Positions 1 through 64,000 of a DNA stretch of 64,000 nucleotides are shown here, piece after piece. The translations under genes were made by a program, and so were the position numbers. The notes below the pieces were generated by a model, which saw only the letters and a program-made list of their open reading frames with translations, was not told where the DNA came from and did no database searches. Position 1 is the stretch's first letter; the number at the start of each line of letters is the position of its first letter. Origin of the DNA: Halostella limicola (GTDB taxonomy: Archaea; Halobacteriota; Halobacteria; Halobacteriales; Natronoarchaeaceae); the NCBI RefSeq assembly GCF_003675875.1, contig NZ_RCDI01000003.1, forward strand, positions 124,001-188,000, written 5' to 3'.

Positions 1-89
1 CCCCAGCCGACCGTCCCGTCGCTCGTCGTCACCTTCAGAAACAGCCAGCGCGGCGGCACCTCGAACAGCTCGTAGTCGGTGATCTCCAT
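1..89 (-). CDS. Sugar-acid dehydratase of the enolase superfamily (N-terminus only)
   Basis: Only the first 29-30 residues lie in the window; the gene runs off the left edge. The start ATG is at 89. The visible part contains the LFEVPPRWLFLKV stretch and a VGWG turn, which is how galactonate/gluconate dehydratases of the mandelate racemase-enolase group begin. The family dehydrates a sugar acid to a 2-keto-3-deoxy acid. The gene lies 69 nt downstream of the aldolase at 159-809 on the same strand, so the two probably form one operon. The exact substrate (galactonate or gluconate) cannot be decided from this fragment. Confidence 0.65.
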   Translation of the reverse strand, partial: MEITDYELFEVPPRWLFLKVTTSDGTVGW

Positions 90-158
90 ACCGGCGCTTC
101 GCGGGGGCACCCTCTTAGAGTGGTCGGTTCGGGGCGGCGCGGCCGCCGGCGTTCGGCG

Positions 159-809
159 CTACTTCGCGTCTGCGACGGCGTCGGCGAACGCGGACGCGCG
201 TTCCCGGAGCGCGTCGTAGTCCTCCGCGGCGACGGCCTCGTCGTCGACCAGCGAACTGCCGACGCCGACGGCGACGGCACCCGCTTCGACGAACGCCTCG
301 ACGTTGTCGAGCGAGACGCCCCCGGTCGGGACGAGCGGGATCTGTCCGAGCGGTCCGCCGATGCTCGCGACGTGGTCGGGGCCGAGACTCGCCGCCGGGA
401 ACACCTTCGCGAGGTCCGCCCCGGCCTCGAACGCCCGGACGGCCTCCGTCGGCGTCGCGACGCCCGGCGCGACGGGCGCTCCGTAGCGGTTGCACGTCTC
501 GACGACGCCCTCGTTCAGCGACGGCGTGACGACGAACTCCGCGCCCGCGAGGAGGGCCGCCCGGGCGGTCTCGCTGTCGAGGACGGTGCCCGCCCCGACG
601 AGCACGTCGTCGCCCATCGCGCCGGCGACGTCCTCGATCATGTCCAGCGCGCCCGGGGTGTCCGCGGTCACCTCGATCGCGGTGACGCCGCCGTCCCGCA
701 GCGCCGCCGCCACGTCGACCGCCTTCTCTCGGTCGACGCCGCGCATGATCCCGATCACGCCGCCCTCGACGATCCGCCGCGTCCGGTCGTACCCGTACTC
801 GTCAGCCAT
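159..809 (-). CDS. 2-keto-3-deoxy-6-phosphogluconate / phosphogalactonate aldolase
   Basis: A 216-residue class I aldolase of the Eda/KdgA family, of normal length. It cleaves KDPG or KDPGal to pyruvate and glyceraldehyde 3-phosphate. The Schiff-base lysine is K135 in ADLAKVFPA; the catalytic glutamate is E46 in AIEVT, and the IMRG strand and GAGTV turn are in place. The ATG at 809 is preferred because the upstream in-frame extension to 908 is arginine-rich and unlike the family. A sugar-acid dehydratase follows on the same strand, which favours a role in semi-phosphorylated Entner-Doudoroff or DeLey-Doudoroff sugar breakdown in the cytoplasm. Whether it prefers the gluconate or galactonate form is unknown. 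Confidence 0.88.
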   Translation of the reverse strand: MADEYGYDRTRRIVEGGVIGIMRGVDREKAVDVAAALRDGGVTAIEVTADTPGALDMIEDVAGAMGDDVLVGAGTVLDSETARAALLAGAEFVVTPSLNEGVVETCNRYGAPVAPGVATPTEAVRAFEAGADLAKVFPAASLGPDHVASIGGPLGQIPLVPTGGVSLDNVEAFVEAGAVAVGVGSSLVDDEAVAAEDYDALRERASAFADAVADAK

Positions 810-948
810 GGGGTTCTCGCGATGTACTGTCCCGGCGCGGGTCTTAAGCGCCGCGGTACCGACGACGACGGGAGACGTGGCGAGCGACGGCCGGCCGGAA
901 ACTCTCACCGACGCAAAAGTTTACGTCCCCGCGGTCGTGGCACAGCAC

Positions 949-1425
949 ATGGAGAAAGTGGCCATCGACGAGGTCGAGAACCAGGTGAACCCGATGAAGG
1001 TCCACAGCGTCCGGCGGCCGGTGTCGCGCGAGCTCGGGACCGAGGAGTTCGCGATGAACTACTTCGAACTCGAGCCGGGCGAGTCGTTCTCCGGCGGCCT
1101 CCACGCGCACCACGACCAGGAGGAGGTGTTCTACGTCGAGGAGGGGACGGCGACGTTCGAGGTGGGCGTCGACCGCGAGGAGGTCGAGGTCGACGCCGGC
1201 GAGTTGATCCGGTTCCCGCCCGGCGAGTTCCAGAAGGGGTACAACGGCGGCGACGACGGCGTCGTCGGGTGGGCGCTGGGCGCGCCCGGCGCGAGCCACG
1301 ACTGGGACGAACTGCAGTCGCGGGCCTACTGCCCGGAGTGCGACGAGGAGACGACTCAGGACGTGGACATGGTCGAGGGGCAGTTCGCGCTCACTTGCAC
1401 TGACTGCGGGAACGAGCAGGGCTGA
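949..1425 (+). CDS. Cupin-domain protein with C-terminal zinc ribbon
   Basis: 158 residues. Residues about 35-120 form one cupin barrel with the metal-binding motif GGLHAHHDQEEVFYVEEG (His52, His54, Glu58/59) and a second motif around residues 75-95. Residues about 130-157 carry CPEC and CTDC, a four-cysteine zinc ribbon. The start at 949 gives the conserved MEKVAIDEV opening; the longer frame upstream runs through the divergent promoter. It stands alone, divergent from the aldolase operon. The substrate is not known; the fold suggests a metal-dependent small-molecule enzyme or binder, and the ribbon may add a protein or nucleic-acid contact. Confidence 0.75.
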   Translation: MEKVAIDEVENQVNPMKVHSVRRPVSRELGTEEFAMNYFELEPGESFSGGLHAHHDQEEVFYVEEGTATFEVGVDREEVEVDAGELIRFPPGEFQKGYNGGDDGVVGWALGAPGASHDWDELQSRAYCPECDEETTQDVDMVEGQFALTCTDCGNEQG

Positions 1426-1605
1426 GGACGGGCCGCCACGCGGGGAACGGCGGGCGACCGGCGGACCGCCCCGTCGCCCTCGTTTCGGTAGGTTTTCCGA
1501 TACCTTGAACTGCGAGGAGGCGAGTCAGTCACGGAAACAGTTCGGCCGCCGCCGTCAGTCGCGACCGTCGACCGCCGGGCGGCGGACTCCGAACGCGGAT
1601 CTCTC

Positions 1606-2439
1606 GTGACACGGAAAGACCCCCGTCCTCGCCCGTCGGACGACCTCCCGTTCGCCGTCCGCGTCGGCGAGACCGACGCACTGTGGGAGACCGCGAGCCG
1701 TGCGCGGACGCCGCGGCACCTCCTGGTCACGCCGGTCCGGCTCCACCGTCGGAACGTGAAGCGGCGGCTCAGGGAGGCCGCCCGCCCCCGGAGCGAGTTC
1801 GCGTTCGCCCGGCTCGTCGACGTCGCCCGCGACCTCGCGGGGGCCGCGCGAAAGGAGACCGACGCGGAGCCGACGACGGAGACGCTCGACCGCATCGACC
1901 GGCTCGCGCTCACCCGCCGGGTCCTCCGCGACGAGGCGTTCCCGAGCGAGCCGCTGGCGAGGGTCGTCGGCGCACCGGCCGCCGACCACGCGGAGCGGAT
2001 CGAGCGGGCCCGAACCAGTCTCGGGATGGTGACCGGGTACCACCCCGATCGACTGGACGCGCTGCGCGCCGTCGCCGAGGAGACCGGCGGCGCGGCGGGC
2101 GACGACGCCCGCGACCTGCTGGAGGGGCTGGTCGCCCTGCAGGCCGCGCTCGGCGAGCGCGCCGACGCGGCGGTCTCCGAGACCGAACTCCTGCGGGTCG
2201 CGACCCGACATCTGGCCGCGACGCCGGCCGTCTGGGAGGCGGCGTATCCCGAGATAGAGACGCTGTCTGTCGCGGGCGTGAGCATGCTCACCGCGACGGT
2301 CGAGGACTTCCTCCGGACGGTGAGCGTCCGGACGGCCGTCGACGTCTCCCTCTACCTCAGGGCCGGATCCGGGCCGGCCATCGCCGACCAGCTCCGGCGG
2401 GCGGACGCCGCGTTCGATCCGGGGGTGGACGTGTCGTGA
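1606..2439 (+). CDS. AddB-like subunit, N-terminal part
   Basis: 277 residues from a GTG start. The opening reads RHLLVTPVRLHRRNVKRRLR, which matches the position of the inactive first helicase motif in AddB-type proteins: there is no Walker A loop. The rest is helical and ends with LYLRAGSGPAIADQL, which in UvrD/AddB-type proteins leads straight into the next segment. That next segment is encoded in the -1 frame by the gene beginning at 2436, with a GTGA overlap. I therefore read 1606-2439 and 2436-3710 as two halves of one AddB-type function, either as two subunits or as a frame-disrupted gene. Role inferred: partner of the helicase-nuclease at 3707-7243 in processing DNA ends. Confidence 0.6.
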   Translation: MTRKDPRPRPSDDLPFAVRVGETDALWETASRARTPRHLLVTPVRLHRRNVKRRLREAARPRSEFAFARLVDVARDLAGAARKETDAEPTTETLDRIDRLALTRRVLRDEAFPSEPLARVVGAPAADHAERIERARTSLGMVTGYHPDRLDALRAVAEETGGAAGDDARDLLEGLVALQAALGERADAAVSETELLRVATRHLAATPAVWEAAYPEIETLSVAGVSMLTATVEDFLRTVSVRTAVDVSLYLRAGSGPAIADQLRRADAAFDPGVDVS

Positions 2440-3710
2440 CAGGCGGCGCGGCGGCGATAACCCCCGGCGTCCCGACGTTCGCGCTGTCGACGCGCACCAG
2501 GGCCGCGGAGGCCCGTGCGGCGATGGCCGTAGTGGCCGGGCTCGTCGACCGCGGCGTCTCGCCGAGCGACGTGACCGTGGTCGTCCGGGACCTCGACCCG
2601 TACGAGGAGCCCCTGTCGCGGGCCGCGGACCGGTACGGCGTCAGGCCGAACTTCTGGATCCAGCTCCGGCTCAAGCGGACGCTGCCCTACCGGCTGCTGG
2701 TCGCCGTCCTCGACCTCCTTGTCGCCCGCGAATCCGGTACGGTGCCGGCCGACGCGCTCCTCGACCCGCTTCGCTTCGAGTGGGTGCCGCCCGTCGAGCG
2801 TGGAGGGACGGGCTGGACCACCGGCCCCGGTGATTCCGACCCGGACGCAGGGTGGCCGCTGCCGGCCGCGACGGTCGCGGCGCTGGCCCGCAGCGTCGAC
2901 GGCGAGCGTCGCGGTATCGACGCCTGGCGTGACCGCGTCGCGGCGGTCAGCGACGCTGGCGCACGGTTGGGCACCTACCTCGACTGGCTCGACGGGCTTC
3001 CGGCGCGGCCGGACCCGGACGACGTCCCGGTGGCGGTCGTCCCACTGCTCGACGCCTACCGGGAGCGCGTGCTGCCGGCGCGGCGGGCGGCGGACGACGC
3101 GACGTACTCGGAGACGGCGCGGACGGCGAGGGCGCTCGCGCGCCTGCACGACGGCGACGAGGGTCTCGTCCCCGAACTCGCGAGCAAGTACGGGTCGTGG
3201 CTCGACGCCGACTACGGCGAGCGGTCGTGGGCGACGGTCCGGGACCTCTGCGACGCGCTCGCGACGACCGTCCCCGGGCGCCGCGAGTACCCGGCCGCGC
3301 GGTCGGTCGACGTGATGGAGGCCAACGACGTCTGGGGGCTCGACCTCCCGTACGTCGTCGCCGGGGGGCTGGTCGACGGGGAGTGGCCGCGGCCGCCCGA
3401 GAGCGCGTTCCCGGCGCCCTTCAGGGAGCGACTGCGCGGCGCCGACGGGGCGGCGAGGAACGTCCGCCCGCGGTCGGGCTGGACCGAGGGCCGCGAGTTC
3501 GACCAGTTCGCGGACGCGGTCGCCGCGGCGAGCGAGGCCCTCGTCGTCACCCGCCACGAGTACGACGCGGACGGCGTCGAGCGCCGCCCGTCGCCGTACC
3601 TGCGGGCGCTCGATCCGACGCCAGTCGACCGGCCGGCGGTCGGCGAACTGATCGCCGACTGTCGCCTTCCCCCGCGACTGGCGGCGACCGCGGAGGGGGC
3701 GTCGCGATGA
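2436..3710 (+). CDS. AddB-like subunit, C-terminal part
   Basis: 424 residues from GTG at 2436, overlapping the previous stop by four bases. It opens with STRTRAAEARAAMAVVAGL and VTVVVRDLDPYEEPL, typical of the second RecA-like domain of UvrD/AddB proteins. Late in the protein, VVAGGLVDGEWPRPPES resembles motif V of AddB, and VVTRHEYDADGVERRPSPYL resembles its motif VI region. The chain ends soon after, so the C-terminal nuclease and iron-sulphur cluster of bacterial AddB are absent. Its stop overlaps the ATG of the helicase-nuclease gene (ATGA), which suggests translational coupling and a physical complex. Confidence 0.65.
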   Translation: MTGGAAAITPGVPTFALSTRTRAAEARAAMAVVAGLVDRGVSPSDVTVVVRDLDPYEEPLSRAADRYGVRPNFWIQLRLKRTLPYRLLVAVLDLLVARESGTVPADALLDPLRFEWVPPVERGGTGWTTGPGDSDPDAGWPLPAATVAALARSVDGERRGIDAWRDRVAAVSDAGARLGTYLDWLDGLPARPDPDDVPVAVVPLLDAYRERVLPARRAADDATYSETARTARALARLHDGDEGLVPELASKYGSWLDADYGERSWATVRDLCDALATTVPGRREYPAARSVDVMEANDVWGLDLPYVVAGGLVDGEWPRPPESAFPAPFRERLRGADGAARNVRPRSGWTEGREFDQFADAVAAASEALVVTRHEYDADGVERRPSPYLRALDPTPVDRPAVGELIADCRLPPRLAATAEGASR

Positions 3711-6700
3711 GCTTCGATCCCGGCCGAGAGGCCGACGACGCCGTCCCGACCCCCGACCTCCCGCGGCTCGACGAGACGCAGCGCCGCGTCGTCGACGGGT
3801 TCTGCACCGCGGACGCCGGCCTGTTCGCGATGGACAGCCACCCCGGCGCCGGGAAGTCGACCGCGACCGGGAAGGCGGCCGCGCGCCTGCTGTGGGAGCG
3901 CTACCTCGGCGGCGACCCGACGCCCGAGCGCCGGCTCCTCGTCACCTCGTTCGGCAGGGACGACGCCGCGGTCCTCGTCCCGGACGTCGTCGACTGGCTG
4001 CGGGAACTGTACCACCGCGGCGAGACGCCGACCGACGAGTCCGCGACGCCCGAGGACGTGCGGACGCTCGAACGCCGCCTCCGGCGGGACGGGACCGTCG
4101 GCACCATCGACGGCGTGCTCCGGTCGGTGTTCGGCGAGATCGCCGGCGCGGCCGGGTTCGACGGCATGCCGACCGTCGGGAACGAGGCGCTGCTCGCGCG
4201 GCTCCGCCGCGACTGCTACGACGACCTCGCCGACGACCCCGAGCACGGTCCCGCCGTCAGCGCGCTCGAAGCGGCCTATCCTGCGGGACGGTACGACGCC
4301 GGACTCCGCGAACTTCTCCGGGACGCGCTCGAAACCTGCCGACAGCGGCGGCTCTCGGTCGACGAGTTCCGCGACCGTCTCCGCACTGCGGTGGCGGAGG
4401 CCTACCGGGGCGGCGACCCCGGTTCCGTCGAGGCGATACGGGACTCGGTGCGGCGCTTCCGCGACCGGGACGCGGCGGACCGGCTGGACGAGCTGTCGAC
4501 CGCGGAACTGGACGAACTGACCGCAACCGACCGCGATCTCCACGACTCGTGGGTGCGGTGCGTCGACGACTTCTGCGAACTCCTCGGGGCGTACCGCGAG
4601 CGCTACGACGAGCGCTGCCGGGACCGCGGCGTGATCTCCCACACCGACTGCGCGCACTGGGTCGACCGGTACTTCTCCCGCGGGGGCGACGACCCGGCCC
4701 GCGAGCGCGTCAGGGAGCGGTTCCACACCGCCGTCCGGAGCGTCGTCGTCGACGAGGCGCAGGACGTCTCGACGGTCCAGCACGCCGCGCTCTCTCACCT
4801 CGTCACGCCGGAGATGCGTGTCCTGCTCGTCGGCGACCGGAAGCAGTGCGTCTACGCGTGGCGGAACGCCCGCCCGCAGCTGTTCGAGGCCGCGGTCCGC
4901 GACGGCGACTACTTCGGGGTCGACTGGGACGACCACGTCGCCGAGCGGGCGACGCGGAACTACCGCTCCCGGCCGGACGTCGTCGGCGCGATCAACGCCG
5001 TCGCGACCGAGACGCTCCCGGACCCGGCGCGCGGGAGCGTCGGCGCTCTGGACGTGGAGTACCCGCCGCTCCGGCCGACGCTCTCGGCCGACGACGGGGC
5101 GAACGTCCACGTCGCGCAGTTCCGCCACGGCGGCACCCCCGGCAGCGAGCCGTGGGTGACCGACGACGGCGGCGAGGCCGATGCGGTCGCCGCCCTCCTC
5201 GCGGGGGGCTTCGCGGACGGGACCTTCGAGACGCCGGGACCGGACCCGCCCGGCGTCACGCTCCTGTTCCGCCGGACGAAGCACATGGACGACTACCGCG
5301 CGGCGCTCGAGGCCCGTGACATCAGCGTCGGCAACGCCCGCGTCCCGCTGTTCGACACGCCGAGCGTCCGCGCGGCCGCCGCCGTCCTCGACTGGCTCGT
5401 CAACCCGACCGACCCCGAACGGACCCGTGACCTCGTCACCGACTCGCCGCTCGCCGCCGGCCTCGACGCCGACCGGTTCCGGGGAGCCGACTGGGACGTC
5501 GCGGCCGTCGCGGCGGAACTCGACGACGACGGCGCGTCGGCCGAGGATTCCGACGACGCCGCGTCCGGCGCGGCGCGCGTCCTCTTCGGTCTGCGCGAAC
5601 TGGCGAGCGACCTGCCGCGGCGACGCGCCGAACCGGCCGCGGTCGTCGCCCGCCGGGTCGTCGACGCGCTGGCGCTGGAGCGGGACCCGCTCGGCCTCGA
5701 CTCCGGGACGGACCGCGCCCAGCGAACGGCGACGCTCGACGCGTTCGTCGCGACCGTCGCGGAGTGGGAGGGGGACGACCGCGTCTCGCTCGACCGACTC
5801 GTCTCGCTGCTTTCCCCGTTCCTGGAGTCGCCGAGCGAGGGCCCGGTCCGCCCGCTCGTCGACGACGACGCCGACGTGGTGCTCAAGACGATCCACCAGA
5901 TGAAGGGGGACCAGGACGAGGTCGTCGTCCTCGCCGACCCGGCGTCGTCGGTCGGCGCGCACTCCAGAGGGAGCGACCGCCTCGTGACGGCGGGCGACGG
6001 GGTCGGGCTGGCCCCGCCGACGAACGTCGACGCCGGCGACCCGCCGTCGGTCCCCGGCTTCGACAACGGCCTCTACGACCCCGACGCAGACGAGGGCGGC
6101 GACGCCGGTCTGCGCTGGACGGCCGAGCACTGGCCGGGGGGCGGGAACGACCTCGTCAACGACCCCGTGCTCCGCGACGCCGCGGCCGAGCGCCGCGCGG
6201 AGGAGTGGCGGCTCCTGTTCGTCGCCCTGAGCCGCGCGCAGCACCACCTCGTCGTTCCGCTTCCGGCCTCGCGTCCCCGGTGGTCCGCCCGGGACAACTG
6301 GGCCGCCGTCCTCTACGACGCGTTCGACCTCGACCGGGGCGCGCCGGGGGCGACCCACACCGCGACGCTCGACGAGGACGCCGTCGCCGACGCGGCGGCG
6401 TCCGACGGCGAGGCACCGGACCGCTCGTTTTCCGTCGCCGTCAACGACGTGGCGTTCGCCGAGCGCGTCGACACCGGCGCCCGCGACCGCGCCGTTCCGC
6501 CGACAGCGCGGATCGTCGGCCCCGAGGAGTCGTGGACCCCGCGGTTCGTCCGACCGAGCACGTTCCGCCCGCTCGTCAGGAACCCGGCCGAGCACGCCGT
6601 CGACCACTTCATGGGCCGCGCGCTCCACACCGAGACGGACGCCCCGACCGTGGACCTGCCGTTCGACGCGCTCGGCCCCGACGCCGTCGGTCGGCTCGCG

Positions 6701-7243
6701 CACGACGTGATCGGGGCGTTCGCCGGGACCGACCTCGCGGACGCGGAGCTTCGGCCCGGAGCGGACCCGGTCGACGACGTCCTCGACCGCGAGCTCGACT
6801 ACCACGCCGACGACGCCGCGCCGGCGGAACGCCGAGCCGTCCGGGAGTACCTCGAACGTACCCTCGTCCCGCAGTTCGCCGACTCTGGGCTGCGCGACCG
6901 CCTCGAACGCGCCGAGGCCGTCTACCGCGAAGAGCCGCTGGAGGGGCTGGCGACCGTCGGCGGCGTCGAAGTGGAGGTCCACGGGCAGGCGGACTTCCTC
7001 CTCCGGTTCGCCGACGGCTCGTGGGCCATCGAGGACGCCAAGGTCGCGCTCGCGGACGACGACGCCGCCGAGGCCCGCTACCAGCTCCAGCTCGCGACCT
7101 ACGAGTGGGCGTTCCGCCGGCAGGTCGGGAGGGATGCGACGGTCACCAGCCGCCTCTCCGCGTTCGGCGTCTCGACGGGTGCGATCGAGTGCTCACTCAA
7201 CCCCGCCGCCGTCGAGCACTGCCTGCGGCAGTTCACGGAGTGA
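3707..7243 (+). CDS. AddA/RecB-like UvrD-family helicase with C-terminal PD-(D/E)XK nuclease
   Basis: 1178 residues. Superfamily 1 helicase motifs are all visible: Walker A HPGAGKST at about 45-52, motif II VVVDEAQD at about 346, motif III LVGDRKQCVYAWRNA at about 375, motif V KTIHQMKGDQDEVVVLAD at about 724 and motif VI LLFVALSRAQHHL at about 833. The C-terminus (about 1085-1140) carries a RecB-type nuclease: QADFLLRF supplies the acidic residue, AIEDAKV gives the (D/E)XK triad and QLQLATY the QxxxY motif. Family proteins unwind and cut double-strand DNA ends for recombination or destroy foreign DNA. It is translationally coupled to the AddB-like genes. Haloarchaea usually rely on Mre11-Rad50-HerA-NurA, so this looks like an additional or acquired system. 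Confidence 0.85.
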   Translation: MSFDPGREADDAVPTPDLPRLDETQRRVVDGFCTADAGLFAMDSHPGAGKSTATGKAAARLLWERYLGGDPTPERRLLVTSFGRDDAAVLVPDVVDWLRELYHRGETPTDESATPEDVRTLERRLRRDGTVGTIDGVLRSVFGEIAGAAGFDGMPTVGNEALLARLRRDCYDDLADDPEHGPAVSALEAAYPAGRYDAGLRELLRDALETCRQRRLSVDEFRDRLRTAVAEAYRGGDPGSVEAIRDSVRRFRDRDAADRLDELSTAELDELTATDRDLHDSWVRCVDDFCELLGAYRERYDERCRDRGVISHTDCAHWVDRYFSRGGDDPARERVRERFHTAVRSVVVDEAQDVSTVQHAALSHLVTPEMRVLLVGDRKQCVYAWRNARPQLFEAAVRDGDYFGVDWDDHVAERATRNYRSRPDVVGAINAVATETLPDPARGSVGALDVEYPPLRPTLSADDGANVHVAQFRHGGTPGSEPWVTDDGGEADAVAALLAGGFADGTFETPGPDPPGVTLLFRRTKHMDDYRAALEARDISVGNARVPLFDTPSVRAAAAVLDWLVNPTDPERTRDLVTDSPLAAGLDADRFRGADWDVAAVAAELDDDGASAEDSDDAASGAARVLFGLRELASDLPRRRAEPAAVVARRVVDALALERDPLGLDSGTDRAQRTATLDAFVATVAEWEGDDRVSLDRLVSLLSPFLESPSEGPVRPLVDDDADVVLKTIHQMKGDQDEVVVLADPASSVGAHSRGSDRLVTAGDGVGLAPPTNVDAGDPPSVPGFDNGLYDPDADEGGDAGLRWTAEHWPGGGNDLVNDPVLRDAAAERRAEEWRLLFVALSRAQHHLVVPLPASRPRWSARDNWAAVLYDAFDLDRGAPGATHTATLDEDAVADAAASDGEAPDRSFSVAVNDVAFAERVDTGARDRAVPPTARIVGPEESWTPRFVRPSTFRPLVRNPAEHAVDHFMGRALHTETDAPTVDLPFDALGPDAVGRLAHDVIGAFAGTDLADAELRPGADPVDDVLDRELDYHADDAAPAERRAVREYLERTLVPQFADSGLRDRLERAEAVYREEPLEGLATVGGVEVEVHGQADFLLRFADGSWAIEDAKVALADDDAAEARYQLQLATYEWAFRRQVGRDATVTSRLSAFGVSTGAIECSLNPAAVEHCLRQFTE

Positions 7244-7395
7244 GCCGGGTTCTGTAACGCGCAGAGAACTTCCCAGACGGTGCGAATGCCCCCTACGACC
7301 GCGTTTCCGCCGTTCAGCGGCCCGTTAACCGTCAGCGTTCGACGAGGTACTACGGTCTCCTGTCTCTTGAGAGAAAGCTCTGGAGGCTTATGTGG

Positions 7396-7410
7396 GATCA
7401 CGGTGTGATC
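7396..7410. promoter_or_regulatory. Perfect palindrome upstream of the nhaP-type gene
   Basis: GATCAC-GGT-GTGATC, six-base arms with a three-base centre, about 85 nt before the antiporter start and just after a TATA-like GGCTTATGTG (7386-7395). Its placement next to a likely core promoter suggests an operator for a dimeric regulator. No regulator gene is adjacent. Confidence 0.4.
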
Positions 7411-7494
7411 GTTCGTAGGATATCGACCTGCCGTACAGTCGGTACAGCTCTGCGGGAGAACCGAACCTCGTGAGGGAAACGTACATCGTGTTCC

Positions 7495-8757
7495 ATGGCC
7501 AAGATAATCGTTACGCTGGGCGGCGTCCTCCTGATACTGTTTGCCGCAGTCGTCGTACGAGTAATCGCTACGCGGATCAGCGGAGTCGCCTATCCGGTGT
7601 TGTTAGTTCTCATCGGCATCGTCGCCACAGTAAGCGGGGTGGACCCCCAGTTTCGGCTTTCCTCGGAGCTCATCTTGATAGTCCTCGTCCCTACGGTTCT
7701 CTTCCAGGGCGCACAGAGAACGAAGTCTGACACGTTTATCAAAGTTCTACCACTATCGCTGCTGATTCCGATCGCCGGGCTGCCGATAGCGGTCGGGTTG
7801 CTGGGTCTCCTGGGGTCAGAAGTCTTCGGCTTGCCCCTGGTGGTCACACTGCTGTTCGCAGTCATGATCTATCCGGTGGACCCGGTCGCGATCGTCGCTT
7901 TCTTTCGAGAGGCTGATGCCCCGGAACGACTCGCCGTCATCGCGGAGATCGAGAGCCACTTCAGCGACGGGTTCGCAGTCGTCACGTTCGGCGTGATGCT
8001 CGCGGTCGTCTCGGATCGGTTCACCACTGGCCAAGACCTGGAAGAACTGTTGTCACTAGCGGATCTGGTAGACATCGCCGTCGAGATCACGGTCGTGAGC
8101 TTCGGCGGTGTTATCGTCGGTCTCCTCGCTGGTGCGGTAGCGTACGGGGCCCTCCACGTGATAGAGGACCGGATGGCTGAACTCCTCGCGACCGTCATCC
8201 TCGCATACGGGAGCTTCCTCTTGGCCGAACACTACCTCCACGTGAGCGGTGTCCTGGCGACTGTGGCCGCGGGACTCGTCATCGGGTTGTTCGGGAAGGA
8301 TGACGCGATCGCCGCCGAGAACGTGGAGTTCATCGAACAGACGTGGGACACGGCGGCGTTTTTCGTCTTCACGCTCGTGTTCGTCCTCATCGGGATCCAG
8401 GCCCCCTGGCGACGGCTCCTCTGGAACGCACAGACCATCGTCCTCGCAACCGTCCTCGTTCTCCTCGTCCGGGCGATTATCATCTACGGGATCACGAACT
8501 CGGTGGCCTTTTCGGGAATCGATCCGATTCCCTTCCGCTTCCAGCACGTGCTCGTCTGGGGTGGAATGCACACGGTCATTCCGATCGCTCTCCTGTTGAG
8601 CGTTCCGCGGGAACTACCGTTCCGAGAGGACCTCGTCGTCCTCGTCTTCGGCGTGGCCCTTCTCAGCATCGTCGGGCAGGGACTGTTGTTCCCGCTCGCA
8701 CTGCGCCTTACGGGCGCGTCCGCTGATCCGGAGGACGACTCGTCTGGACCGGTGTAA
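7495..8757 (+). CDS. nhaP: NhaP-type sodium(potassium)/proton antiporter (CPA1 family)
   Basis: 420 residues and about 12 hydrophobic membrane segments throughout, no soluble C-terminal domain. The ion-binding core is seen as YPVDPVAIVAFF (Asp129) and IESHFSDGFAVVTF (Asp158). In most CPA1 members the second motif has an Asn-Asp pair; here the Asn position is Ser157, so the pair is Ser-Asp. The family exchanges cytoplasmic Na+ or K+ for external protons across the membrane and serves pH and salt balance. The gene is less GC-rich and uses more A/T-ending codons (ATA, GTT, TTG) than its neighbours, which hints at transfer. Weak promoter signals and a palindrome lie upstream. Confidence 0.85.
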   Translation: MAKIIVTLGGVLLILFAAVVVRVIATRISGVAYPVLLVLIGIVATVSGVDPQFRLSSELILIVLVPTVLFQGAQRTKSDTFIKVLPLSLLIPIAGLPIAVGLLGLLGSEVFGLPLVVTLLFAVMIYPVDPVAIVAFFREADAPERLAVIAEIESHFSDGFAVVTFGVMLAVVSDRFTTGQDLEELLSLADLVDIAVEITVVSFGGVIVGLLAGAVAYGALHVIEDRMAELLATVILAYGSFLLAEHYLHVSGVLATVAAGLVIGLFGKDDAIAAENVEFIEQTWDTAAFFVFTLVFVLIGIQAPWRRLLWNAQTIVLATVLVLLVRAIIIYGITNSVAFSGIDPIPFRFQHVLVWGGMHTVIPIALLLSVPRELPFREDLVVLVFGVALLSIVGQGLLFPLALRLTGASADPEDDSSGPV

Positions 8758-8764
8758 CCGCCGA

Positions 8765-9433
8765 TCAGGTTTGCGACTCCCCAATCACCGCGCCGCGAGC
8801 CGACCACGCGGCGAGGACGACGAACGCCGCGTAGACGATAGCGACAGCGATCACCACAGTCTCCCCGTCCACTCCGGGTATCGCGGCCGTCTGCCGCCAG
8901 TGATCCGTCGGTTCGAAGAGGGTAATCCGGGCGGTCCACGCGAGCAGAAGGAGAAGTAGTAACCCCAAGTACATGCGACGGAGGCGATGCCCTACCGCTT
9001 TCCAGAACGGCATCGTCACCGTCGGGGTGACCAGACTGTCGCTCAACTCCGCCTGCCAGCCGTCGTCGGATGCTCCGGACTGGGTCAGAATGCCGACGAA
9101 GAGATTCCGCTGCAGCGTTCTCACCCGCGACCGCCAGATGTTGTACTCACGGAACCGGTGGGCTTCGGTCAGGAGAAACGCCGTCACCGCGATCATCGCG
9201 ACCAGCAAGACATAGTGGGGGTTGTCCGGGCTGGAGAACGCCCACGTCAGGATCGCTGCGACGACGACCACCGCCCAGTTAGTCGTCTGATCAAGCCGCG
9301 CTCGTCAAGCGGTAGTCCGATCAACCTCTCCGCGGTACGGGTCGCCGACTAGAGAAGCGGTGTCCGACGTGTTTTTTCGAAACTCCCGAACGAGATCCGG
9401 TTCAGTCTCCGTCTCTGAGCCTCCATCCGCCAT
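8765..9433 (-). pseudogene. DUF2270 membrane protein interrupted by an in-frame TGA
   Basis: Read from ATG at 9433 the frame encodes a 222-codon DUF2270-type protein, broken at codon 43 (9305-9307) by TGA. Before the stop it reads PYRGEVDRTTA; after it, RARLDQTTNWAVVVVAAI continues in the same frame. In the haloarchaeal family as I know it a Trp stands at this point (W-R-x-R-L-D-x-T-T-N-W-A), so the change is TGG to TGA. The remainder has two N-terminal membrane helices around residues 60-90, a soluble part, and two more near 150-205. A shorter product from GTG at 9271 is possible but would lose the conserved amphipathic start. It lies tail-to-tail with the antiporter. Function of the family is unknown. 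Confidence 0.7.
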
Positions 9434-9558
9434 ACTCGATCGTTCGGACCTGAGGTCCTACATCTTTGCCGAGCGGCTACCGTCCGGATCGGGTGGAGGA
9501 GACAGTGACCGACGCTCGCGACGCTACGCGTCGCTTCGGAGCGTTGCGTCGACAGAAA

Positions 9559-9633
9559 TGCTCCGGCAGGGATTTGAACCCTGGTCCTTGCCGTGAGAGG
9601 GCAAGATGATTGGCCGGACTACACCACCAGAGC
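9559..9633 (-). tRNA. tRNA-Glu (anticodon CTC)
   Basis: Reading the minus strand, the acceptor GCTCTGG pairs with CCGGAGC, followed by discriminator A. The anticodon stem TTGCC/GGCAA encloses the seven-base loop CTCTCAC with anticodon CTC. The T-arm has GGTTCAAATCC. The length is 75 nt, there is no intron and CCA is not encoded. Confidence 0.95.
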
Positions 9634-9655
9634 GCATTCGATTGTAAGAAGGTAT

Positions 9656-9668
9656 GGTAATTTAACGG
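9656..9668 (-). promoter_or_regulatory. TATA-like promoter of tRNA-Glu
   Basis: On the minus strand this reads CCGTTAAATTACC, an AT-rich box in GC-rich surroundings, about 25-35 nt before the mature tRNA 5' end. The spacing suits an archaeal TATA element. Confidence 0.5.
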
Positions 9669-9843
9669 TTGCGTTTCGAAGACGCCGTGGGGCAGTTTGC
9701 CGTTCGAGAGCGACTCTCTATCGGGACAGGGTCGGCGAGACCGAACTCGGCCGAACGACGCGCGGAAAACGGCGATGCGTCTCGCCATCGGAAGCGGTAG
9801 AACACGCCGCAGAACACCCGAAAACCCGCCTACGCAACTGTCG

Positions 9844-11058
9844 TCACTCGTCCTCGTCGAACGGCGACCCCGCCGCGGCCGGCTCGTCGCCGTCGAGGCT
9901 GATGATGTTCTCCCGACCGACCCGGAGCTTGCTGATCGTCCCCTCGTCCTCCATGTCCGAGAGGAGCATACTGACCTTGGACTTCGACCAGCCCGTCTCG
10001 TCGACGATGTTGACCTGTTTCATCCGGCCGCCGTTCTCGTTCAGCAGCTTGACGACCCGGTCCTCGTCGGACAGCATCTCCTCGTCCTCGACGGCCGGTT
10101 CGGCCGCCGCCGCTCCGCCGGCGCCGGGCGAGTCGGTCCCGCCGGCGCCCGCCGACGCGGAGTCGTCGTCGCCGAGGATCGCGCCGTTGCGCCGCAGCGC
10201 GACGACGGCGACCGCGCCGAGCGCGAGCGCGGCGACGAGCGCCAGAACGGGGAGCGCGTCGCTCGCCAGCGTGTCCGAGCCGGATCCGTCGTTCGCGTCG
10301 TCCGATCCGGTCGCCGCGGTCGTGTTCTCGTCGGGAGTCTCGGTCGTCGTCACCGCGTCCGGCGGCGCGAGGACGACTCGCGGGCGGTTGTCGGTGAAGC
10401 GTCGCTCGCCGGTCCAGGTGACGGTGTCGCTCGATTCGAGCGATCCGGCGGACGGCTCCCCCGAGGGAGTCACTTCGTCGAACGCGAGGCCGTCGCCCGC
10501 GTCGACGACGAGCGCCTGGTCGGGGCCGACGTAGAGGCCGTCCTCGAACACGTCGCCGACGACGACGCGGTCGCCGTCCACGCTGGCGAACCCGGTCCAG
10601 GTGAACGACATCTCCACGACGCCGGAGCTCGTGCTGGTCCCGAGCTCCTCCTCGACCGCGGCGGTCCGCGAGAAGGCGACGGCGTCCATCGTCCGGTTCG
10701 TCTCGTTCTCGCCGGCGGCGGCGAGCGCGTTCGCCTGCCGCCGGAAGTCGTCGTACAGCTGCGTCTCGTTCTCCTCGAACCGGTCGGCGAACGTCCGGAA
10801 CTGCTCGGTTTCGGAGTCGTTCGTCAGGCGGCGTTCGTAGTGGAACGTCCAGCGCGCGGAGCCGTTCGCGTGCACCTCGATTCGGAACTCCGTGTAGTCG
10901 AACTGCTGCGCGCCGATCGAAGCGGTCTCCGCGCCGGTGTTAGTGTCGGCGCTCACGGGGGTTCGATCAGCGGCGGGGGAGGGGTCGAACGCGCCCGCGC
11001 CGGCGAGTACCGCGACGCAGACCGCGAACGCGAGAGCGACACCGAACGCCCGTTTCAT
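9844..11058 (-). CDS. Membrane-anchored protein with C-terminal winged helix-turn-helix
   Basis: 404 residues. A Sec-type signal (MKRAF then a hydrophobic stretch to AGAGAF) opens the protein. Residues about 35-235 are an extracellular domain rich in Asp, Asn and Thr. A hydrophobic helix at about 277-297 (LPVLALVAALALGAVAVVAL) is followed by a Gly/Ala linker. The last 75 residues form a winged HTH: EDRVVKLLNENGGRMKQV, then TGWSKSKVSMLLSDMEDEG. This matches haloarchaeal DUF7343/DUF7345-type proteins, thought to carry an external signal to a cytoplasmic DNA-binding domain. No partner gene is adjacent, and the target is unknown. Confidence 0.8.
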   Translation of the reverse strand: MKRAFGVALAFAVCVAVLAGAGAFDPSPAADRTPVSADTNTGAETASIGAQQFDYTEFRIEVHANGSARWTFHYERRLTNDSETEQFRTFADRFEENETQLYDDFRRQANALAAAGENETNRTMDAVAFSRTAAVEEELGTSTSSGVVEMSFTWTGFASVDGDRVVVGDVFEDGLYVGPDQALVVDAGDGLAFDEVTPSGEPSAGSLESSDTVTWTGERRFTDNRPRVVLAPPDAVTTTETPDENTTAATGSDDANDGSGSDTLASDALPVLALVAALALGAVAVVALRRNGAILGDDDSASAGAGGTDSPGAGGAAAAEPAVEDEEMLSDEDRVVKLLNENGGRMKQVNIVDETGWSKSKVSMLLSDMEDEGTISKLRVGRENIISLDGDEPAAAGSPFDEDE

Positions 11059-11167
11059 TCGTGTAAGTGCAAACGGGGCGCTGTCAAATGCCTTGCGACC
11101 GCGGTCGGTTCAATTTCTCGAAACGTTAACCGTCACTTTCGATCCGACCGGCCGGAATCTGTCGGAA

Positions 11168-11911
11168 TTACGGTGCAAGCCGATTCTTCCGATTTTTCAT
11201 GTTCTCCTCGTAGTAGTCGAAGGTGATGGGGCACCACTCACTGGCGAGGTCGAGGACGCATTCGGTCATCTCGCGGATCTCCCACTGGGCGTCCGCGGCC
11301 GCCCGCATGTCGGCCACGTGCATTAGCATCCGGGCGTTCATCGACATCACCATGTTCACCTCCGTCCCGATGGGGAGGACGAAGCGGGCGTCTTCCGGGG
11401 GCATCCCCATCTCCAGCAGTTCCTGGTAATCCTCGACGGATCGGCGGACCGAACGTCGGAACAGTTCCTCGCGCTGCTCCACCGTCTCCTCGTCGACGGG
11501 ACCGGACTGCTGATTGCGACCCACCCAGTCCGGGTCCGACGCGGAGGGCGGCGTGACCACCATCGCTCCCTCCTCGACGTCGGCCGGGTCGACGTCGTCG
11601 AAGGCGACGTACCGCATCGACTGCACGTCGAAGCTGACGTGGCGGTGCCGAGTGATCTGGGCCATACAGGACCGGCTGATCCCCTTCACCGCGAACGTGG
11701 CCTGCGGGTGCTCGAACGGGCCGAAGTGGCCGTGGTCGAGCAGGTGGCCGATGAGGGTCCGCTTTTTCTCCTCCACGTCGTCGCCCTCGATGGTCGACAT
11801 CGTCTCCTCGAAGGACTGGTCGCCCACGAACTCGCCCATGTAGTCGTTGCGCGCCGCGGAGCAGATGACGCGCTCGGGGTCGTCGGTCGCCTCTAGGAGT
11901 TCGACTTCCAT
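11168..11911 (-). CDS. thyX: Flavin-dependent thymidylate synthase
   Basis: 247 residues, normal for ThyX. It makes dTMP from dUMP using methylene-folate, FAD and NADPH. The signature RHRx7S is present as RHRHVSFDVQS (Arg88-Ser98) followed by MR; the usual Asn before the second Ser pair is Asp here. The C-terminal FAD/substrate segment RMLMHVADMRAAADAQWEIREM is intact. The ATG at 11911 has a good AGGAGG ribosome site about 10 nt upstream; the longer upstream reading crosses the divergent hydrolase gene and is not coding. The gene is divergent from the hydrolase at 12008. Confidence 0.95.
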   Translation of the reverse strand: MEVELLEATDDPERVICSAARNDYMGEFVGDQSFEETMSTIEGDDVEEKKRTLIGHLLDHGHFGPFEHPQATFAVKGISRSCMAQITRHRHVSFDVQSMRYVAFDDVDPADVEEGAMVVTPPSASDPDWVGRNQQSGPVDEETVEQREELFRRSVRRSVEDYQELLEMGMPPEDARFVLPIGTEVNMVMSMNARMLMHVADMRAAADAQWEIREMTECVLDLASEWCPITFDYYEENMKNRKNRLAP

Positions 11912-12007
11912 GCTATCACTGCCTCCTGAGTCGCACTCTCTCGATAAGAAGGCTTCCGTATGCCGTCGAACAGAAGACCGAAGCGATCGACGGCCGTAGC
12001 TCGGCGC

Positions 12008-12586
12008 ATGATCCACAACCTGGCTCAGGGCGTACAGGCGTTCACGAGCAACGCGTTTCTCGTCGTCGGCGACCGGACCGTGCTGGTCGACCCCGGCGCG
12101 AATTTCGACGTCGTCTCGACGGTGCGAGAGCGCGTCGACGGGCTGGACGCCGTCGTCCTGACTCATACCCACCCGGACCACGTCGGCAACCTTCCGGACG
12201 TCGTCGACGCGTTCGATGTGGAGGTGTGGGGGTTCGACGGCGACCGCGACGACGTGGACCGCGTCATCGCCGACGGTGACGCGGTAACGCTCGGCGACCA
12301 CGAGTACGACGCGATGCACACGCCCGGCCACAAGGACGACCACCTCTGTTTCTACTCGGCGGACGCGAGCGTCCTGCTCGCCGGGGACCTGATCTTCCAG
12401 AACGGGAGCTTCGGCCGGACGGATCTGGAAGAAGGGGACCGCGCGGCGCTGATCGAGAGCATCGACCGCGTGGTCGAGGCGGTCGACGAGGACCTCCGCG
12501 AGATGCACACCGGACACGGGCCGAGCGTCGTCGACGACCCGTACAACCACGTGGAACTCGCGGCGAAGATGGCGAGGGGTGCCTGA
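12008..12586 (+). CDS. Metallo-beta-lactamase-fold hydrolase
   Basis: 192 residues. The zinc motif is HTHPDH at about 55-60, with GHKDDHLCFY (His about 102), the Asp in LLAGDLIF and a final HTGHG for the remaining ligands. The family includes glyoxalase II and many metal-dependent hydrolases; the substrate here is unknown. ATG 12008 directly gives MIHNLAQGVQAFTSNAFLV, the normal first strand; ATG 11960 would add 16 basic residues and is less likely. A TATA-like CTTCTTATCG on the opposite strand at about 11942-11951 serves the divergent thyX. Confidence 0.85.
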   Translation: MIHNLAQGVQAFTSNAFLVVGDRTVLVDPGANFDVVSTVRERVDGLDAVVLTHTHPDHVGNLPDVVDAFDVEVWGFDGDRDDVDRVIADGDAVTLGDHEYDAMHTPGHKDDHLCFYSADASVLLAGDLIFQNGSFGRTDLEEGDRAALIESIDRVVEAVDEDLREMHTGHGPSVVDDPYNHVELAAKMARGA

Positions 12587-12889
12587 TTACTCCGACGCTT
12601 CGGTCACGGCGACCGTCCCGTCGCCGCGGACGGTGACCCGGCAGCCGACGTAGGTGAACGATACCCGGTCCGGGGTGCGGTCCAGTTCGGTCCGGAACAG
12701 GGCGTTCAGGGCGTCCGCGTCGATCGTCTCGGAGAGCGGCGGTAGATCCAGCGCCGATACGTCCACCGCATCGGAAACCGCGGTGACGACGGTCGTGCTG
12801 ATTGAGTGGGCGCTCTCGAAATCGTGCCTTACCGTGATGTTCGACGGCGACTGAGAGGTCGGCGCGACTGCGTCGCTTCGTGACGTCAT
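12587..12889 (-). CDS. HalOD1 output-domain protein
   Basis: 100 residues. The pattern ISTTVVTAVSDAVDV, LPPLSETIDADALNALF and VSFTYVGCRVTVRGDGTVAV is that of the haloarchaeal output domain HalOD1, a short alpha-beta domain found alone or with response-regulator modules. Its exact role is unknown; signal output is a family inference. ATG 12889 gives a standard start; a GTG at 12901 could add four residues. Its stop codon abuts that of the convergent hydrolase with no spacer. Confidence 0.8.
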   Translation of the reverse strand: MTSRSDAVAPTSQSPSNITVRHDFESAHSISTTVVTAVSDAVDVSALDLPPLSETIDADALNALFRTELDRTPDRVSFTYVGCRVTVRGDGTVAVTEASE

Positions 12890-13048
12890 TACGAGCAACA
12901 CCGACGGTTATGGGTTTAAAATGAGTTGAACGTTCCCGGTTTCTGACCACCTACAATCAGTGCTTGAACGGCGTTTTCGGGGCCGCCGAGCGCGGTTCCC
13001 TCCGTCGATATCCGATATTTGACTGTTTTCCGAGGTCAGGATGGAACC

Positions 13049-13894
13049 TCACTCCAGCGCGGCGGCGATCACCGCATCGAGCGCGACCTCGTAGGCGTCG
13101 GCGGCGGCCGCCGGATCCGACCGTTCGGCGTCCGGGAGCGCAGGGAGCGAGACGGTCGCCGCGGGGGAGAGGTGATCGACCACGTCAGGGACGGTCTCTT
13201 CCAGAGACCCCTCGCGCGCGCTGCCGCCGGCGACATCGCAGGCCGTCAGGTAGCGGTCGCCGTCGTACACCCGGACCCGAGCGGGCTCGACGGCCGCGAC
13301 GGCGTCGAAGGGGACGCCGGTAAGGGGCCGGGCAACGTCGGCGTAGGACTCGACGACGGCGCGGTCCCGGTCGCGGACGCGGTCCGCGAGGCGCTCGAAC
13401 GACGGCAGGTATCGCTCGCGCGTGACGGCGTCGAGTGCCTCCACCGAGTCGACCGCCGCGGCGTCCCCCACCGGAAGTCCCGCTGCGACGGGGTCGGGGA
13501 CGTCCGCGGCGGCGTTGACGACGAACTCGTCGGCCCGCGCGCCGTCCGTCCGGTCTCCCTCAGCTGACGACGGGCGAACCCGGTCGAGCACGAACCGCCT
13601 GCGGGCCCGCCCGACGAGGCCGGTTCCCGGTCCCGGTGACGGCCGCCACAGGCGGTGGACGGGATTTATCTCCTCCGGCGCGACCGGGGCCGCGCTCGCG
13701 GCCGCGAGGCGCTTCGCGTCCTTCCCGTAGAGCCGGCCGTCCGCGACCGCTCGGCGGACGTCGTCGTGGTCGAACCAGTAGTCGTTGCCGGCGCGGGGCT
13801 TGAAGCCGACGCCGCCGATCCGCTCCAAGAGGGCGGTCGAGAACGTCGTCTTGCCGGCGTCGACGCGGTCGCCTCCGACGACGAGGACCCTCAT
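13049..13894 (-). CDS. P-loop ATPase/GTPase-like protein
   Basis: 281 residues beginning MRVLVVGGDRVDAGKTTF; the Walker A loop GGDRVDAGKTT sits at residues 7-17, as in dethiobiotin-synthetase-like and MobB/CobQ-like P-loop enzymes. Further on, DEFVVNAAADVPDP and RAVVESYADVARPL fit the later strands of such folds. It is a conserved haloarchaeal protein without an assigned reaction. The start ATG at 13894 overlaps the stop of the upstream DUF5827 gene by four bases, so the two are probably co-translated. Confidence 0.7.
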   Translation of the reverse strand: MRVLVVGGDRVDAGKTTFSTALLERIGGVGFKPRAGNDYWFDHDDVRRAVADGRLYGKDAKRLAAASAAPVAPEEINPVHRLWRPSPGPGTGLVGRARRRFVLDRVRPSSAEGDRTDGARADEFVVNAAADVPDPVAAGLPVGDAAAVDSVEALDAVTRERYLPSFERLADRVRDRDRAVVESYADVARPLTGVPFDAVAAVEPARVRVYDGDRYLTACDVAGGSAREGSLEETVPDVVDHLSPAATVSLPALPDAERSDPAAAADAYEVALDAVIAAALE

Positions 13895-14157
13895 TCCTTC
13901 AGGCCGTAGTACCCCGGCTCCTCCTCGTCGCGGGGCTCCCCGACGACGAGGTCGTCGGCGTTGCGCATGATCCACGGGATGGCCCAGTCCAGCAGGACGT
14001 CCTCGGTCTCGACGTCGATCTCGGCGTCGGGGTCGAGCTCCTGGAGCATGCGGGCGATCTCGTAGACGGTGTACATCCGGTCCGGCTCCAGCAGTTCCTC
14101 GGCGGTGTAGAAGTCACAGGGGTGGAGCTGGTCGAACTCGTCTTTCGAAACGGGCAT
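13891..14157 (-). CDS. DUF5827 family protein
   Basis: 88 residues, very acidic. The sequence CDFYTAEELLEPDRMYTVYEIA and VLLDWAIPWIMRNADDLVV is the hallmark of DUF5827, a small haloarchaeal family with no known function. It is soluble with no signal or metal motif. It precedes and overlaps the P-loop protein gene at 13049, so the two may act together. The 235 nt upstream hold no gene I can recognise; an AT-rich patch at 14335-14365 may be its promoter region. Confidence 0.8.
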   Translation of the reverse strand: MPVSKDEFDQLHPCDFYTAEELLEPDRMYTVYEIARMLQELDPDAEIDVETEDVLLDWAIPWIMRNADDLVVGEPRDEEEPGYYGLKE

Positions 14158-14392
14158 GCACCCGGCTACGCGCGGTGTCCGGGTAAATCGTGCGATGTCG
14201 AGGGCAGGAGCCGGGGCGGACAGCCCCGGAGCGGCTGACAGTAGCGAGCGGGACCGAACGTCGGCGGACGACCTCGACCACCGGCGGACGGTTGTGCGCC
14301 GCGTCCGCACACGGATCCAGTCGGTTTCGACGGCATAAGTATATCGGTCAGAATCCATATAGGACAACGGAGTGGGGGGATCCGCTCGGGAG

Positions 14393-17344
14393 TCACAGCG
14401 CGTCGTCGAGCTTCTCGACGGGGTGCGGCGGGCGAGACTCGCCCTCGCGGTCGCCGAGTTGCGTCCGACACGACGCGCCGGGCGCGACGACTGTGTCGGC
14501 GTCGCTCTCGGCGACCTGGTCGAAGAGGATCCGGCCGACGTCCTTCGAGAGGTCGTAGTGCTCGGCCTCGTAGCCGAAGCTCCCGGCCATGCCGCAACAG
14601 CCGCTGTCGAGCGGGTCGACGGCGTACCCCGCGCGGCGGAGGACGCCGACGGCGTGGTGGTCCGTCCCCAGCGCCTTCTGGTGGCAGTGGCCGTGGTACG
14701 CGAGCGACTCGTCGGGCGCGTCGAACACCACCCGTTCGTCGACCCGCGCCCGGTCGAGGTACTCGCAGACGCCGCGCGCGCTCGCGGCGACCGCCTCCGC
14801 CGCCTCGCGCCGCCGGTCGCCGACCAGGTCGGGGGCTTCGTCCTGTACCATCGCGGCGTCGGACGGTTCGACGAACAGGAGCGACCGCCCGGACTCGACC
14901 CGCGGCGCGACGGCGTCGACGAGCGCACCGGCGCGGTCGGCCGCGACGTCCAGCACCCCCTGCGAGTAGGCCGCCCGCCCGGTCGGCCCGACGGTGGTCA
15001 GCTCGACCCTGACGTCCGCCGCTTCGAGGACCCGCACCGCCGCTTTCCCGGGCGCCGGATAGCTGTAGTTCGTGTACGTGTCCGGGAACAGGACGACGGT
15101 GTCGACGGCGTCGCCGGGGTCGACGCGCGGACCGCCCCGCGCCTCGTACCAGTCTTCGAGGCTCTTCCGGCGGAACCGGGGGAACGGACGCTCGCTCGCC
15201 AGCCCGACCCGTTCCGCGAGTGCGTCCGCACCGGGGGCCTTCTGGAGCCAGTTGGACAGCGGCGCGGTCTTGCTCCCCAGCGCCGCGAGGCGGTCGACGT
15301 TGGCGAACAGGCGCTCGCGGAGGCTCGTCCCCTCGCGCTCGTGGTGCTCGTGTTTCAGTTCGGCCTTCAGCTTCGCCATGTCGACGCCGGTCGGGCAGTC
15401 GCTCTTGCAGGCCTTGCAGCCGACACAGAGGTCGAGCACCGTCTCCTGGAACCGGTCGCTGTACAGCTCGTCGCGGGGGAGTTCGCCGCTGATGCCCGCC
15501 CGGAGGAGGTTCGCCCGGCCGCGCGTGGTGGCGATCTCCTCGTCGGTGGCGCGGTAGGTGGGACACATCGTGTCGGACTCCGTCTGCCGGCACGTGCCGC
15601 AGCCGTTGCAGAGTTCGACGAGTTCGCCGTAGCCGCCCTCCTCGGAGAAGTCTTGCACCGTCTTCGGTTCGATCGTCGAGTACGCCGGGCCGTAGCGGAG
15701 GTGCTCGCGGATGTCGGTGGGGTCGTCGTCGCGGAACACGACCTTGCCGGGGTTCAGCCGCCAGTCCGGGTCGAACGCGGACTTCACCGCCTTGAACGCG
15801 TTCCACAGCTGCGGCCCGTACAGCTTCGGGTTGAACTGCGTCCGGGCGAGGCCGTCGCCGTGCTCGCCGGAGAAGGAGCCGTCGTACTCGGCGACGAGCG
15901 AGGTGACGTCCTCGGCGATGGCGCGCATAGTCTCGACGCCCTCCTCCTCTTTCAGGTTCAGGATCGGCCGGATGTGGAGCGTTCCGACGCCGGCGTGGGC
16001 GAAGTACGCCGCCGAGGTTCCGTGGTCGTCGAGTATCTCCCGGAACCCCTCGACGTACTCCGCGAGGTCGTCGGGCGGCACGGAGGCGTCCTCGACGAAC
16101 GGGTACGGTTTCGGGTCGCCGTCGAGGCTCATCAGCAGCGGGATGGCCGCCTTCCGGAGCTTCCAGATCTTCTCCTGCTCGTCGGGCTCGAACGCGGCCA
16201 GCGCGTCGAACGCGGGGCCGCCCGCGAGGAGTCGCTCGTCGGCCGCGTCGACCGCCGCGGGGAGGTCGTCGTGCAGTTCGTCGTCGAACTCGACCATCAG
16301 CGCCGCGGCGGCGCGGTCGGGGATCGGGTCGGCGTACTCCGCGTATTCCGCCGACTCGCCGGCGAGGCGGAACACCTCGTCGTCCATCAACTCGACCGCG
16401 CTGGGGTCGAGATCGAGCGCCTCGGGCACGGCGCGCATCGCGTCGACGAGGTCGTCGTAGCAGTACAGCGCCAGCGCCGTCTCGTCGGGCTTCGAGACGA
16501 GCGACAGCGTCGCCTCCACGACGACGCCCAGCGTCCCCTCCGCGCCGACCAGCAGCTTCGAGAGGTTGATCACCCGATCCCCGTCCTCCTCGCGGATCAC
16601 CTTCTGGAGGTTGTAGCCGCTGACCGTCCGCTTCAGGTCGGGGTAGCGGTCCGCGATCTCGTCGGCGTTGTCCTCGACGACGGCGCGGACGGTCCGGTAG
16701 ATCGCCGCCTCGCGGTCGTCCTTTCCCACGATCGCGTCCCACTCGTCGCTGTCGAGGGCGACGTCGCGGGTCCGGATCGCGGTCCCGTCCGCAAGGACGA
16801 CCCGGAGTTCGTCCACGTACGCGTCGGTGATGCCGTACCGGACGGAGTGCGCGCCGGTCGAGTTGTTGCCGATGCCGCCCCCGACCGTCGCCCGGTTCGA
16901 CGAGGCCGGGTCGGGCGCGAACTTCAGTCCGTACTGCGCGAGGTGGGCGTCGAGGTCGTCCTGGACGACCCCCGGCTGCACCGTCGCCTCCATCGCCTCG
17001 GGGTCCACGTCCACGACGGCGTCCATGTGCCGGGAGAGGTCGAGGACGAGACAGCCCGGACCGACCGCCTGCCCGGCCAGCGAGGAGCCGGCGCCCCGCG
17101 GGAGGACGGGAACCTCGTGGTCGCCGGCCACCCGGACGGCGGCCGCCACGTCGTCGGCGTCCCGCGGGAACGCCACGCCGGCGGGGCGGGCCTGATAGAC
17201 GCTGCCGTCGGTCGCGTACAGGACCTGCGAGTACTCGTCGAAGCGGACCTCGCCGTCCACCGCCGCCCGCAGGTCCTCAGCGAGCGCGGCGAACTCGTCG
17301 ACGTCGGGACCGGCGAAGCTTGGAGCGCGGTCGTCGGCGGCCAT
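14393..17344 (-). CDS. Fused FAD-linked oxidase / iron-sulphur oxidoreductase (GlcD-GlpC type)
   Basis: 983 residues joining two enzyme halves. Residues about 35-540 are a PCMH/VAO-type FAD domain (LPRGAGSSLAGQAVG near 81-95; SSNRATVGGGIGNNSTGAHS near 150). The C-terminal half carries two ferredoxin clusters (CNGCGTCRQTESDTMCP near 576; CVGCKACKSDCP near 640) and the CCG domains with YHGHCHQKALG and DSGCCGMAGSFG near 913. Such fusions oxidise D-2-hydroxy acids such as D-lactate or glycolate and pass electrons to the quinone pool at the membrane face. The substrate cannot be read from sequence. It is a single transcription unit between sod and DUF5827. Confidence 0.85.
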   Translation of the reverse strand: MAADDRAPSFAGPDVDEFAALAEDLRAAVDGEVRFDEYSQVLYATDGSVYQARPAGVAFPRDADDVAAAVRVAGDHEVPVLPRGAGSSLAGQAVGPGCLVLDLSRHMDAVVDVDPEAMEATVQPGVVQDDLDAHLAQYGLKFAPDPASSNRATVGGGIGNNSTGAHSVRYGITDAYVDELRVVLADGTAIRTRDVALDSDEWDAIVGKDDREAAIYRTVRAVVEDNADEIADRYPDLKRTVSGYNLQKVIREEDGDRVINLSKLLVGAEGTLGVVVEATLSLVSKPDETALALYCYDDLVDAMRAVPEALDLDPSAVELMDDEVFRLAGESAEYAEYADPIPDRAAAALMVEFDDELHDDLPAAVDAADERLLAGGPAFDALAAFEPDEQEKIWKLRKAAIPLLMSLDGDPKPYPFVEDASVPPDDLAEYVEGFREILDDHGTSAAYFAHAGVGTLHIRPILNLKEEEGVETMRAIAEDVTSLVAEYDGSFSGEHGDGLARTQFNPKLYGPQLWNAFKAVKSAFDPDWRLNPGKVVFRDDDPTDIREHLRYGPAYSTIEPKTVQDFSEEGGYGELVELCNGCGTCRQTESDTMCPTYRATDEEIATTRGRANLLRAGISGELPRDELYSDRFQETVLDLCVGCKACKSDCPTGVDMAKLKAELKHEHHEREGTSLRERLFANVDRLAALGSKTAPLSNWLQKAPGADALAERVGLASERPFPRFRRKSLEDWYEARGGPRVDPGDAVDTVVLFPDTYTNYSYPAPGKAAVRVLEAADVRVELTTVGPTGRAAYSQGVLDVAADRAGALVDAVAPRVESGRSLLFVEPSDAAMVQDEAPDLVGDRRREAAEAVAASARGVCEYLDRARVDERVVFDAPDESLAYHGHCHQKALGTDHHAVGVLRRAGYAVDPLDSGCCGMAGSFGYEAEHYDLSKDVGRILFDQVAESDADTVVAPGASCRTQLGDREGESRPPHPVEKLDDAL

Positions 17345-17438
17345 AGTCGCGGCACGCCGTCCACGGTCATGAAAGTATGCCTACCGGTAGCACGGATCGC
17401 GCTCGAACCGACTATCGACGACCGACCGCTCCGGCGCG

Positions 17439-17445
17439 AAAAAAA
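17439..17445 (-). terminator. Oligo-T terminator after sod
   Basis: On the minus strand a run of seven T lies about 23 nt after the superoxide dismutase stop, in otherwise GC-rich DNA. This is the usual look of an archaeal intrinsic terminator. Confidence 0.55.
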
Positions 17446-17467
17446 GCGTAGGTTACCGACTCGTCGC

Positions 17468-18070
17468 TTACTCGAACAGCTGGGCGACGTCCTGGTAGTT
17501 GCTCGCGACCTCGTCCCAGTCGACCACGTCGAAGAAGCCGTCGATGAAGCTACCGCGGTCCGGACCGTAGTCGTAGTAGTAGGAGTGTTCCCAGACGTCG
17601 AGCGCCATGATCGGGTGCGCGCCCCACAGCGCGTGCAGGTCGTGGCGGTCGACCTTCAGGTTGCGCAGCTGCTTGGCGACGGGGTCGTAGACGAGCAGCG
17701 CCCAGCCGCCCGCGGCGCCCGCTGCGGCCTCGAACTCGCCCTTCCAGGCCTCGTAGGAGCCGAAGTCCTCCTCGATGCGGTCGGCGAGTTCGCCCTCGGG
17801 CTCGCCGCCGCCGTCCGGGCTCATGTTCTCCCAGAACAGCGTGTGGAGATAGTGGCCACAGCCGTTGTGGGTGACGTTCTCCATCGCGGCGGGCGTCGAC
17901 TCGAAGTCGCCCTCCTGACGGTTCTGTTCGAGCTCCTCCTCGGCGCTGTTGAGCCCGTTGACGTACCCCTGATGGTGGGTGTCGTGATGCCAGGTGAGTA
18001 CCTGCTCGCTGAGCGCCGGTTCCAGAGCGTCGTAATCGTACGGCAGTGGTGGTAGTTCGTGGTCGGACAT
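17468..18070 (-). CDS. sod: Superoxide dismutase, manganese/iron type
   Basis: 200 residues. It converts superoxide to oxygen and peroxide in the cytoplasm. Metal ligands are visible: His28 in TWHHDTHHQGYVN, the second His in NGCGHYLHTLFWENM, and Asp and His in ALDVWEHSYYYDY. The GGGEPEG stretch is typical of haloarchaeal enzymes. ATG 18070 is preceded by GGAGG eight bases upstream, which decides it over the in-frame start at 18085. The AT-rich region 18115-18170 upstream likely holds its promoter, and an oligo-T run follows the gene. Confidence 0.97.
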   Translation of the reverse strand: MSDHELPPLPYDYDALEPALSEQVLTWHHDTHHQGYVNGLNSAEEELEQNRQEGDFESTPAAMENVTHNGCGHYLHTLFWENMSPDGGGEPEGELADRIEEDFGSYEAWKGEFEAAAGAAGGWALLVYDPVAKQLRNLKVDRHDLHALWGAHPIMALDVWEHSYYYDYGPDRGSFIDGFFDVVDWDEVASNYQDVAQLFE

Positions 18071-18197
18071 AGTAAATTCCTCCACGAGTCTCTTCTCCGC
18101 ATCGCTTGTTAAAACTACATGAACCGGTCACCCTATCCGAAAATATATTTCAGTAAATAACTTTACAAGTGGTCGAACCCCTCCGGTGCTCCTGCGC

Positions 18198-19259
18198 TCA
18201 GTCGTCGGTACCGCCGTCGCCTCGCATCGCGCGGAGCAACGTGCCGCCCGCGAGCCCGCCTAGTCCGACGAGCGCGCCGAACCCCGGCATACCGGTTCCC
18301 GTGTCGGTGTCGTCGGTCTCGTTCGGGTTCTCGACGGCCGGACCGGCGGTCCCCTCGACGCTCGGGGCGTTCGGGACCGCCTCCCCGGTCAGCCGGATCA
18401 TGCTGCTCTCGCAGGGACCCGTTTTCGAGACGATGAACGGCGTTCCCCGCTCGATATCGTCCGCACCGCTGTCGGTGAAGACGTTCACCTCGGTCTGCTG
18501 GGGATCGTCCCGGAGGTTGTCGATCAGCAGTCCGTTGTACATGACCGACTCCTCGACGGACCAGTCCACCGTGCAGTTCGATATCGACTGCGGCGGGTCG
18601 GGCTGGTCGTTCGGCCTGTACGTGACGACCACGAACTGGCCGGCGTAGTTGCCCTCCCAGGGGCCGCCCTGTTCCTCGATCAGCAGCTCCCGCGTCCGAA
18701 GCGATCCCCCTTCGCCCTCCGACTCGTCCGTGGTCGTCTCGGTCGCCGTCGTAGTCTCGCCCTCGGTCGTCGTCTCGGTTCCTCTGCTTTCCGCCTCCGG
18801 CACCGGCTCTCCGGTGAGACGGACCCAGGTGTCCCCGCAGTCGCCCACGGCGGTAACGCGGAACGGGGTCCCCCGCTCTATCGACGGCGCTTCGCCGTCG
18901 GTGAAGACCGTCACGTTCGTCTTCTGCGGGTCATCGCTGACGCGGTCGACCAGGATCCCGTGGTACTGGACCGCTCGGTCGGCCCACTCCACGTCGCAGT
19001 TCGCGATCGAGTCGGGAGCGTTCGTCTGGTTGCCCGGTTTGAAAGTCACGACCACGAACTGGTCCCGGTAGTTCCCCTCCCAGGGTTCCCCCTGCTCCTC
19101 GATCACCATTTCCCGCTGGCCCTGTGATTCCTGTGCCCCCGCCGTTGCCGCCGTCAGCCCGATACCCCCTGCCGTCGCTCCGACGCCTGCGAGAAACGTC
19201 CGCCTGTTGATCGATGCTACGCTTCGCTGGTCGGTGGAGTCGGTAACGCCTTCCCCCAT
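18198..19259 (-). CDS. Tat-exported surface protein with two tandem domains and PGF-CTERM anchor
   Basis: 353 residues. A twin-arginine signal (NRRTFLAGVGATAGG, about 18-32) is followed by two copies of a domain of about 105 residues (about 49-155 and 187-293). Both contain IEEQG-PWEGNY, QFVVVT, two cysteines, DDPQ-T-V-VFTD and IERGTPF. A Thr/Glu-rich linker separates the copies, and a second acidic linker leads to PGFGALVGLGGLAGG and a basic tail, the archaeosortase-processed PGF-CTERM signal. The protein should be exported folded and lipid-anchored outside the cell. The domain's function is unknown; two conserved cysteines per copy suggest one disulphide each. It is monocistronic. Confidence 0.8.
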   Translation of the reverse strand: MGEGVTDSTDQRSVASINRRTFLAGVGATAGGIGLTAATAGAQESQGQREMVIEEQGEPWEGNYRDQFVVVTFKPGNQTNAPDSIANCDVEWADRAVQYHGILVDRVSDDPQKTNVTVFTDGEAPSIERGTPFRVTAVGDCGDTWVRLTGEPVPEAESRGTETTTEGETTTATETTTDESEGEGGSLRTRELLIEEQGGPWEGNYAGQFVVVTYRPNDQPDPPQSISNCTVDWSVEESVMYNGLLIDNLRDDPQQTEVNVFTDSGADDIERGTPFIVSKTGPCESSMIRLTGEAVPNAPSVEGTAGPAVENPNETDDTDTGTGMPGFGALVGLGGLAGGTLLRAMRGDGGTDD

Positions 19260-19338
19260 GGGGTTTCGTGGGGTTCCGAGACCCTAACGCTTGGCCAGCC
19301 TGTCAGCGGTTTCGGGAAAGGCGCAGCGACGGCCTCGG

Positions 19339-20736
19339 TCACTCCCCCCTTGCCGCCTCGAACGTCGCGAGCGCCGCCTCGCGGCGCTCCGCGTGGTCGA
19401 CGATCGGCGCGGGGTAGTCCGCCGCGACCCGCTCGCGCTCCGCCGGCGAGAGCTCGGGCCAGTCGTGGATCGCCTCGGCGGTCGCGTCGGCGAGTTCCGG
19501 GACGTACTCCCGCACGTACTCGCCGTCGGGGTCGAAGCGCTCGCCCTGTGTCGTCGGGTTGAAGATCCGGAAGTACGGCTGCGCGTCGGTGCCGGTGGAG
19601 GCGGCCCACTGCCACCCGCCGGCGTCGTTCGCCGGGTCGTGGTCGACGAGTCGCTCGCGGAACCAGTCGTACCCCTCGCGCCAGTCGATCAGGAGGTCCT
19701 TCGTGAGGAACGAGGCGACGATCATCCGCACGCGGTTGTGCATCCACCCCTCTTCGCGAAGCTGGCGCATCCCGGCGTCGACGATAGGGTAGCCCGTCTC
19801 GCCGTCCTTCCACGCCCGCAGGGCCGTCGAGTCCGCCCGCCACTCGATCGGGTTCTCGTAGGTCTTGTAGTTCTCCGTCACCGTCTGGGGGTCGTAGAAG
19901 AGGACGTGCGCGTAGAACTCCCGCCAGGCGAGCTGTCGCCGGAACTCTTCGACCGACTCCCGGTCCGCCTCGCTCTCGGCGTCGGCCATCGCGGCCTCGG
20001 TGGCGGCGTACACCGCTCGCACCCCTATCGTCCCCCACTTGAGGTGCGGCGACAGCCGCGAGGTGGCCGCGTCGGCGGGGTAGTCCCGTCGCTCGTCGTA
20101 CCGGTAGATAGCGTCGTCGGTGAACGCGTCGAGGCGCTCGCGGGCGCGGTCCGGGTCCGCCGGCGGAACGTCGGCTTCGGGCGAGTCGAACCCCAGTTCG
20201 TCGAGTGTCGGCAGGGGGTCGCCGCTCACGTCGGCCAGATCGCCCGGAGACGGCGGCTCGTAGGGCGACTCCTTCTCGCGGTCGAGCCACTTCCGTCCGA
20301 AGTAGGTGAACGTCTGGTAGGAGTCGCCGTCGGCCGTGGTGATCGATCCCGGGTCGTGGTGGAGGGTATCGCGAACCGCTTCGCGGGCGACGCCGGCGTC
20401 GTCCAGCGCGCGCCTGACCGCGGCGTCGCGCTCCCGGGCCAGTCCGGAGTAATCCCTCGCCCACGTCACGCCGTCGGCGTCGTGCTCCGCCGCGAGCGCG
20501 GGCAGGAGTTCGCGCGGGTCGCCGCGGCGAACGATCAGGTCGCTCCCCCGCTCGCGGTAGCGCTCCCTGAGCGACGCCAGCGCGTCGAGCATGAAGGCGA
20601 CCCGGGGCGACGACCCGTACGCCAGCACGTCCGGGTCGAACACGAAGACGGGGACGACCGGTCCCTCCTCCGCCGCGCGAGACAGCGCTCGGTTGTCCGC
20701 CGTCCGGAGGTCGCGCCGGTGCCAGTGAACTCGCAT
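19339..20736 (-). CDS. phr: Deoxyribodipyrimidine photolyase
   Basis: 465 residues. It repairs cyclobutane pyrimidine dimers using light, with FADH- as cofactor and an antenna pigment. The N-terminal Rossmann domain starts MRVHWHRRDLRTADN. The FAD domain has FRRQLAWREFYAHVLF, TGYPIVDAGMRQL, GWMHNRVRM and GGWQWAASTGTDAQPYFRIFNP. The start at 20736 gives the conserved opening; a longer reading to 20925 runs through the divergent promoter. The class matches known haloarchaeal Phr2-type enzymes. Confidence 0.95.
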   Translation of the reverse strand: MRVHWHRRDLRTADNRALSRAAEEGPVVPVFVFDPDVLAYGSSPRVAFMLDALASLRERYRERGSDLIVRRGDPRELLPALAAEHDADGVTWARDYSGLARERDAAVRRALDDAGVAREAVRDTLHHDPGSITTADGDSYQTFTYFGRKWLDREKESPYEPPSPGDLADVSGDPLPTLDELGFDSPEADVPPADPDRARERLDAFTDDAIYRYDERRDYPADAATSRLSPHLKWGTIGVRAVYAATEAAMADAESEADRESVEEFRRQLAWREFYAHVLFYDPQTVTENYKTYENPIEWRADSTALRAWKDGETGYPIVDAGMRQLREEGWMHNRVRMIVASFLTKDLLIDWREGYDWFRERLVDHDPANDAGGWQWAASTGTDAQPYFRIFNPTTQGERFDPDGEYVREYVPELADATAEAIHDWPELSPAERERVAADYPAPIVDHAERREAALATFEAARGE

Positions 20737-20750
20737 ACGCCCGCTGAGGA

Positions 20751-20771
20751 CGGACCGTTCAAAAAGGTCCG
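20751..20771 (-). promoter_or_regulatory. Inverted repeat with T-run before the photolyase gene
   Basis: CGGACC and GGTCCG flank a nine-base centre that reads TTTTTGAAC on the minus strand, 15-35 nt before the photolyase ATG. The T-rich centre falls where a TATA element of a leaderless transcript would sit, so the arms could be an operator. This is an inference from position only. Confidence 0.35.
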
Positions 20772-20883
20772 TGGCCTCGAGCGCTCGACCGGACCACCGC
20801 GCGGTCCGGATCTCTGCGACGCTGACGGCGCTGGGCCCGGGACGCCCCTTTCGACAGATCCGATACGCCCCTCGTACAGATAG

Positions 20884-20910
20884 TTTTATGACATATAGGG
20901 GAGAATATAA
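20884..20910 (+). promoter_or_regulatory. AT-rich core promoter of the DUF7504-type gene
   Basis: TTTTATGACATATA followed by AATATAACG lies 15-41 nt before the ATG at 20925, in sharp contrast to the GC-rich neighbourhood. This fits a TATA element of a leaderless or short-leader haloarchaeal transcript. Confidence 0.5.
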
Positions 20911-20924
20911 CGCCGATCGAAGCA

Positions 20925-21854
20925 ATGTCCGTAACCCACCAGATGCTCTCCGCCACGGGCCGTCACGCCGCCGTCCTGACTCGGAAGTTGGAGCCGAGGA
21001 GCAGGGAGGCGTGCTTCGACGTGGTCGCCGGCTGCTCCCCGGGTGAACGCAACGTCCTCGCCGTCACCTGGGACCTCTCCGCCCCCGAGTTCGTCGACCG
21101 GTGGCGCGCCCACGCCGACGCCGCGCCGGCCCGGTGCGGCGTGATCGACGTCGGCAGCGAGCCGGCCGAACGTCCCACCGCGCACGGCGACCTCTCCGCG
21201 TCCGAACCCTCCGCGCTCGACCGGATCCGAGCGGTCCCCGACGCCGCCGACCTCCCCGCGGTCCGCCAGGCGATAACGGCGTACCTCGACGCCTGGGACG
21301 CCGCGACGCCGACGGTCGTCTACCTCGACGCGGGCGGGGCGCTCCTCGACAGCGTCCCGCTTCCGTCCGTCACGGCGTTTCTCGGTCGCCTCCGCTCGAC
21401 GCTGGCGGCGGCCGACGCCGTCGCCTGTGCGGCGTTCGAGACGGAGGGGCGCGACGAGCGCACCCTCCGCCCCGTCGCCGAGGCGTTCGACGCGGTGCTG
21501 GAACTCGACGCCGATCGCTCCCGGCCGGCCGAGTACCCGGGCGGCCCCTCGGCCGACGAGCTGTTCGACGTCCTCTCGACGCGCCGTCGCCGCCTGGCGC
21601 TCCGCCACCTCCTGCGGGTCGGCGACGCTCTCCGCGTCGAGGAGCTCGCGGCGGGCGTCGCCGGAACGGCGTCTGACGGGGCCGAGGTCCGGGAGCGCCG
21701 CGAGCGCCTCCTGACGGGACTGCGCCACGTGGACCTGCCGAAGCTTGAGGACGCGGGGCTGGTCACGGTCTCTGACAGGGTCGTCTCCGCCACCGACGCG
21801 GTGGCGGCGGTCGAACCGCACCTCGCGCTGACCGCGACGGCGGACGTTCGGTGA
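20925..21854 (+). CDS. DUF7504-like RecA-fold protein fused to DUF7344-type winged helix
   Basis: 309 residues. The N-terminal two-thirds resemble the haloarchaeal RecA-superfamily group DUF7504: ERNVLAVTWDLSAPEFVDRW, then TPTVVYLDAGGALLD in the Walker B position. No Walker A loop remains, so nucleotide binding is doubtful. The last 90 residues (ADELFDVLSTRRRRLALRHLL ... VDLPKLEDAGLV) match the winged helix of DUF7344, which is also found alone at 44137-44559. The likely role is signal-linked DNA binding; the ligand is unknown. It is divergent from photolyase with a strong AT-rich promoter. Confidence 0.65.
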   Translation: MSVTHQMLSATGRHAAVLTRKLEPRSREACFDVVAGCSPGERNVLAVTWDLSAPEFVDRWRAHADAAPARCGVIDVGSEPAERPTAHGDLSASEPSALDRIRAVPDAADLPAVRQAITAYLDAWDAATPTVVYLDAGGALLDSVPLPSVTAFLGRLRSTLAAADAVACAAFETEGRDERTLRPVAEAFDAVLELDADRSRPAEYPGGPSADELFDVLSTRRRRLALRHLLRVGDALRVEELAAGVAGTASDGAEVRERRERLLTGLRHVDLPKLEDAGLVTVSDRVVSATDAVAAVEPHLALTATADVR

Positions 21855-21938
21855 TCGGTGCGGCTGCCGGGGTTCAGTCGGCGCGGCCGACGCCCGGTGA
21901 CTGTCCGCAGCGCCGGTCGCGGGGACGGGCAGCGGACG

Positions 21939-23000
21939 CTACAGCGGTTCGTCGCCCTCGATGATTCGCATCGCGCGCTCGCCGAGCGCCGGCACCGCCT
22001 CCTCCATCTTCGGGTACAGCGGGTCGTCGCCGTCGCCCTGCAGGTACCGCGCGAAGAACATCTCGCCGAGCGCGGCGAGCTTGTACACCGCGAGCGCCCG
22101 GTAGAAGCGGTCGTTCTCGTACTCGATCCCCGTGTGCGCCTCGTAGCGCTCCACGAGGTCGCGCCGCGTCGGGTAGCCCTCGCGCTCCATCACCTGCGTG
22201 CCCATGCCGGGCGCGGCGGGGGCCGGATCCTTCGGGTCGCGCCAGAACGAGAGCAGCCAGCCGAGGTCCGTGAGCGGGTCGCCGAGCGTGCTCATCTCCC
22301 AGTCGAAGACGCCGTCCAGCTCCGGCTCGTCGCCGGGGCCGTACATTACGTTGTCGAGCTTGTAGTCGCCGTGGACGAGCGTATGGGGGTGGTCCTCCGG
22401 CGCGTTCTCGGTCAGCCACTCCATCACGTCGTAGATGACCGGCACCTCGCGCTCGTCGGCCGTCTTCGAGAACGCCCACGTGAACTGCTCGGACCAGCGT
22501 TTCACCTGTCGCTCGGTGAACCCCTCGGGGTAGCCGAACTCCGCCAGGCCGACCGCCTCGACGTCGACCCCGTGGATCTTCGCCAGGCCGTCGACGAGTT
22601 CCTCGCCGACGCGCCGGCGCTTGTCCGGGGCGGCGAACCGGTCGGGCTCCTCGTCGCGGATGACGTCGCCGTCCAGCCGCTCCATCACGTAGAAGTCGCT
22701 CCCGATCACGTCGTGGTCGTCGCAGGCGAGCACCGTCGTCGGGAGCGGTACGGGGCCGTCCTGCAGCGCGTCGACGACGCGGTACTCGCGGAGGACGTCG
22801 TGGGCCTTGTCGGCCGTCTCGCCCGGCGGCGGCCGCCGGACGACGAAGTCCCGGTCGCCCCACCGGACGAACAGCGTCTCGTTGGAGTGTCCTTCCCGGT
22901 GGCGCTCCACCTCGAACTCGTCCGCCGGGCCGAGTTGCGACTCCAGGTACGCCCGGAGCGCGTCCTCGTCGACGAGGCGCTCGTAGTAGTCGTCCGCCAT
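21939..23000 (-). CDS. Aminoglycoside-phosphotransferase-like kinase (ACAD10/11 type)
   Basis: 353 residues with a small-molecule kinase fold. The catalytic loop LVHGDYKLDNVMY and metal-binding GVFDWEMSTLGDPLTDLGWL are intact, and the N-terminal VVRRPPPGE supplies the ATP lysine/arginine region. This is the type of APH-fold protein related to the kinase part of ACAD10/11, which acts on hydroxyacyl-CoAs in other organisms, not an antibiotic-resistance enzyme. It is divergent from the SDR gene at 23134, which could belong to the same acyl-CoA or hydroxy-acid pathway. The substrate is not established. Confidence 0.75.
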   Translation of the reverse strand: MADDYYERLVDEDALRAYLESQLGPADEFEVERHREGHSNETLFVRWGDRDFVVRRPPPGETADKAHDVLREYRVVDALQDGPVPLPTTVLACDDHDVIGSDFYVMERLDGDVIRDEEPDRFAAPDKRRRVGEELVDGLAKIHGVDVEAVGLAEFGYPEGFTERQVKRWSEQFTWAFSKTADEREVPVIYDVMEWLTENAPEDHPHTLVHGDYKLDNVMYGPGDEPELDGVFDWEMSTLGDPLTDLGWLLSFWRDPKDPAPAAPGMGTQVMEREGYPTRRDLVERYEAHTGIEYENDRFYRALAVYKLAALGEMFFARYLQGDGDDPLYPKMEEAVPALGERAMRIIEGDEPL

Positions 23001-23066
23001 ACCCTCCGGTAGGCGCGCATCCCGAATAAACTTCCGGGACGGTTATCGTTTCACGCTATCGTCCAA

Positions 23067-23075
23067 CTTTATGTG
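23067..23075 (+). promoter_or_regulatory. TATA-like element before the SDR gene
   Basis: CTTTATGTG within AACTTTATGTGA, 59 nt before the GTG start. The same nine bases occur before the sugar ABC operon at 38367-38375. It is placed suitably for a short-leader transcript of the SDR-F420 oxidoreductase operon. Confidence 0.4.
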
Positions 23076-23133
23076 AGTTGACTGTGTACGATGCCGTGCG
23101 AACAATGCACACGAAAGAACCGGAGGGATCGGC

Positions 23134-23910
23134 GTGACGGTCGAGCAGTTCCACGTCGACGGCGAGACGGCGATCGTAACGGGCGCGTCGAGCGGCATCG
23201 GAAAGGTGATCGCGGAGCGGTTCGCGGACGACGGCGTCGACGTCGTTGTCTGCTCGCGGGACATCGACAACGTCGAGCCGGTCGCCGACGGTATCCAGGA
23301 GAGCGAACGGCCCGGCGAGGCGCTCGCGGTGGAGTGCGACGTGACTGACCGCGACGCCGTCGAGGCGCTCGTCGACGCCACGGTCGAGGAGTTCGGCGGC
23401 CTGGACGTGCTGGTGAACAACGCCGGCGCGTCGTTCATGGCGAACTTCGACGACATCTCCCCGAACGGCTGGGAGACCATCGTCGACATCAACCTCACGG
23501 GCACCTACCACTGCACCCACGCCGCCGCGGAGCACCTGAAGGACGGCGGCGGCGCGGTGGTCAACCTCGCGAGCGTCGCCGGCGAGAAGGGCGCGCCGTA
23601 CATGAGCCACTACGCCGCCGCGAAGGCCGGCGTGGTCAACCTCACGAAGACGCTCTCCCACGAGTGGGCAGACGAGGGCGTCCGCGTCAACTGCATCTCG
23701 CCCGGGTTCGTCGCGACGCCGGGCGTCGAGAGCCAGATGGGCGTCTCCGCCGACGGGATCGACCGCTCGGAGGTCGAGCGCCGCATCGGGATGTCCGAGG
23801 AGATCGCGGACGTGGCGCAGTTCCTCGCCAGCCCGGCCTCGTCGTACGTCGTCGGGCAGACGATCACCCCCGCCGGGGTCCCCGACATCATGGAGAACCC
23901 CGATGTCTGA
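23134..23910 (+). CDS. Short-chain dehydrogenase/reductase (FabG-like)
   Basis: 258 residues. The NAD(P)-binding loop is TGASSGIG at 16-23, NNAG follows, and the active site is Ser in VNLASVAG with YAAAK. It reduces or oxidises an alcohol/ketone on a cofactor-bound substrate; acyl chains are the commonest for this subgroup. The GTG start at 23134 is backed by a GGAGGG ribosome site eight bases upstream. The F420-dependent oxidoreductase gene begins 13 nt after its stop, so the two form an operon. Confidence 0.88.
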   Translation: MTVEQFHVDGETAIVTGASSGIGKVIAERFADDGVDVVVCSRDIDNVEPVADGIQESERPGEALAVECDVTDRDAVEALVDATVEEFGGLDVLVNNAGASFMANFDDISPNGWETIVDINLTGTYHCTHAAAEHLKDGGGAVVNLASVAGEKGAPYMSHYAAAKAGVVNLTKTLSHEWADEGVRVNCISPGFVATPGVESQMGVSADGIDRSEVERRIGMSEEIADVAQFLASPASSYVVGQTITPAGVPDIMENPDV

Positions 23911-23922
23911 CGGGTGGAACCG

Positions 23923-24921
23923 ATGACCGACAGGACCGTCCACCTGCCGGTGGCCGCCCAGCCGAGCGTCGAGACGCTGGTCGACCTCTCGCGGCGGGCC
24001 GAGGACCTGGGCTACGAGCGAGCCTGGCTCCCCGAGACGTGGGGGCGCGACGGCGTCGCCGCGCTCACGAGCATCGCCCACGGGACTGAGGAGATCGGTA
24101 TCGGGCCGAGCATCTTCAACGTCTACTCGCGCTCCCCCGCGCTCATGGGCCAGTCCGCGGCGACGCTGCAGGAGATCTCCGACGGCCGCCTCCGCATGGG
24201 CATCGGCCCGAGCGGCCCCGCCGTCATCGAGGGGTGGCACGGGATCGACTTCGACCGGCCGCTCCGGCGTACCCGCGAGTACATCGACATCCTGCGGACG
24301 GTGCTCGCTGGCGAGGAATTGAACTACGACGGGGACATCTTCAACCTCGCCGGCTTCCGTCTGCGGTCCGAAGCACCGGAGCCGACGCCGCCGATCGACG
24401 TCGCGGCGATGGGACCGAAAGCCGTGGAGCTGTCGGGGCGATTCGCCGACGGCTGGCACGCGACCGTGTTCACGCCGGACGGCATGCGCGACCGCCTCGA
24501 AGACCTCCGCCGCGGGGCGGACCTCGGCGACCGCGACCCCGACGACGTCCGGGTGACGCTGTCGCTGACCTGCTGTGCGCTGGAGGACGGCGAGCGCGCC
24601 CGCGAACTCGGCGCGCAGCACTCCTCGTTCTACATCGGCGGCATGGGCACCTACTACCGCGACTCGCTGGCCCGGCAGGGCCACGAGGAGGTCGCCAACG
24701 AGGTGGCGTCCGCGTGGGCCAGCGGCGACCGCGAGCGGGCGAACGAACTCGTCGACGAGGAACTGCTCGACGACCTCGCCGCTGTCGGTACGCCCGAGGA
24801 GGCGCGCGAGCGGTTCCGGACGTTCGCCGACATCGACGGCGTCGACGCCATCGCCGTCGGGTTCCCGCGCGGCGCGAGCGTCGACGAGGCTCGCGAGACG
24901 CTCGACGCGCTCGCTCCCTGA
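23923..24921 (+). CDS. Coenzyme F420-dependent oxidoreductase, luciferase-like family
   Basis: 332 residues of TIM-barrel luciferase-like fold. AEDLGYERAWLPETWGRDG, GIGPSIFNVYSRSP and DGRLRMGIGPSG match F420-dependent members, specifically the haloarchaeal NP1902A group. It should transfer hydride between F420 and an unknown organic substrate. ATG 23923 is preferred to the GTG at 23914. It is co-transcribed with the SDR upstream, which suggests two consecutive redox steps. Confidence 0.85.
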   Translation: MTDRTVHLPVAAQPSVETLVDLSRRAEDLGYERAWLPETWGRDGVAALTSIAHGTEEIGIGPSIFNVYSRSPALMGQSAATLQEISDGRLRMGIGPSGPAVIEGWHGIDFDRPLRRTREYIDILRTVLAGEELNYDGDIFNLAGFRLRSEAPEPTPPIDVAAMGPKAVELSGRFADGWHATVFTPDGMRDRLEDLRRGADLGDRDPDDVRVTLSLTCCALEDGERARELGAQHSSFYIGGMGTYYRDSLARQGHEEVANEVASAWASGDRERANELVDEELLDDLAAVGTPEEARERFRTFADIDGVDAIAVGFPRGASVDEARETLDALAP

Positions 24922-24952
24922 AAAGATCGCGGCGGTCGTCGCCAGCGGTCGC

Positions 24953-25195
24953 CTACAGGTCGCGCTTCAGGCGGATCTCGTCGTCCGTCACTGCGTCGAC
25001 GTTCGCCTCCTGAAGCGGGTACGTGTCTTCGGTCGTGTCTCCCCAGCCCAGCTTGGACTTGATCTTGTCCGTGATCCCGGGGTCGGGGTCGACGTGGGCG
25101 GTGCCGCCGCTCACTTCCGTGACCATCCCAACCGTGTCGCCGTCCGCGTTCACGACGCTTTTCCCCTCGTCGTCGTCGGTGATGTTCGTTCGCAT
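24953..25195 (-). CDS. Small PRC-barrel-like haloarchaeal protein
   Basis: 80 residues, acidic, soluble. The opening DDEGKSVVNADGDTVGMVTEVSGGTAHVDPDPG is the beta-barrel pattern of PRC-type domains found in ribosome-maturation and photosystem proteins. The middle KIKSKLGWGDTTEDTYPL is seen in many haloarchaeal relatives. Function is unknown. A TATA-like CCTTATTGG on its strand lies about 30 nt before the ATG. Confidence 0.65.
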   Translation of the reverse strand: MRTNITDDDEGKSVVNADGDTVGMVTEVSGGTAHVDPDPGITDKIKSKLGWGDTTEDTYPLQEANVDAVTDDEIRLKRDL

Positions 25196-25440
25196 GACGG
25201 TCGGAAGGCCGACGGGTGACCCAATAAGGGGCGAGAATCGTTTCCGATCATTCGCCGACGAAGCAGTCCGTTACCGCTCCTGCGGCGCTCTCCGAACGGA
25301 CCGTGGCGGCCGGTAACGGGGGATTACCGGCGGTTCGACGGCGAGTTCGCTTATTTCCACAATTCCATATGTGTCGAAAGACGATAAGGTCCGGGAGAAA
25401 GAAAGGATTATCAACCTCCGACCGTAGAGGCTGGTAGCGA

Positions 25441-26154
25441 ATGGCACCCTCCACCGACGACCCCCGCATCAACGACGACTACGTTCGGACCCTCCCCACC
25501 GAGAACGGCGACGTGACCCTCGTCGGCGTCGTCCACGACCACCCCGCGAGCGTCCACCGCGTCCGGACGCTCGTCGAGACGCGAGCGCCCGACGCCGTGG
25601 CGCTCGAACTCTCCCCCCTCGCGCTCCCGCTGTTCGAGGCGTACGCGGAGGACGAGAAGACGCCCCCCGAGCTCGGCGGCGAGATGAGCGCCGCGATCCA
25701 GGCCGCCGACTGCGACGTCGTCGGTATCGACGCGCCGAGCCTCTCGTTCCTGCGCCGCCTCTTCGGCCGGATCCGGGAGGAACGCCCCGAACGGGATACC
25801 GTGGCACGCGTCCTGCGCGGCGTCGCCAGCGTCACGAAGCACGCGCTGACGTGTCGGATCGGCGCGAGTATCGCCCGGTGGACGGGCCGGACCGTCGAAC
25901 TCGACCGCCCGGTCGACCACGAGTGCACCCTCCGGGACGCCCCGACCGCACAGGCCGAAGACGAGCGGAAGCAGGCGAGCCAGAGCCTCTCGCTGCTTCG
26001 CGCGTTTGAGACGCCGGAGCCGATGCACCTCCGTGACGCCACCCGAGAGGAGTGCATGGCCGCCCGCCTGCGGGAGCTGAGCGCCGACGGAAACGTCGTC
26101 GCCGTGGTCGGGATCGACCACCTCGACGGCGTGAGCGGCGAATTCACCGCCTGA
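25441..26154 (+). CDS. TraB/PrgY-like protein without membrane domain
   Basis: 237 residues. VTLVGVVHDHPASVHRV, APDAVALELSPLALPLF and the closing VVAVVGIDHLDGVSGEF are the conserved strands of the TraB/PrgY (TIKI-like, erythromycin-esterase-related) fold, where His and Glu form a putative metalloprotease site. Most archaeal TraB proteins carry a C-terminal multi-pass membrane domain; here none is present, and the His of the usual GTAH is in VVHDH. It is a stand-alone gene followed by an oligo-T terminator. The substrate is unknown. Confidence 0.65.
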   Translation: MAPSTDDPRINDDYVRTLPTENGDVTLVGVVHDHPASVHRVRTLVETRAPDAVALELSPLALPLFEAYAEDEKTPPELGGEMSAAIQAADCDVVGIDAPSLSFLRRLFGRIREERPERDTVARVLRGVASVTKHALTCRIGASIARWTGRTVELDRPVDHECTLRDAPTAQAEDERKQASQSLSLLRAFETPEPMHLRDATREECMAARLRELSADGNVVAVVGIDHLDGVSGEFTA

Positions 26155-26189
26155 AAGAACCCTAGAGGAGTTCCACGAGGTTTACGGAC

Positions 26190-26195
26190 TTTTTT
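26190..26195 (+). terminator. Oligo-T run after the TraB-like gene
   Basis: Six consecutive T 36 nt after the stop of the TraB-like gene and before the next ATG at 26222, in GC-rich DNA. Likely an intrinsic terminator; it could also overlap the promoter of the next gene. Confidence 0.35.
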
Positions 26196-26221
26196 CCACG
26201 TGCCGCCCGTATCCAGGTTTC

Positions 26222-27193
26222 ATGAAGGCCATCGAGGTTCAGGCGTTCGGAACGAGCGACGAACTGGCGGTCGTCGAGCGGGAGACGCCCGAACCTGGCG
26301 AGGGCGAGGTCCGCGTCGAGGTGGAGGCCGCGGGGATCAACTTCGCCGACATCATGCAGCGCCGCGGTCACTACGAGGGCGGCCCCGAGCCGACCTACGT
26401 CCCCGGCATGGAGGCTGCGGGGACTATTGACGCCGTCGGCGAGGGCGTCGGCCTCGACGAGGGCGACCGCGTGGTCGCGATGACGAACGGCGGCGCGTAC
26501 GCCGAGTACGCCATCGCCGACCCGCAGTCGCTGTTTCCCATCCCCGACGGGATGTCGTTCGAGGAGGCCGCCGGCTTCCCCGTCCAGTTCCTCACCGCCC
26601 ACGGCTGCCTGTTCGAGTGGGGCGGGCTGGAGGAGGGCGAGCGCGTGCTGATTCAGGCCGCCGCGGGCGGCGTCGGCACCGCGGCCGTCCAGCTCGCCTC
26701 GCGCGCAGGCGCGGAAGTGTTCGGCACCGCGAGCACCGAGGAGAAGCTCGACCTCGCGGAGCGACTCGGCTGCGACCACCCCATCCAGTACACCGAGGAG
26801 GACTTCGTCGACGAGGTGCACGAGATAACCGACGGCGAGGGCGTCGACCTCGTGCTCGACGGCGTCGGCGGCGAGACGTTCTCGGACAGCCTCGACGCGA
26901 TCCCGCAGTTCGGGCGCATCGTCGCCTACGGCGCGGCGAGCGGCCGACCCGGCGAGGTCGACACGGGGACGCTCCTGTTCGGCAACAAGTCGGTCATCGG
27001 CTACCACCTCGGCCGCGCCATGGTGGAGGACCCCAACCGGGTACTCAAGGCCGTCCCGGACCTGCAGGAGGGCCTGCAGTCCGGCGAACTGGAAGTGATC
27101 GTCGGCGAGTCGTTCGCGCTGGAGGACGCCGCCGAGGCCCACCAGTTCATCGAGGACCGCGGGTCGACGGGGAAGGTCGTCCTGACGCCCTGA
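26222..27193 (+). CDS. Zinc-independent NADPH:quinone oxidoreductase (MDR family)
   Basis: 323 residues, full length for the quinone reductase group of medium-chain dehydrogenases. The N-terminal GroES-like part has AAGINFADIMQRRGHY, where Asn-Phe-Ala-Asp replaces the zinc ligands of alcohol dehydrogenases. The cofactor loop is AAAGGVGTAAVQLA near residue 145. It reduces quinones or enones with NADPH. Only about 30 nt of the intergenic region could hold its promoter. Confidence 0.88.
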   Translation: MKAIEVQAFGTSDELAVVERETPEPGEGEVRVEVEAAGINFADIMQRRGHYEGGPEPTYVPGMEAAGTIDAVGEGVGLDEGDRVVAMTNGGAYAEYAIADPQSLFPIPDGMSFEEAAGFPVQFLTAHGCLFEWGGLEEGERVLIQAAAGGVGTAAVQLASRAGAEVFGTASTEEKLDLAERLGCDHPIQYTEEDFVDEVHEITDGEGVDLVLDGVGGETFSDSLDAIPQFGRIVAYGAASGRPGEVDTGTLLFGNKSVIGYHLGRAMVEDPNRVLKAVPDLQEGLQSGELEVIVGESFALEDAAEAHQFIEDRGSTGKVVLTP

Positions 27194-27281
27194 GCGGCCC
27201 GCGGAGGCGGAGACTCAGTTTTCTCGCTCGCTAAGGCCCTCTCGCGAAAGTATTAGTCGGCCCGGTTCGACAACCGTCGTC

Positions 27282-27743
27282 GTGACGGACTCCTACCGAG
27301 ACGGGTACAAGGAGGGCGTGATCTTCCTCTTCCACGACGACGGGTCGATCCTGATAGAGCACCGTCCCGACGGCGACGGCACCGAGACGTTCATCCCGAA
27401 CGGCACGATAGAGGAGCGGGACACGGCGTCGGACCGGCACGAGGACTACGTGCTGGCGGCGCTACACCGGGAGATCGACGAAGAGTTCGCCGGGCGAGTG
27501 CGGGCGACCGACATCGAAAAGATGTGCGAGTACAGGGTCGAAGAGCCGGCTATCTGGTTTCACTCCTACGCGGTGACCGACTGGAACGGGACGGTGCCGG
27601 ACCACACGGTCGAGGACGGGGAGCGGTACGCCGAACTGGAGTGGGTGCCGCTTCGCGAACACGCGGAACATCTGGAGTACGGAAGCGCGATCGAGACCTG
27701 CGCGACACTCCAGGAGCAACTGGACGACGCGTCGTCTCGGTAG
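27282..27743 (+). CDS. Nudix-like hydrolase with extended Nudix box
   Basis: 153 residues from GTG at 27282. Family members cleave nucleoside diphosphates linked to other groups. The helix of the Nudix box is present as HREIDEEFAG (about 65-74) and the leading Gly lies at 41 in PNGTIEERD, but about 22 residues separate the Gly from the REIDEE core instead of about 13. The N-terminal GVIFLFHDDGSILIEHR strand and the C-terminal LEWVPLRE fit the fold. The catalytic glutamates are intact, so activity is plausible. The substrate is unknown. Confidence 0.7.
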   Translation: MTDSYRDGYKEGVIFLFHDDGSILIEHRPDGDGTETFIPNGTIEERDTASDRHEDYVLAALHREIDEEFAGRVRATDIEKMCEYRVEEPAIWFHSYAVTDWNGTVPDHTVEDGERYAELEWVPLREHAEHLEYGSAIETCATLQEQLDDASSR

Positions 27744-28430
27744 CTAGGGCCGCGGCACCGGTTCGACGCCGTCCCGCCGCCCGTCGAGCACCGCGAAGCG
27801 TTCGTCGCGGCGCACTTCCAGCCAGCGCAGCAGTCGCTCCGCCCAGTCGAGTTTCTTCGCCTTCGTCGGCCCGACCGCTTCGTCGTCGAAGTCCCAGCCC
27901 GGAAAGCGGAGCTCCGCGGCGCCGAGGTGATCCGCGAGGAAGGCCCCCCGGTCGCCGTCGGTGAACCCGCCGAAGTTCCTGACGGGACCCGCCGGTTCGG
28001 CCTGCGTCGTCGGGAGCAGGTACTCGGGGTCGAACTCCGGCACCGCCGAGCGAAGCGCCGGGACGTTGTCGCCGTGGGCGTGGACCGCGACGGGGACGCC
28101 GCGCTCCGAGAGCGAGACGGCGGTGTCGACGTTCTTGTCGAGGTCCGTCACCATCAGGTCGACGGCGACGCCGCGGTCCGCGAGGACGTCGGCGGCGGTC
28201 GAGGCCGCGACGACGAGGTCGGCGTCGCGGGCCCGATCGGCCTCTTCGTCAAGCGAGGGGCCGGCCCCGGCGACGGCGACCGTCGCGCCGTCGAAGGCGG
28301 CGAGGCGGTCGCAGTCGAACGGCGTCGCGAGGTCGGCGAGCAGGTCGCGAGCGCGCTCGTCGGCCGCGCGGTCGAATCCGAAGTCCGCCAGGATCGCCTC
28401 GTAGGCGGGGGTCCACTCCTCGAAGTTCAT
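27744..28430 (-). CDS. mptE: 6-hydroxymethylpterin diphosphokinase, MptE type
   Basis: 228 residues. The archaeal MptE family transfers pyrophosphate from ATP to 6-hydroxymethyl-dihydropterin in folate/methanopterin synthesis. Visible features are ATVAVAGAGPSLDEE, LVVAASTAADVL, VDLMVTDLDKN and VAVHAHGDN, the family's core strands and metal-binding acids. ATG 28430 gives the usual MNFEEWTP opening. The dihydropteroate synthase gene lies upstream on the same strand, 135 nt away; AACTTATGCCG in the gap may be a separate promoter. The stop abuts the convergent Nudix gene. Confidence 0.88.
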   Translation of the reverse strand: MNFEEWTPAYEAILADFGFDRAADERARDLLADLATPFDCDRLAAFDGATVAVAGAGPSLDEEADRARDADLVVAASTAADVLADRGVAVDLMVTDLDKNVDTAVSLSERGVPVAVHAHGDNVPALRSAVPEFDPEYLLPTTQAEPAGPVRNFGGFTDGDRGAFLADHLGAAELRFPGWDFDDEAVGPTKAKKLDWAERLLRWLEVRRDERFAVLDGRRDGVEPVPRP

Positions 28431-28565
28431 GGCCGTCGCTGGTGAGTTTGGGTCGGTAGAACGCCGATGTTTCGTGAGCCGGAGTGGCTCCTCCAAGTAC
28501 CCCTACCCGAGGGGCCCTTCCGGCTACCACGCGTGCTTTGACACCCATCCGGCATAAGTTTTCTC

Positions 28566-29705
28566 TTAATTCGGAGGGTTTCTGATCTGTTCTTCGACCG
28601 ATCGGAACTCGGGTGCAACTTCCGCGACGGCGGCGGCGACGGCCTCTACGCGCGCGGGCGGACCGGCGATGATGGCGGCGTCGTCGCCCGGAACGAACGC
28701 TGCGCCGCGCTCGTCCGCCGCGGCGGCGAGTTCGCGCCGGACGTCGGGGGTCAGGCCGCCGAGTTCGAACACGCGGGTCGCACAGTCCGCCGCCCCGTCG
28801 GGATCGCCGCCGATGCGCTCGATGTGACGCCGCGCCTCCGCGGTGCCGGTGACGTCGAGTTCCTCCACGGTGACGCCGTCGCCGCCGCGGACGCGCTCGC
28901 AGGCGAAGGCGTCGCCGATCAGCGCCGCGTCTCGCGTCTCGGCCACGTCGTGGGTCCGGACGACGTGCGCGCCGCGTTCGACGGCCATCGAGGTGGCCGC
29001 GAGGCTGACGGGCAGGGCCTCCTCGGTCGAGCGGTCGGCGATCTCCCGGAGGAAGTTCTTCCGGTTGATCGAGACGAGGATCGGACGATCCAGCCCGCGG
29101 AACTCACGGAGGCGGCGGAGCGTCTCGCGGTCGTCTTCGAGCGTCTTCTCCTCGCTCCACCCGCCGAAGGCGGGGTCGACGATCGTCTTGTCGGTGAGGC
29201 CGTTGCGCTGCAGCGCCTCGTAGATGTCGTCGACGTCCTCGATCGCACCGGGGCGCTCCAGGTCCGGCGGACTCGCCATCTTCGCGACGGCGGCGTCGTA
29301 CTCCTCACACACGTCGGGCATCGCCGGGTCGGCGAAGCCGCAGATGTCATTGACCATGTCGAACCCTCGCGCGAGCGCCTCGTCGGCGACCTCGGCGTAG
29401 CGCGTCTCGATCGAGAAGACGGCGTCGCCGCTCACGCTCTCCATCGCCTCGACCGCCGTGTCCAGGCGGTCGAGTTCCTCCTCGGCCGAGAGCACCTCGA
29501 AGCGCTTGTTCGCCGACTCCAGTCCCACGTCGACGATGTCGGCTCCCTCGCCGACCAGTTCGTCGTCGACGTACGCGGCCGCCTCGCCGGGGTCGTCGTA
29601 GACGCTCGGGTCGTACGGCGACTCCTCGCTGACGTTCAGCACGCCCATGATCCGCGGCGGGTGGTCGTCCCCGATCCCGAGGCCCGCGGCCTCAACGTTT
29701 CGCAT
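28566..29705 (-). CDS. folP: Dihydropteroate synthase-like protein
   Basis: 379 residues. Residues about 15-265 form a DHPS TIM barrel: RIMGVLNVSEESPYDPS (first loop), GADIVDVGLESANKR, DMVNDICGFAD, TIVDPAFGGW and GAHVVRTHDVAETRDA. The usual SFSDGG of loop 1 is SPYDPS and the usual GGEST of loop 2 is GLESA, so the substrate pockets differ from bacterial enzymes. About 110 extra C-terminal residues follow. The family joins p-aminobenzoate or a related arylamine to the pterin. Its neighbour mptE makes the activated pterin, which supports a shared pathway. Confidence 0.8.
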   Translation of the reverse strand: MRNVEAAGLGIGDDHPPRIMGVLNVSEESPYDPSVYDDPGEAAAYVDDELVGEGADIVDVGLESANKRFEVLSAEEELDRLDTAVEAMESVSGDAVFSIETRYAEVADEALARGFDMVNDICGFADPAMPDVCEEYDAAVAKMASPPDLERPGAIEDVDDIYEALQRNGLTDKTIVDPAFGGWSEEKTLEDDRETLRRLREFRGLDRPILVSINRKNFLREIADRSTEEALPVSLAATSMAVERGAHVVRTHDVAETRDAALIGDAFACERVRGGDGVTVEELDVTGTAEARRHIERIGGDPDGAADCATRVFELGGLTPDVRRELAAAADERGAAFVPGDDAAIIAGPPARVEAVAAAVAEVAPEFRSVEEQIRNPPN

Positions 29706-29762
29706 GGCTGTACCGCAGGACTACTGGACCAAAAGGCGTGCGTTCCCGGCGGGACGCGGCGG

Positions 29763-29984
29763 TCAGTCGGCGTCGCTGACGGCGGTCTCGTCCTCGGTCG
29801 TGTACGCTCCGGCGTACTGTCCGACGAGAACGACGCCGATCACGAGGAAGAAGGCGGCCCCCCAGGGTCCGAACTCCGTCGGCCACTTGCCCATGATGTC
29901 GGTGAGTGCGACGGTCAGTCCGGCGACGGCGATCGACAGGAACCCGAGAAACAGCACCTGCCTCTTCGACGATTTGGGATCCAT
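29763..29984 (-). CDS. Small two-helix membrane protein
   Basis: 73 residues. A basic MDPKSSKRQ start is followed by two hydrophobic helices at about 10-27 and 40-58 and an acidic cytoplasmic or external tail. Short proteins of this shape are common in haloarchaea and have no known function. It lies between dihydropteroate synthase and a divergent gene and has no obvious partner. Confidence 0.6.
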   Translation of the reverse strand: MDPKSSKRQVLFLGFLSIAVAGLTVALTDIMGKWPTEFGPWGAAFFLVIGVVLVGQYAGAYTTEDETAVSDAD

Positions 29985-30152
29985 CGTACCTTCTAATAGT
30001 CGGTCCCCGGGATTAGGTATCCTACCTCAACAGATTGGTTATCGCTGTAATTCGAGTGAGATTGCTCTCGACATCGCGTACGATACGGCTCTTCGCGGTT
30101 CGTCGCCGGTCGTTTCAATCGCTTTTTACCCTCCCGACGGCAAGGGCCGGAC

Positions 30153-30713
30153 ATGGCAAAGGTCAGCATCGGGCTCCGCGGGTGGCGCTTCGAGGAGTCC
30201 GAAGTGTTCGCCGAGGACGGCGACTGGCGGCCGTTCGAGGAGATACCCGACGAGACGCGTGAGCGGCTCATCCGGCTCCGGACGCTCGTGAACAAGCCCT
30301 GCGACTGCTGTTTCCTGATCCACGGCGAGGAGGAGATGGAACGCTGTCGCGAGGCGGCGATCGTCTACGGCGAACCGTACTCCGAGGTCGTCCTCTGCGA
30401 CGACCACGAGGCCGACTTCCTCTACTGGTTCCGCGAGGCGGGCGGCGACGCCCACGTTGGCGAGGACGAACTGCAGGACGAGTTCCACGAGTGGTTCGCC
30501 GCCGGCGAGCGCGCGCCCGAGGGCTACGGCGGCGTCGACCACGTCGACACCGACCCCGAGACGCTGCCCGATCCGCCGAACCCCAACGAGGACAACGAGG
30601 ACCGCTACCGGATCGACCTCCGCGAGGGGCTCGACCGCGACGGCGGAGGGGGCGACATCGACGAGGTGGACCTGGGGGACCTCGACCTCTCGACCGACTA
30701 CCCGTCGTCATGA
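30153..30713 (+). CDS. Conserved haloarchaeal protein with cysteine cluster, coupled to trmJ
   Basis: 186 residues, strongly acidic C-terminus. The central segment [19 protein letters not shown], then [15 protein letters not shown] carries five cysteines and several histidines that could bind a metal. I do not recognise the family beyond its being conserved in haloarchaea. Its stop overlaps the ATG of trmJ (ATGA), so the two proteins are made together and this one may assist RNA modification. That link is inferred from context alone. Confidence 0.6.
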
Positions 30714-31438
30714 GCGCGCCGACGGTCGTCGTCGTCGAGCCGCAGACGCCCGGCAACGTCGGCACCATCGCCCGGGCGATGAAGAACTTCGGGTTCTCCG
30801 ACCTGAAGCTCGTCGACCCGCCGGAACTGGACCGCGACGGCGAGGCGTACGGCTTCGCCGGGCAGGCCCGCGAGGACGTGCTCCCGAACGCGGACGAGGT
30901 CACCTTCGACGAGGTCGTCGAGAACTACCACACTGTCGGGATGACCGCCATCACGAACGAGGACTGCCGGAAGCACACCCGGTTCCCGTTCGCCACGCCC
31001 GACGAACTCGCCGAGGAGCTGGCGACCGTCGAGACGGACACGGCCCTGCTGTTCGGCCGCGAGGACAACGGCCTCGCGAACGACGAGCTCGAACGCGTCG
31101 ACCAGATCGGCGCGATCCCCGCAAGCGCGGAGTACTCGTCGCTCAACCTCGGGCAGGCAGCGACGGTGACGCTGTACGAACTGCGGGACCTCACCCTCGA
31201 CGAGACGCAGCTTCCGGACCGGGAGCGCGAGCGCGCCGCCCAGCCTGCCGTCGAGCGCCTGTACGACGAGTTCTCGAACTTCCTCGCCGCCGTCTCCCAC
31301 CCCGAGGAGAAGCGCCCCAAGACCGAGCGGATGCTCCGCCGGGTCGTCGGGCGCGCGCACCCCACCGAGCGGGAGGCGTCACGCATGACCGGCCTGTTCA
31401 GGAAGGCGGCGGCGCGGCTGGACGACGGAGAAGAGTGA
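30710..31438 (+). CDS. trmJ: SPOUT-class tRNA 2'-O-methyltransferase, TrmJ type
   Basis: 242 residues. [39 protein letters not shown] and [17 protein letters not shown] are the three SPOUT motifs that build the knotted SAM-binding site; the arginine in GTIAR acts in catalysis. TrmJ proteins methylate ribose at tRNA position 32. The C-terminal helical tail ([20 protein letters not shown]) is normal. It overlaps the upstream gene by four bases and ends one base before the convergent gatE stop. Confidence 0.9.
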
Positions 31439-33307
31439 TTACGCCCGCTTCTGGATCTCCTCGCGCAGTACCTCGCTAACGAGGTCGCCGTCCGCTTTCC
31501 CCCGTAGCGCGCCCATCGCCTCGCCCATCAGGCCGGAGAACGCGCCCATCCCCTCCTCGGCGACCTGCTCCTCGTTGCGGTCCACGACCTCGACGACGGC
31601 GTCGCGAACCTCGCTCTCGTCGACGCCGCCCAGGTCCTCGGCCTCGACGGCCTCCTCGGCCGTGAGGTCGGGGTCCTCGGCCAGCGCGGTCAGCAGGTCC
31701 TCCATCCCCTCGTTCGGCACCTCGCCCCCGTCCACGAGCGTCACGGCGTCGCGGAGGTGGTCGTCGGTCAGGTTCTCGACGGGCACGTCGTCGCGCCGGA
31801 GCGCCGTGAGCGTCGACTCCAGCGTCTGTGCGGCGAGCGTCGCGTCCGCGCCCGCCGCGACGAGGTCCTCGAACAGCGGCATCCGGCGGCCGTAGGCGAC
31901 CTGCTCGGCGAGGCCGGCGTCCAGGCCGTACTCCTCCTGGTAGCGGTCGACCTTCTCGGTGAGCAGCTCCGGCGTCTCGACCTCGCTGACGTCGGGTTCG
32001 ACCGGCGGCACGTCCGTCTCGGGGTACATCCGCGCCGCGCCGGGGAGCGGGCGGAGGTACCGCGACGTGCCGTCCTCGTTCGCGCCGCGGGTCTCTTCGG
32101 GCACGTCCTCGACGGCCACCTCGGCGCGCTCGGCCGCGGCCTCGATGGCTCCGGCGGCCGTCGCCTCGTCGTCGGCGACGATTGCGACGGCGTCCTCCGA
32201 GCCCGCGCCGACGGCCTCGCGCAGGGCCTCGACCTCCTCCTCGGTGACGCCGTAGGCCGGCAGCTCGTCGGTGTGGAAGATGCCGCCCGCGCCGTGTCGC
32301 TTCGCGTGGTCCGACAGTTCGGTTCCGAGGCGGCGATCGGGCTGGATCTCGCGGCCGACGAGGCCGTCGAAGCCGTACAGCGGGACGGCCTTCACCGCGC
32401 CGCCGGCGTCGAGCGCGCCGCGGATGACGCCGCTGTCGGTGTCCGCGAAGGTTTCGCTCACGTCGACGACCTCGCCGACGCTCGCGTCGCGGGCCTGCAG
32501 TTCGTCGGCGATATCCAGCAGCTCGACCTGTCGGCGCACCTCGTTGCGGACGAGGTCGTCGATGTCGTCGAGGCTCTGGACGCCCTTCATCTCGACGCGG
32601 GCACCCTCCGCGATGGAGACGTTCACGTCCTGTCGGATGGTGCCGAGGCCGCGCTTGACCGCGCCGGTCGAGCGCAGCAGCATGCCGATCCGCTCGGCGG
32701 CGGCGCGGGCCTGCTCGGGCGAGCGGATGTCGGGCTTGGTGCCGATCTCGACGAGCGGGATGCCGAGGCGGTCGAGGCTGTAGCGGACGCCCTCCCCGGT
32801 CTCCTCGACGCGCTGGGCGCTCTCCTCTTCGAGCATCAGGTCCTCGATGCGGACCGTCCCCTCGTCGGTCTCGATCGCGCCGTCGCTGGCGACCTTCGTC
32901 GTCCGCTGGAAGCCGGAGGTGTTCGACCCGTCGACGACGATCTTCCGCATGACGTGGGCCTGGTCGACCACGTTCATGTCGAGCAGCTGTGCGATCTCCA
33001 GGGCGACCTCCGTCGCCTCCTCGTCGAGGCGGTGGGGCGGCTCGTCGTCCTCCTCGACGAGGCAGGTCGTGTCGTACGCCAGGTACTCGAACTCGCGCTC
33101 GACCTGGCTCTCCTCCAGAGCGGCCTCGTCTATCTCACCCAGTTCGCTCTTGGTGGGGTGGAGGTAGCGGGTGAACGAGCGCCCGGACTCCGCGGGGTCG
33201 CGCAGGTCCGTCGGACACTCGCAGAACAGCTTCGTCGCGGTGTCTAACTGCTGGTGGATCTCGAGGCCGGCCACGAGACCCAGGTCCTCGTAGTCGTAGT
33301 CGGTCAT
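31439..33307 (-). CDS. gatE: Glutamyl-tRNA(Gln) amidotransferase subunit E
   Basis: 622 residues, archaeal GatE length. It forms the GatDE complex that converts Glu-tRNA(Gln) to Gln-tRNA(Gln). The kinase-like cradle begins LVAGLEIHQQLDTATKLFC and includes LMLEEESA and SLDRLGIPLVEIGTKPDI. The middle holds an AspRS-like insertion (GRE-type repeats about 270-420) unique to GatE, and the C-terminus a YqeY-type tail (AFSGLMGEAMGALRGKADG). No gatD is in the window. Confidence 0.95.
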   Translation of the reverse strand: MTDYDYEDLGLVAGLEIHQQLDTATKLFCECPTDLRDPAESGRSFTRYLHPTKSELGEIDEAALEESQVEREFEYLAYDTTCLVEEDDEPPHRLDEEATEVALEIAQLLDMNVVDQAHVMRKIVVDGSNTSGFQRTTKVASDGAIETDEGTVRIEDLMLEEESAQRVEETGEGVRYSLDRLGIPLVEIGTKPDIRSPEQARAAAERIGMLLRSTGAVKRGLGTIRQDVNVSIAEGARVEMKGVQSLDDIDDLVRNEVRRQVELLDIADELQARDASVGEVVDVSETFADTDSGVIRGALDAGGAVKAVPLYGFDGLVGREIQPDRRLGTELSDHAKRHGAGGIFHTDELPAYGVTEEEVEALREAVGAGSEDAVAIVADDEATAAGAIEAAAERAEVAVEDVPEETRGANEDGTSRYLRPLPGAARMYPETDVPPVEPDVSEVETPELLTEKVDRYQEEYGLDAGLAEQVAYGRRMPLFEDLVAAGADATLAAQTLESTLTALRRDDVPVENLTDDHLRDAVTLVDGGEVPNEGMEDLLTALAEDPDLTAEEAVEAEDLGGVDESEVRDAVVEVVDRNEEQVAEEGMGAFSGLMGEAMGALRGKADGDLVSEVLREEIQKRA

Positions 33308-33333
33308 TGGCGGACAGTCAGAGGGCGAGGAGT

Positions 33334-33339
33334 AAAAAA
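33334..33339 (-). terminator. Oligo-T run after the PH-domain operon
   Basis: Six T on the minus strand, four to nine bases after the stop at 33344, and before the gatE start at 33307. Likely terminates the leftward PH-domain operon. Confidence 0.5.
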
Positions 33340-33343
33340 CCGT

Positions 33344-35026
33344 TCAGTTCGGCGGCGACTCGTCAGACTCGTCGTCGCGGTCGCGCGGGGGGAGGCCGTC
33401 CGGGTCGACGTCGCGCGGCGATTCGTCGTCCCGTTCGGCGTCGCGTGGCGGATTGTCGCCGGTCTCGGGGCTGTCCCGCTCGCGTCGCTCGGCCGCCGAG
33501 CGCAGTTTCCGGCGCCGGGTGCGTAGGCTCTCCTGCAGCCTGTCGCGGAGCAGTTCGCGCAGGCGGGCGGCGTCCTCGTCGTCGATGTCGACCGCCGTCG
33601 CGTCGCGCTGGCGGAGGCTGAACGACCCCGCGGTGTCGGCCGTGAGGTTCGCGAGGGTCCGCCGGCGCTGGAAGAGGCTCCGGCTACGCACGACGGTCTG
33701 GAGCCGGTAGTACGGCACCACCTTCGTCGTCCGGGTCCAGAAGCCGACCCGCGTGAGGACGTGCTCGCCCTGGGTCTGGTACCCCCGGTTGCGCCAGGCG
33801 ACGTGGGCCGCGACGGGGACGACCGCGAGCAGGGCGACCGCCGCGTACCACCGCTCGAACCCCTCGTACGCGAGCGAGAGCGCGTACAGCGTGGCGGTCA
33901 GCGCCCCGACGGCGAGCGAGTACCTGACGGCGTACCGCTCGCGGGCGCGCTTCGGCGGCCGGGTGAACTCGGGGTCCTCGAACGACTCGATCGACTGCGC
34001 GAGGCTGTACACCCGCTCGCGGTCGGCCAGCGGGACCGCCGACTCCGCCCCGCTCTGCCCGGCCGTGTAGCCCGCCGTCTCCACGACGAGGGTGGCGTAC
34101 CCCGCCGTCCGGGTGACGGGGTTGTCGGTGACGGTGATCGTCTGGACTTTCTCCAGCGGGATCGAGCCGCTGTAGCGCTGGAGCAGGCCGCGCTCGTACC
34201 GGAGCTCGTCGCCGACACGCGACAGCGTGAAGTCGTAGTAGCGCGCCAGCGTCATCGCGGCGCTGATGAGCCACGCGCCGAGGACGAGGGCGGCGAGTCG
34301 CGTGGCGACGAGGGTGATGGCCGGCCGCGCCCCGCCGGGCACGATGAACGCGACCAGCGTCGAGACGTCCACGAGCTCGACGTACGGGAAGAATATCACC
34401 GACAGCACGAGCGCCCCGGGGTTGACGGAGGCGACGCTCAGGAGGACGAGCTCGTGGGGCCTGATGGAGAAGAGCAGCTCCTCCGATTCCTCTCGCGACC
34501 ACTCGGCGGTCGTCGCCGGGGCGCCCGGCTCTCGGTCGGCGCCCCCGGTCGCCGGCGTCGCTCCTTCCTTCGCGGGCTCCGGCTCCCGGCGGTCGGCGTC
34601 CTGACGGAGGTCGCGCTGGAGGCGCTTGGCCTCGTCGTAGCCGACGTACTGCAGGGACGCCTCCGTCTCGCCGCCGCCCGCCGTCTCGATGGTGAGGACG
34701 GCGACGCCGAGCGCGCGCTGGAGGAGGTTCTGGCTGATGTCGACGTTCTGGATCCGGTGGAGCGGGATCTCCCGCTCGCGTCGCCCGAGGACGCCGGACC
34801 TGATGTCGAACGTGTCCGGGGTCAGGTCGTACTCGAACCGGCGGTAGTACGCCACCTCGTACGCGCCGCCGGCGAGAAAGCCCCCGATCAGCAGCGGGAC
34901 CGTCGCCGCCGCGTCGACGGCGTCTAACGCCCCCGACGCGACCACGCCGACGAAAAACAGCGTGGACGCGAAGGTGACGCCCCGGGAGACCGCGCGGTAC
35001 GGGACGGAGATGGGGTGGAGCTTCAT
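33344..35026 (-). CDS. YdbT-like membrane protein with bacterial PH domains
   Basis: 560 residues. Three repeats of a bPH2-type domain follow membrane pairs: FEYDLTPDTFDIRSGVLGRREREIPLHRIQNVDISQNLLQRALG (about 65-105), YYDFTLSRVGDELRYERGLLQRYSGSIPLEKVQTITV, and VLTRVGFWTRTTKVVPYYRLQTV. Each set of two hydrophobic helices precedes a PH domain. The C-terminal tail is Arg/Asp-rich. Bacterial YdbS/YdbT pairs have this build; their function is not settled. It overlaps the YdbS-like gene upstream (ATGA), so the two are expected to work as a complex at the membrane. Confidence 0.8.
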   Translation of the reverse strand: MKLHPISVPYRAVSRGVTFASTLFFVGVVASGALDAVDAAATVPLLIGGFLAGGAYEVAYYRRFEYDLTPDTFDIRSGVLGRREREIPLHRIQNVDISQNLLQRALGVAVLTIETAGGGETEASLQYVGYDEAKRLQRDLRQDADRREPEPAKEGATPATGGADREPGAPATTAEWSREESEELLFSIRPHELVLLSVASVNPGALVLSVIFFPYVELVDVSTLVAFIVPGGARPAITLVATRLAALVLGAWLISAAMTLARYYDFTLSRVGDELRYERGLLQRYSGSIPLEKVQTITVTDNPVTRTAGYATLVVETAGYTAGQSGAESAVPLADRERVYSLAQSIESFEDPEFTRPPKRARERYAVRYSLAVGALTATLYALSLAYEGFERWYAAVALLAVVPVAAHVAWRNRGYQTQGEHVLTRVGFWTRTTKVVPYYRLQTVVRSRSLFQRRRTLANLTADTAGSFSLRQRDATAVDIDDEDAARLRELLRDRLQESLRTRRRKLRSAAERRERDSPETGDNPPRDAERDDESPRDVDPDGLPPRDRDDESDESPPN

Positions 35027-35484
35027 ACGGCGTCGGTCCGCTCGCTCTCCCTGGCGAGTTCGCGCAGTTCGGTCTGGATGCGCTGTGCGCGCTCGGGGGT
35101 CAGGCCGGGGATCGTCACGTCCGCGCCGCGGGAGCCGGCGGTGTAGACGACGACGCTCGCCAGCCCCGTCGCGCGTTCGAGGGGGCCCCGCTGGGTGTCG
35201 ACGTGCTGGACGCGGACGAACGGGACGACGGTGTCGACCCGCGTGACGACGCCGCGTTCCAGGTACAGCGCGTCGTCCTGTATGTCGAACCGCCAGATCC
35301 GGTACCGCGCCAGCGCGTGGACGATCCCGAGGACGAGGACGACCGCGCCCGCCGCGACGGGGAGCGCGAGTCCGAGTTCGAGGAGGAACCGGTCGACGAG
35401 GGCGATAACTCCGGCCAGCACCGCCGCGCCGACCGCCGCGCCCACGGCCCAGACGACGCGGACCCGCGAGTGAAGCTTCTCCAT
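35023..35484 (-). CDS. YdbS-like membrane protein with one bacterial PH domain
   Basis: 153 residues. Two membrane helices at about 9-32 and 36-56 lead into one bPH2 domain: RFDIQDDALYLERGVVTRVDTVVPFVRVQHVDTQRGPLERATGL. This domain is a membrane-surface binder in other families. The gene is the first of a two-gene operon; its stop overlaps the start of the YdbT-like gene. No further partner is present. Confidence 0.8.
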   Translation of the reverse strand: MEKLHSRVRVVWAVGAAVGAAVLAGVIALVDRFLLELGLALPVAAGAVVLVLGIVHALARYRIWRFDIQDDALYLERGVVTRVDTVVPFVRVQHVDTQRGPLERATGLASVVVYTAGSRGADVTIPGLTPERAQRIQTELRELARESERTDAV

Positions 35485-35588
35485 GTCACGGCATGGCAGC
35501 GGACGGATGATTAAACCGTGCCATTCGTCGCCGCGGGGAGAGTATAAGTCGGCTGATACGGGCGTTTATTCGCCCGGACGGGCTACAG

Positions 35589-36371
35589 ATGGGTATGGAA
35601 GTTCGCGAACCCGACTCGGTCGACGGCGAGGTCATCAGGGACATCGCGGGACGGTCGCTCCGCGCGTCCTACGGACTCAGTCCGGACACCATCGACGCGA
35701 CGGTCCGACAGTTCCACGACGACGAGCGCCTCGACGAACTGATCGACGACGAGGACAGCGTGCTCGTCGTCGCCGAGGACGAGTTCGAGGGCGAGGAGGA
35801 GGTCGTCGGGTTCGCCCAGGGAGAACTGGCCGACGACGGTCACGGCGAGGTGAACTGGCACCACGTCGCCCCCGAGGCGCGCGGCCAGGGCGTCGGGACG
35901 GAACTCTTCGAGGAGATCGAGGCGGCATTACAGGACCGCGGCGGCGAGTCGATCCGCGCGAACGTCCTCTCGGACAACATGGAGGGCGCGCAGTTCTTCG
36001 AGCGGTTCGGTTACGCCGAGGACCACACCTCCGACGTGGAGATCGACGGCGAGGACCACGCCGTCAACGTGTTCGTGCCAGAGGACGAGTCAGAGAGCGA
36101 CGCCGGGGACCAGCGGCTAGACCCGGGCGAGATACCGGAAACGGTGGAGGACGAGGGGGAGACGAAGTACGTGAAACGGGACCACGAGATACCGGGGGAG
36201 AAGGGGCCGTTCTTCGAACTGTACTCGGACGAGGCGCTGGAGGACCTCTACGCCTACTGGTGCTCGCACTCCGAGAACGTCGTCGCCGCGGGCGACGACC
36301 AGGGCCGACTGGAGTGCTCGGAGTGCGGCAACGTGCACCGCGCAGACGAGTGGGACGACGGATACCTGTAG
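35589..36371 (+). CDS. GNAT acetyltransferase fused to a DUF5816-like zinc domain
   Basis: 260 residues. The N-terminal 165 residues form a GNAT domain: VNWHHVAPEARGQGVGTELFEEIEAAL contains the acetyl-CoA loop R/Q-x-x-G-x-G/A, and GAQFFERFGYAEDHT the last helix. The final 85 residues resemble the haloarchaeal DUF5816 domain, with EKGPFFELYSDEAL and LECSECGNVHRADEWD. The first cysteine pair is degenerate (YWCSHS), so only one CxxC is complete. Either ATG 35589 or 35595 may be used. The acceptor is unknown; the fused domain could guide it to a protein or nucleic acid. Confidence 0.7.
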   Translation: MGMEVREPDSVDGEVIRDIAGRSLRASYGLSPDTIDATVRQFHDDERLDELIDDEDSVLVVAEDEFEGEEEVVGFAQGELADDGHGEVNWHHVAPEARGQGVGTELFEEIEAALQDRGGESIRANVLSDNMEGAQFFERFGYAEDHTSDVEIDGEDHAVNVFVPEDESESDAGDQRLDPGEIPETVEDEGETKYVKRDHEIPGEKGPFFELYSDEALEDLYAYWCSHSENVVAAGDDQGRLECSECGNVHRADEWDDGYL

Positions 36372-36411
36372 GCGAGCCGTGTAGCGGCCCGGGCGGCGGT
36401 CAGAAGCCCGC

Positions 36412-36645
36412 TCAGTGAGTGGCTACCTTCGCGTCCTCCACGGCGAGGACGTCCTCGCCGCGGCCCTCGCCCTCGCAGTCCTCGTTCGGACATCGATAGT
36501 GCCAGCCGTCTCGCGTAGCCGCGCCCTCGCGGAACCGGTCGCCGCAGACCCGGCAGAACAGGTCAGCGTCGGCGCAGGTGTCCCGGTGGAGGTCGAGCGC
36601 GAGTTCGGTGGAGAAGCTCTGATTGCAGTTGCGACAGGTGTGCAT
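36412..36645 (-). CDS. Small two-site zinc-finger protein
   Basis: 77 residues from ATG 36645; an in-frame TTG at 36672 would add nine residues and is less likely. CRNCNQSFSTELALDLHRDTC is a C2H2-like finger with Cys in place of the last His. FCRVCGDRF and HYRCPNEDC form a four-cysteine ribbon. Small zinc-finger proteins of this size are common regulators or RNA/protein-binding factors in haloarchaea. The target is unknown. Confidence 0.75.
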   Translation of the reverse strand: MHTCRNCNQSFSTELALDLHRDTCADADLFCRVCGDRFREGAATRDGWHYRCPNEDCEGEGRGEDVLAVEDAKVATH

Positions 36646-36761
36646 ACTCGTGGATATTACGTCATCACTCAAAACATCTCCTGTTCGTTTACGCCCCGAG
36701 AACGGCTAGCACGAGGCGTGAGTCGGTCGAACTGGAACCGCGGGCCGGCGGTCGGGTCGGG

Positions 36762-38171
36762 CTACTCGTCGTCGCCGAGGATGCCGCGGTGGGTCATCTT
36801 CTCGGGGTCGAGCACCTCGTCGACCTCGTCCTCGTCGAGGTAGCCCTTTTCGAGCACGACCTCGCGGACCGTCTTGTCCTCCTTGAGCGCCGTCTTCGCC
36901 ACGTCGCTGGCCTTGTCGTAGCCGATGGCGGGGTTGAGCGCGGTCGCCAGCGCCATGCTCTGCTCGACCTGCGTCTCGCAGTGCTCCTCGTTGGCTTCCA
37001 GCTTGGCGACGAACTTGTTGGCGAACGCCTCGCTGGAGTTCGCGAGCAGCTCCGCGGACTGCAGGAAGTTGTACGCGAGCACCGGCTTGTACAGGTTGAG
37101 GTCGATCTGGCCCTCGGCCGCGCCGGCGGAGACGGCGGCGTCGTTGCCGACGACCTGCTTGTGGACCTGATTGACGGCCTCCGCGACGACGGGGTTGATC
37201 TTGCCGGGCATGATCGAGGAGCCGGGCTGGTTCTCCGGCTGTTCGATCTCGCCGAGGCCGTTGCGCGGGCCGGACGCGAGCAGGCGGAGGTCGTTCGCGA
37301 TCTTGTTGAGCGACCCGGCGACCGTCCGCAGGGCGCCGTGGGCCTCGCTCATCGCGTCGTGGGCGGCCTGGGCCTCGAAGTGGTCGTCGGCCTCACGGAA
37401 CTGGACGCCCGTCTCCTTCGTGATGTACTCGGCGGCGAGGCCGGGGAAGTCCTCGTGGGTGTTCAGCCCGGTGCCGACGGCGGTGCCGCCGAGTGCGAGT
37501 TCCGCGAGGCGCTCCCGGGTGTTGTCCACGCGCGCGAGACCCTTCGCGACCTGCGTGCGGTAGCCGCCGAACTCCTGCCCGAGGCGGACGGGCGTCGCGT
37601 CCTGAAGGTGGGTGCGGCCCGTCTTGACGACGCCGTCGAACTCCTCCTCCTTGGCTTCGAGCGCCTCGCGGAGCGTGTCCAGCGCTGGGAGCAGGTCCTT
37701 CTCGACGGCCTCGAGCGCGGCGACGTGCATCGCCGTCGGGATCACGTCGTTGCTGGACTGGCCGAAGTTGACGTGGTCGTTCGGGTGGATCTCGCGGGTG
37801 CCGACCTCGCCGCCGTAGATCTCGGTGGCGCGGTTGGCGATGACCTCGTTGGCGTTCATGTTGGTCGAGGTGCCGGACCCCGTCTGGAACACGTCGACGG
37901 GGAACTGCTCGTCGTGCTCGCCCGCGATGACCTCGTCGGCGGCCTCGACGATGGCCTCGCCCTTGTCCTCGGGGATCAGGTCGAGGTCGAGGTTGGCCTT
38001 CGCGGCAGCCTTCTTCACGACGCCGAGCGCGCGGACGAACCGCCGTCCGAACGTCAGCCCGCTGATCGGGAAGTTCTCGACCGCGCGCTGGGTCTGTGCG
38101 CCCCAGTACGCGTCCGCCGGCACGCGCATCTCGCCAAGACTGTCCCGCTCGGTGCGGTAGTCGTCGGACAT
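36762..38171 (-). CDS. fumC: Class II fumarate hydratase
   Basis: 469 residues. It interconverts fumarate and malate in the TCA cycle. The signature GSSIMPGKINPVVAE is intact near 310-330 with the catalytic serine loop; TGRTHLQDATPVRLGQEFGG and GSGTSTNMNANEV also match. ATG 38171 gives the conserved MSDDYRTERDSLGEM opening; the frame upstream to 38285 is non-coding. It is a single gene. Confidence 0.96.
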   Translation of the reverse strand: MSDDYRTERDSLGEMRVPADAYWGAQTQRAVENFPISGLTFGRRFVRALGVVKKAAAKANLDLDLIPEDKGEAIVEAADEVIAGEHDEQFPVDVFQTGSGTSTNMNANEVIANRATEIYGGEVGTREIHPNDHVNFGQSSNDVIPTAMHVAALEAVEKDLLPALDTLREALEAKEEEFDGVVKTGRTHLQDATPVRLGQEFGGYRTQVAKGLARVDNTRERLAELALGGTAVGTGLNTHEDFPGLAAEYITKETGVQFREADDHFEAQAAHDAMSEAHGALRTVAGSLNKIANDLRLLASGPRNGLGEIEQPENQPGSSIMPGKINPVVAEAVNQVHKQVVGNDAAVSAGAAEGQIDLNLYKPVLAYNFLQSAELLANSSEAFANKFVAKLEANEEHCETQVEQSMALATALNPAIGYDKASDVAKTALKEDKTVREVVLEKGYLDEDEVDEVLDPEKMTHRGILGDDE

Positions 38172-38366
38172 ACCTGAGACAGGGACGGGTGGGGGGTAAA
38201 AGCCACCGGAACGGCTCGCCGCGCACGCCGCGATTCGCCGAAAGTCATTTATCCGAGAGGTCCCGATATACGCCGACAGAAACATTCTATCGGCTCATCT
38301 GGGCGGATAGCGACGCGCCCGTATCGGGGTTGAAAGTTCACTCGTTCACGAATTAATTTGGGAAAC

Positions 38367-38375
38367 CTTTATGTG
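38367..38375 (+). promoter_or_regulatory. TATA-like element before the sugar ABC operon
   Basis: CTTTATGTG inside AACCTTTATGTGA, 46 nt upstream of the binding-protein ATG, in an AT-rich patch (38340-38400). The same nine bases precede the SDR operon at 23067-23075. Good candidate for the core promoter of the four-gene transporter. Confidence 0.5.
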
Positions 38376-38420
38376 ATTGCCATAAGATGCTACTTGTGAG
38401 TCTCTCACAGAGGCAGGAGC

Positions 38421-39731
38421 ATGACAGAGGACAACGGAAATCACGACGTTTCGCGGCGTAGGATTCTACAAACGACAGGAGCAGCGGGTGCGGTCGGTCT
38501 CGTCGGCACCGCCGGCTGCCTCAGCAACATCACCGGCAGTGGCGGCGACGGCGGCGGCGACGGCACCCTCAACGTGCTGCACGGCTGGACCGGTGGCGAC
38601 GGCGCGACCGCCGCGGAGGCCCTGTTCAGCGGATTCGAGGAGGAGCACTCCGACGTCGAAACGAACATCGAGCCCATCGGCGGCGGCGGCAACGAGAACC
38701 TCGACACGGTCGTCAGCAACCGGCTTAGCAGCAACGACCCGCCGAGCTCGTTCGCCGGATGGCCCGGTCGTAACCTGGAGCAGTACGATGGCGTGCTCGG
38801 CGACGTCGAGGACGTCTGGAACGACATCGGCGACGCCCACGTCGACGAAGCGGCGGAACTCTGCCAGTATAACGGCAACTACGCCGCCGTCCCGATCGGC
38901 TCCCACAGGCTGAACTGCCTGTTCTACAACGTCAGCGTCGTCGAGGACGCGGGCGTCGACCCCGACTCGCTGTCGTCGGTCTCCGACCTCGTCGATGCGC
39001 TGGAGACGGTCTCGTCCGAGACGGACGCGACGCCGATGGCCCACGCGATGAAGGCCCCGTGGACGACCCTGCAGCTGTTCGCGGTCGTCCTGCTCGGGCA
39101 GGAAGGCTACGACTCCTACATGAACTTCGTCGAGGGCGGCGACGCCGAGAGCGCGGTCAGCAGCGCGCTGGAGACGACGAGGGAGATCCTGGAGAACTAC
39201 ATCAACTCCGACGCTTCCTCCATCGGTCTCACCGAGTCCAACGGCATGATCATGGACGGGAGCGCGGCGTTCATCCACCAGGGTAACTGGGCGGCCGGCG
39301 CCTACAAGAACGACGACATGACCTACGACGAGGACTGGGGCTTCGTCCCGTTCCCCGGCACCGAGGGCATGTACACGTTCCACATCGACTCGTTCATCTA
39401 CCCGACCGACGGGGAGGAGAACCCCACGCCCGAGGTGTCGAAGACGTTCCTCCGCTACGCCGGCGGGAAGCAGGCCCAGATCGACTTCAACAGCCGCAAG
39501 GGGTCGATCCCGACGCGGACGGACGTCTCCGCGGATGAGTTCGGGCCGTTCCTCACCGAGACGATGGAGGACTTCGCCAACGCGGAGGAGCTCCCGCCGA
39601 CGCTCGCGCACGGTCTCGCCGTGAGCCCGTCGCAGATGACCAGCCTCAAGGAGGTCATCACGTCGGAGTTCACCGGCCCCTACAACGTCGACGCAGCAAC
39701 CCAGGGAATGCTGGACGTCGTCCAGCAGTAA
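38421..39731 (+). CDS. ABC transporter sugar-binding lipoprotein (CUT1 family)
   Basis: 436 residues. A twin-arginine signal (SRRRILQTTGAAGAVGLVGTAGC) ends in a lipobox cysteine, so the protein is exported folded and lipid-anchored outside. A flexible Gly/Asp linker follows, then a family 1 binding fold: LNVLHGWTGGDGATAAEALF, PSSFAGWPGRN and MDGSAAFIHQGNWAAGAY with aromatic residues for sugar stacking. It is first in an operon with two permeases and an ATPase. The ligand cannot be read from sequence; mono- or disaccharides are typical for the family. Confidence 0.88.
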   Translation: MTEDNGNHDVSRRRILQTTGAAGAVGLVGTAGCLSNITGSGGDGGGDGTLNVLHGWTGGDGATAAEALFSGFEEEHSDVETNIEPIGGGGNENLDTVVSNRLSSNDPPSSFAGWPGRNLEQYDGVLGDVEDVWNDIGDAHVDEAAELCQYNGNYAAVPIGSHRLNCLFYNVSVVEDAGVDPDSLSSVSDLVDALETVSSETDATPMAHAMKAPWTTLQLFAVVLLGQEGYDSYMNFVEGGDAESAVSSALETTREILENYINSDASSIGLTESNGMIMDGSAAFIHQGNWAAGAYKNDDMTYDEDWGFVPFPGTEGMYTFHIDSFIYPTDGEENPTPEVSKTFLRYAGGKQAQIDFNSRKGSIPTRTDVSADEFGPFLTETMEDFANAEELPPTLAHGLAVSPSQMTSLKEVITSEFTGPYNVDAATQGMLDVVQQ

Positions 39732-39749
39732 CACGGGGACAAACCTCAA

Positions 39750-40745
39750 ATGCGTTATTTATTGACAGCAATACGACGGCTACTCGCAAGCAAACGCAAC
39801 GAGGAGGTGCGCGCGGACGGCGGTACCGTAGAGGGGTCCGAGCAGGCCGCTCGGGACGACGGCAGCGGGCTGTTCGACAGCGACCTCGTAGAGTCGAGTC
39901 CGTTCTGGCTGCCGCCGTTCCTGCTGATGGGCTTTTTCGTGTACGGCGCGATCGCCTGGAACCTGCTCATCTCGCTGACGGACCACACCGGGTTCGGCGA
40001 GATCGACTACTCGAGCCTCGACTTCGAGATGTACTCGCGGGCGTTCAGCGACCCGCAGTTCATCTTCGCGGCGAGGAACACGGTCGTCCTGATCGTCGGG
40101 TTCATCGGAGTGTGTCTCGTCATCGGGCTCTTGCTTGCGATCCTGCTCGACCGCCAGATCCGGTTCAAGAACGGATTCCGGACGATCTACCTCCTGCCGA
40201 TGAGCCTGTCGTTCGTCGTCACCGCGCAGTTCTGGCTCTGGATGTACAACGTCAACAGCGGGATCATCAATCAGATCCTCGGCCTGGTCGGCCTCGGGCC
40301 CTACAACTGGATCGGGAACCCCGAACTGATTCTCGGCGCGGTGATCTTCGCGCTGGTGTGGCAGTTCAGCGGCTACACGATGGTCGTCTACCTCGCCACG
40401 CTCCAGTCCATCCCGAACGCGCACTACGAAGCGGCTCGCGTCGACGGCGCGAGCACGATCAAGATGTACTGGCGGGTCATCATCCCGCAGTTGAGAAACG
40501 CGATGATCAGCGCGACGGTCGTACTGATGGTGTTCGCGCTCAAAGCGTTCGACTTCCTGTACGCGCTCGTCGGCGGGTACCGGCCGCCCAAGGGGGCGGA
40601 CATCCTGCCGACGCTGATGGTGCGTATGGCGTACCAGAACAACGAGTGGGCGTACGGTTCCGCGATCGCCATCCTGCTGTTCCTGCTCGCGCTCGGCATC
40701 GTCGCACCGTACCTCTACCACCAGCACAAACACGGTAACCTATGA
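39750..40745 (+). CDS. ABC transporter permease (MalF/UgpA type)
   Basis: 331 residues. An acidic cytoplasmic N-terminus of about 60 residues precedes six membrane helices. The coupling loop EAARVDGASTIKMYWRVIIPQLRN (about 231-254) is the EAA motif that contacts the ATPase. It pairs with the second permease, whose ATG overlaps its stop. It imports the sugar handed over by the binding protein at 38421. Confidence 0.9.
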   Translation: MRYLLTAIRRLLASKRNEEVRADGGTVEGSEQAARDDGSGLFDSDLVESSPFWLPPFLLMGFFVYGAIAWNLLISLTDHTGFGEIDYSSLDFEMYSRAFSDPQFIFAARNTVVLIVGFIGVCLVIGLLLAILLDRQIRFKNGFRTIYLLPMSLSFVVTAQFWLWMYNVNSGIINQILGLVGLGPYNWIGNPELILGAVIFALVWQFSGYTMVVYLATLQSIPNAHYEAARVDGASTIKMYWRVIIPQLRNAMISATVVLMVFALKAFDFLYALVGGYRPPKGADILPTLMVRMAYQNNEWAYGSAIAILLFLLALGIVAPYLYHQHKHGNL

Positions 40746-41650
40746 CAGGGGAAACGACGACCGACGAACGGACCGAGAGCGGTTTCGACTTCGACGCCAA
40801 GCGCCTCGGCCTCTACGCGACGCTGGCCCTGCTGGTCGGCTTCTTCCTGGGGCCGATCGAGATGGGGCTGGTCACCTCGCTGAAATCCGACCCGACGGCG
40901 GGCGTACCGTTCCTGCCGCCGTCCGCGAGCGGGCTCACGTTCGAGAAGTGGGGGACGGCGTTCGAGGCGCTCTCGTCCGGCCTGTTCAACAGCGTCATCA
41001 TGGCCGTGCCGGCGACCGTGTTCTCGGCGCTGCTCGGGAGCATGGCCGCGTACGGCCTCACGCAGATCAGCTGGAAGGGGCAGATCCCGATCCTCTCGCT
41101 GTTCGTGGCCGCGATCTTCATCCCGTACCAGGCAGTGCTGGTGCCGCTGACCCAGTTCTGGTCGATCTACTTCCCGCTGACCGACCTGCTGTGGTTCGTG
41201 TGGGCGGGCCTCGGCATTTCAGAGGAGTACGGCGAACTGCTCAAGCTGATCATCACGCACATCGCCTACGGGATCCCCATCTGTACGATCCTGTTCAGGT
41301 CGTTCTACAAGGGGATGTCCGAGGAGATGATCGAGGCGGCGCGCCTCGACGGCGCGAGCATCCGGCGGATCTACCGGCGGATCGTCCTGCCGCTGTCCAC
41401 GCCGATGTTCGCCGTCGTCCTCATCTATCAGTTCACCCAGATCTGGAACGAGCTGCTGTTCGCGCTCATCCTGATATCCAGCGGAACCAGCGAGGCCGCG
41501 CCGGTGACGCTGGTGCTGGCGGGTCTCGGCGAGTCCCAGGAAGGCCTGGACTTCGCGCTCCGGATGGCCGGGGCGCTGCTCACGGCGCTGCCCACCCTGA
41601 TCGTCTACGTCTTGTTCGGCGAGGAGTTCGCCGAGGGAGCGGCAACATGA
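40742..41650 (+). CDS. ABC transporter permease (MalG/UgpE type)
   Basis: 302 residues with six membrane helices and the EAA loop EAARLDGASIRRIYRRIVLPLSTP (about 198-221). Its ATG overlaps the previous stop by four bases. It completes the membrane part of the sugar importer. The helix FNSVIMAVPATVFSALLGSMAAYGL and the C-terminal LIVYVLFGEEFAEGAAT are typical of MalG-like subunits. Confidence 0.9.
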   Translation: MTGETTTDERTESGFDFDAKRLGLYATLALLVGFFLGPIEMGLVTSLKSDPTAGVPFLPPSASGLTFEKWGTAFEALSSGLFNSVIMAVPATVFSALLGSMAAYGLTQISWKGQIPILSLFVAAIFIPYQAVLVPLTQFWSIYFPLTDLLWFVWAGLGISEEYGELLKLIITHIAYGIPICTILFRSFYKGMSEEMIEAARLDGASIRRIYRRIVLPLSTPMFAVVLIYQFTQIWNELLFALILISSGTSEAAPVTLVLAGLGESQEGLDFALRMAGALLTALPTLIVYVLFGEEFAEGAAT

Positions 41651-41687
41651 CTATGACCCACGAAATCGAACTTCGGAGATAACAACC

Positions 41688-42833
41688 ATGGCAGAACTCA
41701 CACTGGACCACCTGACGAAAGTATTCACGGACGACGACGGCAGCGACATCGTCGCCGTCGACGACGTGTCCGTCGACATCGACGACGGGGACTTCCTCGT
41801 GCTCGTCGGCCCCTCGGGCTGCGGTAAGTCGACGACGCTGCGGATGGTCGCCGGGCTCGAGACCGTCACGAGCGGCGAGATCCGCCTCGGCGGCACGCTG
41901 CTGAACGAGAAGAAGCCGTCGGACCGGGACATCGCGATGGTGTTCCAGTCCTACGCGCTGTACCCGCACATGACCGTCCGCGACAACATGGCCTTCGGGC
42001 TGGAGGAGTCGACGGACATGCCCGACGACGAGATACAGGCGCGCGTCGAGGAGGCCGCCTCGATGATGGGCATCGCCGAACTGCTCGACCGGAAGCCGAG
42101 CGAGCTCTCCGGCGGCCAGCAGCAGCGCGTCGCGCTGGGCCGCGCCATCGTGCGCGACCCCGAGGTGTTCCTGATGGACGAGCCGCTGTCGAACCTGGAC
42201 GCGAAGCTCCGCGCGCAGATGCGGACGGAGCTCCAGCGCATCCAGGAGGACCTGAGCACGACGACGATCTACGTCACTCACGACCAGACGGAGGCGATGA
42301 CGATGGGCGACCAGATCGCCGTCCTCGACGACGGCCAGCTCCAGCAGGTCGGCACGCCGCTTGAGTGTTACCACGAGCCGAACAACGAGTTCGTCGCCGG
42401 CTTCATCGGGGAGCCGTCGATGAACTTCTTCGACGTCGAGAAGCGGGACCGGACGCTCGTCCACGACGACTTCGAGTACCCGCTCTCCACCGAGACGGCG
42501 CAGGCCGTCGAGGGGAAGAAGGACCTCACGCTCGGCATCCGGCCGGAGGACATCGAACTCACGTCCGACGGGAGCGGCGACCACTACTTCCAGACGACGG
42601 TGGACGTCGTCGAACCGATGGGCGACGAGAACAACATCCACCTCACGTTCGACGGGAGCGCCGGCACGCGCACGTTCACCGTGACGGTCAGCGGGATGCG
42701 TCACGTCGAAGCCGGGCAGCCGGCGGTCGCGCACATCCCGGAGGAGGCGATCCACATCTTCGACGGCAACACCGGCGAGGCCCTGCGGAACCGCCGCCTC
42801 GACTCCGTCGAGACGCTCGAACCGAAGATCTAG
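41688..42833 (+). CDS. ABC transporter ATP-binding protein (MalK/UgpC type)
   Basis: 381 residues. Walker [11 protein letters not shown]-loop [14 protein letters not shown], signature [15 protein letters not shown], Walker [13 protein letters not shown] and the switch THD are all in order. A regulatory TOBE/MOI part follows ([12 protein letters not shown]). It energises the sugar permeases at 39750-41650; 37 nt separate it from the second permease. Its stop overlaps the convergent fen1 stop by four bases. Confidence 0.95.
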
Positions 42834-43810
42834 GTCCAGCGGTCGAGCCCGGTCTGGCTGACCGACTCTTCTATCCGTTCGAACCCGCGTTCGACCTCGT
42901 CGGGAGCGACGCCCCACTCCTCTGTGACGTACTCGCGGGCGGCCGCGAGGTCCGGGTCGATCTCCCGGTCGAACTCGTAGTCGTCCGTCACCGTCGGGTT
43001 CAGAAACAGCGTCCGCACCACGTCGGCGTTCTCCACGTAGGCGTCGCGGGCCTCCAACACGCCCCAGAGGTCGCCGTGCTCCTTGACGGCTTTCACCGCC
43101 GTCTTCGGGCCGATGCCGGTGACGCCCTCGTTGAAGTCCGTCCCGCAGAGGATGCCCACGTCGACCAGTTGCTCCCAGGTGAGGTCGTGTCGGTCGAGCG
43201 TCGCCTGGAAGTCCATCCGCTCGGGGTCGCCCTTGCTGGTCAGTTGCCGGAGCGTCACGGGCGAGCCGAACAGCAGGGCGTCGTAGTCCTCCGTCCCGGC
43301 GTAGTCGATGGCCTCCTGTCGGGCCATGTGGGCGGCCTGCGCCTCGCCCTCGGCGGGCGCTTCGACGATGGGGACGTCGAGGCGACGGAGCAGTTCCCGC
43401 GTCGTCCGGTGGATGACGTCGGTGAGGCGCTGGGTCTGGGAGTCGAGCCGCGCCGCCTCGACCGCGTCGCCGCGCTCGCGGGCGTCTTCGAGGCGCTCCT
43501 CGCGCTCGGCCCGTGCCTCGCGGCGCTCCTCGATCTCCGCCTGCTTCAGTTCCGAGGGGCCGCCGTCGAAGACGAACACGGGCGTCACGTCGTGATCGAA
43601 GAACTTCGGGAGGCCCTGGACGACACCGATCAGGTTCGCTACCTCCGTCCCGTCGGCGGTCGTGTAGGCGTCGTCGCTCGTCCAGCGGACCGTCGTCGTC
43701 AGGTAGCGGTACAGCCAGTTGTGCGCGTCGACGCCGACGACGGCCCCGCTCAGGTCGTCGAACGGGACCGGCTCGATGACGGCGAGGTCGCGCAGGTCCG
43801 AGTTACCCAT
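42830..43810 (-). CDS. fen: Flap endonuclease 1
   Basis: 326 residues. It removes 5' flaps in Okazaki-fragment maturation and repair. The acidic sites lie in [37 protein letters not shown] and [10 protein letters not shown]; the helix-hairpin-helix is [18 protein letters not shown]. The tail QTGLDRWT fits a PCNA-interacting motif with Thr where Phe is usual. It is convergent with the transporter operon. Confidence 0.94.
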
Positions 43811-43862
43811 TGTGCCGGGGTAGGGGCGGGAACGGTTTGAAAGGTCGCACTTCCGGCGATGG

Positions 43863-43870
43863 CTATATAC
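43863..43870 (+). promoter_or_regulatory. TATA box of the cold-shock gene
   Basis: CTATATAC in GC-rich surroundings, 32-39 nt before the cspA ATG at 43902. This is a normal spacing for a haloarchaeal promoter with a short leader. Confidence 0.6.
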
Positions 43871-43901
43871 GTCCGTGGCGAGAACTGTGCACGAAGTTCA
43901 C

Positions 43902-44096
43902 ATGCCACAAGGAACGGTGGCCTTCTTCCACGACCGGAAGGGCTACGGGTTCATCGAGACGGACGAGGAGGAGGAGGACATCTTCTTCCACATGGAGGAC
44001 GTCGGCGGCCCGGACCTGGAGGAGGGACAGGAGGTCGAGTTCGACATCGAGCAGGCCGACAAGGGGCCGCGAGCGGTCAACCTGGAACGCCTCTGA
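43902..44096 (+). CDS. cspA: Cold-shock protein
   Basis: 64 residues, a single OB fold. RNP1 is KGYGFIET and RNP2 is DIFFHMEDV, the aromatic strands that hold single-stranded RNA or DNA. ATG 43902 gives MPQGTVAFFHDRKGYGF. A TATA box sits 32 nt upstream. It likely acts as an RNA chaperone in the cytoplasm. Confidence 0.95.
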   Translation: MPQGTVAFFHDRKGYGFIETDEEEEDIFFHMEDVGGPDLEEGQEVEFDIEQADKGPRAVNLERL

Positions 44097-44136
44097 CGGC
44101 GTCGGAGCGGCGGGAACCGTCCGCGGGGAGCGACCG

Positions 44137-44559
44137 CTACGGGCGCTCGGTGAACTCGTCGCTCTCCAACCGCTCGGCGACGCGCAGGTAGGGCGTGAGC
44201 TCCGCGGCCCGGTCGGTCGTCTCTACCGTCCCGGCGTCGACGTCGTACTCGACGAACCCGTGGTCCTCTAACTTCGGCAGCTTCGCGTGGTAGAGGCTCG
44301 TGTGGACGCGTCGAGTCGCGTCCGCGGTCGCCGGCCTCGCGGCGCGCTCTCGTTCCGCGACCCGCGACGCGATCTCCTCGACCGACGCGGCGCCGTCGCT
44401 CTCGATCAGGTAATACAGCGCGTACCGGGTACGGTCGTCAGCGAGCACGCCGAACAGGTCCGCCGGCGACACCGACGCCTCCTGCCGGAAGGCGCTGTCG
44501 ACGCACTCGTCGGGCGGTTTCGTGGTCTCGGCCGGTGGAAGGTCGTCCTCGTTTGCCAT
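44137..44559 (-). CDS. DUF7344-type winged-helix protein
   Basis: 140 residues. The pattern ADLFGVLADDRTRYALYYLIES, VEEIASRVAERE and LYHAKLPKLEDHGFVEYD is a winged helix of the DUF7344 type, the same module fused at the C-terminus of the protein at 20925-21854. A low-complexity N-terminus of about 25 residues precedes it. Probably a DNA-binding regulator; the target and signal are unknown. Confidence 0.75.
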   Translation of the reverse strand: MANEDDLPPAETTKPPDECVDSAFRQEASVSPADLFGVLADDRTRYALYYLIESDGAASVEEIASRVAERERAARPATADATRRVHTSLYHAKLPKLEDHGFVEYDVDAGTVETTDRAAELTPYLRVAERLESDEFTERP

Positions 44560-44685
44560 CGGGGATCACCTCGGGGAGCGCTCGCGCGAGCGCCGGTCGG
44601 ACTGCGAGGCTCGCAGCGCGCGTGCGGACCTGTTTCACCTCGCCGGACATAAAATTTGTCACGCGTTAACAATGGTAATGGATCG

Positions 44686-45201
44686 TCACGCGACCGGATC
44701 CGGCGGCCCCGACGCGTCGGCGAGCAGCGCCCGCTCGCTCTCGGACAGGGACTCGCGGCCGCGGAACTCGTCCAGTCCGGCGCGGTAGCGCTCCTCGCTC
44801 GGGTCGCCGGGGCGCTCCAGCACGACCTCTGCGATGCCGGTCGTCTCGCCGGTGTAGCCGAACCGCGCCTTGTACAGCGCGCGGTACGCGAACGGGTTGT
44901 TCACCGCGATCCGGACCCGGTCGTAGCCGCGGTCCGCCGCCGCGTCCGCCACGAAGTCGGCCAGTCGAGGGCCGATCCCGTCGCCCCGCCGGTCCTGTCT
45001 CGCCGTGATGTACCGGATCCAGAGGACGGAGTCGTCGGTCCGGTCCTCGTTGAACGCCGCGGCGGCGACCACCGATCCGCCGTCGCGAACCACGGCTTTC
45101 CCCGTGTTCGACATGACGAACTTGCCGGCGTAGCTGAACTCCCGGTGGTCGAGATCGAGCGTGGGACCGTCCGGCGGCCAGCCGAGGACCTCGAACTCCA
45201 T
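44686..45201 (-). CDS. GNAT family acetyltransferase
   Basis: 171 residues. SVLWIRYITARQDRRGDGIGPRLADFVADAAADRGYDRVRIAV contains the acetyl-CoA binding loop R-R-G-D-G-I-G, and NPFAYRALYKARFGYTGE the last helix and strand. It should transfer an acetyl group to an unknown acceptor. It stands alone between two regulatory genes. Confidence 0.8.
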   Translation of the reverse strand: MEFEVLGWPPDGPTLDLDHREFSYAGKFVMSNTGKAVVRDGGSVVAAAAFNEDRTDDSVLWIRYITARQDRRGDGIGPRLADFVADAAADRGYDRVRIAVNNPFAYRALYKARFGYTGETTGIAEVVLERPGDPSEERYRAGLDEFRGRESLSESERALLADASGPPDPVA

Positions 45202-45361
45202 GGCGGCCGTTCGTCCGCGCCCGGTTTCACGCTGGCGGTCGTTGCAGTCCCGGGCCGCCGGTTCGCGGTCACTCGACTCGCTTCATCACTACGATACCGG
45301 CGCCCTCGGCGCCGTTAAACGGCGTGTAACTATAGTAACATTCGTGGTACCGGTGGTAGAG

Positions 45362-45979
45362 ATGGGAGGGTGCTTCGCAACCGGCGTCGACATGCTGGAC
45401 AGGGAACTCGACGGGGGGATACCGGCGGGCAGCGTCGCGGCGCTGTCCGCGCCGCCGGCCAGCCAGTCGGAACGGCTGCTGTACGAACTCACGAACGAGC
45501 AGCGGACGCTGTACGTGACGACCGAACGGGCACCGGAGCCCGTCGAGGCGGCCCTGCGCGAGACCGCCGACCCCGGGGCCGTCCGCGTCCGCGGCGTCGG
45601 CGGTGACGACCCGCTGCGGGAGCTACTGGAACTGGCCCGAGCGGTCGCCGACGGGACGCTGATCGTCGTCGACCCCGCGGCACCGCTGGAGCGCGAGTCG
45701 GAGTACCGCGCCGCGCTGGTCGACCTCCGGAAGGTGCTCCGGGAGAAGGGGAGCGCCGCGGTCCTCCACTGCGTCGACGGTCGCGCTGTCCCCGAGGGAC
45801 GGGACGTGACCGAGTACATGGCCGACCTGATCTTCGACCTGTCGGTGGAGGTGGAGCGCGACCGCCTCCGGACGCGGCTGACGGTGCCGAAGTTCCGCCG
45901 CGGCGACGCCCCGCGGGCCGCGCTCAAGCTCGACTTCCGGCGGCGCGTCACGGTCGACAACAGCCGGGACATCGCCTGA
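45362..45979 (+). CDS. RAD55/DUF7504-like RecA-fold protein with degenerate P-loop
   Basis: 205 residues. The start CFATGVDMLDRELDGGIPAGSVAAL is the entry of RAD55/KaiC-type RecA domains, but the next loop reads APPASQSERLL instead of GxxGSGKT, so the Walker lysine is lost. GTLIVVDPAAPLERE takes the Walker B place with one acid. The C-terminal strands FDLSVEVERDRLRTRLTVPKFRRG match the group. A role in signal transduction rather than ATP hydrolysis seems likely. TATA-like signals lie at about 45327-45345. Confidence 0.65.
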   Translation: MGGCFATGVDMLDRELDGGIPAGSVAALSAPPASQSERLLYELTNEQRTLYVTTERAPEPVEAALRETADPGAVRVRGVGGDDPLRELLELARAVADGTLIVVDPAAPLERESEYRAALVDLRKVLREKGSAAVLHCVDGRAVPEGRDVTEYMADLIFDLSVEVERDRLRTRLTVPKFRRGDAPRAALKLDFRRRVTVDNSRDIA

Positions 45980-46051
45980 CCGCCGTCGGGCCGCCTCGGT
46001 CCCGATACCGAACCTCCCTCCGCGAATTCTTTCGTTCTATACGGCGTTTCA

Positions 46052-46083
46052 CGAGTTCATTTTCGATACCAAAACGGAACTCG
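46052..46083. promoter_or_regulatory. Dyad CGAGTTC / GAACTCG before the gene at 46111
   Basis: Seven-base arms (46052-46058 and 46077-46083) with an AT-rich 18-base centre, 28-59 nt before the ATG at 46111. The centre could hold the TATA element and the arms an operator. Position is the only support. Confidence 0.35.
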
Positions 46084-46110
46084 GATCCGGGGCGTAAACG
46101 CTCCATAACA

Positions 46111-46524
46111 ATGGTCGTGGTCGGTGCAGCGGGGTACATGGGGGTTACGAGCGATTCCGGCAGTGACCTGACGGACGCCGCGGAACCGTCCGTGTCGATC
46201 ACGGTGGTCGTCGCGGGGGTCCGCGTCGAGAAGAGCCTCGTCACCGACGCGTTTCCGGAGCCCGCGGTCGCGCTCTCGGTCGATTCGCTCCACGACGAGC
46301 CGGTGACGGTCCGCATCGAGGAGACCGTGCCTGCGAGCGTCGCGCTCGCTGACCGCGGGAGCGGCGACTGGGAGGCGGTCGGCGGCGGCAGGATCGCCTG
46401 GACCGGCCGCCTCGACGCCGACGAGGAGCGCGTCACGACGTACTGCGTCGACGCGGACCCCGGGGAGCTGGCGGACCTGCACGCGCCGCCGACCGTCGAC
46501 TCCGTCAGGCCGGAGACCGGGTAA
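46111..46524 (+). CDS. Haloarchaeal protein of unknown function
   Basis: 137 residues. After a short variable start the body reads SLHDEPVTVRIEETVPASVAL, then GGGRIAWTGRLDADEERVTTYCVDAD. This strand pattern recurs in many haloarchaeal proteins, where it looks like a small beta domain at the end of larger proteins. I know no function for it. No signal, membrane helix or metal site is clear. The likely promoter includes a dyad upstream. Confidence 0.5.
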   Translation: MVVVGAAGYMGVTSDSGSDLTDAAEPSVSITVVVAGVRVEKSLVTDAFPEPAVALSVDSLHDEPVTVRIEETVPASVALADRGSGDWEAVGGGRIAWTGRLDADEERVTTYCVDADPGELADLHAPPTVDSVRPETG

Positions 46525-46578
46525 CGGAGCGGGTCGACGGCGAGCCGCGGCACGGGCCGCCGCGGCGCGCGACGACCG

Positions 46579-46965
46579 TCAGTCGAGCATGTCCTGCGTG
46601 ATGGTGTTCGGCAGGAGCTCGCCGAGCTCGTACTCGGTCGTCTCGCCGCCCTCGTCGCAGATCACGACGAAGGACTCGTCGCAGAACTCCGCGAACGTCT
46701 GCCGGCACATCCCGCAGGGCGTGACGCCGTCGCGCCGGTCGGACGTGACCGCGACGCGGTCGAACGAGGTGTGGCCGTCCCTGACGGCCGACCCGATCGC
46801 AACCTCCTCGGCGTGGAGGCTGTTCGAGTAGTTCGCGTTCTCGATGTTGCAGCCGGTGTACACGGTCCCGTCCTCGGTCCGGAGCGCCGCGCCGACGCGG
46901 TACTCGGAGTACGGGACGTACGCCTCGTCGAGGGCCTCGCGGGCCGCCTCGATCAGTTCGTCCAT
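46579..46965 (-). CDS. cdd: Cytidine deaminase
   Basis: 128 residues, the tetrameric type. The zinc site is HAEEVAI (Glu as proton shuttle) and PCGMCRQ. It converts cytidine and deoxycytidine to uridine forms for pyrimidine salvage. The start MDELIEAAREALDEAYVPYSEYRVGAAL is intact. The phosphomutase gene lies upstream on the same strand, 92 nt away. It may work with uridine phosphorylase at 61537. Confidence 0.95.
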   Translation of the reverse strand: MDELIEAAREALDEAYVPYSEYRVGAALRTEDGTVYTGCNIENANYSNSLHAEEVAIGSAVRDGHTSFDRVAVTSDRRDGVTPCGMCRQTFAEFCDESFVVICDEGGETTEYELGELLPNTITQDMLD

Positions 46966-47057
46966 GGGACGGGGTTCGCGGGCCGGGGAAAAGTAGGCAC
47001 CGACGTGCGACGGCCTTGCCGGGTGAAGAGTGGTCCGCCGACGGCCGGGCCCGAAGT

Positions 47058-48437
47058 TCAGGCCGCGCCGGCGTCCTCGACCGCGGCCTCGACGGCGTCG
47101 GTGGCCGTATCGATCAGGTCGTCAACGTCGTCGCTCTCGGCGTAGACGCGGACGTACGGCTCCGTCCCGCTGGGACGGACGAGCACCCAGGAGCTGTCCG
47201 GGAGTTCGACCCGGACGCCGTAGTCGGTGTTCGCGTCGGCCTCCGGGAACCGCTCGGGGAGGCTCTCCGCCAGCCGCTCCATCGCGGCCGCCTTGCGGTC
47301 GTCGGGGCACTCGACGCTGACCTTCCGGTAGGGGCGCTCGGTGACAGGATCGCGAAGCGGCGCGGTGCCGCCCTCCCTCGCGACGAGGCTCGCGAACACC
47401 GCGGCGCTGGTCACGCCGTCGATCCACCCGCCGAAGCGGGTGTGGATGTGCTTCCACGGCTCGGCGGCGAAGGCTATCTCCGTCGACTCGTCGCCCGCCT
47501 CCCGCTCGCGGGCGATCCCCTCGTGGAGGGAGCCGAGGCGGACCCGCTCGACGCGGCCGCCGGCTTCCCGCACCCGGTCGTCGATGCGGGCCGAGGCGTT
47601 CGGCGTCGTCACGACGACGGGGTCGTCGGCGTTGCTCGTCTCGACGTAGTGGTGCGCCAGTATCGCCAGGACCGTGTCCTCGTGGATCACGTCGCCGCCC
47701 GGACCGACGATCACGATGCGGTCGGCGTCGCCGTCGTGGCCGATCCCGAAGTCGAACGCGTCGTCGTCGCCGACGAACTCCCGGAGGTCGGCGAGCGACT
47801 CCGGCGTCGGCTTGCTCTCGCGGCCCGGGAAGTGGCCGTCGACGTTGGCGTTCAGCGCGACGACGTGCGCGCCGAGCTCGCGGAGTACTTGCGGGGTGGC
47901 GAGGCTCGCCATCCCGTTGCCGCAGTCGACGGCCACGGAGAGGCCGTCGAGCGGTTCCGCCGCGTCGGTGACGGCCTCCCGGGCGTAGCCGACGACCGCG
48001 TCGCGGTAGGCGCCCAGCACGTCGAGGTCCTCGCCGTCGCCCCACTCGTCCCAGGGGGCCGGCGACGTCCCCTCCTCGACGCGGCGCTCGACGGCCTCCT
48101 CGGCCTCGCGGTCGTACTCGACGCCGTCGACGAACAGCTTGATCCCGTTGTCCTGCGGGGGGTTGTGGCTCGCTGTGATCATGGCACCGCGTCGCCCCTG
48201 CGAGGCGAACGCCACCGCCGGCGTCGGTAGCTGCCCGAGTCGTCGCACGTCGGCGCCGGCGCTCTCCAGTCCCGCTTCCACTGCGGCCGAGAGCGCCGGC
48301 CCGCTGACGCGGCCGTCCCGGCCGACGACGAACGTCTCGCCGTCCACGCCCGCGGCGCGACCGACCGCGAGCGCGAGTTCCGGCGTCACGTCGTCGCGGA
48401 CGGGGCCACGGATACCTGCAGTTCCGAACAGAGTCAT
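47058..48437 (-). CDS. glmM: Phosphoglucosamine/phosphomannomutase family enzyme
   Basis: 459 residues. The phosphoserine loop is MITASHNPPQDNG (about 90-100), the metal loop DGDADR, the sugar-binding TGEE-like part is EIAFAAEPWKHIH and the phosphate clamp RPSGTEPYVRVYAE. It moves phosphate between C1 and C6 of a hexose; glucosamine, mannose or glucose are possible. ATG 48437 gives MTLFGTAGIRGPV. The gene symbol is the likely family name, not a proven substrate. Confidence 0.88.
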   Translation of the reverse strand: MTLFGTAGIRGPVRDDVTPELALAVGRAAGVDGETFVVGRDGRVSGPALSAAVEAGLESAGADVRRLGQLPTPAVAFASQGRRGAMITASHNPPQDNGIKLFVDGVEYDREAEEAVERRVEEGTSPAPWDEWGDGEDLDVLGAYRDAVVGYAREAVTDAAEPLDGLSVAVDCGNGMASLATPQVLRELGAHVVALNANVDGHFPGRESKPTPESLADLREFVGDDDAFDFGIGHDGDADRIVIVGPGGDVIHEDTVLAILAHHYVETSNADDPVVVTTPNASARIDDRVREAGGRVERVRLGSLHEGIAREREAGDESTEIAFAAEPWKHIHTRFGGWIDGVTSAAVFASLVAREGGTAPLRDPVTERPYRKVSVECPDDRKAAAMERLAESLPERFPEADANTDYGVRVELPDSSWVLVRPSGTEPYVRVYAESDDVDDLIDTATDAVEAAVEDAGAA

Positions 48438-48646
48438 ACCTGCCCGTTTCGGTCCCGAGTACTTAGGTTGGGGCGATTTCGCGGCCGCACGTCCACGGCG
48501 ACACTTCGCCCGCACGGCAGTGTGCTCCGCGCGACGACGCCACGCCGTCGGCCAGTATTACCGTTAACGTGTACCACCTGGGTTTAAGCGGGTGTGGTTA
48601 GTAGGGGGTCGGTAAGCGACCACCGTCGGTACGCGACTGACCTGGC

Positions 48647-49282
48647 ATGTACACCGTCGACGCTGACTTTCCAGTCGACTCGATCCCCCCCGGGACGAAC
48701 CTGCTCGTCACTGGGCCGCCGATGACGGGCAAGTACGACCTGCTGATCCGGCTGCTCGCCGAGGGATTCCGCCACGGCGACGGCGCGGTCGTCGTCACGA
48801 CGAAGGAGGGACCGGACCGCGTGCACGCACACGTCACCGATCGCGCCGGCGTCGACTCGGTAGCCGAGCTCGGCGTCGTCGACTGCACCGGTCGGGAAGG
48901 CGGCCGGTCCGGGGACGACCGGATCCGCTACGTCTCCTCACCGGCAGACCTGACGGGCATCGGGATGGCCAGCTCCGGGCTGATCGAGACGTTCGCCGAC
49001 CGCGGACTGGGTGTCCGGACGGGCCTACACTCGCTGTCCCAGCTGCTCATGTACGCCGACGTCAAGACCGTCTTCCGCTTCCTGCACATCCTCACGGGGC
49101 GGATCAGCTCGGCGAACGGGCTCGGCGTCTGTACCCTCGACAGCGAGGCACACGACGACCAGACCGACCACACGGTCCGGCAGCTGTTCGACGGGGTGAT
49201 AGAGACGAGAAACGGTGACGGCGACCGGTCGTTCCGGCTACGAGGCCTCGGCGACGCGGACGGAGAGTGGACGTCGTTTTAG
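48647..49282 (+). CDS. DUF7504-type RecA-fold protein
   Basis: 211 residues. IPPGTNLLVTGPPMTGKYDLLIRLLAEGF gives a P-loop GPPMTGKY in which the Ser/Thr after Lys is Tyr. DGAVVVTTKEGPDRVHAHVTDRAG and LHILTGRISSANGLGVCTLD follow the RAD55-like haloarchaeal pattern. The tail TDHTVRQLFDGVIETRN is typical. No DNA-binding domain is attached. It ends four bases into the convergent DUF5793 gene. Confidence 0.7.
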   Translation: MYTVDADFPVDSIPPGTNLLVTGPPMTGKYDLLIRLLAEGFRHGDGAVVVTTKEGPDRVHAHVTDRAGVDSVAELGVVDCTGREGGRSGDDRIRYVSSPADLTGIGMASSGLIETFADRGLGVRTGLHSLSQLLMYADVKTVFRFLHILTGRISSANGLGVCTLDSEAHDDQTDHTVRQLFDGVIETRNGDGDRSFRLRGLGDADGEWTSF

Positions 49283-49752
49283 AGTTCGACGCCGCTCGGA
49301 ATGAGGCTGTGCTGTCGGAGCAGGTTCCCCTCGCTGTTGTACACGAGGAAGGTCCGCTTGTCGTAGACGACGAGCTCCTCCCCGTCGACGTAGATGCGGA
49401 CCTCGTAGCGACCGTCGGACTCCGACGACTCCTCGCCGTAGCGCCGGGCGGCGCGGATGAACGTGAGGACGTCGTCCGCGTCCTCGTTCAGTTCGATGAT
49501 GAAGTCGCCGGTGATGCGGTTCGTGACGCTCACGACGCCGCTTGCGTCGTCGGCGTCGAGCGAGGACTGGAGTCGGTAGGCGACGTCCGTCCCTTCCGCG
49601 TCGAGGAACTCCCCGTCGGGCCCCGTGAGGCGCTCCCGAAGCGTCGACGCCGGGCCCTCGAAGTCGATCTCGACCGTCGGTTGCGCGGGTTCGCCGTCCT
49701 CGTCCACCCAGTCCACGTCGCTCACGTCAAGCGTGAAATAATCGCGCCTCAT
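49279..49752 (-). CDS. DUF5793 family protein
   Basis: 157 residues. MRRDYFTLDVSDVDWVDEDGEPAQPT is the standard opening of DUF5793, a haloarchaeal family with no known role. DADDVLTFIRAARRYGE and LVYNSEGNLLRQHSLIPSGVEL complete the pattern. It is soluble and acidic. Its stop overlaps that of the DUF7504-type gene by four bases. Confidence 0.8.
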   Translation of the reverse strand: MRRDYFTLDVSDVDWVDEDGEPAQPTVEIDFEGPASTLRERLTGPDGEFLDAEGTDVAYRLQSSLDADDASGVVSVTNRITGDFIIELNEDADDVLTFIRAARRYGEESSESDGRYEVRIYVDGEELVVYDKRTFLVYNSEGNLLRQHSLIPSGVEL

Positions 49753-49972
49753 TCCCTACCACGTTGTACGGTCTCAGCGGGTATGAACGTAACGCCCGAG
49801 GTGGGAACGCCCGACTCGCGGAACGCTGACAGTTCGACGGCGTCGCCCGATCCGGCAGTCGGGACCGACCCAGTCGGTCGGTCGCCGGGAACGGCGGTCC
49901 CCGGTCGCCGACGAGGCCGCGGCCGCGCAAACGCCTCGAAGGTTTTTTGTCCGGCGGGTATCCCCACCCACC

Positions 49973-50578
49973 ATGGAACTGGTTCGCTCCGAGTACGCCG
50001 AGGAAGCGGCGGTGCTTTTCGCCTGGCTCTCAGCCCTGCTGCCGTGGTCGTTCACCTACGGGTCGCCGGGAGGCTCCCGGTTCGTCGTCATCAGGTTTCC
50101 GGTCCTCCTCTACGAGAACCTCCGCGGGTTCTCCGAGCAGTTCGACGGCACCCGGCTCATCACGCCGTTCGACGCGCTGGAGCGGGCCGTCGAACTCGGC
50201 CTCCAGCAGGAGTACGCCGCCGCCGAACTGGAGTCGCGTTACGGGTCCACGGACACCGGCCTGACCGTGGAGACGCTCGTCGACGCCCTCGGGACGGGGA
50301 ACGCCGGACAGGTCTGGGCCTACGTCGCGTGGACCGTCGGCATCCTCGCGCTGCTCGCCGCGGTCGTCCTGAGCCTGCTCATGTACTTCGAGGTCGACGC
50401 CCTCGACGCCGCCCCGGTCGACGTGGTGCGGTTGATGGGGGTCCTCCTCCTCGTCGCCGCGGTCCTGTACTCGGCGGCGACCGTCCTCCTCTGGCGGAAC
50501 TACCCGGGGCTGTTCGTCCCGCTCGGCCCCGCGCTGTACTTCGTCTTCGCCGGCACCCTGTTGACGATCGACCGGTGA
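49973..50578 (+). CDS. Multi-pass haloarchaeal membrane protein
   Basis: 201 residues. Four hydrophobic segments are visible, at about 14-34 and, in the C-terminal half, about 117-140, 150-172 and 178-195, with an extracytoplasmic domain of about 80 residues between the first and second. Such proteins (DUF7549-like) are conserved near secretion or pilus genes in haloarchaea. Function unknown. It sits 72 nt before the pilus ATPase, so co-expression is plausible. Confidence 0.6.
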   Translation: MELVRSEYAEEAAVLFAWLSALLPWSFTYGSPGGSRFVVIRFPVLLYENLRGFSEQFDGTRLITPFDALERAVELGLQQEYAAAELESRYGSTDTGLTVETLVDALGTGNAGQVWAYVAWTVGILALLAAVVLSLLMYFEVDALDAAPVDVVRLMGVLLLVAAVLYSAATVLLWRNYPGLFVPLGPALYFVFAGTLLTIDR

Positions 50579-50650
50579 GCGGTCGGCCGCCTAATTTAAG
50601 TCCTCTCGCTGCAATATCCGGTAGCAACCTCTCAGATACGGATCATACAG

Positions 50651-52336
50651 ATGGACGACACCCAGGACTCCCAGCCGAGCGACGCGCCGTCGCGCGACGA
50701 GACCGCCGCCGAGCCGCGGGACTCCGACGACGGCCGCTTCGACGCCGTCAGACGACGGATCCGACGCGCGGTCGAGATGCTCCGCGGGTCGAACGTCGAC
50801 CCGGAGAACTACGACCCCGACCGCCACGGCAACCTCGTCACGTTCGACGGCCTCGACGGCTACGAGGAGATAGACCGGTACTGGGTGAACGCCCCCTTCG
50901 CGTTCGTGTCGATAAACCGCGACCCCGAGGAGAACAAGCACGTCTACCACGCCGTCGAACCGCAGCTGGAGGAGTACGAGTACGCCCTCCTGGAGGCGCT
51001 GTTCGACGACATCCGCGACCCCTTGGTCTACCGGCAGGACGTCGACGACGGCGACGTGGAGTCGGTGCTCGCCGACGAGCTCCGTGAACACCTCGAACGC
51101 TACGGGGCCGAGGTCGACATGCAGACGTTCTACAAGCTGTTTTACTACCTCTACCGGGCGTTCCGCGGGTTCAACAAGATCGACCCGATCATGCGGGACC
51201 CCCACATCGAGGACATCTCCTGTGACGGCTACGACCTCCCCATCTTCGTCTACCACGACGAGTACACAGACATCGAGACGAACGTCTCGTTCGGACAGGA
51301 CGAACTCGACAACTTCGTCATCCGCCTCGCCCAGCACTCCGGCCGGCACATTTCCATCGGCGACCCGATGGTCGAGACGACGCTGCCGGACGGGAGCCGC
51401 GCGGAGCTCGCGCTCGGCGAGGAAGTGACGCCCCGCGGCTCCGCGTTCACCATCCGGAAGTACGCCGACGAGCCGTTCACGCCCGTCGATCTGCTGGAGT
51501 ACGGCACGTTCAGCGTCGACCAGATGGCCTATCTCTGGCTCGCTATCGAGAACAACAAGAGCCTCATCTTCGCCGGCGGCACGGCGTCGGGGAAGACGAC
51601 GTCGATGAACGCCATCTCGATGTTCATCCCGCCGCGCTCGAAGGTGCTGACCATCGAGGACACCCGCGAGCTCGCGCTGTACCACGACAACTGGCTCTCC
51701 AGCGTCACCCGCGACCGCATGTCCGAGGGCAGCGACATCACCATGTACGACCTCCTGCGGTCGGCGCTTCGCCACCGCCCGGAGTACATCGTCGTCGGCG
51801 AGGTCCGCGGCGAGGAGGCGATCACCCTGTTCCAGGCGATGAACACGGGGCACACGACGTACTCGACGATGCACGCCGACAGCGTACGGACGGTGATCAA
51901 CCGACTGGAGAACGAGCCGATCAACGTCCCGCGGGCGATGGTTCAGAGCCTCGACGTCCTCTGCGTCCAGACGCTCACCCGCTTCGAGGACGAGCGCGTC
52001 CGCCGGAACAAGACGATCGCCGAGATAGAGGGGATCGACCAGCGGACCGGCGAGCTCGACTACTCGAACGCCTACTCCTGGAACCCCGACGACGACTCGT
52101 TCGAGGGCGGCGACAGCGAGGTCTTAGACGAGATCCGCGACGACAACGGGTGGGACCAGTCCGAGCTCCTGCGCGAACTGCAGCGACGCCGGGAGTTCCT
52201 GCGATACCTCTGGGACAACGACGTGACGGACTACCGGCGGTTCACCGCGATGATAAACGAGTACTACTCCGACCCGGACGCCGCGATGGCCTCGATCGAC
52301 GACGGCGCCGAGTCGGAGCTCCTCCCGACCGACTGA
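50651..52336 (+). CDS. pilB: Type IV pilus/secretion ATPase (PilB/TadA type)
   Basis: 561 residues. A variable acidic N-terminus precedes the secretion-ATPase core: Walker A GGTASGKTTS near 308, Asp box LTIEDTREL, Walker B IVVGEVRGEEA and His box GHTTYSTMHADS. It powers assembly of type IV pilus-like fibres at the inner face of the membrane. The PilC-like gene follows with a TGATG overlap. No pilin gene is nearby. Confidence 0.93.
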   Translation: MDDTQDSQPSDAPSRDETAAEPRDSDDGRFDAVRRRIRRAVEMLRGSNVDPENYDPDRHGNLVTFDGLDGYEEIDRYWVNAPFAFVSINRDPEENKHVYHAVEPQLEEYEYALLEALFDDIRDPLVYRQDVDDGDVESVLADELREHLERYGAEVDMQTFYKLFYYLYRAFRGFNKIDPIMRDPHIEDISCDGYDLPIFVYHDEYTDIETNVSFGQDELDNFVIRLAQHSGRHISIGDPMVETTLPDGSRAELALGEEVTPRGSAFTIRKYADEPFTPVDLLEYGTFSVDQMAYLWLAIENNKSLIFAGGTASGKTTSMNAISMFIPPRSKVLTIEDTRELALYHDNWLSSVTRDRMSEGSDITMYDLLRSALRHRPEYIVVGEVRGEEAITLFQAMNTGHTTYSTMHADSVRTVINRLENEPINVPRAMVQSLDVLCVQTLTRFEDERVRRNKTIAEIEGIDQRTGELDYSNAYSWNPDDDSFEGGDSEVLDEIRDDNGWDQSELLRELQRRREFLRYLWDNDVTDYRRFTAMINEYYSDPDAAMASIDDGAESELLPTD

Positions 52337-54450
52337 TGGCGCTCGCGAACTACCTCCCGCTGGTCGTCGCCGTCGCCGCGTTCCTGCCCGCGCTGCTCGC
52401 GCCGCTGAGCGCCCGCGCCGAACGGATCGTCACGCGGTTCGCGATGGTGCTTTTCGGCGACTACGTCAGCGACACGGGTCGCAAGCGCGCCCGCCGCCGA
52501 CAGATGCTCCGCGCGGCGCACATGCCGACGACGTTTCGCGTGTACGCGGCGAAGACCGCCCTGTACGCCGCGCTCGCCGCGCTCGCGGGTGGCGTCCTCG
52601 CGACGTACGTCATCTGGGCGATCCTTCGCCTGCTCGCGCTCGACCCCGAGACCCTCCGCGCGGTGCTGCCCGACCGTCTCTCCGTGCTGGCGACGTTCGG
52701 CGGCGTGACGACCGTCCCGCTGGAACAGCTGTTCGGCCTCCTGCTCATCGCCGGTCTCACCCTCGGGACGGCGGGGGGCGTTCTCACCTACTGGGCGCGC
52801 TGGTGGTTCCCGCGCCACCGGGCCGAACAGCGCGCGGAGCGGATCGACGCCAGCATGCCCCAGACCGTGGCGTTCGTCTACGCGCTTTCCCGGAGCGGAA
52901 TGGCGTTTCCGAAGGTGTTGCGGATCCTCTCGGACAACCGCCGGGTGTACGGGGCCGCCGCGGACGAGGTCCAGGTCGCCGTCCGGAACATGGACATGTT
53001 CGGCATGGACATGATCTCCGCGATCAAGACGATGTCCCGCCGGACGCCCAGCGAGAACTTCAGGGAGTTCGGCGAGAACCTCACCGGCGTCCTCCAGAGC
53101 GGACGGAGCCTCTCCGAGTTCCTCCGCCAGCAGTACGAGGAGTACCGGGAGGAGGCCGAGGCCCAGCAAGAACAGCTGCTCAACCTGCTCGCGACGATGG
53201 CCGAGGCGTACGTGACGGTGCTCGTCGCCGGCCCGCTGTTTCTGATAACCATCCTCGTCATCATCGGGATCACGGTCAACGACACGCTCCCGGTGTTGCA
53301 GTTGCTCGCGTACTTCCTCTTGCCACTCGCCAACCTCGGGTTCATCCTCTATCTCGACACGGTGATGGCCTCGATGACCGGCGCGACGACCCCCGAGAAG
53401 ATCGAGTCGGCGCTGTCCGACCTCTCGGGCATCCGCCGCGTCGAGGGGCCGCGACCCCGGACCGACGGAGGACGGGGGCCGACGGAGGGTCGCACCGCCG
53501 ACCCCAACGTCGAGCGGCTCCGGGCCTACCAGCGGTTCCGGTGGGTGCGAACCCGGCTCGGCCAACCGCTCCAGACGGTGCTCGACCGCCCGGTCGCGCT
53601 GCTGTGGGTGACGGTCCCCCTTGCCGTCGCCGTCACGGCGTGGCGACTCCCGCAGGCGGTCGCGGCCGGCGGGCTGACGCCCGCCGCCGTCGACGACCTG
53701 CTCATCCAGGCTGGGCTGTTCGTCATCGGGACGTTCGCGCTCGCCTACGAGGTCCACAAGCGCCGCATCGAGGCGATCGAGGCGTCGATCCCCGACTTCC
53801 TCGACCGCCTCGCGAGCGTCAACGAGGCCGGGATGACCGTCGTCGAGAGCCTGAACCGCGTCCGAACGAGCGAACTCGGCGCGCTCAACCGTGAACTCGA
53901 CCGCGTGTGGGCCGACATCCAGTGGGGCGCGGACGTCGAGACCGCGCTGCGGCGCTTCGAGGCGCGGATGCGCACGCCGACCGTCTCGCGGGTCGTCACG
54001 CTCACGACGAAGGCGATGAACGCCAGCGGCAACCTCGGCACGGTGCTGCGGATCTCGGCCGCGCAGGCGAAGGCCGACCGGCGGCTCAAGCGCGAGCGCC
54101 GACAGGAGATGCTCACCTACCTCGTGGTCGTGTACGTCTCGTTCGGCGTCTTCCTCGTCATCATCGCCGCGCTGAACAACGTGCTGATCCCGAACCTCCC
54201 CGAGGGGAGCGTCGTGCCGAACGCCACGAGCGACCGGGCCGGCAACATCGGCGCGATCCAGACGGTCAGCAATCTCGGCAGCATCGACGAGGGTGCGTAC
54301 ACGCTCGTGTTCTTCCACACGACGCTCATCCAGGGGGTGCTCTCCGGCATGGTCGCAGGCCAGATGAGCGGGGGAGACGTGCGCGACGGGGCGAAACACG
54401 CCGCCATCCTGCTCGCGCTGGCGTACGCGGCCTTCCTCGTCATCCTTTAG
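52336..54450 (+). CDS. pilC: Type IV pilus membrane platform protein (PilC/TadC type)
   Basis: 704 residues with two copies of the T2SSF fold. Each copy has a cytoplasmic helical domain (PQTVAFVYALSRSGMAFPKVLRIL; PDFLDRLASVNEAGMTVVESLNRV) followed by membrane helices; about nine helices in all. It is the base on which pilin fibres are built, driven by PilB. The start overlaps the pilB stop by one base (TGATG). Confidence 0.92.
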   Translation: MALANYLPLVVAVAAFLPALLAPLSARAERIVTRFAMVLFGDYVSDTGRKRARRRQMLRAAHMPTTFRVYAAKTALYAALAALAGGVLATYVIWAILRLLALDPETLRAVLPDRLSVLATFGGVTTVPLEQLFGLLLIAGLTLGTAGGVLTYWARWWFPRHRAEQRAERIDASMPQTVAFVYALSRSGMAFPKVLRILSDNRRVYGAAADEVQVAVRNMDMFGMDMISAIKTMSRRTPSENFREFGENLTGVLQSGRSLSEFLRQQYEEYREEAEAQQEQLLNLLATMAEAYVTVLVAGPLFLITILVIIGITVNDTLPVLQLLAYFLLPLANLGFILYLDTVMASMTGATTPEKIESALSDLSGIRRVEGPRPRTDGGRGPTEGRTADPNVERLRAYQRFRWVRTRLGQPLQTVLDRPVALLWVTVPLAVAVTAWRLPQAVAAGGLTPAAVDDLLIQAGLFVIGTFALAYEVHKRRIEAIEASIPDFLDRLASVNEAGMTVVESLNRVRTSELGALNRELDRVWADIQWGADVETALRRFEARMRTPTVSRVVTLTTKAMNASGNLGTVLRISAAQAKADRRLKRERRQEMLTYLVVVYVSFGVFLVIIAALNNVLIPNLPEGSVVPNATSDRAGNIGAIQTVSNLGSIDEGAYTLVFFHTTLIQGVLSGMVAGQMSGGDVRDGAKHAAILLALAYAAFLVIL

Positions 54451-54474
54451 GCCCCTTCGGCCCGAACGCCGTCC

Positions 54475-55107
54475 ATGGACCGGGACCCCGCCGCGGTGCG
54501 CGACACCTACGACCGTATCGCCGGCCACTTCGCCGAGACCCGCGAGTACCCCTGGCCGGAGGTCGAGTCGTTCCTCGGTGACGCCCCCGACGGCGGCGTC
54601 GCGCTCGACCTCGGCTGCGGGAACGGCCGCCACGCGGAACTCCTCGCCGAGCGGCGCGACCGCGTCCTCGCCTGCGACCTCAGTCGGGGGCTCCTCGAAA
54701 CCGCCTGCGAGCGGGCGTCGAAACGCGGCTTCGACGCCGACCTCGTGCAGGCGGACGCGAGCGCGCTGCCGATCCGCGACGGCGCCGTCTCGGTCGCGGT
54801 GTACGTCGCCACGATCCACCACCTGCCCGAGCGCGACGCCCGCGTCGCGAGCCTGAACGAACTCGCTCGCGTCCTCGCTCCCGGCGGGCGCGCGCTCGTC
54901 AGCGCGTGGAGCACCGCCCACGACCGCTTCGACGCCGAGGCGGGGTTCGACACGACGGTCGACTGGACGCTCCCAGGCGGCGAGACCGTGCCGCGCTTCT
55001 ACCACATCTACGCGCCCGACGAGTTCGAGGCGGACCTCCGCGAGAGCGCCCTCGGCGTCCGGAGATCGTTCGTCTCCAGCGGGAACTGCTACGCCGTCGT
55101 CGAGTGA
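54475..55107 (+). CDS. SAM-dependent methyltransferase (Trm9/UbiE-like)
   Basis: 210 residues. Motif I is ALDLGCGNGRHAELL (about 44-58), followed by VLACDLSRGLL, VQADASALPIRDGAVSVAV, IHHLPERDARVASLNELARVLAPGGRALV. RFYHIYAPDEFEADL near the end resembles the Trm9/ALKBH8 group, which modifies the tRNA wobble uridine, but other acceptors are possible. It starts 24 nt after pilC and may be read through from it. Confidence 0.75.
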   Translation: MDRDPAAVRDTYDRIAGHFAETREYPWPEVESFLGDAPDGGVALDLGCGNGRHAELLAERRDRVLACDLSRGLLETACERASKRGFDADLVQADASALPIRDGAVSVAVYVATIHHLPERDARVASLNELARVLAPGGRALVSAWSTAHDRFDAEAGFDTTVDWTLPGGETVPRFYHIYAPDEFEADLRESALGVRRSFVSSGNCYAVVE

Positions 55108-55193
55108 GACGGCGGCCGACCGCGGCGGCCGGTCGCGCTCGCCGCACGACCGCTCTGGGTTTATCCCTCCCGAACGTCTACGATCTGGTAGTT

Positions 55194-56216
55194 ATGAGCC
55201 AGGAACTCCGGGAGTACGAGGTGGCGGTCGTCGGCGGCGGACCGGCCGGCCTGACGACAGCGCTGTACGCGACGCGACTCGGCCACGACACCGTCCTGAT
55301 CGACCGGGGCGGCGGCCGCGCCGCGATGATGCTCGACACGCACAACGTCATCGGCGTCACCGAGGACGTGTCGGGCAACGACCTCCTCGGTCGCGCGAGA
55401 GCGCAGATCGAGGGCTACGGCGCGGACATCCGTCAGGAACTCGTCACGGACGTGACCGACGTGAGCGGGGGCTCGGAGGACCCGCTGTTCCGGTTAGAGA
55501 CCGGCGACGGGGAGTACGCCGCGGACCGCGTCGTCCTCGCCACGGGGTTCACGGACGCCCGGCCCGACCCGCCGCTCCCGCGGACGGGACGCGGCCTGCA
55601 CTACTGCCTCCACTGCGACGCCTACATGTTCGTCGACGAGTCCGTCTTCGTGATGGGCCACGGCGACAGCGCCGCCTACGTGGCGATGATCATGCTCAAC
55701 TTCACCGACGAGGTGGACCTCCTGCTCGACGGCGACGACCCCACGTGGAGCGACGAGACGGACGAACTCCTCCGCGCCCACCCCGTCGACGTCGTCGAGG
55801 AGGAAGTCACCGGCACGTTCCAGGACGAGGACGACCCCGACTGGCTCGGCGGACTGGAGTTCTCGGACGGCACCACCCGCGAGTACCGCGGCGGGTTCCC
55901 GATGTACGGGTCGAACTACAACAACGACCTCGCCGCCGACCTCGGCGCCGACATCAACGACGACGGCACCGTCGCGGTGGACGACCACGGCCGCACCAGC
56001 GTCGACGGCCTCTACGCCGTCGGCGACCTGACGCCCGGCCACAACCAGATCCCCGTCGCGATGGGCCAGGGCGCGAAGGCCGGCATCGCGATCCACAAGG
56101 ACCTCCGGACCTTCCCGAAGTCGCTGGACGAACTCGACGAGGCGGTTGACGAGGCCGAGGTCCCCGCCATCTCGCCGGACCTCCGCGAGACCGCCCGCGC
56201 CCACGGCGACGACTGA
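55194..56216 (+). CDS. Thioredoxin-reductase-like flavoprotein
   Basis: 340 residues. FAD loop VVGGGPAGLTTALYA near 11-25, VVLATGFTDARP, and YAVGDLTPGHNQIPVAMGQG at the C-terminus match the TrxR/AhpF group. HYCLHCDAYMFVDESV (about 140) gives a CxxC pair at the place of the redox disulphide, with Leu-His between the cysteines. Between, FVMGHGDSAAYVAMIM is a poor match to the NADPH GxGxxA loop, so the donor may differ. ATG 55194 follows a plausible start region; the frame upstream is the shadow of the methyltransferase. Confidence 0.8.
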   Translation: MSQELREYEVAVVGGGPAGLTTALYATRLGHDTVLIDRGGGRAAMMLDTHNVIGVTEDVSGNDLLGRARAQIEGYGADIRQELVTDVTDVSGGSEDPLFRLETGDGEYAADRVVLATGFTDARPDPPLPRTGRGLHYCLHCDAYMFVDESVFVMGHGDSAAYVAMIMLNFTDEVDLLLDGDDPTWSDETDELLRAHPVDVVEEEVTGTFQDEDDPDWLGGLEFSDGTTREYRGGFPMYGSNYNNDLAADLGADINDDGTVAVDDHGRTSVDGLYAVGDLTPGHNQIPVAMGQGAKAGIAIHKDLRTFPKSLDELDEAVDEAEVPAISPDLRETARAHGDD

Positions 56217-56270
56217 AAAGGATAACACCCTTATTGCAGGGCGATTTAGCGGTGGGTGAGCGCTTGCGTG

Positions 56271-56347
56271 CGCGAGTGAGCGAAGCGCGCCGGTGTTGAG
56301 ACGGACGGAGTCCGTCGATCCACGGCGCGAGTGAGCATAGCGAACGA
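56271..56347. repeat. Imperfect direct repeat of the tRNA-Gly 5' flank
   Basis: CGCGAGTGAGCGAAGC then GCGCCGGTG (56271-56295) is echoed by CGCGAGTGAGCATAGCGAACGA (56326-56347), which leads into the GCGCCGGTG of the real tRNA. The first copy therefore includes the first nine bases of the tRNA without the rest. A short inverted repeat (GACGGA / TCCGTC) lies between. Confidence 0.6.
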
Positions 56348-56418
56348 GCGCCGGTGGTCTAGTGGCAGGACCTGAGCCTTCCAAGCTCATGGCCCGGGTT
56401 CAAATCCCGGCCGGCGCA
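56348..56418 (+). tRNA. tRNA-Gly (anticodon TCC)
   Basis: Acceptor GCGCCGG pairs with CCGGCGC, discriminator A. The anticodon stem TGAGC/GCTCA encloses CTTCCAA with anticodon TCC. The T-arm is CCGGG-TTCAAAT-CCCGG. 71 nt, no intron, CCA not encoded. Confidence 0.95.
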
Positions 56419-56454
56419 TGATTGTCTCGAACGGACGTGAGAGACATCACCGTC

Positions 56455-56526
56455 ACGCCGGTGATTTGAACTACGCGAGACGAGCGTAGCGAGTCTCGCC
56501 ATCGAGTTCAAACCCCGGCCGGCGCA
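56455..56526 (+). pseudogene. Degenerate tRNA-Gly copy
   Basis: 72 nt, 36 nt after tRNA-Gly. It begins ACGCCGGTG and ends GTTCAAACCCCGGCCGGCGCA, which copies the tRNA's 5' end and last 21 bases with one change each. CGCCGG can still pair with CCGGCG. The T-stem is broken (TCGAG against CCCGG), and the D and anticodon arms are replaced by an inverted repeat GCGAGAC...GTCTCGC (56478-56500). It cannot be a working tRNA. Confidence 0.65.
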
Positions 56527-56626
56527 CTTTCTGCCGATCAGTTCTGCTTCGAGTCGGCCCCCTACAGCGTTTCTCCCGTTCTGTGTTCCCGCCGCCCGCA
56601 ATCTTGGTGTTTGGTAACAACCAACA

Positions 56627-57412
56627 ATGACTATGTTGCATCGCGAACTAGTTCCCCGCGCCATGCAGGCCCAACAGCGACTGCAGTTCGACAGCGAGGA
56701 CCGAAAGCGCCTGTACGAGCACGTCGAGCGCAACGGGGCCGTCGAGCGCGACGAGTTGGACGAGGCGTTCGGGATGGACCGGGACCGGATCGACGAGGAG
56801 CTCTCGGCGCTGGAGGCGGACGGATACCTCGAAGAGCGCGACGGGATCTATCGCATCGCGGTCGACCTCGGGGAGGAGCTGACCTACGAGGCCGACGGGG
56901 TCGAAGTGACCATCCGCCCGGCGGAGCAGTCCGACCTCACGGGGCTGGTGGGAGTCATGCGCGAGGTCGCGGAGGAGGACGCCTACCTGACCGCCGAGAC
57001 CGTGGTGGACCTGCTCGACCACGAGGAGGTCGTCTTCCGGAACAACGACGTCGAGTCGCGGACGTTCTTCGTCGCGACCGTCGCGGGCGACGTGGTCGGC
57101 TGGGTCCACCTCCAGTCGCCCAACTTCGAGAAGCTGCAACACACCGCGGAGCTGACGATCGGGGTCCTCGACGAGTACCGCGGCCACGGCATCGGGAGCC
57201 ACCTCATGGAGCGGGGCCTCGAGTGGGCCGAGTCGAGCGGCTACGAGAAGGTGTACCAGAGCCTGCCGGCGACGAACCAGGAGGCGGTCCGGTTCCTGGA
57301 GCAGCACCGCTGGGAGACCGAAGCGATCCGGCGGGCGCACTACAAGATCGACGACGAGTACGTCGCCGAGCAGCAGATGGCCGTCATGCTCAGCCAGCCC
57401 GAACTGGTCTGA
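56627..57412 (+). CDS. Winged-helix/GNAT acetyltransferase fusion
   Basis: 261 residues. Residues about 18-75 form a winged helix (DRKRLYEHVERNGAVERDELDEAFGMDRDRIDEELSALEADGYL region). Residues about 90-245 are a GNAT domain: LTIGVLDEYRGHGIGSHLMERGLEWAE carries the acetyl-CoA loop R-G-H-G-I-G, and ATNQEAVRFLEQHRW the last helix. ATG 56627 is used; ATG 56663 is an alternative. The combination suggests an acetyltransferase whose activity is linked to DNA or a ligand. The acceptor is unknown. Confidence 0.75.
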   Translation: MTMLHRELVPRAMQAQQRLQFDSEDRKRLYEHVERNGAVERDELDEAFGMDRDRIDEELSALEADGYLEERDGIYRIAVDLGEELTYEADGVEVTIRPAEQSDLTGLVGVMREVAEEDAYLTAETVVDLLDHEEVVFRNNDVESRTFFVATVAGDVVGWVHLQSPNFEKLQHTAELTIGVLDEYRGHGIGSHLMERGLEWAESSGYEKVYQSLPATNQEAVRFLEQHRWETEAIRRAHYKIDDEYVAEQQMAVMLSQPELV

Positions 57413-57490
57413 GGCGGCGAGAGCCGCGGCGTGGTACCGCCTCTCGTCCCCGCGGTAGCTTCAAGACCGACGGCCCGGAACCGACGAGCG

Positions 57491-58144
57491 ATGGAGGACG
57501 CCGACGACGCCGTCGCCGACCTGGAGGCGTACTGCGAGTTCGACGAGAACCGCGTGTACCTGTTTCTCGCCATCGCGCGGTCGAAGGAGAACCCACACGT
57601 CGACGGCGGGTCCGAGGTCACGTTCCGCGAAGTGGTCAGGGACGAGGCGGACGTCCGCCGCAAGTACGACAGGCTCCGGACCCTGACGCGGGGATACCAG
57701 ACCGAATTCGGCGAGTCGCTGACCTTCCGCCTGTACGTCACCGCCAACGCGCGAAACGCCGTGGACGCCTTCTTCAACTTCCGTGAGCGCACCGACGACT
57801 GGGTCCGGGACCGGTTCAAGGGCGACGAGGTCGCGCCGCGGAAGTTCAAGCGGGTGGACGGGTACTGGAAGTCCGAACTGCAGAAGCCGGCGGCGAGAGA
57901 CGAGACGCGGTTCGTCTTCGACCTCGACGACGCGTCGGCGGCGGACCGCGAGCGGATCGTCTCGGCGCTGTCAGAGCGGACGACGGTGGCCACGTGGCGG
58001 GAGACGCCCAACGGCTACCACGTCGTCGCCGAGCCGTTCAACTACAACGACCTGCACGTCGACGTCGACTACGAACTGAAGACGGACGCCCTGCTGTACG
58101 TGACCTACCTGACCCGCGCGGAGGGCGGCACCGCGGCCGAGTAG
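57491..58144 (+). CDS. DUF5784-like protein with primase-like acidic and His motifs
   Basis: 217 residues. The C-terminal half reads TRFVFDLDDAS, then ETPNGYHVVAEPFNYND, then LHVDVDYELKTDALLYV. This spacing of hydrophobic-D-x-D, GYH and a later hydrophobic-D-x-D is like archaeo-eukaryotic primase-type cores, and similar TPNGYH stretches occur in viral proteins. The N-terminal half (YLFLAIARSKENPH; LTFRLYVTANARNAVDAFF) is not assigned. The protein is conserved in haloarchaea with no known role. The primase link is my inference. Confidence 0.55.
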   Translation: MEDADDAVADLEAYCEFDENRVYLFLAIARSKENPHVDGGSEVTFREVVRDEADVRRKYDRLRTLTRGYQTEFGESLTFRLYVTANARNAVDAFFNFRERTDDWVRDRFKGDEVAPRKFKRVDGYWKSELQKPAARDETRFVFDLDDASAADRERIVSALSERTTVATWRETPNGYHVVAEPFNYNDLHVDVDYELKTDALLYVTYLTRAEGGTAAE

Positions 58145-58164
58145 GCTGGCGGGAGAAGCAGTAC

Positions 58165-59229
58165 TCAGAGCAGTCGTTCCTCGCCGGTTTCGGCGGCCCG
58201 GTAGGCGTTCTGTACGATCCGGAGGTCGGCGAGGCCCTCCTCGCCGTCGGACTCGCAGCCGCCGCCGTCGAGGACGCAGTTGGCGAAGTAGTCGAACTCC
58301 TCGCGCACCTCGTCGACGACCGGACCGGTGTACTCCGTGCGCGAGTCGCCGCGCTCGATCACGATCTCCTGGGCGGTGTGACCTCCGAACGGGTCGCGGA
58401 TCAGGACCTGGCCGTCGGTGCCGAGCACCTGCAGTCGGCTGTCCGGGTGCGCGTTGAAGCTGGCGGTACAGGAGGCCGTCGTGCCCCCGACAAACGTCAG
58501 GAGCACGGCGGCGTGTTCCTCGACGAGGTCGAACGGCGGGCCCGGCGAGGTGGTGTCGGCCTGCACGCTGACCGGGGTGGCATCCAGCAGGAACCGGCTC
58601 GTGTTCAGCGGGTAGATGCCGAGATCGATCAGCGCGCCGCCGCCAGCGACCGCAGGGTCGAGCCGCCACGTGTCCCGCCCGACGTTTTCGAGCAATCGGG
58701 TGGAGAAACCGCCGTGGACCTGCACCGGGTCGCCGATCACCCCGTCGCGGATCGCCTCGCGCATCCGCCGGATCGACGGCTCCGTGCGGAGTCGATAGGC
58801 GGTCATCAGTACGACGCCGGCGTCATTACAGGCCCGGACCATCCGCTCTGCGGCGTCGACGTCCGCCGCGAGCGGTTTCTCGCAGAGGACGTGCTTGCCG
58901 AGCCGCGCGGCGGCCTCGGCGTAGTCGTCGTGGTACGCCGGCGGTGTCGACACGTAGACGGCGTCGTAGGCGTCGGCGCCCTCCCCGTCCTCGAACGCCT
59001 CGTAAGTGAGCGTCCGAGCGACGCCGTACTCGTCGGCGAGGGTTTGGGCTTTCTCCGGCGAACCGCTGACGAGGACCGTCGTCTCGCAGAACTCCGCGTC
59101 CCGGATCGCCGGCAGCGCGCGGTTCCGCGCGAACCCCCCGAGACCGACGACCGCCATCCGGACGGTCCCCCCGTCGGTCGTCTCCCAGTCGCGGCGGGTG
59201 AACCCCTCGAAGTAGCTCCCGAGATCCAT
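58165..59229 (-). CDS. Gfo/Idh/MocA oxidoreductase, D-xylose dehydrogenase-like
   Basis: 354 residues. The NADP-binding fold starts RMAVVGLGGFARNRALPAI; the catalytic lysine is in HVLCEKPLAADV. The opening SYFEGFTRRDWETTDGGTVRMAV is as I know it from haloarchaeal xylose dehydrogenase (XDH/Gfo6), which oxidises D-xylose to xylonolactone with NADP. GGGALIDLGIYPLNTSRFLL near 195 completes the family. No other pentose genes are adjacent, so the substrate is likely but not certain. Confidence 0.78.
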   Translation of the reverse strand: MDLGSYFEGFTRRDWETTDGGTVRMAVVGLGGFARNRALPAIRDAEFCETTVLVSGSPEKAQTLADEYGVARTLTYEAFEDGEGADAYDAVYVSTPPAYHDDYAEAAARLGKHVLCEKPLAADVDAAERMVRACNDAGVVLMTAYRLRTEPSIRRMREAIRDGVIGDPVQVHGGFSTRLLENVGRDTWRLDPAVAGGGALIDLGIYPLNTSRFLLDATPVSVQADTTSPGPPFDLVEEHAAVLLTFVGGTTASCTASFNAHPDSRLQVLGTDGQVLIRDPFGGHTAQEIVIERGDSRTEYTGPVVDEVREEFDYFANCVLDGGGCESDGEEGLADLRIVQNAYRAAETGEERLL

Positions 59230-59372
59230 ATCTGATACTCGCGACTACGGCCCAGAAGCGTGTTAATTCTTGGCAGGAAATGCGTCGGTGGCGCACGACG
59301 CGCCGCGAAGGCCGCGCCAGCGGGTGAACTGCGACGGCAGCGAAACGCCGCGACGCCGGCGGCGTCCGACGG

Positions 59373-60164
59373 TTACGCCGCGCTTCCGTTGGTCGCCCGG
59401 TACGTCACCTCGACCGTCGCGCTGACGGTGAGCGGGCCAGGATCTATCTGGGTACTGGCGCCTTCACGCGCCGCGTCCTCGGTCATCGCTTCGAACGGCC
59501 CGAACCGGGGTTCGACGGTCGAGACAGAGTGAACGCCGTCGATCTGCAGGTCGGCGCTCGCGGCGATAGCGTCGGCCTGGGACCGAGCGCTGTCGACGGC
59601 GTTCGAGAGCGCCTCGTTGCGGAGTTCGCTGCGGGTCTCGTCTGAGAGGGTGAGCTGCACGCCCCGGACGGCGGACGCACCGTTCGACGTCGCCACGTCG
59701 AGGAGTTCGCCGGCACGGCTGACGTTGTCCACTTCGACCGCGAAGCCCTGTTCGGCCACGTAGTCGCCGGACGCGTTACGGGGGTCGAAGCGCCCCTCCT
59801 GATAGACGCTGTAGTCGGTGGTGCGGACCGCATCCTCGGAGACGTTGGCCTCGGTGAGCGCGGTCCGGAGGCGAGACGCGTTCTCCGCAGCCTGTCGGGT
59901 GGCGTTCTCCGGCGTCTCGGCGGTCGCGGCGACCGCGAGGAACAGGACCGCGGCGTCGGGTTGGGCCTGTGCCTCCCCGGTCGCCGTGACCGTAATCGTG
60001 CCCTCGGTGCTGGCGGCGGTCTGGTTACCGTCGGTCTCGTTACCGTCCTCCTGTATCGCGGCGTCGACCGGACCGGCCGTTCCGAGCCCGGCGACGGGGG
60101 CGACGGCGAGGACGCTGCACAGTGCGACCGCGAGTATCGCTTTGCGAGTGAGGTGCTGAACCAT
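59373..60164 (-). CDS. Exported SIMPL-domain (DUF541) protein
   Basis: 263 residues. A Sec signal (LTRKAILAVALCSVLAVAPVAGLG) leads to an Asn/Asp-rich linker and a SIMPL domain: GTITVTATGEAQAQPDAAVLFLAV, then DYSVYQEGRFD and TVSATVEVTYRA. Two halves of swapped beta-alpha units are visible, as in bacterial BP26-type proteins. The role is not known; outer-face oligomers are described for the family. Single gene. Confidence 0.85.
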   Translation of the reverse strand: MVQHLTRKAILAVALCSVLAVAPVAGLGTAGPVDAAIQEDGNETDGNQTAASTEGTITVTATGEAQAQPDAAVLFLAVAATAETPENATRQAAENASRLRTALTEANVSEDAVRTTDYSVYQEGRFDPRNASGDYVAEQGFAVEVDNVSRAGELLDVATSNGASAVRGVQLTLSDETRSELRNEALSNAVDSARSQADAIAASADLQIDGVHSVSTVEPRFGPFEAMTEDAAREGASTQIDPGPLTVSATVEVTYRATNGSAA

Positions 60165-60298
60165 GCCCGTCGAACTACGACGCCGAGGGTCGTATGCGAA
60201 ACCGCCGAGTCGTTACCGCCTGCCGGCCGGATAGCTACGGTTCACTGTGCGTTGCCTTCGTGACGCGGACCACCGGTCGGGAGACGGCGAGTTCCCGT

Positions 60299-60730
60299 TC
60301 AGCCGTGGTTCCGGCCGAACCGCGAGCGGGCCCCGTACGACCGGTCGGCGGCACTCGGATCGGTCGAAGACGACGCCAGTGACCGGGCGTAGTCGGTGAC
60401 TCGCTCCCACTGCGAGTCGTCGGCGGCGTACACCGGGTCGGCGTCGTCCGCGACGCCGTCGAGGTAGGTCCCGATTTCGCGGAGGTACGTCGCCGGCCCG
60501 CCGGGGATGCGGTCGACGGCGACGAACCCCTTCGTCTCGAACTCGGCTTCGAGCCGGGCGTCGCCGTCCTCGGTGCGGAGGACGTTCGTCCGCTCGACGA
60601 TCTCGATACGGTCGCCGCGCCAGTAGTGAGCGAAGTGGTAGGCGTCGACGCCGAGCAGCCGCTGACCGCGGAACTCGGCGGGGTACTCGGGGGGCTCTTC
60701 GCGAACAGGGATGGGGTCATCGTCGAACAT
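60299..60730 (-). CDS. Uncharacterised haloarchaeal protein
   Basis: 143 residues from ATG 60730. RLLGVDAYHFAHYWRGDRIEIVERTNVLRTEDG and FETKGFVAVDRIPGGPATYLREIGTYLDGV suggest a small alpha-beta fold; the tail is Arg/Ser-rich and variable. I do not recognise the family. Its promoter overlaps a perfect palindrome (60746-60767), so its expression is probably controlled. Confidence 0.6.
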   Translation of the reverse strand: MFDDDPIPVREEPPEYPAEFRGQRLLGVDAYHFAHYWRGDRIEIVERTNVLRTEDGDARLEAEFETKGFVAVDRIPGGPATYLREIGTYLDGVADDADPVYAADDSQWERVTDYARSLASSSTDPSAADRSYGARSRFGRNHG

Positions 60731-60745
60731 TCTAATACTATCAGT

Positions 60746-60767
60746 TATACTCTGCCGTGAGAGTATA
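60746..60767. promoter_or_regulatory. Perfect inverted repeat over the promoter of the gene at 60299-60730
   Basis: TATACTCT-GCCGTG-AGAGTATA: eight-base arms, six-base centre, 16 nt before the ATG at 60730. Each arm contains a TATA-like stretch, so a dimer bound here would block the promoter directly. The proximal arm sits at the distance expected of a TATA box for a leaderless transcript. Confidence 0.6.
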
Positions 60768-61084
60768 TCTTCAGATAATCCTAAGCGGCCGCCCACGTAT
60801 AAGCACCGCGCTGGTGGTAAGCTTTCGCGCACGACCGTCACCGTCCGCCGTCGGGCGGACTGGGTATCGTGGCGACTGCGGCGCTCAGCGTAGTCCACGG
60901 CGCCCGGCGACGGAGTATTGCTTCCCGCACCCACACGCGATCAGTCGGTGTGCCGGGGGCATCGGTACACGACGCCGTCGAGACGTTTGGGCGTGAATAT
61001 CGCAGTCGTCGGGGGCGCTGCGGGCGTGGTTGTGCCCGTTCGTCGCAAGTCCTTTACCGGGCAGGACCGTATCCCCGGCGTAAA
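60768..61084. other. Intergenic stretch without a recognisable gene
   Basis: With the palindrome this makes about 354 nt between divergent genes. It has a CGTATAAGC patch (60793-60801) and a GTAAAATGG start region near 61083. No open frame has normal haloarchaeal amino-acid composition, and I could not fold a known RNA from it. The last 30 nt probably hold the promoter for the regulator at 61085. Confidence 0.5.
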
Positions 61085-61486
61085 ATGGCTGGTTCGATGT
61101 CGGACCACCTCGAACGGGAGATGGAGTGCGAGGGGCTGTTGCACTGCCTCCACGGCCTCAAGGAACTCGACCGCGAGTGCTTTCTGGTGCTCGTCGACAG
61201 CGCGGAGCCGCTGACGGTCGACGAGGTCGCCGAGCGGGTCGACCGCGAGCGGTCGACGGCCTACCGGTCGATCCAGCGGCTGGTCAACACCGGCTTCGTC
61301 CAGAAAGAGCAGGTGAACTACAAGCAAGGCGGCTACTACCACGTCTTCTACCCCACGGACCCCGACGAGCTGGCCGACGAGATGCAGCGGCTCCTGAACG
61401 ACTGGTACGCGCAGATGGGCCAGCTCATCCACGAGTTCCGCGAGAAGTACCGCCGCCGGGCCGAGGAATCGCAGGCGGCCGAGTGA
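61085..61486 (+). CDS. HTH regulator (TrmB/MarR-like)
   Basis: 133 residues. A short N-terminal helix (ECEGLLHCLHGLKELDRECFLVLV) leads to a winged helix: LTVDEVAERVDRERSTAYRSIQRLVNTGFVQKEQVNYKQGGYYHVFY. The C-terminal helix (DEMQRLLNDWYAQMGQLIHEF) can dimerise. ATG 61085 or 61097 may be used. Uridine phosphorylase follows 50 nt later on the same strand and might be a target, though this regulator type is also found alone. Confidence 0.8.
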   Translation: MAGSMSDHLEREMECEGLLHCLHGLKELDRECFLVLVDSAEPLTVDEVAERVDRERSTAYRSIQRLVNTGFVQKEQVNYKQGGYYHVFYPTDPDELADEMQRLLNDWYAQMGQLIHEFREKYRRRAEESQAAE

Positions 61487-61536
61487 CGCGGCGTCGACCG
61501 CAGGGCTATTTAGCGGTCCCTCTCGAAACCCCGCGC

Positions 61537-62358
61537 ATGCCAGGGGACAGCGAGGACCCGAACGAAGACGTACAGTACCATCTCGGCGTCGCCTCCGACG
61601 ACGTCGCCGACGCCGTTCTCCTGCCCGGGAACCCCGAGCGCATCGAGAAGATCACGGCCCTGTGGGACGAGGCCGAGGAGCGCGGCCACCACCGCGAGTA
61701 CCGCACCGTCACCGGCTCCTACGACGGCGCGCCGATCAGCGTCACCTCGACCGGCATCGGCAGCCCCTCCGCGGCCATCGCCGTCGAAGAGCTCGCCCGC
61801 ATCGGCGTCGACACCTACATCCGCGTCGGCTCCTGCGGCTCCATCAAGCCCGAGGCCGAGGTCGGCGACCTCGTCATCACGACTGGCGCGGTCCGTCAGG
61901 AGGGTACCAGCGCGGAGTACGTCCGCGAGGACTACCCCGCCAACGCGAACCACGAAGTCGTCTCCGCGCTCGTCGCCGCCGCCGAGCGCCTCGGCTACGA
62001 CTACCACACCGGCATCACGACGAGCACCGACTCCTTCTACGCCGGCCAGGGCCGCCCCGGGTTCGAGGGGTTCGAGGCCGCCGGCAGCGACGAACTGATC
62101 GAGAGCCTGAAGGAGGCGAACGTCACGAACTTCGAGATGGAGGCGAGCGCCATCCTCACGCTCGCGAACATCTACGGCCTCCGGGCCGGCGCGGTCTGCT
62201 CCGTCTACGCCAACCGCGAGACCGGCGAGTTCCGCACCGAAGGCGAGAGCCGCGCCGCCGAGACGGCCTCGCTCGCCGTCAAACTCCTCGCGAAGATGGA
62301 CGAGAAGAAGGCCGAAGCCGGCGTCGACGAGTGGCACGCCGAGCTGAGTTTGGACTGA
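61537..62358 (+). CDS. udp: Uridine phosphorylase
   Basis: 273 residues. Splits uridine with phosphate to uracil and ribose 1-phosphate. LLPGNPERIEKI, VTSTGIGSPSAAIAVEEL, YIRVGSCGSIKPE and TNFEMEASAIL are the NP-I family motifs for phosphate and nucleoside. ATG 61537 gives MPGDSEDPNEDVQYHLGV. It follows the HTH regulator gene and meets ndh tail-to-tail across a repeat-bearing gap. Cytidine deaminase at 46579 would feed it. Confidence 0.93.
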   Translation: MPGDSEDPNEDVQYHLGVASDDVADAVLLPGNPERIEKITALWDEAEERGHHREYRTVTGSYDGAPISVTSTGIGSPSAAIAVEELARIGVDTYIRVGSCGSIKPEAEVGDLVITTGAVRQEGTSAEYVREDYPANANHEVVSALVAAAERLGYDYHTGITTSTDSFYAGQGRPGFEGFEAAGSDELIESLKEANVTNFEMEASAILTLANIYGLRAGAVCSVYANRETGEFRTEGESRAAETASLAVKLLAKMDEKKAEAGVDEWHAELSLD

Positions 62359-62449
62359 CGGCTCTTCTACCGTCGTTCGGCCGCGAGGAACCGCTTCGCC
62401 GCGCGAAGCGTGTTCCGAGTCGGGGGAGGGCAGGCCTACGGATAACCGA

Positions 62450-62570
62450 TAGACCCGTGAGTGAGCGAAGCGAACGAACGGTCCGAGGAACCGTCGAGGG
62501 ACGGCGAAGCCGTCGCGAGGCGGTGACGAAGTGATTTTGGTCGAGCTTTTGCCGAGTCTCGGGAAACCGG
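62450..62570. repeat. Dispersed haloarchaeal intergenic repeat with inverted repeats
   Basis: The segment contains GAGTGAGCGAAGCG (62462-62475), also present exactly at the tRNA-Gly flank (56274-56287). Short dyads follow (ACGGTCC/GGAACCGT, GACGGC/GCCGTC) and the GTGATTTTGGTCGAGCTTTT end. Similar elements are scattered in haloarchaeal intergenic regions. It lies between two convergent genes and may end their transcripts. Confidence 0.5.
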
Positions 62571-62612
62571 CGCGATAGCGCCGTGTTTCCCGTCACGCAG
62601 CGCAAAAGGTCG

Positions 62613-63767
62613 TTAAAGATCGCCCCAGGCCTTCGCCGCGCGGCCGACGCCGGCGATGTCGGCGATCCAGCGGGCGGCGATGCCCTTCTTCAGCGTCTCG
62701 GCGGGGAACGAGCCGAAGGTGTTGATCGGGACGCCCTGCACGTCGTGGGCGACGGCCTTGTCGCCGATGGAGATGACCGTCCCCTTGTCCTTGTGGGTCC
62801 AGGACTTGAGCGGGCGGTTCTGGACGGCGCGGGCGATGTTCTCGCCGGCGACCTCGGCGGCCTGCCAGGCGGCCTGGGCCGTCGGCGGGGCGGGGTTGTC
62901 GTTCTGCTCGATGATCGCGGAGTCGCCGATGGCGAACACGCGCTCGTCACTGGTCTGGAACGTCGCGTCGGCGTTGACGCGGTTGTGCTCCTTGTCGAGG
63001 TCTGCGTCGTCCAGGGCGTCGCGGCCGGTGATGCCGCCGGTCCAGACGAACACGTCGTACTCCAGCGGGTCGCCCTCGTCGAAGTGGATGGCGTCCTCTT
63101 TGGCCTCGACGATGGGGTCGTCGGTGAGGATCTCGACGTCGGCCTGCTGCAGGCGCTTGCGGAGCGCGCCCTGCACCTCGGGGTCGTTGCCGGGGAAGAT
63201 CTCCTCCAGCGCCTCGACGAGGTAGATGTCGATGGGTGCCTGGTGCTTGTCGCGGAACTCCGCGACCTCGCCGGCGCTCTGGATGCCCGAGAGGCCGGCG
63301 CCGCCGATGACGACCTGCGCGGGGTCGTTCCGCGTCGCCTTCTGGGCGGCGGACTTGACCGACTGGTGGATCTCCAGGGCGTCGTCGAGGCTCTTCAGCG
63401 TCAGCGCGTTCTCGCGCATGCCGTCGATGCCGTAGAACGCGGTCTGGCTGCCGAGCCCGACGAGGACGTAGTCGTAGTCGATCGTGTCGCCGCTCGCGAG
63501 CTCCACCTCTCGGTCGTCGACGTCCAGGCCCGTGACCTCGTCCTGAACGAAGCGGGTCGTCGGCGACTTGATCTCGTCGACCGGGATCGTGATGTTCTCC
63601 TGGACCGACGGGTCGCGGATGCAGCGGTGGGACTCGTGGAGGACGAGGTGGTAGTCGGTCTCCGACACCCACGTCAGCTCCGCAGTGCTATCCAGTTCCT
63701 CTTCGAGTTGCTTGATAGCGCCCGCACCGGCGTAACCCGCGCCGAGCACGACGACCTTCGTTGTCAT
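62613..63767 (-). CDS. ndh: Type II NADH dehydrogenase
   Basis: 384 residues. The FAD loop VVVLGAGYAGAGAIKQL opens the protein; QVVIGGAGLSGIQSAGEVAEF is the NADH loop and RVFAIGDSAII the second FAD contact. The enzyme passes electrons from NADH to menaquinone at the membrane face without pumping protons. The C-terminal GIAARWIADIAGVGRAAKAWGDL is the amphipathic membrane anchor. It is convergent with udp. Confidence 0.92.
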   Translation of the reverse strand: MTTKVVVLGAGYAGAGAIKQLEEELDSTAELTWVSETDYHLVLHESHRCIRDPSVQENITIPVDEIKSPTTRFVQDEVTGLDVDDREVELASGDTIDYDYVLVGLGSQTAFYGIDGMRENALTLKSLDDALEIHQSVKSAAQKATRNDPAQVVIGGAGLSGIQSAGEVAEFRDKHQAPIDIYLVEALEEIFPGNDPEVQGALRKRLQQADVEILTDDPIVEAKEDAIHFDEGDPLEYDVFVWTGGITGRDALDDADLDKEHNRVNADATFQTSDERVFAIGDSAIIEQNDNPAPPTAQAAWQAAEVAGENIARAVQNRPLKSWTHKDKGTVISIGDKAVAHDVQGVPINTFGSFPAETLKKGIAARWIADIAGVGRAAKAWGDL

Positions 63768-63904
63768 GACTCGAAATCGGGCACCCTCTGATACAAAGCC
63801 TTTGAAACACGCATCCGGTGGTTAGTGGTACCACACTGCTCGGTCCGCGGCCGCGACGGCCGCCGCTGCACGGGCGGGGAGAAGAGAGAAAGGAGCGGAG
63901 ACGA

Positions 63905-64000
63905 TCAGTGATCGGGTTCGCCGGCCGGCGCCTCCATTCCCTCGATCCGGAGAATGAGGATGTTGCTGGTGTCGTCTTTCCCGTCGACGACGCCGTCGAT
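63905..64000 (-). CDS. C-terminus of an unidentified protein
   Basis: The last 31 codons of a leftward gene enter from the right edge and stop at 63905. The reading DGVVDGKDDTSNILILRIEGMEAP is haloarchaeal in composition and stays open to the edge. Too little is visible to name a family. Confidence 0.5.
   Translation of the reverse strand: MDGVVDGKDDTSNILILRIEGMEAPAGEPDH

Follow-up and report, generated by a model that had tools for sequence, protein, structure and literature searches.

The window, i.e. the whole 64,000-nt stretch of Halostella limicola DNA analysed here, contains a tRNA-Gly(TCC) gene and raises the question of what has been placed directly behind it. The gene itself is intact (56348..56418, + strand; 68.5 bits against RF00005, recognised by both ARAGORN and Rfam). 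A 72-nt element (56455-56526) begins 36 nt past its end, and the initial annotation had taken this element for a degenerate copy of the tRNA which had lost its middle to an inverted repeat. The coordinates are borne out and the observation is real, but its reading changes: the element is nearly certainly one unit of a repeat family and not a rotting tRNA copy.

Read along the + strand, the last 21 nt of the tRNA (56398-56418) form a tail, here called T, which is followed by the first half of the unit, segment D (56419..56462). This segment consists of a trailer hairpin (GTCTC..GAGAGAC) and a linker, and part of 56455-56462 within it is complementary to the tail. Then come an inverted T-loop arm (GATTTGAAC, 56463..56471), a centre of 34 nt (56472..56505) with the hairpin TACG-CGAGAC..GTCTCG-CCATCGA, assigned to class C below, and a copy of the tRNA-Gly 3' end (56506..56526), which comprises the T-loop, the 3' strands of the T-stem and of the acceptor stem, and the discriminator base. 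That the tRNA 3' end is present a second time had been noticed correctly, with 20 of 21 positions identical; a longer copy at 56503-56526 has 22 of 24 nt identical, 108 nt downstream of its original in tRNA-Gly(TCC). Arm, centre and tail copy together make up the hairpin of the unit (56463-56526), and the stretch from 56455 on is predicted to form one long hairpin (RNA fold -50.4 kcal/mol, z -4.0). The middle is indeed an inverted repeat, as seen by self-comparison as well as by the hairpin fold.

For 56455-56526 neither ARAGORN nor Rfam gives a tRNA match, and no cloverleaf, intact or decayed, was recognised. The supposedly kept 5' end of the acceptor turned out to be something else: positions 56456-56472 (CGCCGGTGATTTGAACT) are complementary over 17 nt (76%) to the 3' arm of the element itself. 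Among 180 related units the acceptor 5' strand matches, with at most one mismatch, in 17, where 7.3 are expected. Because such matches are rare, the constant left arm of the family is to be seen as an inverted T-loop (GATTYGAAC) and not as an acceptor remnant. Also the agreement of the 72 nt with the length of a tRNA is coincidental, as the centres of the units vary from about 28 to 57 nt.

The same gene is preceded by a 5'-side unit of 61 nt (56287..56347, + strand), which repeats the initial 9 nt of the tRNA-Gly (GCGCCGGTG) and continues with a hairpin (GACGGAC..GTCCGTC). The 9-nt copy is exact, lies at -61 and occurred in 0 of 300 shuffles; exact copies at this distance also precede tRNA-Gly(CCC) of the same genome and two tRNA-Gly genes of G289. 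Units of 61-64 nt were also seen upstream of tRNA-Gly(CCC) in the same genome, at loci L002 and L004-L007, and upstream of two tRNA-Gly genes of the second genome surveyed below (G289); this counterpart was seen upstream of tRNA-Gly genes only. Behind tRNA-Gly(CCC) (G000:C2:887720-888614; L033, L237) the 3'-side unit is 813 nt away, and DNA seems to have been inserted between this tRNA and its unit. Elsewhere in the window, two open reading frames (50651-52336 and about 52336-54450) resemble, as judged by eye, a type IV pilus or secretion ATPase and its membrane partner.

In related genomes, a search with the element alone gives matches behind tRNAs for Gly, Glu, Ala, Pro, Arg, His and Thr. 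These matches have a conserved inner part, and their outer part corresponds to the local tRNA sequence. The class C centre of the window is 97% identical to a centre 3' of a tRNA-Glu in genome G008. For the family as a whole we used the pattern GATTYGAACN{26,55}GTTCRAATC, which is blind to tails and centres. This inverted T-loop pattern is present in 327 of 391 Halobacteria genomes with a completeness of at least 90%, and the reversed, uncomplemented control pattern does not appear among the matches listed in Halobacteria. A scan of the same phylum found it in 48 of 60 Halobacteria versus 2 of 236 other genomes. Over the genomes of 84,980 species at least 80 loci were obtained, and 42 of the matches listed are haloarchaeal. 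Among the matches listed, 38 of the 42 haloarchaeal loci have a same-strand tRNA upstream, but only 2 of the 38 non-haloarchaeal loci have an upstream tRNA, and in nearly all of these 38 listed haloarchaeal tRNA loci the 12-14 nt past the hairpin repeat the local tRNA end. Three seemingly tRNA-less loci (L143, L385, L386) have an intron-bearing tRNA directly upstream, which ARAGORN missed, and a Pfam scan of the proteins neighbouring them shows no integrase. Another locus (L114) has two units behind a tRNA 3' end but apparently no intact tRNA 5' part just upstream, possibly as a result of an insertion into the tRNA.

All tRNAs of two genomes, that of the window and G289, were read together with 850 nt downstream, and the last 20 nt with at most three mismatches were counted as a match to the own tail. 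The own tail recurs behind 13 of 44 tRNAs in the window's genome (one of these 13, at +523, turns out to be a second tRNA-Asp gene and not a unit) and behind 22 of 42 in G289, where a few matches are likewise due to neighbouring genes, which leaves the excess over the controls unaffected. Up to four tandem tail copies, about 100-130 nt apart, are found in G289. When the tails of other tRNAs were used (200 shuffles), the means were 0.39 for the window's genome and 0.52 for G289 with a maximum of 3, and reverse-complement tails gave 0 and 1, respectively. Since 13 of 44 own tails stand against a mean of 0.39 for other tails, the tail copy is not a product of chance. Degenerate units which have lost their tails also exist. 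It is nearly certain that this is a family, with this layout and restricted to this clade, and not a decayed tRNA.

In total we collected 220 units from 139 tRNA loci representing 33 tRNA kinds. Their length is 96-177 nt (5th-95th percentile) with a median of 123, the first spacer measures 34-79 nt and the centre 28-57 nt. The loci follow a simple grammar, in which the tRNA is continued as T, D, M, T, D, M, T and so on, e.g. T-D-M-T-D-M-T-D, where T is the last ~21 nt of the tRNA, D a trailer segment of 40-75 nt with a hairpin of its own, and M the inverted T-loop arm together with a hairpin centre that differs between classes. In the centre classes constant internal loops adjoin the T-loop arms: CCT..TCCG in class A, GAGA..GCGTG in class B, TACG..CATCGA in class C, CAGACGAG..CTCGGCGAG in class D and CAGGGA..GACCGTG/GACTGAG in class E; the simple assignment rules used left 67 of 183 centres without a class. 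Three stem positions beside the loop of class A are Watson-Crick paired in 93%, compared to 40% after shuffling (max 62%), and 11 different triplets are used there. The first unit behind tRNA-Ser(GGA) at L392 (G074) has a class A terminal loop enlarged by ~100 nt of nested hairpins, which suggests that this loop tolerates insertions. An inversion of M like in a shufflon was rejected, because the centres listed share one orientation, and so was a true T-arm in the 3' part of the unit, because the bases 5' of GTTC track the centre class and not the tRNA. K-turn and bulge-helix-bulge motifs did not fit, as judged by eye.

The left arm follows the T-loop with which it pairs. In 88 of 167 distinct hairpins it is the exact complement of its own T-loop, versus 50 after shuffling (max 63), and among hairpins with a T-loop other than GTTCAAATC, 48 have an arm with a better fit to their own T-loop and 13 one with a worse fit. 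Left-arm transitions leave the tRNA-sense strand with a G.U (or G.T) pair in 53 cases and with A.C in 7; collapsed by position, tRNA and centre type they amount to 47 versus 7, with 680 and 656 opportunities (p about 3e-8), and because the compared rows share ancestry these counts are not fully independent. The RNA fold of the sense strand is better than that of the antisense strand in 129 of the 167 hairpins. The G.U excess and the better sense fold are strong indications that the tRNA-sense single strand is under a pairing constraint, to which RNA and single-stranded DNA fit alike.

The arrays are also polar. First tail copies are nearly perfect, and of the 58 arrays with at least two units, 25 have the more degenerate tail at the far end, 2 have it next to the tRNA, and 31 are ties. 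At one tRNA-Ser(GGA) locus within one genus the number of units in the readable species is 0, 1 or 2, D and M types are combined in several ways, and the D segments are mosaic, which means that ordinary homologous recombination clearly acts as well. Unit-free loci retain a D segment (T-D in L389 and L391), and losses may therefore outnumber gains. An identical 57-nt hairpin stands behind tRNA-Pro and tRNA-Ser in genome G044, the identity stopping at the T-loop arms, and in G289 the centres behind tRNA-Leu and tRNA-His are 98% identical with arms that match each local T-loop. Both the polarity of decay and the exchange of centres between tRNA loci are strongly supported.

How could such units arise? 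Several features speak for recombination at the tRNA 3' end, namely the direct repetition of exactly this end, the polarity, the same orientation, the shared centres and the gain and loss of units. The pairing constraint in turn speaks for a folded single strand. We tentatively favour, with a little less than even confidence, the reading that such recombination generates the units and that their hairpin is recognised as a folded single strand. A new unit would be added at the tRNA, whose 3' end from the T-loop onward would serve as the recombination site, and each distal tail would be a former working tRNA 3' end, displaced outward as in insertion at a tRNA attB or in an integron array. Recognition of the unit as a folded single strand of tRNA sense may explain why the terminal loop drifts but stems, internal loops and G.U pairs persist. 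The recombinase would treat the T-loop region as its site and the hairpin as the partner, and, most speculatively, it might belong to a Halobacteria-restricted family of tyrosine recombinases and act in trans; the integrase families of pR1SE, HSTV2 and SNJ2 are restricted to Halobacteria (PMC8371274). Units might be lost again via ordinary recombination between two T-D copies. The scanned neighbours contained no recombinase or cargo gene, and the phage, plasmid and IMG/VR records no virus or plasmid with a unit. The polarity could also come from gene conversion that is driven by the tRNA gene and fades with distance, and a hairpin on the sense strand is what one would expect of an RNA just as well.

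The main rival, which we consider rather unlikely, is a processed trailer RNA. The tRNA transcript would include the units, which would be set free from it as small hairpin RNAs comparable to E. coli RtT; selection would act on the RNA, and the tandem copies would arise passively. Such an RNA agrees with the excess of sense-strand G.U (47:7), the better sense fold in 129 of 167, the conserved internal loops, the covariation in class A and the fact that units always lie in the tRNA's own direction, and the E. coli tyrT repeats combine the same layout with an annotated sRNA. However, one locus may carry 0 to 2 units within a genus and most tRNAs of the window's genome have no unit, so that no single copy is needed. 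The identity of tail and tRNA is left unexplained as well, and RtT itself is absent from haloarchaea: its covariance model (RF00391) matches in 0 of 21 haloarchaeal genomes with a positive E. coli control, and Rfam at a relaxed threshold gave tRNA and chance matches only, and no RtT, at five unit-bearing loci.

A passive origin comes second and is, in our view, unlikely. One ancestral unit per locus would have been followed by unequal crossing-over, gene conversion and template switching at the T-loop, without a dedicated enzyme or a function, and the T-loop would offer a microhomology common to all tRNA genes. Haloarchaea are polyploid and recombine readily, which suits such processes, and so do the reassortment of D and M types and the mosaic D segments; recombination between T-D copies yields exactly the unit-free T-D of L389 and L391. 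Passive processes alone, however, do not explain the sense-strand bias and the conserved internal loops, nor the few centre classes shared across genera and the restriction to one archaeal class. Passive duplication with gene conversion certainly contributes, as the mosaic D segments show.

The resemblance to an attachment site, which had been pointed out for the repeated end, stands in part. The repeated piece extends from the T-loop to the discriminator base, tandem copies are freshest near the tRNA, and copy number varies within a genus, but in the neighbours scanned and the records searched no integrase, cargo, virus or plasmid accompanied the units, and a spacing of 34-79 nt is too small for a classical integrated element. 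Of the features of tRNA-integrated mobile elements, the flanking direct repeat of the tRNA 3' end is found here and an integrase or cargo between the repeats is not. It is very improbable that the locus is the footprint of a single excised provirus or integrative plasmid (an attL/attR pair). The repeated 21 nt do have the form of a tRNA attB, and haloarchaea are known to have larger insertions with tRNA-tail repeats (PMC3119063). The passages of this 2011 Haloquadratum genome paper considered here report partial tRNA copies with proviruses and large insertions, besides small mobile repeats. The fixed spacing, the tandem units of ~95-180 nt and the conserved hairpin centre do not fit such a footprint, and the window's element has no match in phage and plasmid records or in the viral contigs of IMG/VR. 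The general pattern occurs in 65 IMG/VR contigs, none of which has a haloarchaeal centre class as judged by eye. Three IMG/VR contigs (L346, L349, L364) carry a ~20-bp inverted repeat (GGATTTGAACCGTGGACCTCTGG..CCAGAGGTCCACGGTTCAAATCC) spanning the T-loop, which is perhaps also present in L163 and L165 (Bifidobacterium genomes) and perhaps represents an invertible tRNA attachment site.

Hardly credible at all is a duplicated tRNA-Gly that decayed and had its middle replaced by an inverted repeat, as length and 3' end resemble a tRNA at the window locus alone, whereas many genomes have one and the same centre behind tRNAs of different amino acid specificity, arms and local T-loops vary together, the class A stem covaries, first copies are nearly perfect, and the acceptor 5' strand is not generally retained.

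Recombination at the tRNA 3' end, the reading we favour, can be taken further to an archaeal integron-like system at tRNA genes, with the T-loop as primary site, exchange of folded single strands, and an insertion-borne copy that replaces the tRNA 3' end. We regard this extension as doubtful; if it is true, the array behind a tRNA would be a dated record of insertions. The repeat family is apparently undescribed: it is not in Rfam, a search of the open literature found no description of a tRNA-tail hairpin repeat family, and the passages of the Haloquadratum genome paper considered here do not describe one (PMC3119063). In the two surveyed genomes between a third and a half of the tRNA genes have such repeats. 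The family is present in most haloarchaeal genomes and may matter for haloarchaeal tRNA annotation and for the calling of attachment sites and genomic islands. It ties together tRNA 3' ends, recombination and single-strand hairpins, offers an archaeal parallel to E. coli tyrT, and its natural polarised arrays are material for testing gain, loss and exchange.

Among known systems, the tyrosine-recombinase sites in tRNA 3' ends (SNJ2, pR1SE, HSTV2) are alike in the repeat from the T-loop onward, in tandem accretion and in keeping the tRNA whole. The haloarchaeal units differ in having neither integrase nor cargo, in measuring only ~100-150 nt, in using nearly all tRNA kinds, and in adding an inverted T-loop arm and a conserved hairpin centre. 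Integron attC arrays and CALINs likewise consist of same-oriented imperfect hairpins at one primary site, with AAC..GTT at the hairpin base, conserved unpaired bases and a variable terminal loop. However, the attC boxes RYYYAAC..GTTRRRY agree with the haloarchaeal arms GATTYGAAC..GTTCRAATC at AAC/GTT only, no integron integrase or genes were found, and the haloarchaeal units end in a tRNA tail. The SMR and PATEs of Haloquadratum are, according to the passages considered, also short non-coding repeats with inverted ends and without transposase, but they are dispersed, whereas the haloarchaeal units adjoin their cognate tRNA only and have ends made of local tRNA sequence (PMC3119063).

The closest known system are the distal repeats of E. 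coli tyrT/tyrV (RttR/RtT, RF00391), the likeness being tandem units that end in the tRNA 3' end. In E. coli MG1655 three 178-nt units directly follow tRNA-Tyr at tyrT, each ending in the last 19 nt of the tRNA and containing, besides a hairpin-rich centre, part of the tail in inverted form (GGGGAAGGAT); the RttR sRNA and tpr are annotated there. These units are near-identical and belong to one tRNA locus in the stretch examined, and their arm covers T-stem and acceptor, whereas the haloarchaeal arm covers the T-loop and the haloarchaeal family extends over 33 tRNA kinds with shared, exchangeable centres and without sequence homology to tyrT. As the RtT model has no haloarchaeal match, the haloarchaeal units are not of the same family as those of tyrT but share with them the same kind of layout.
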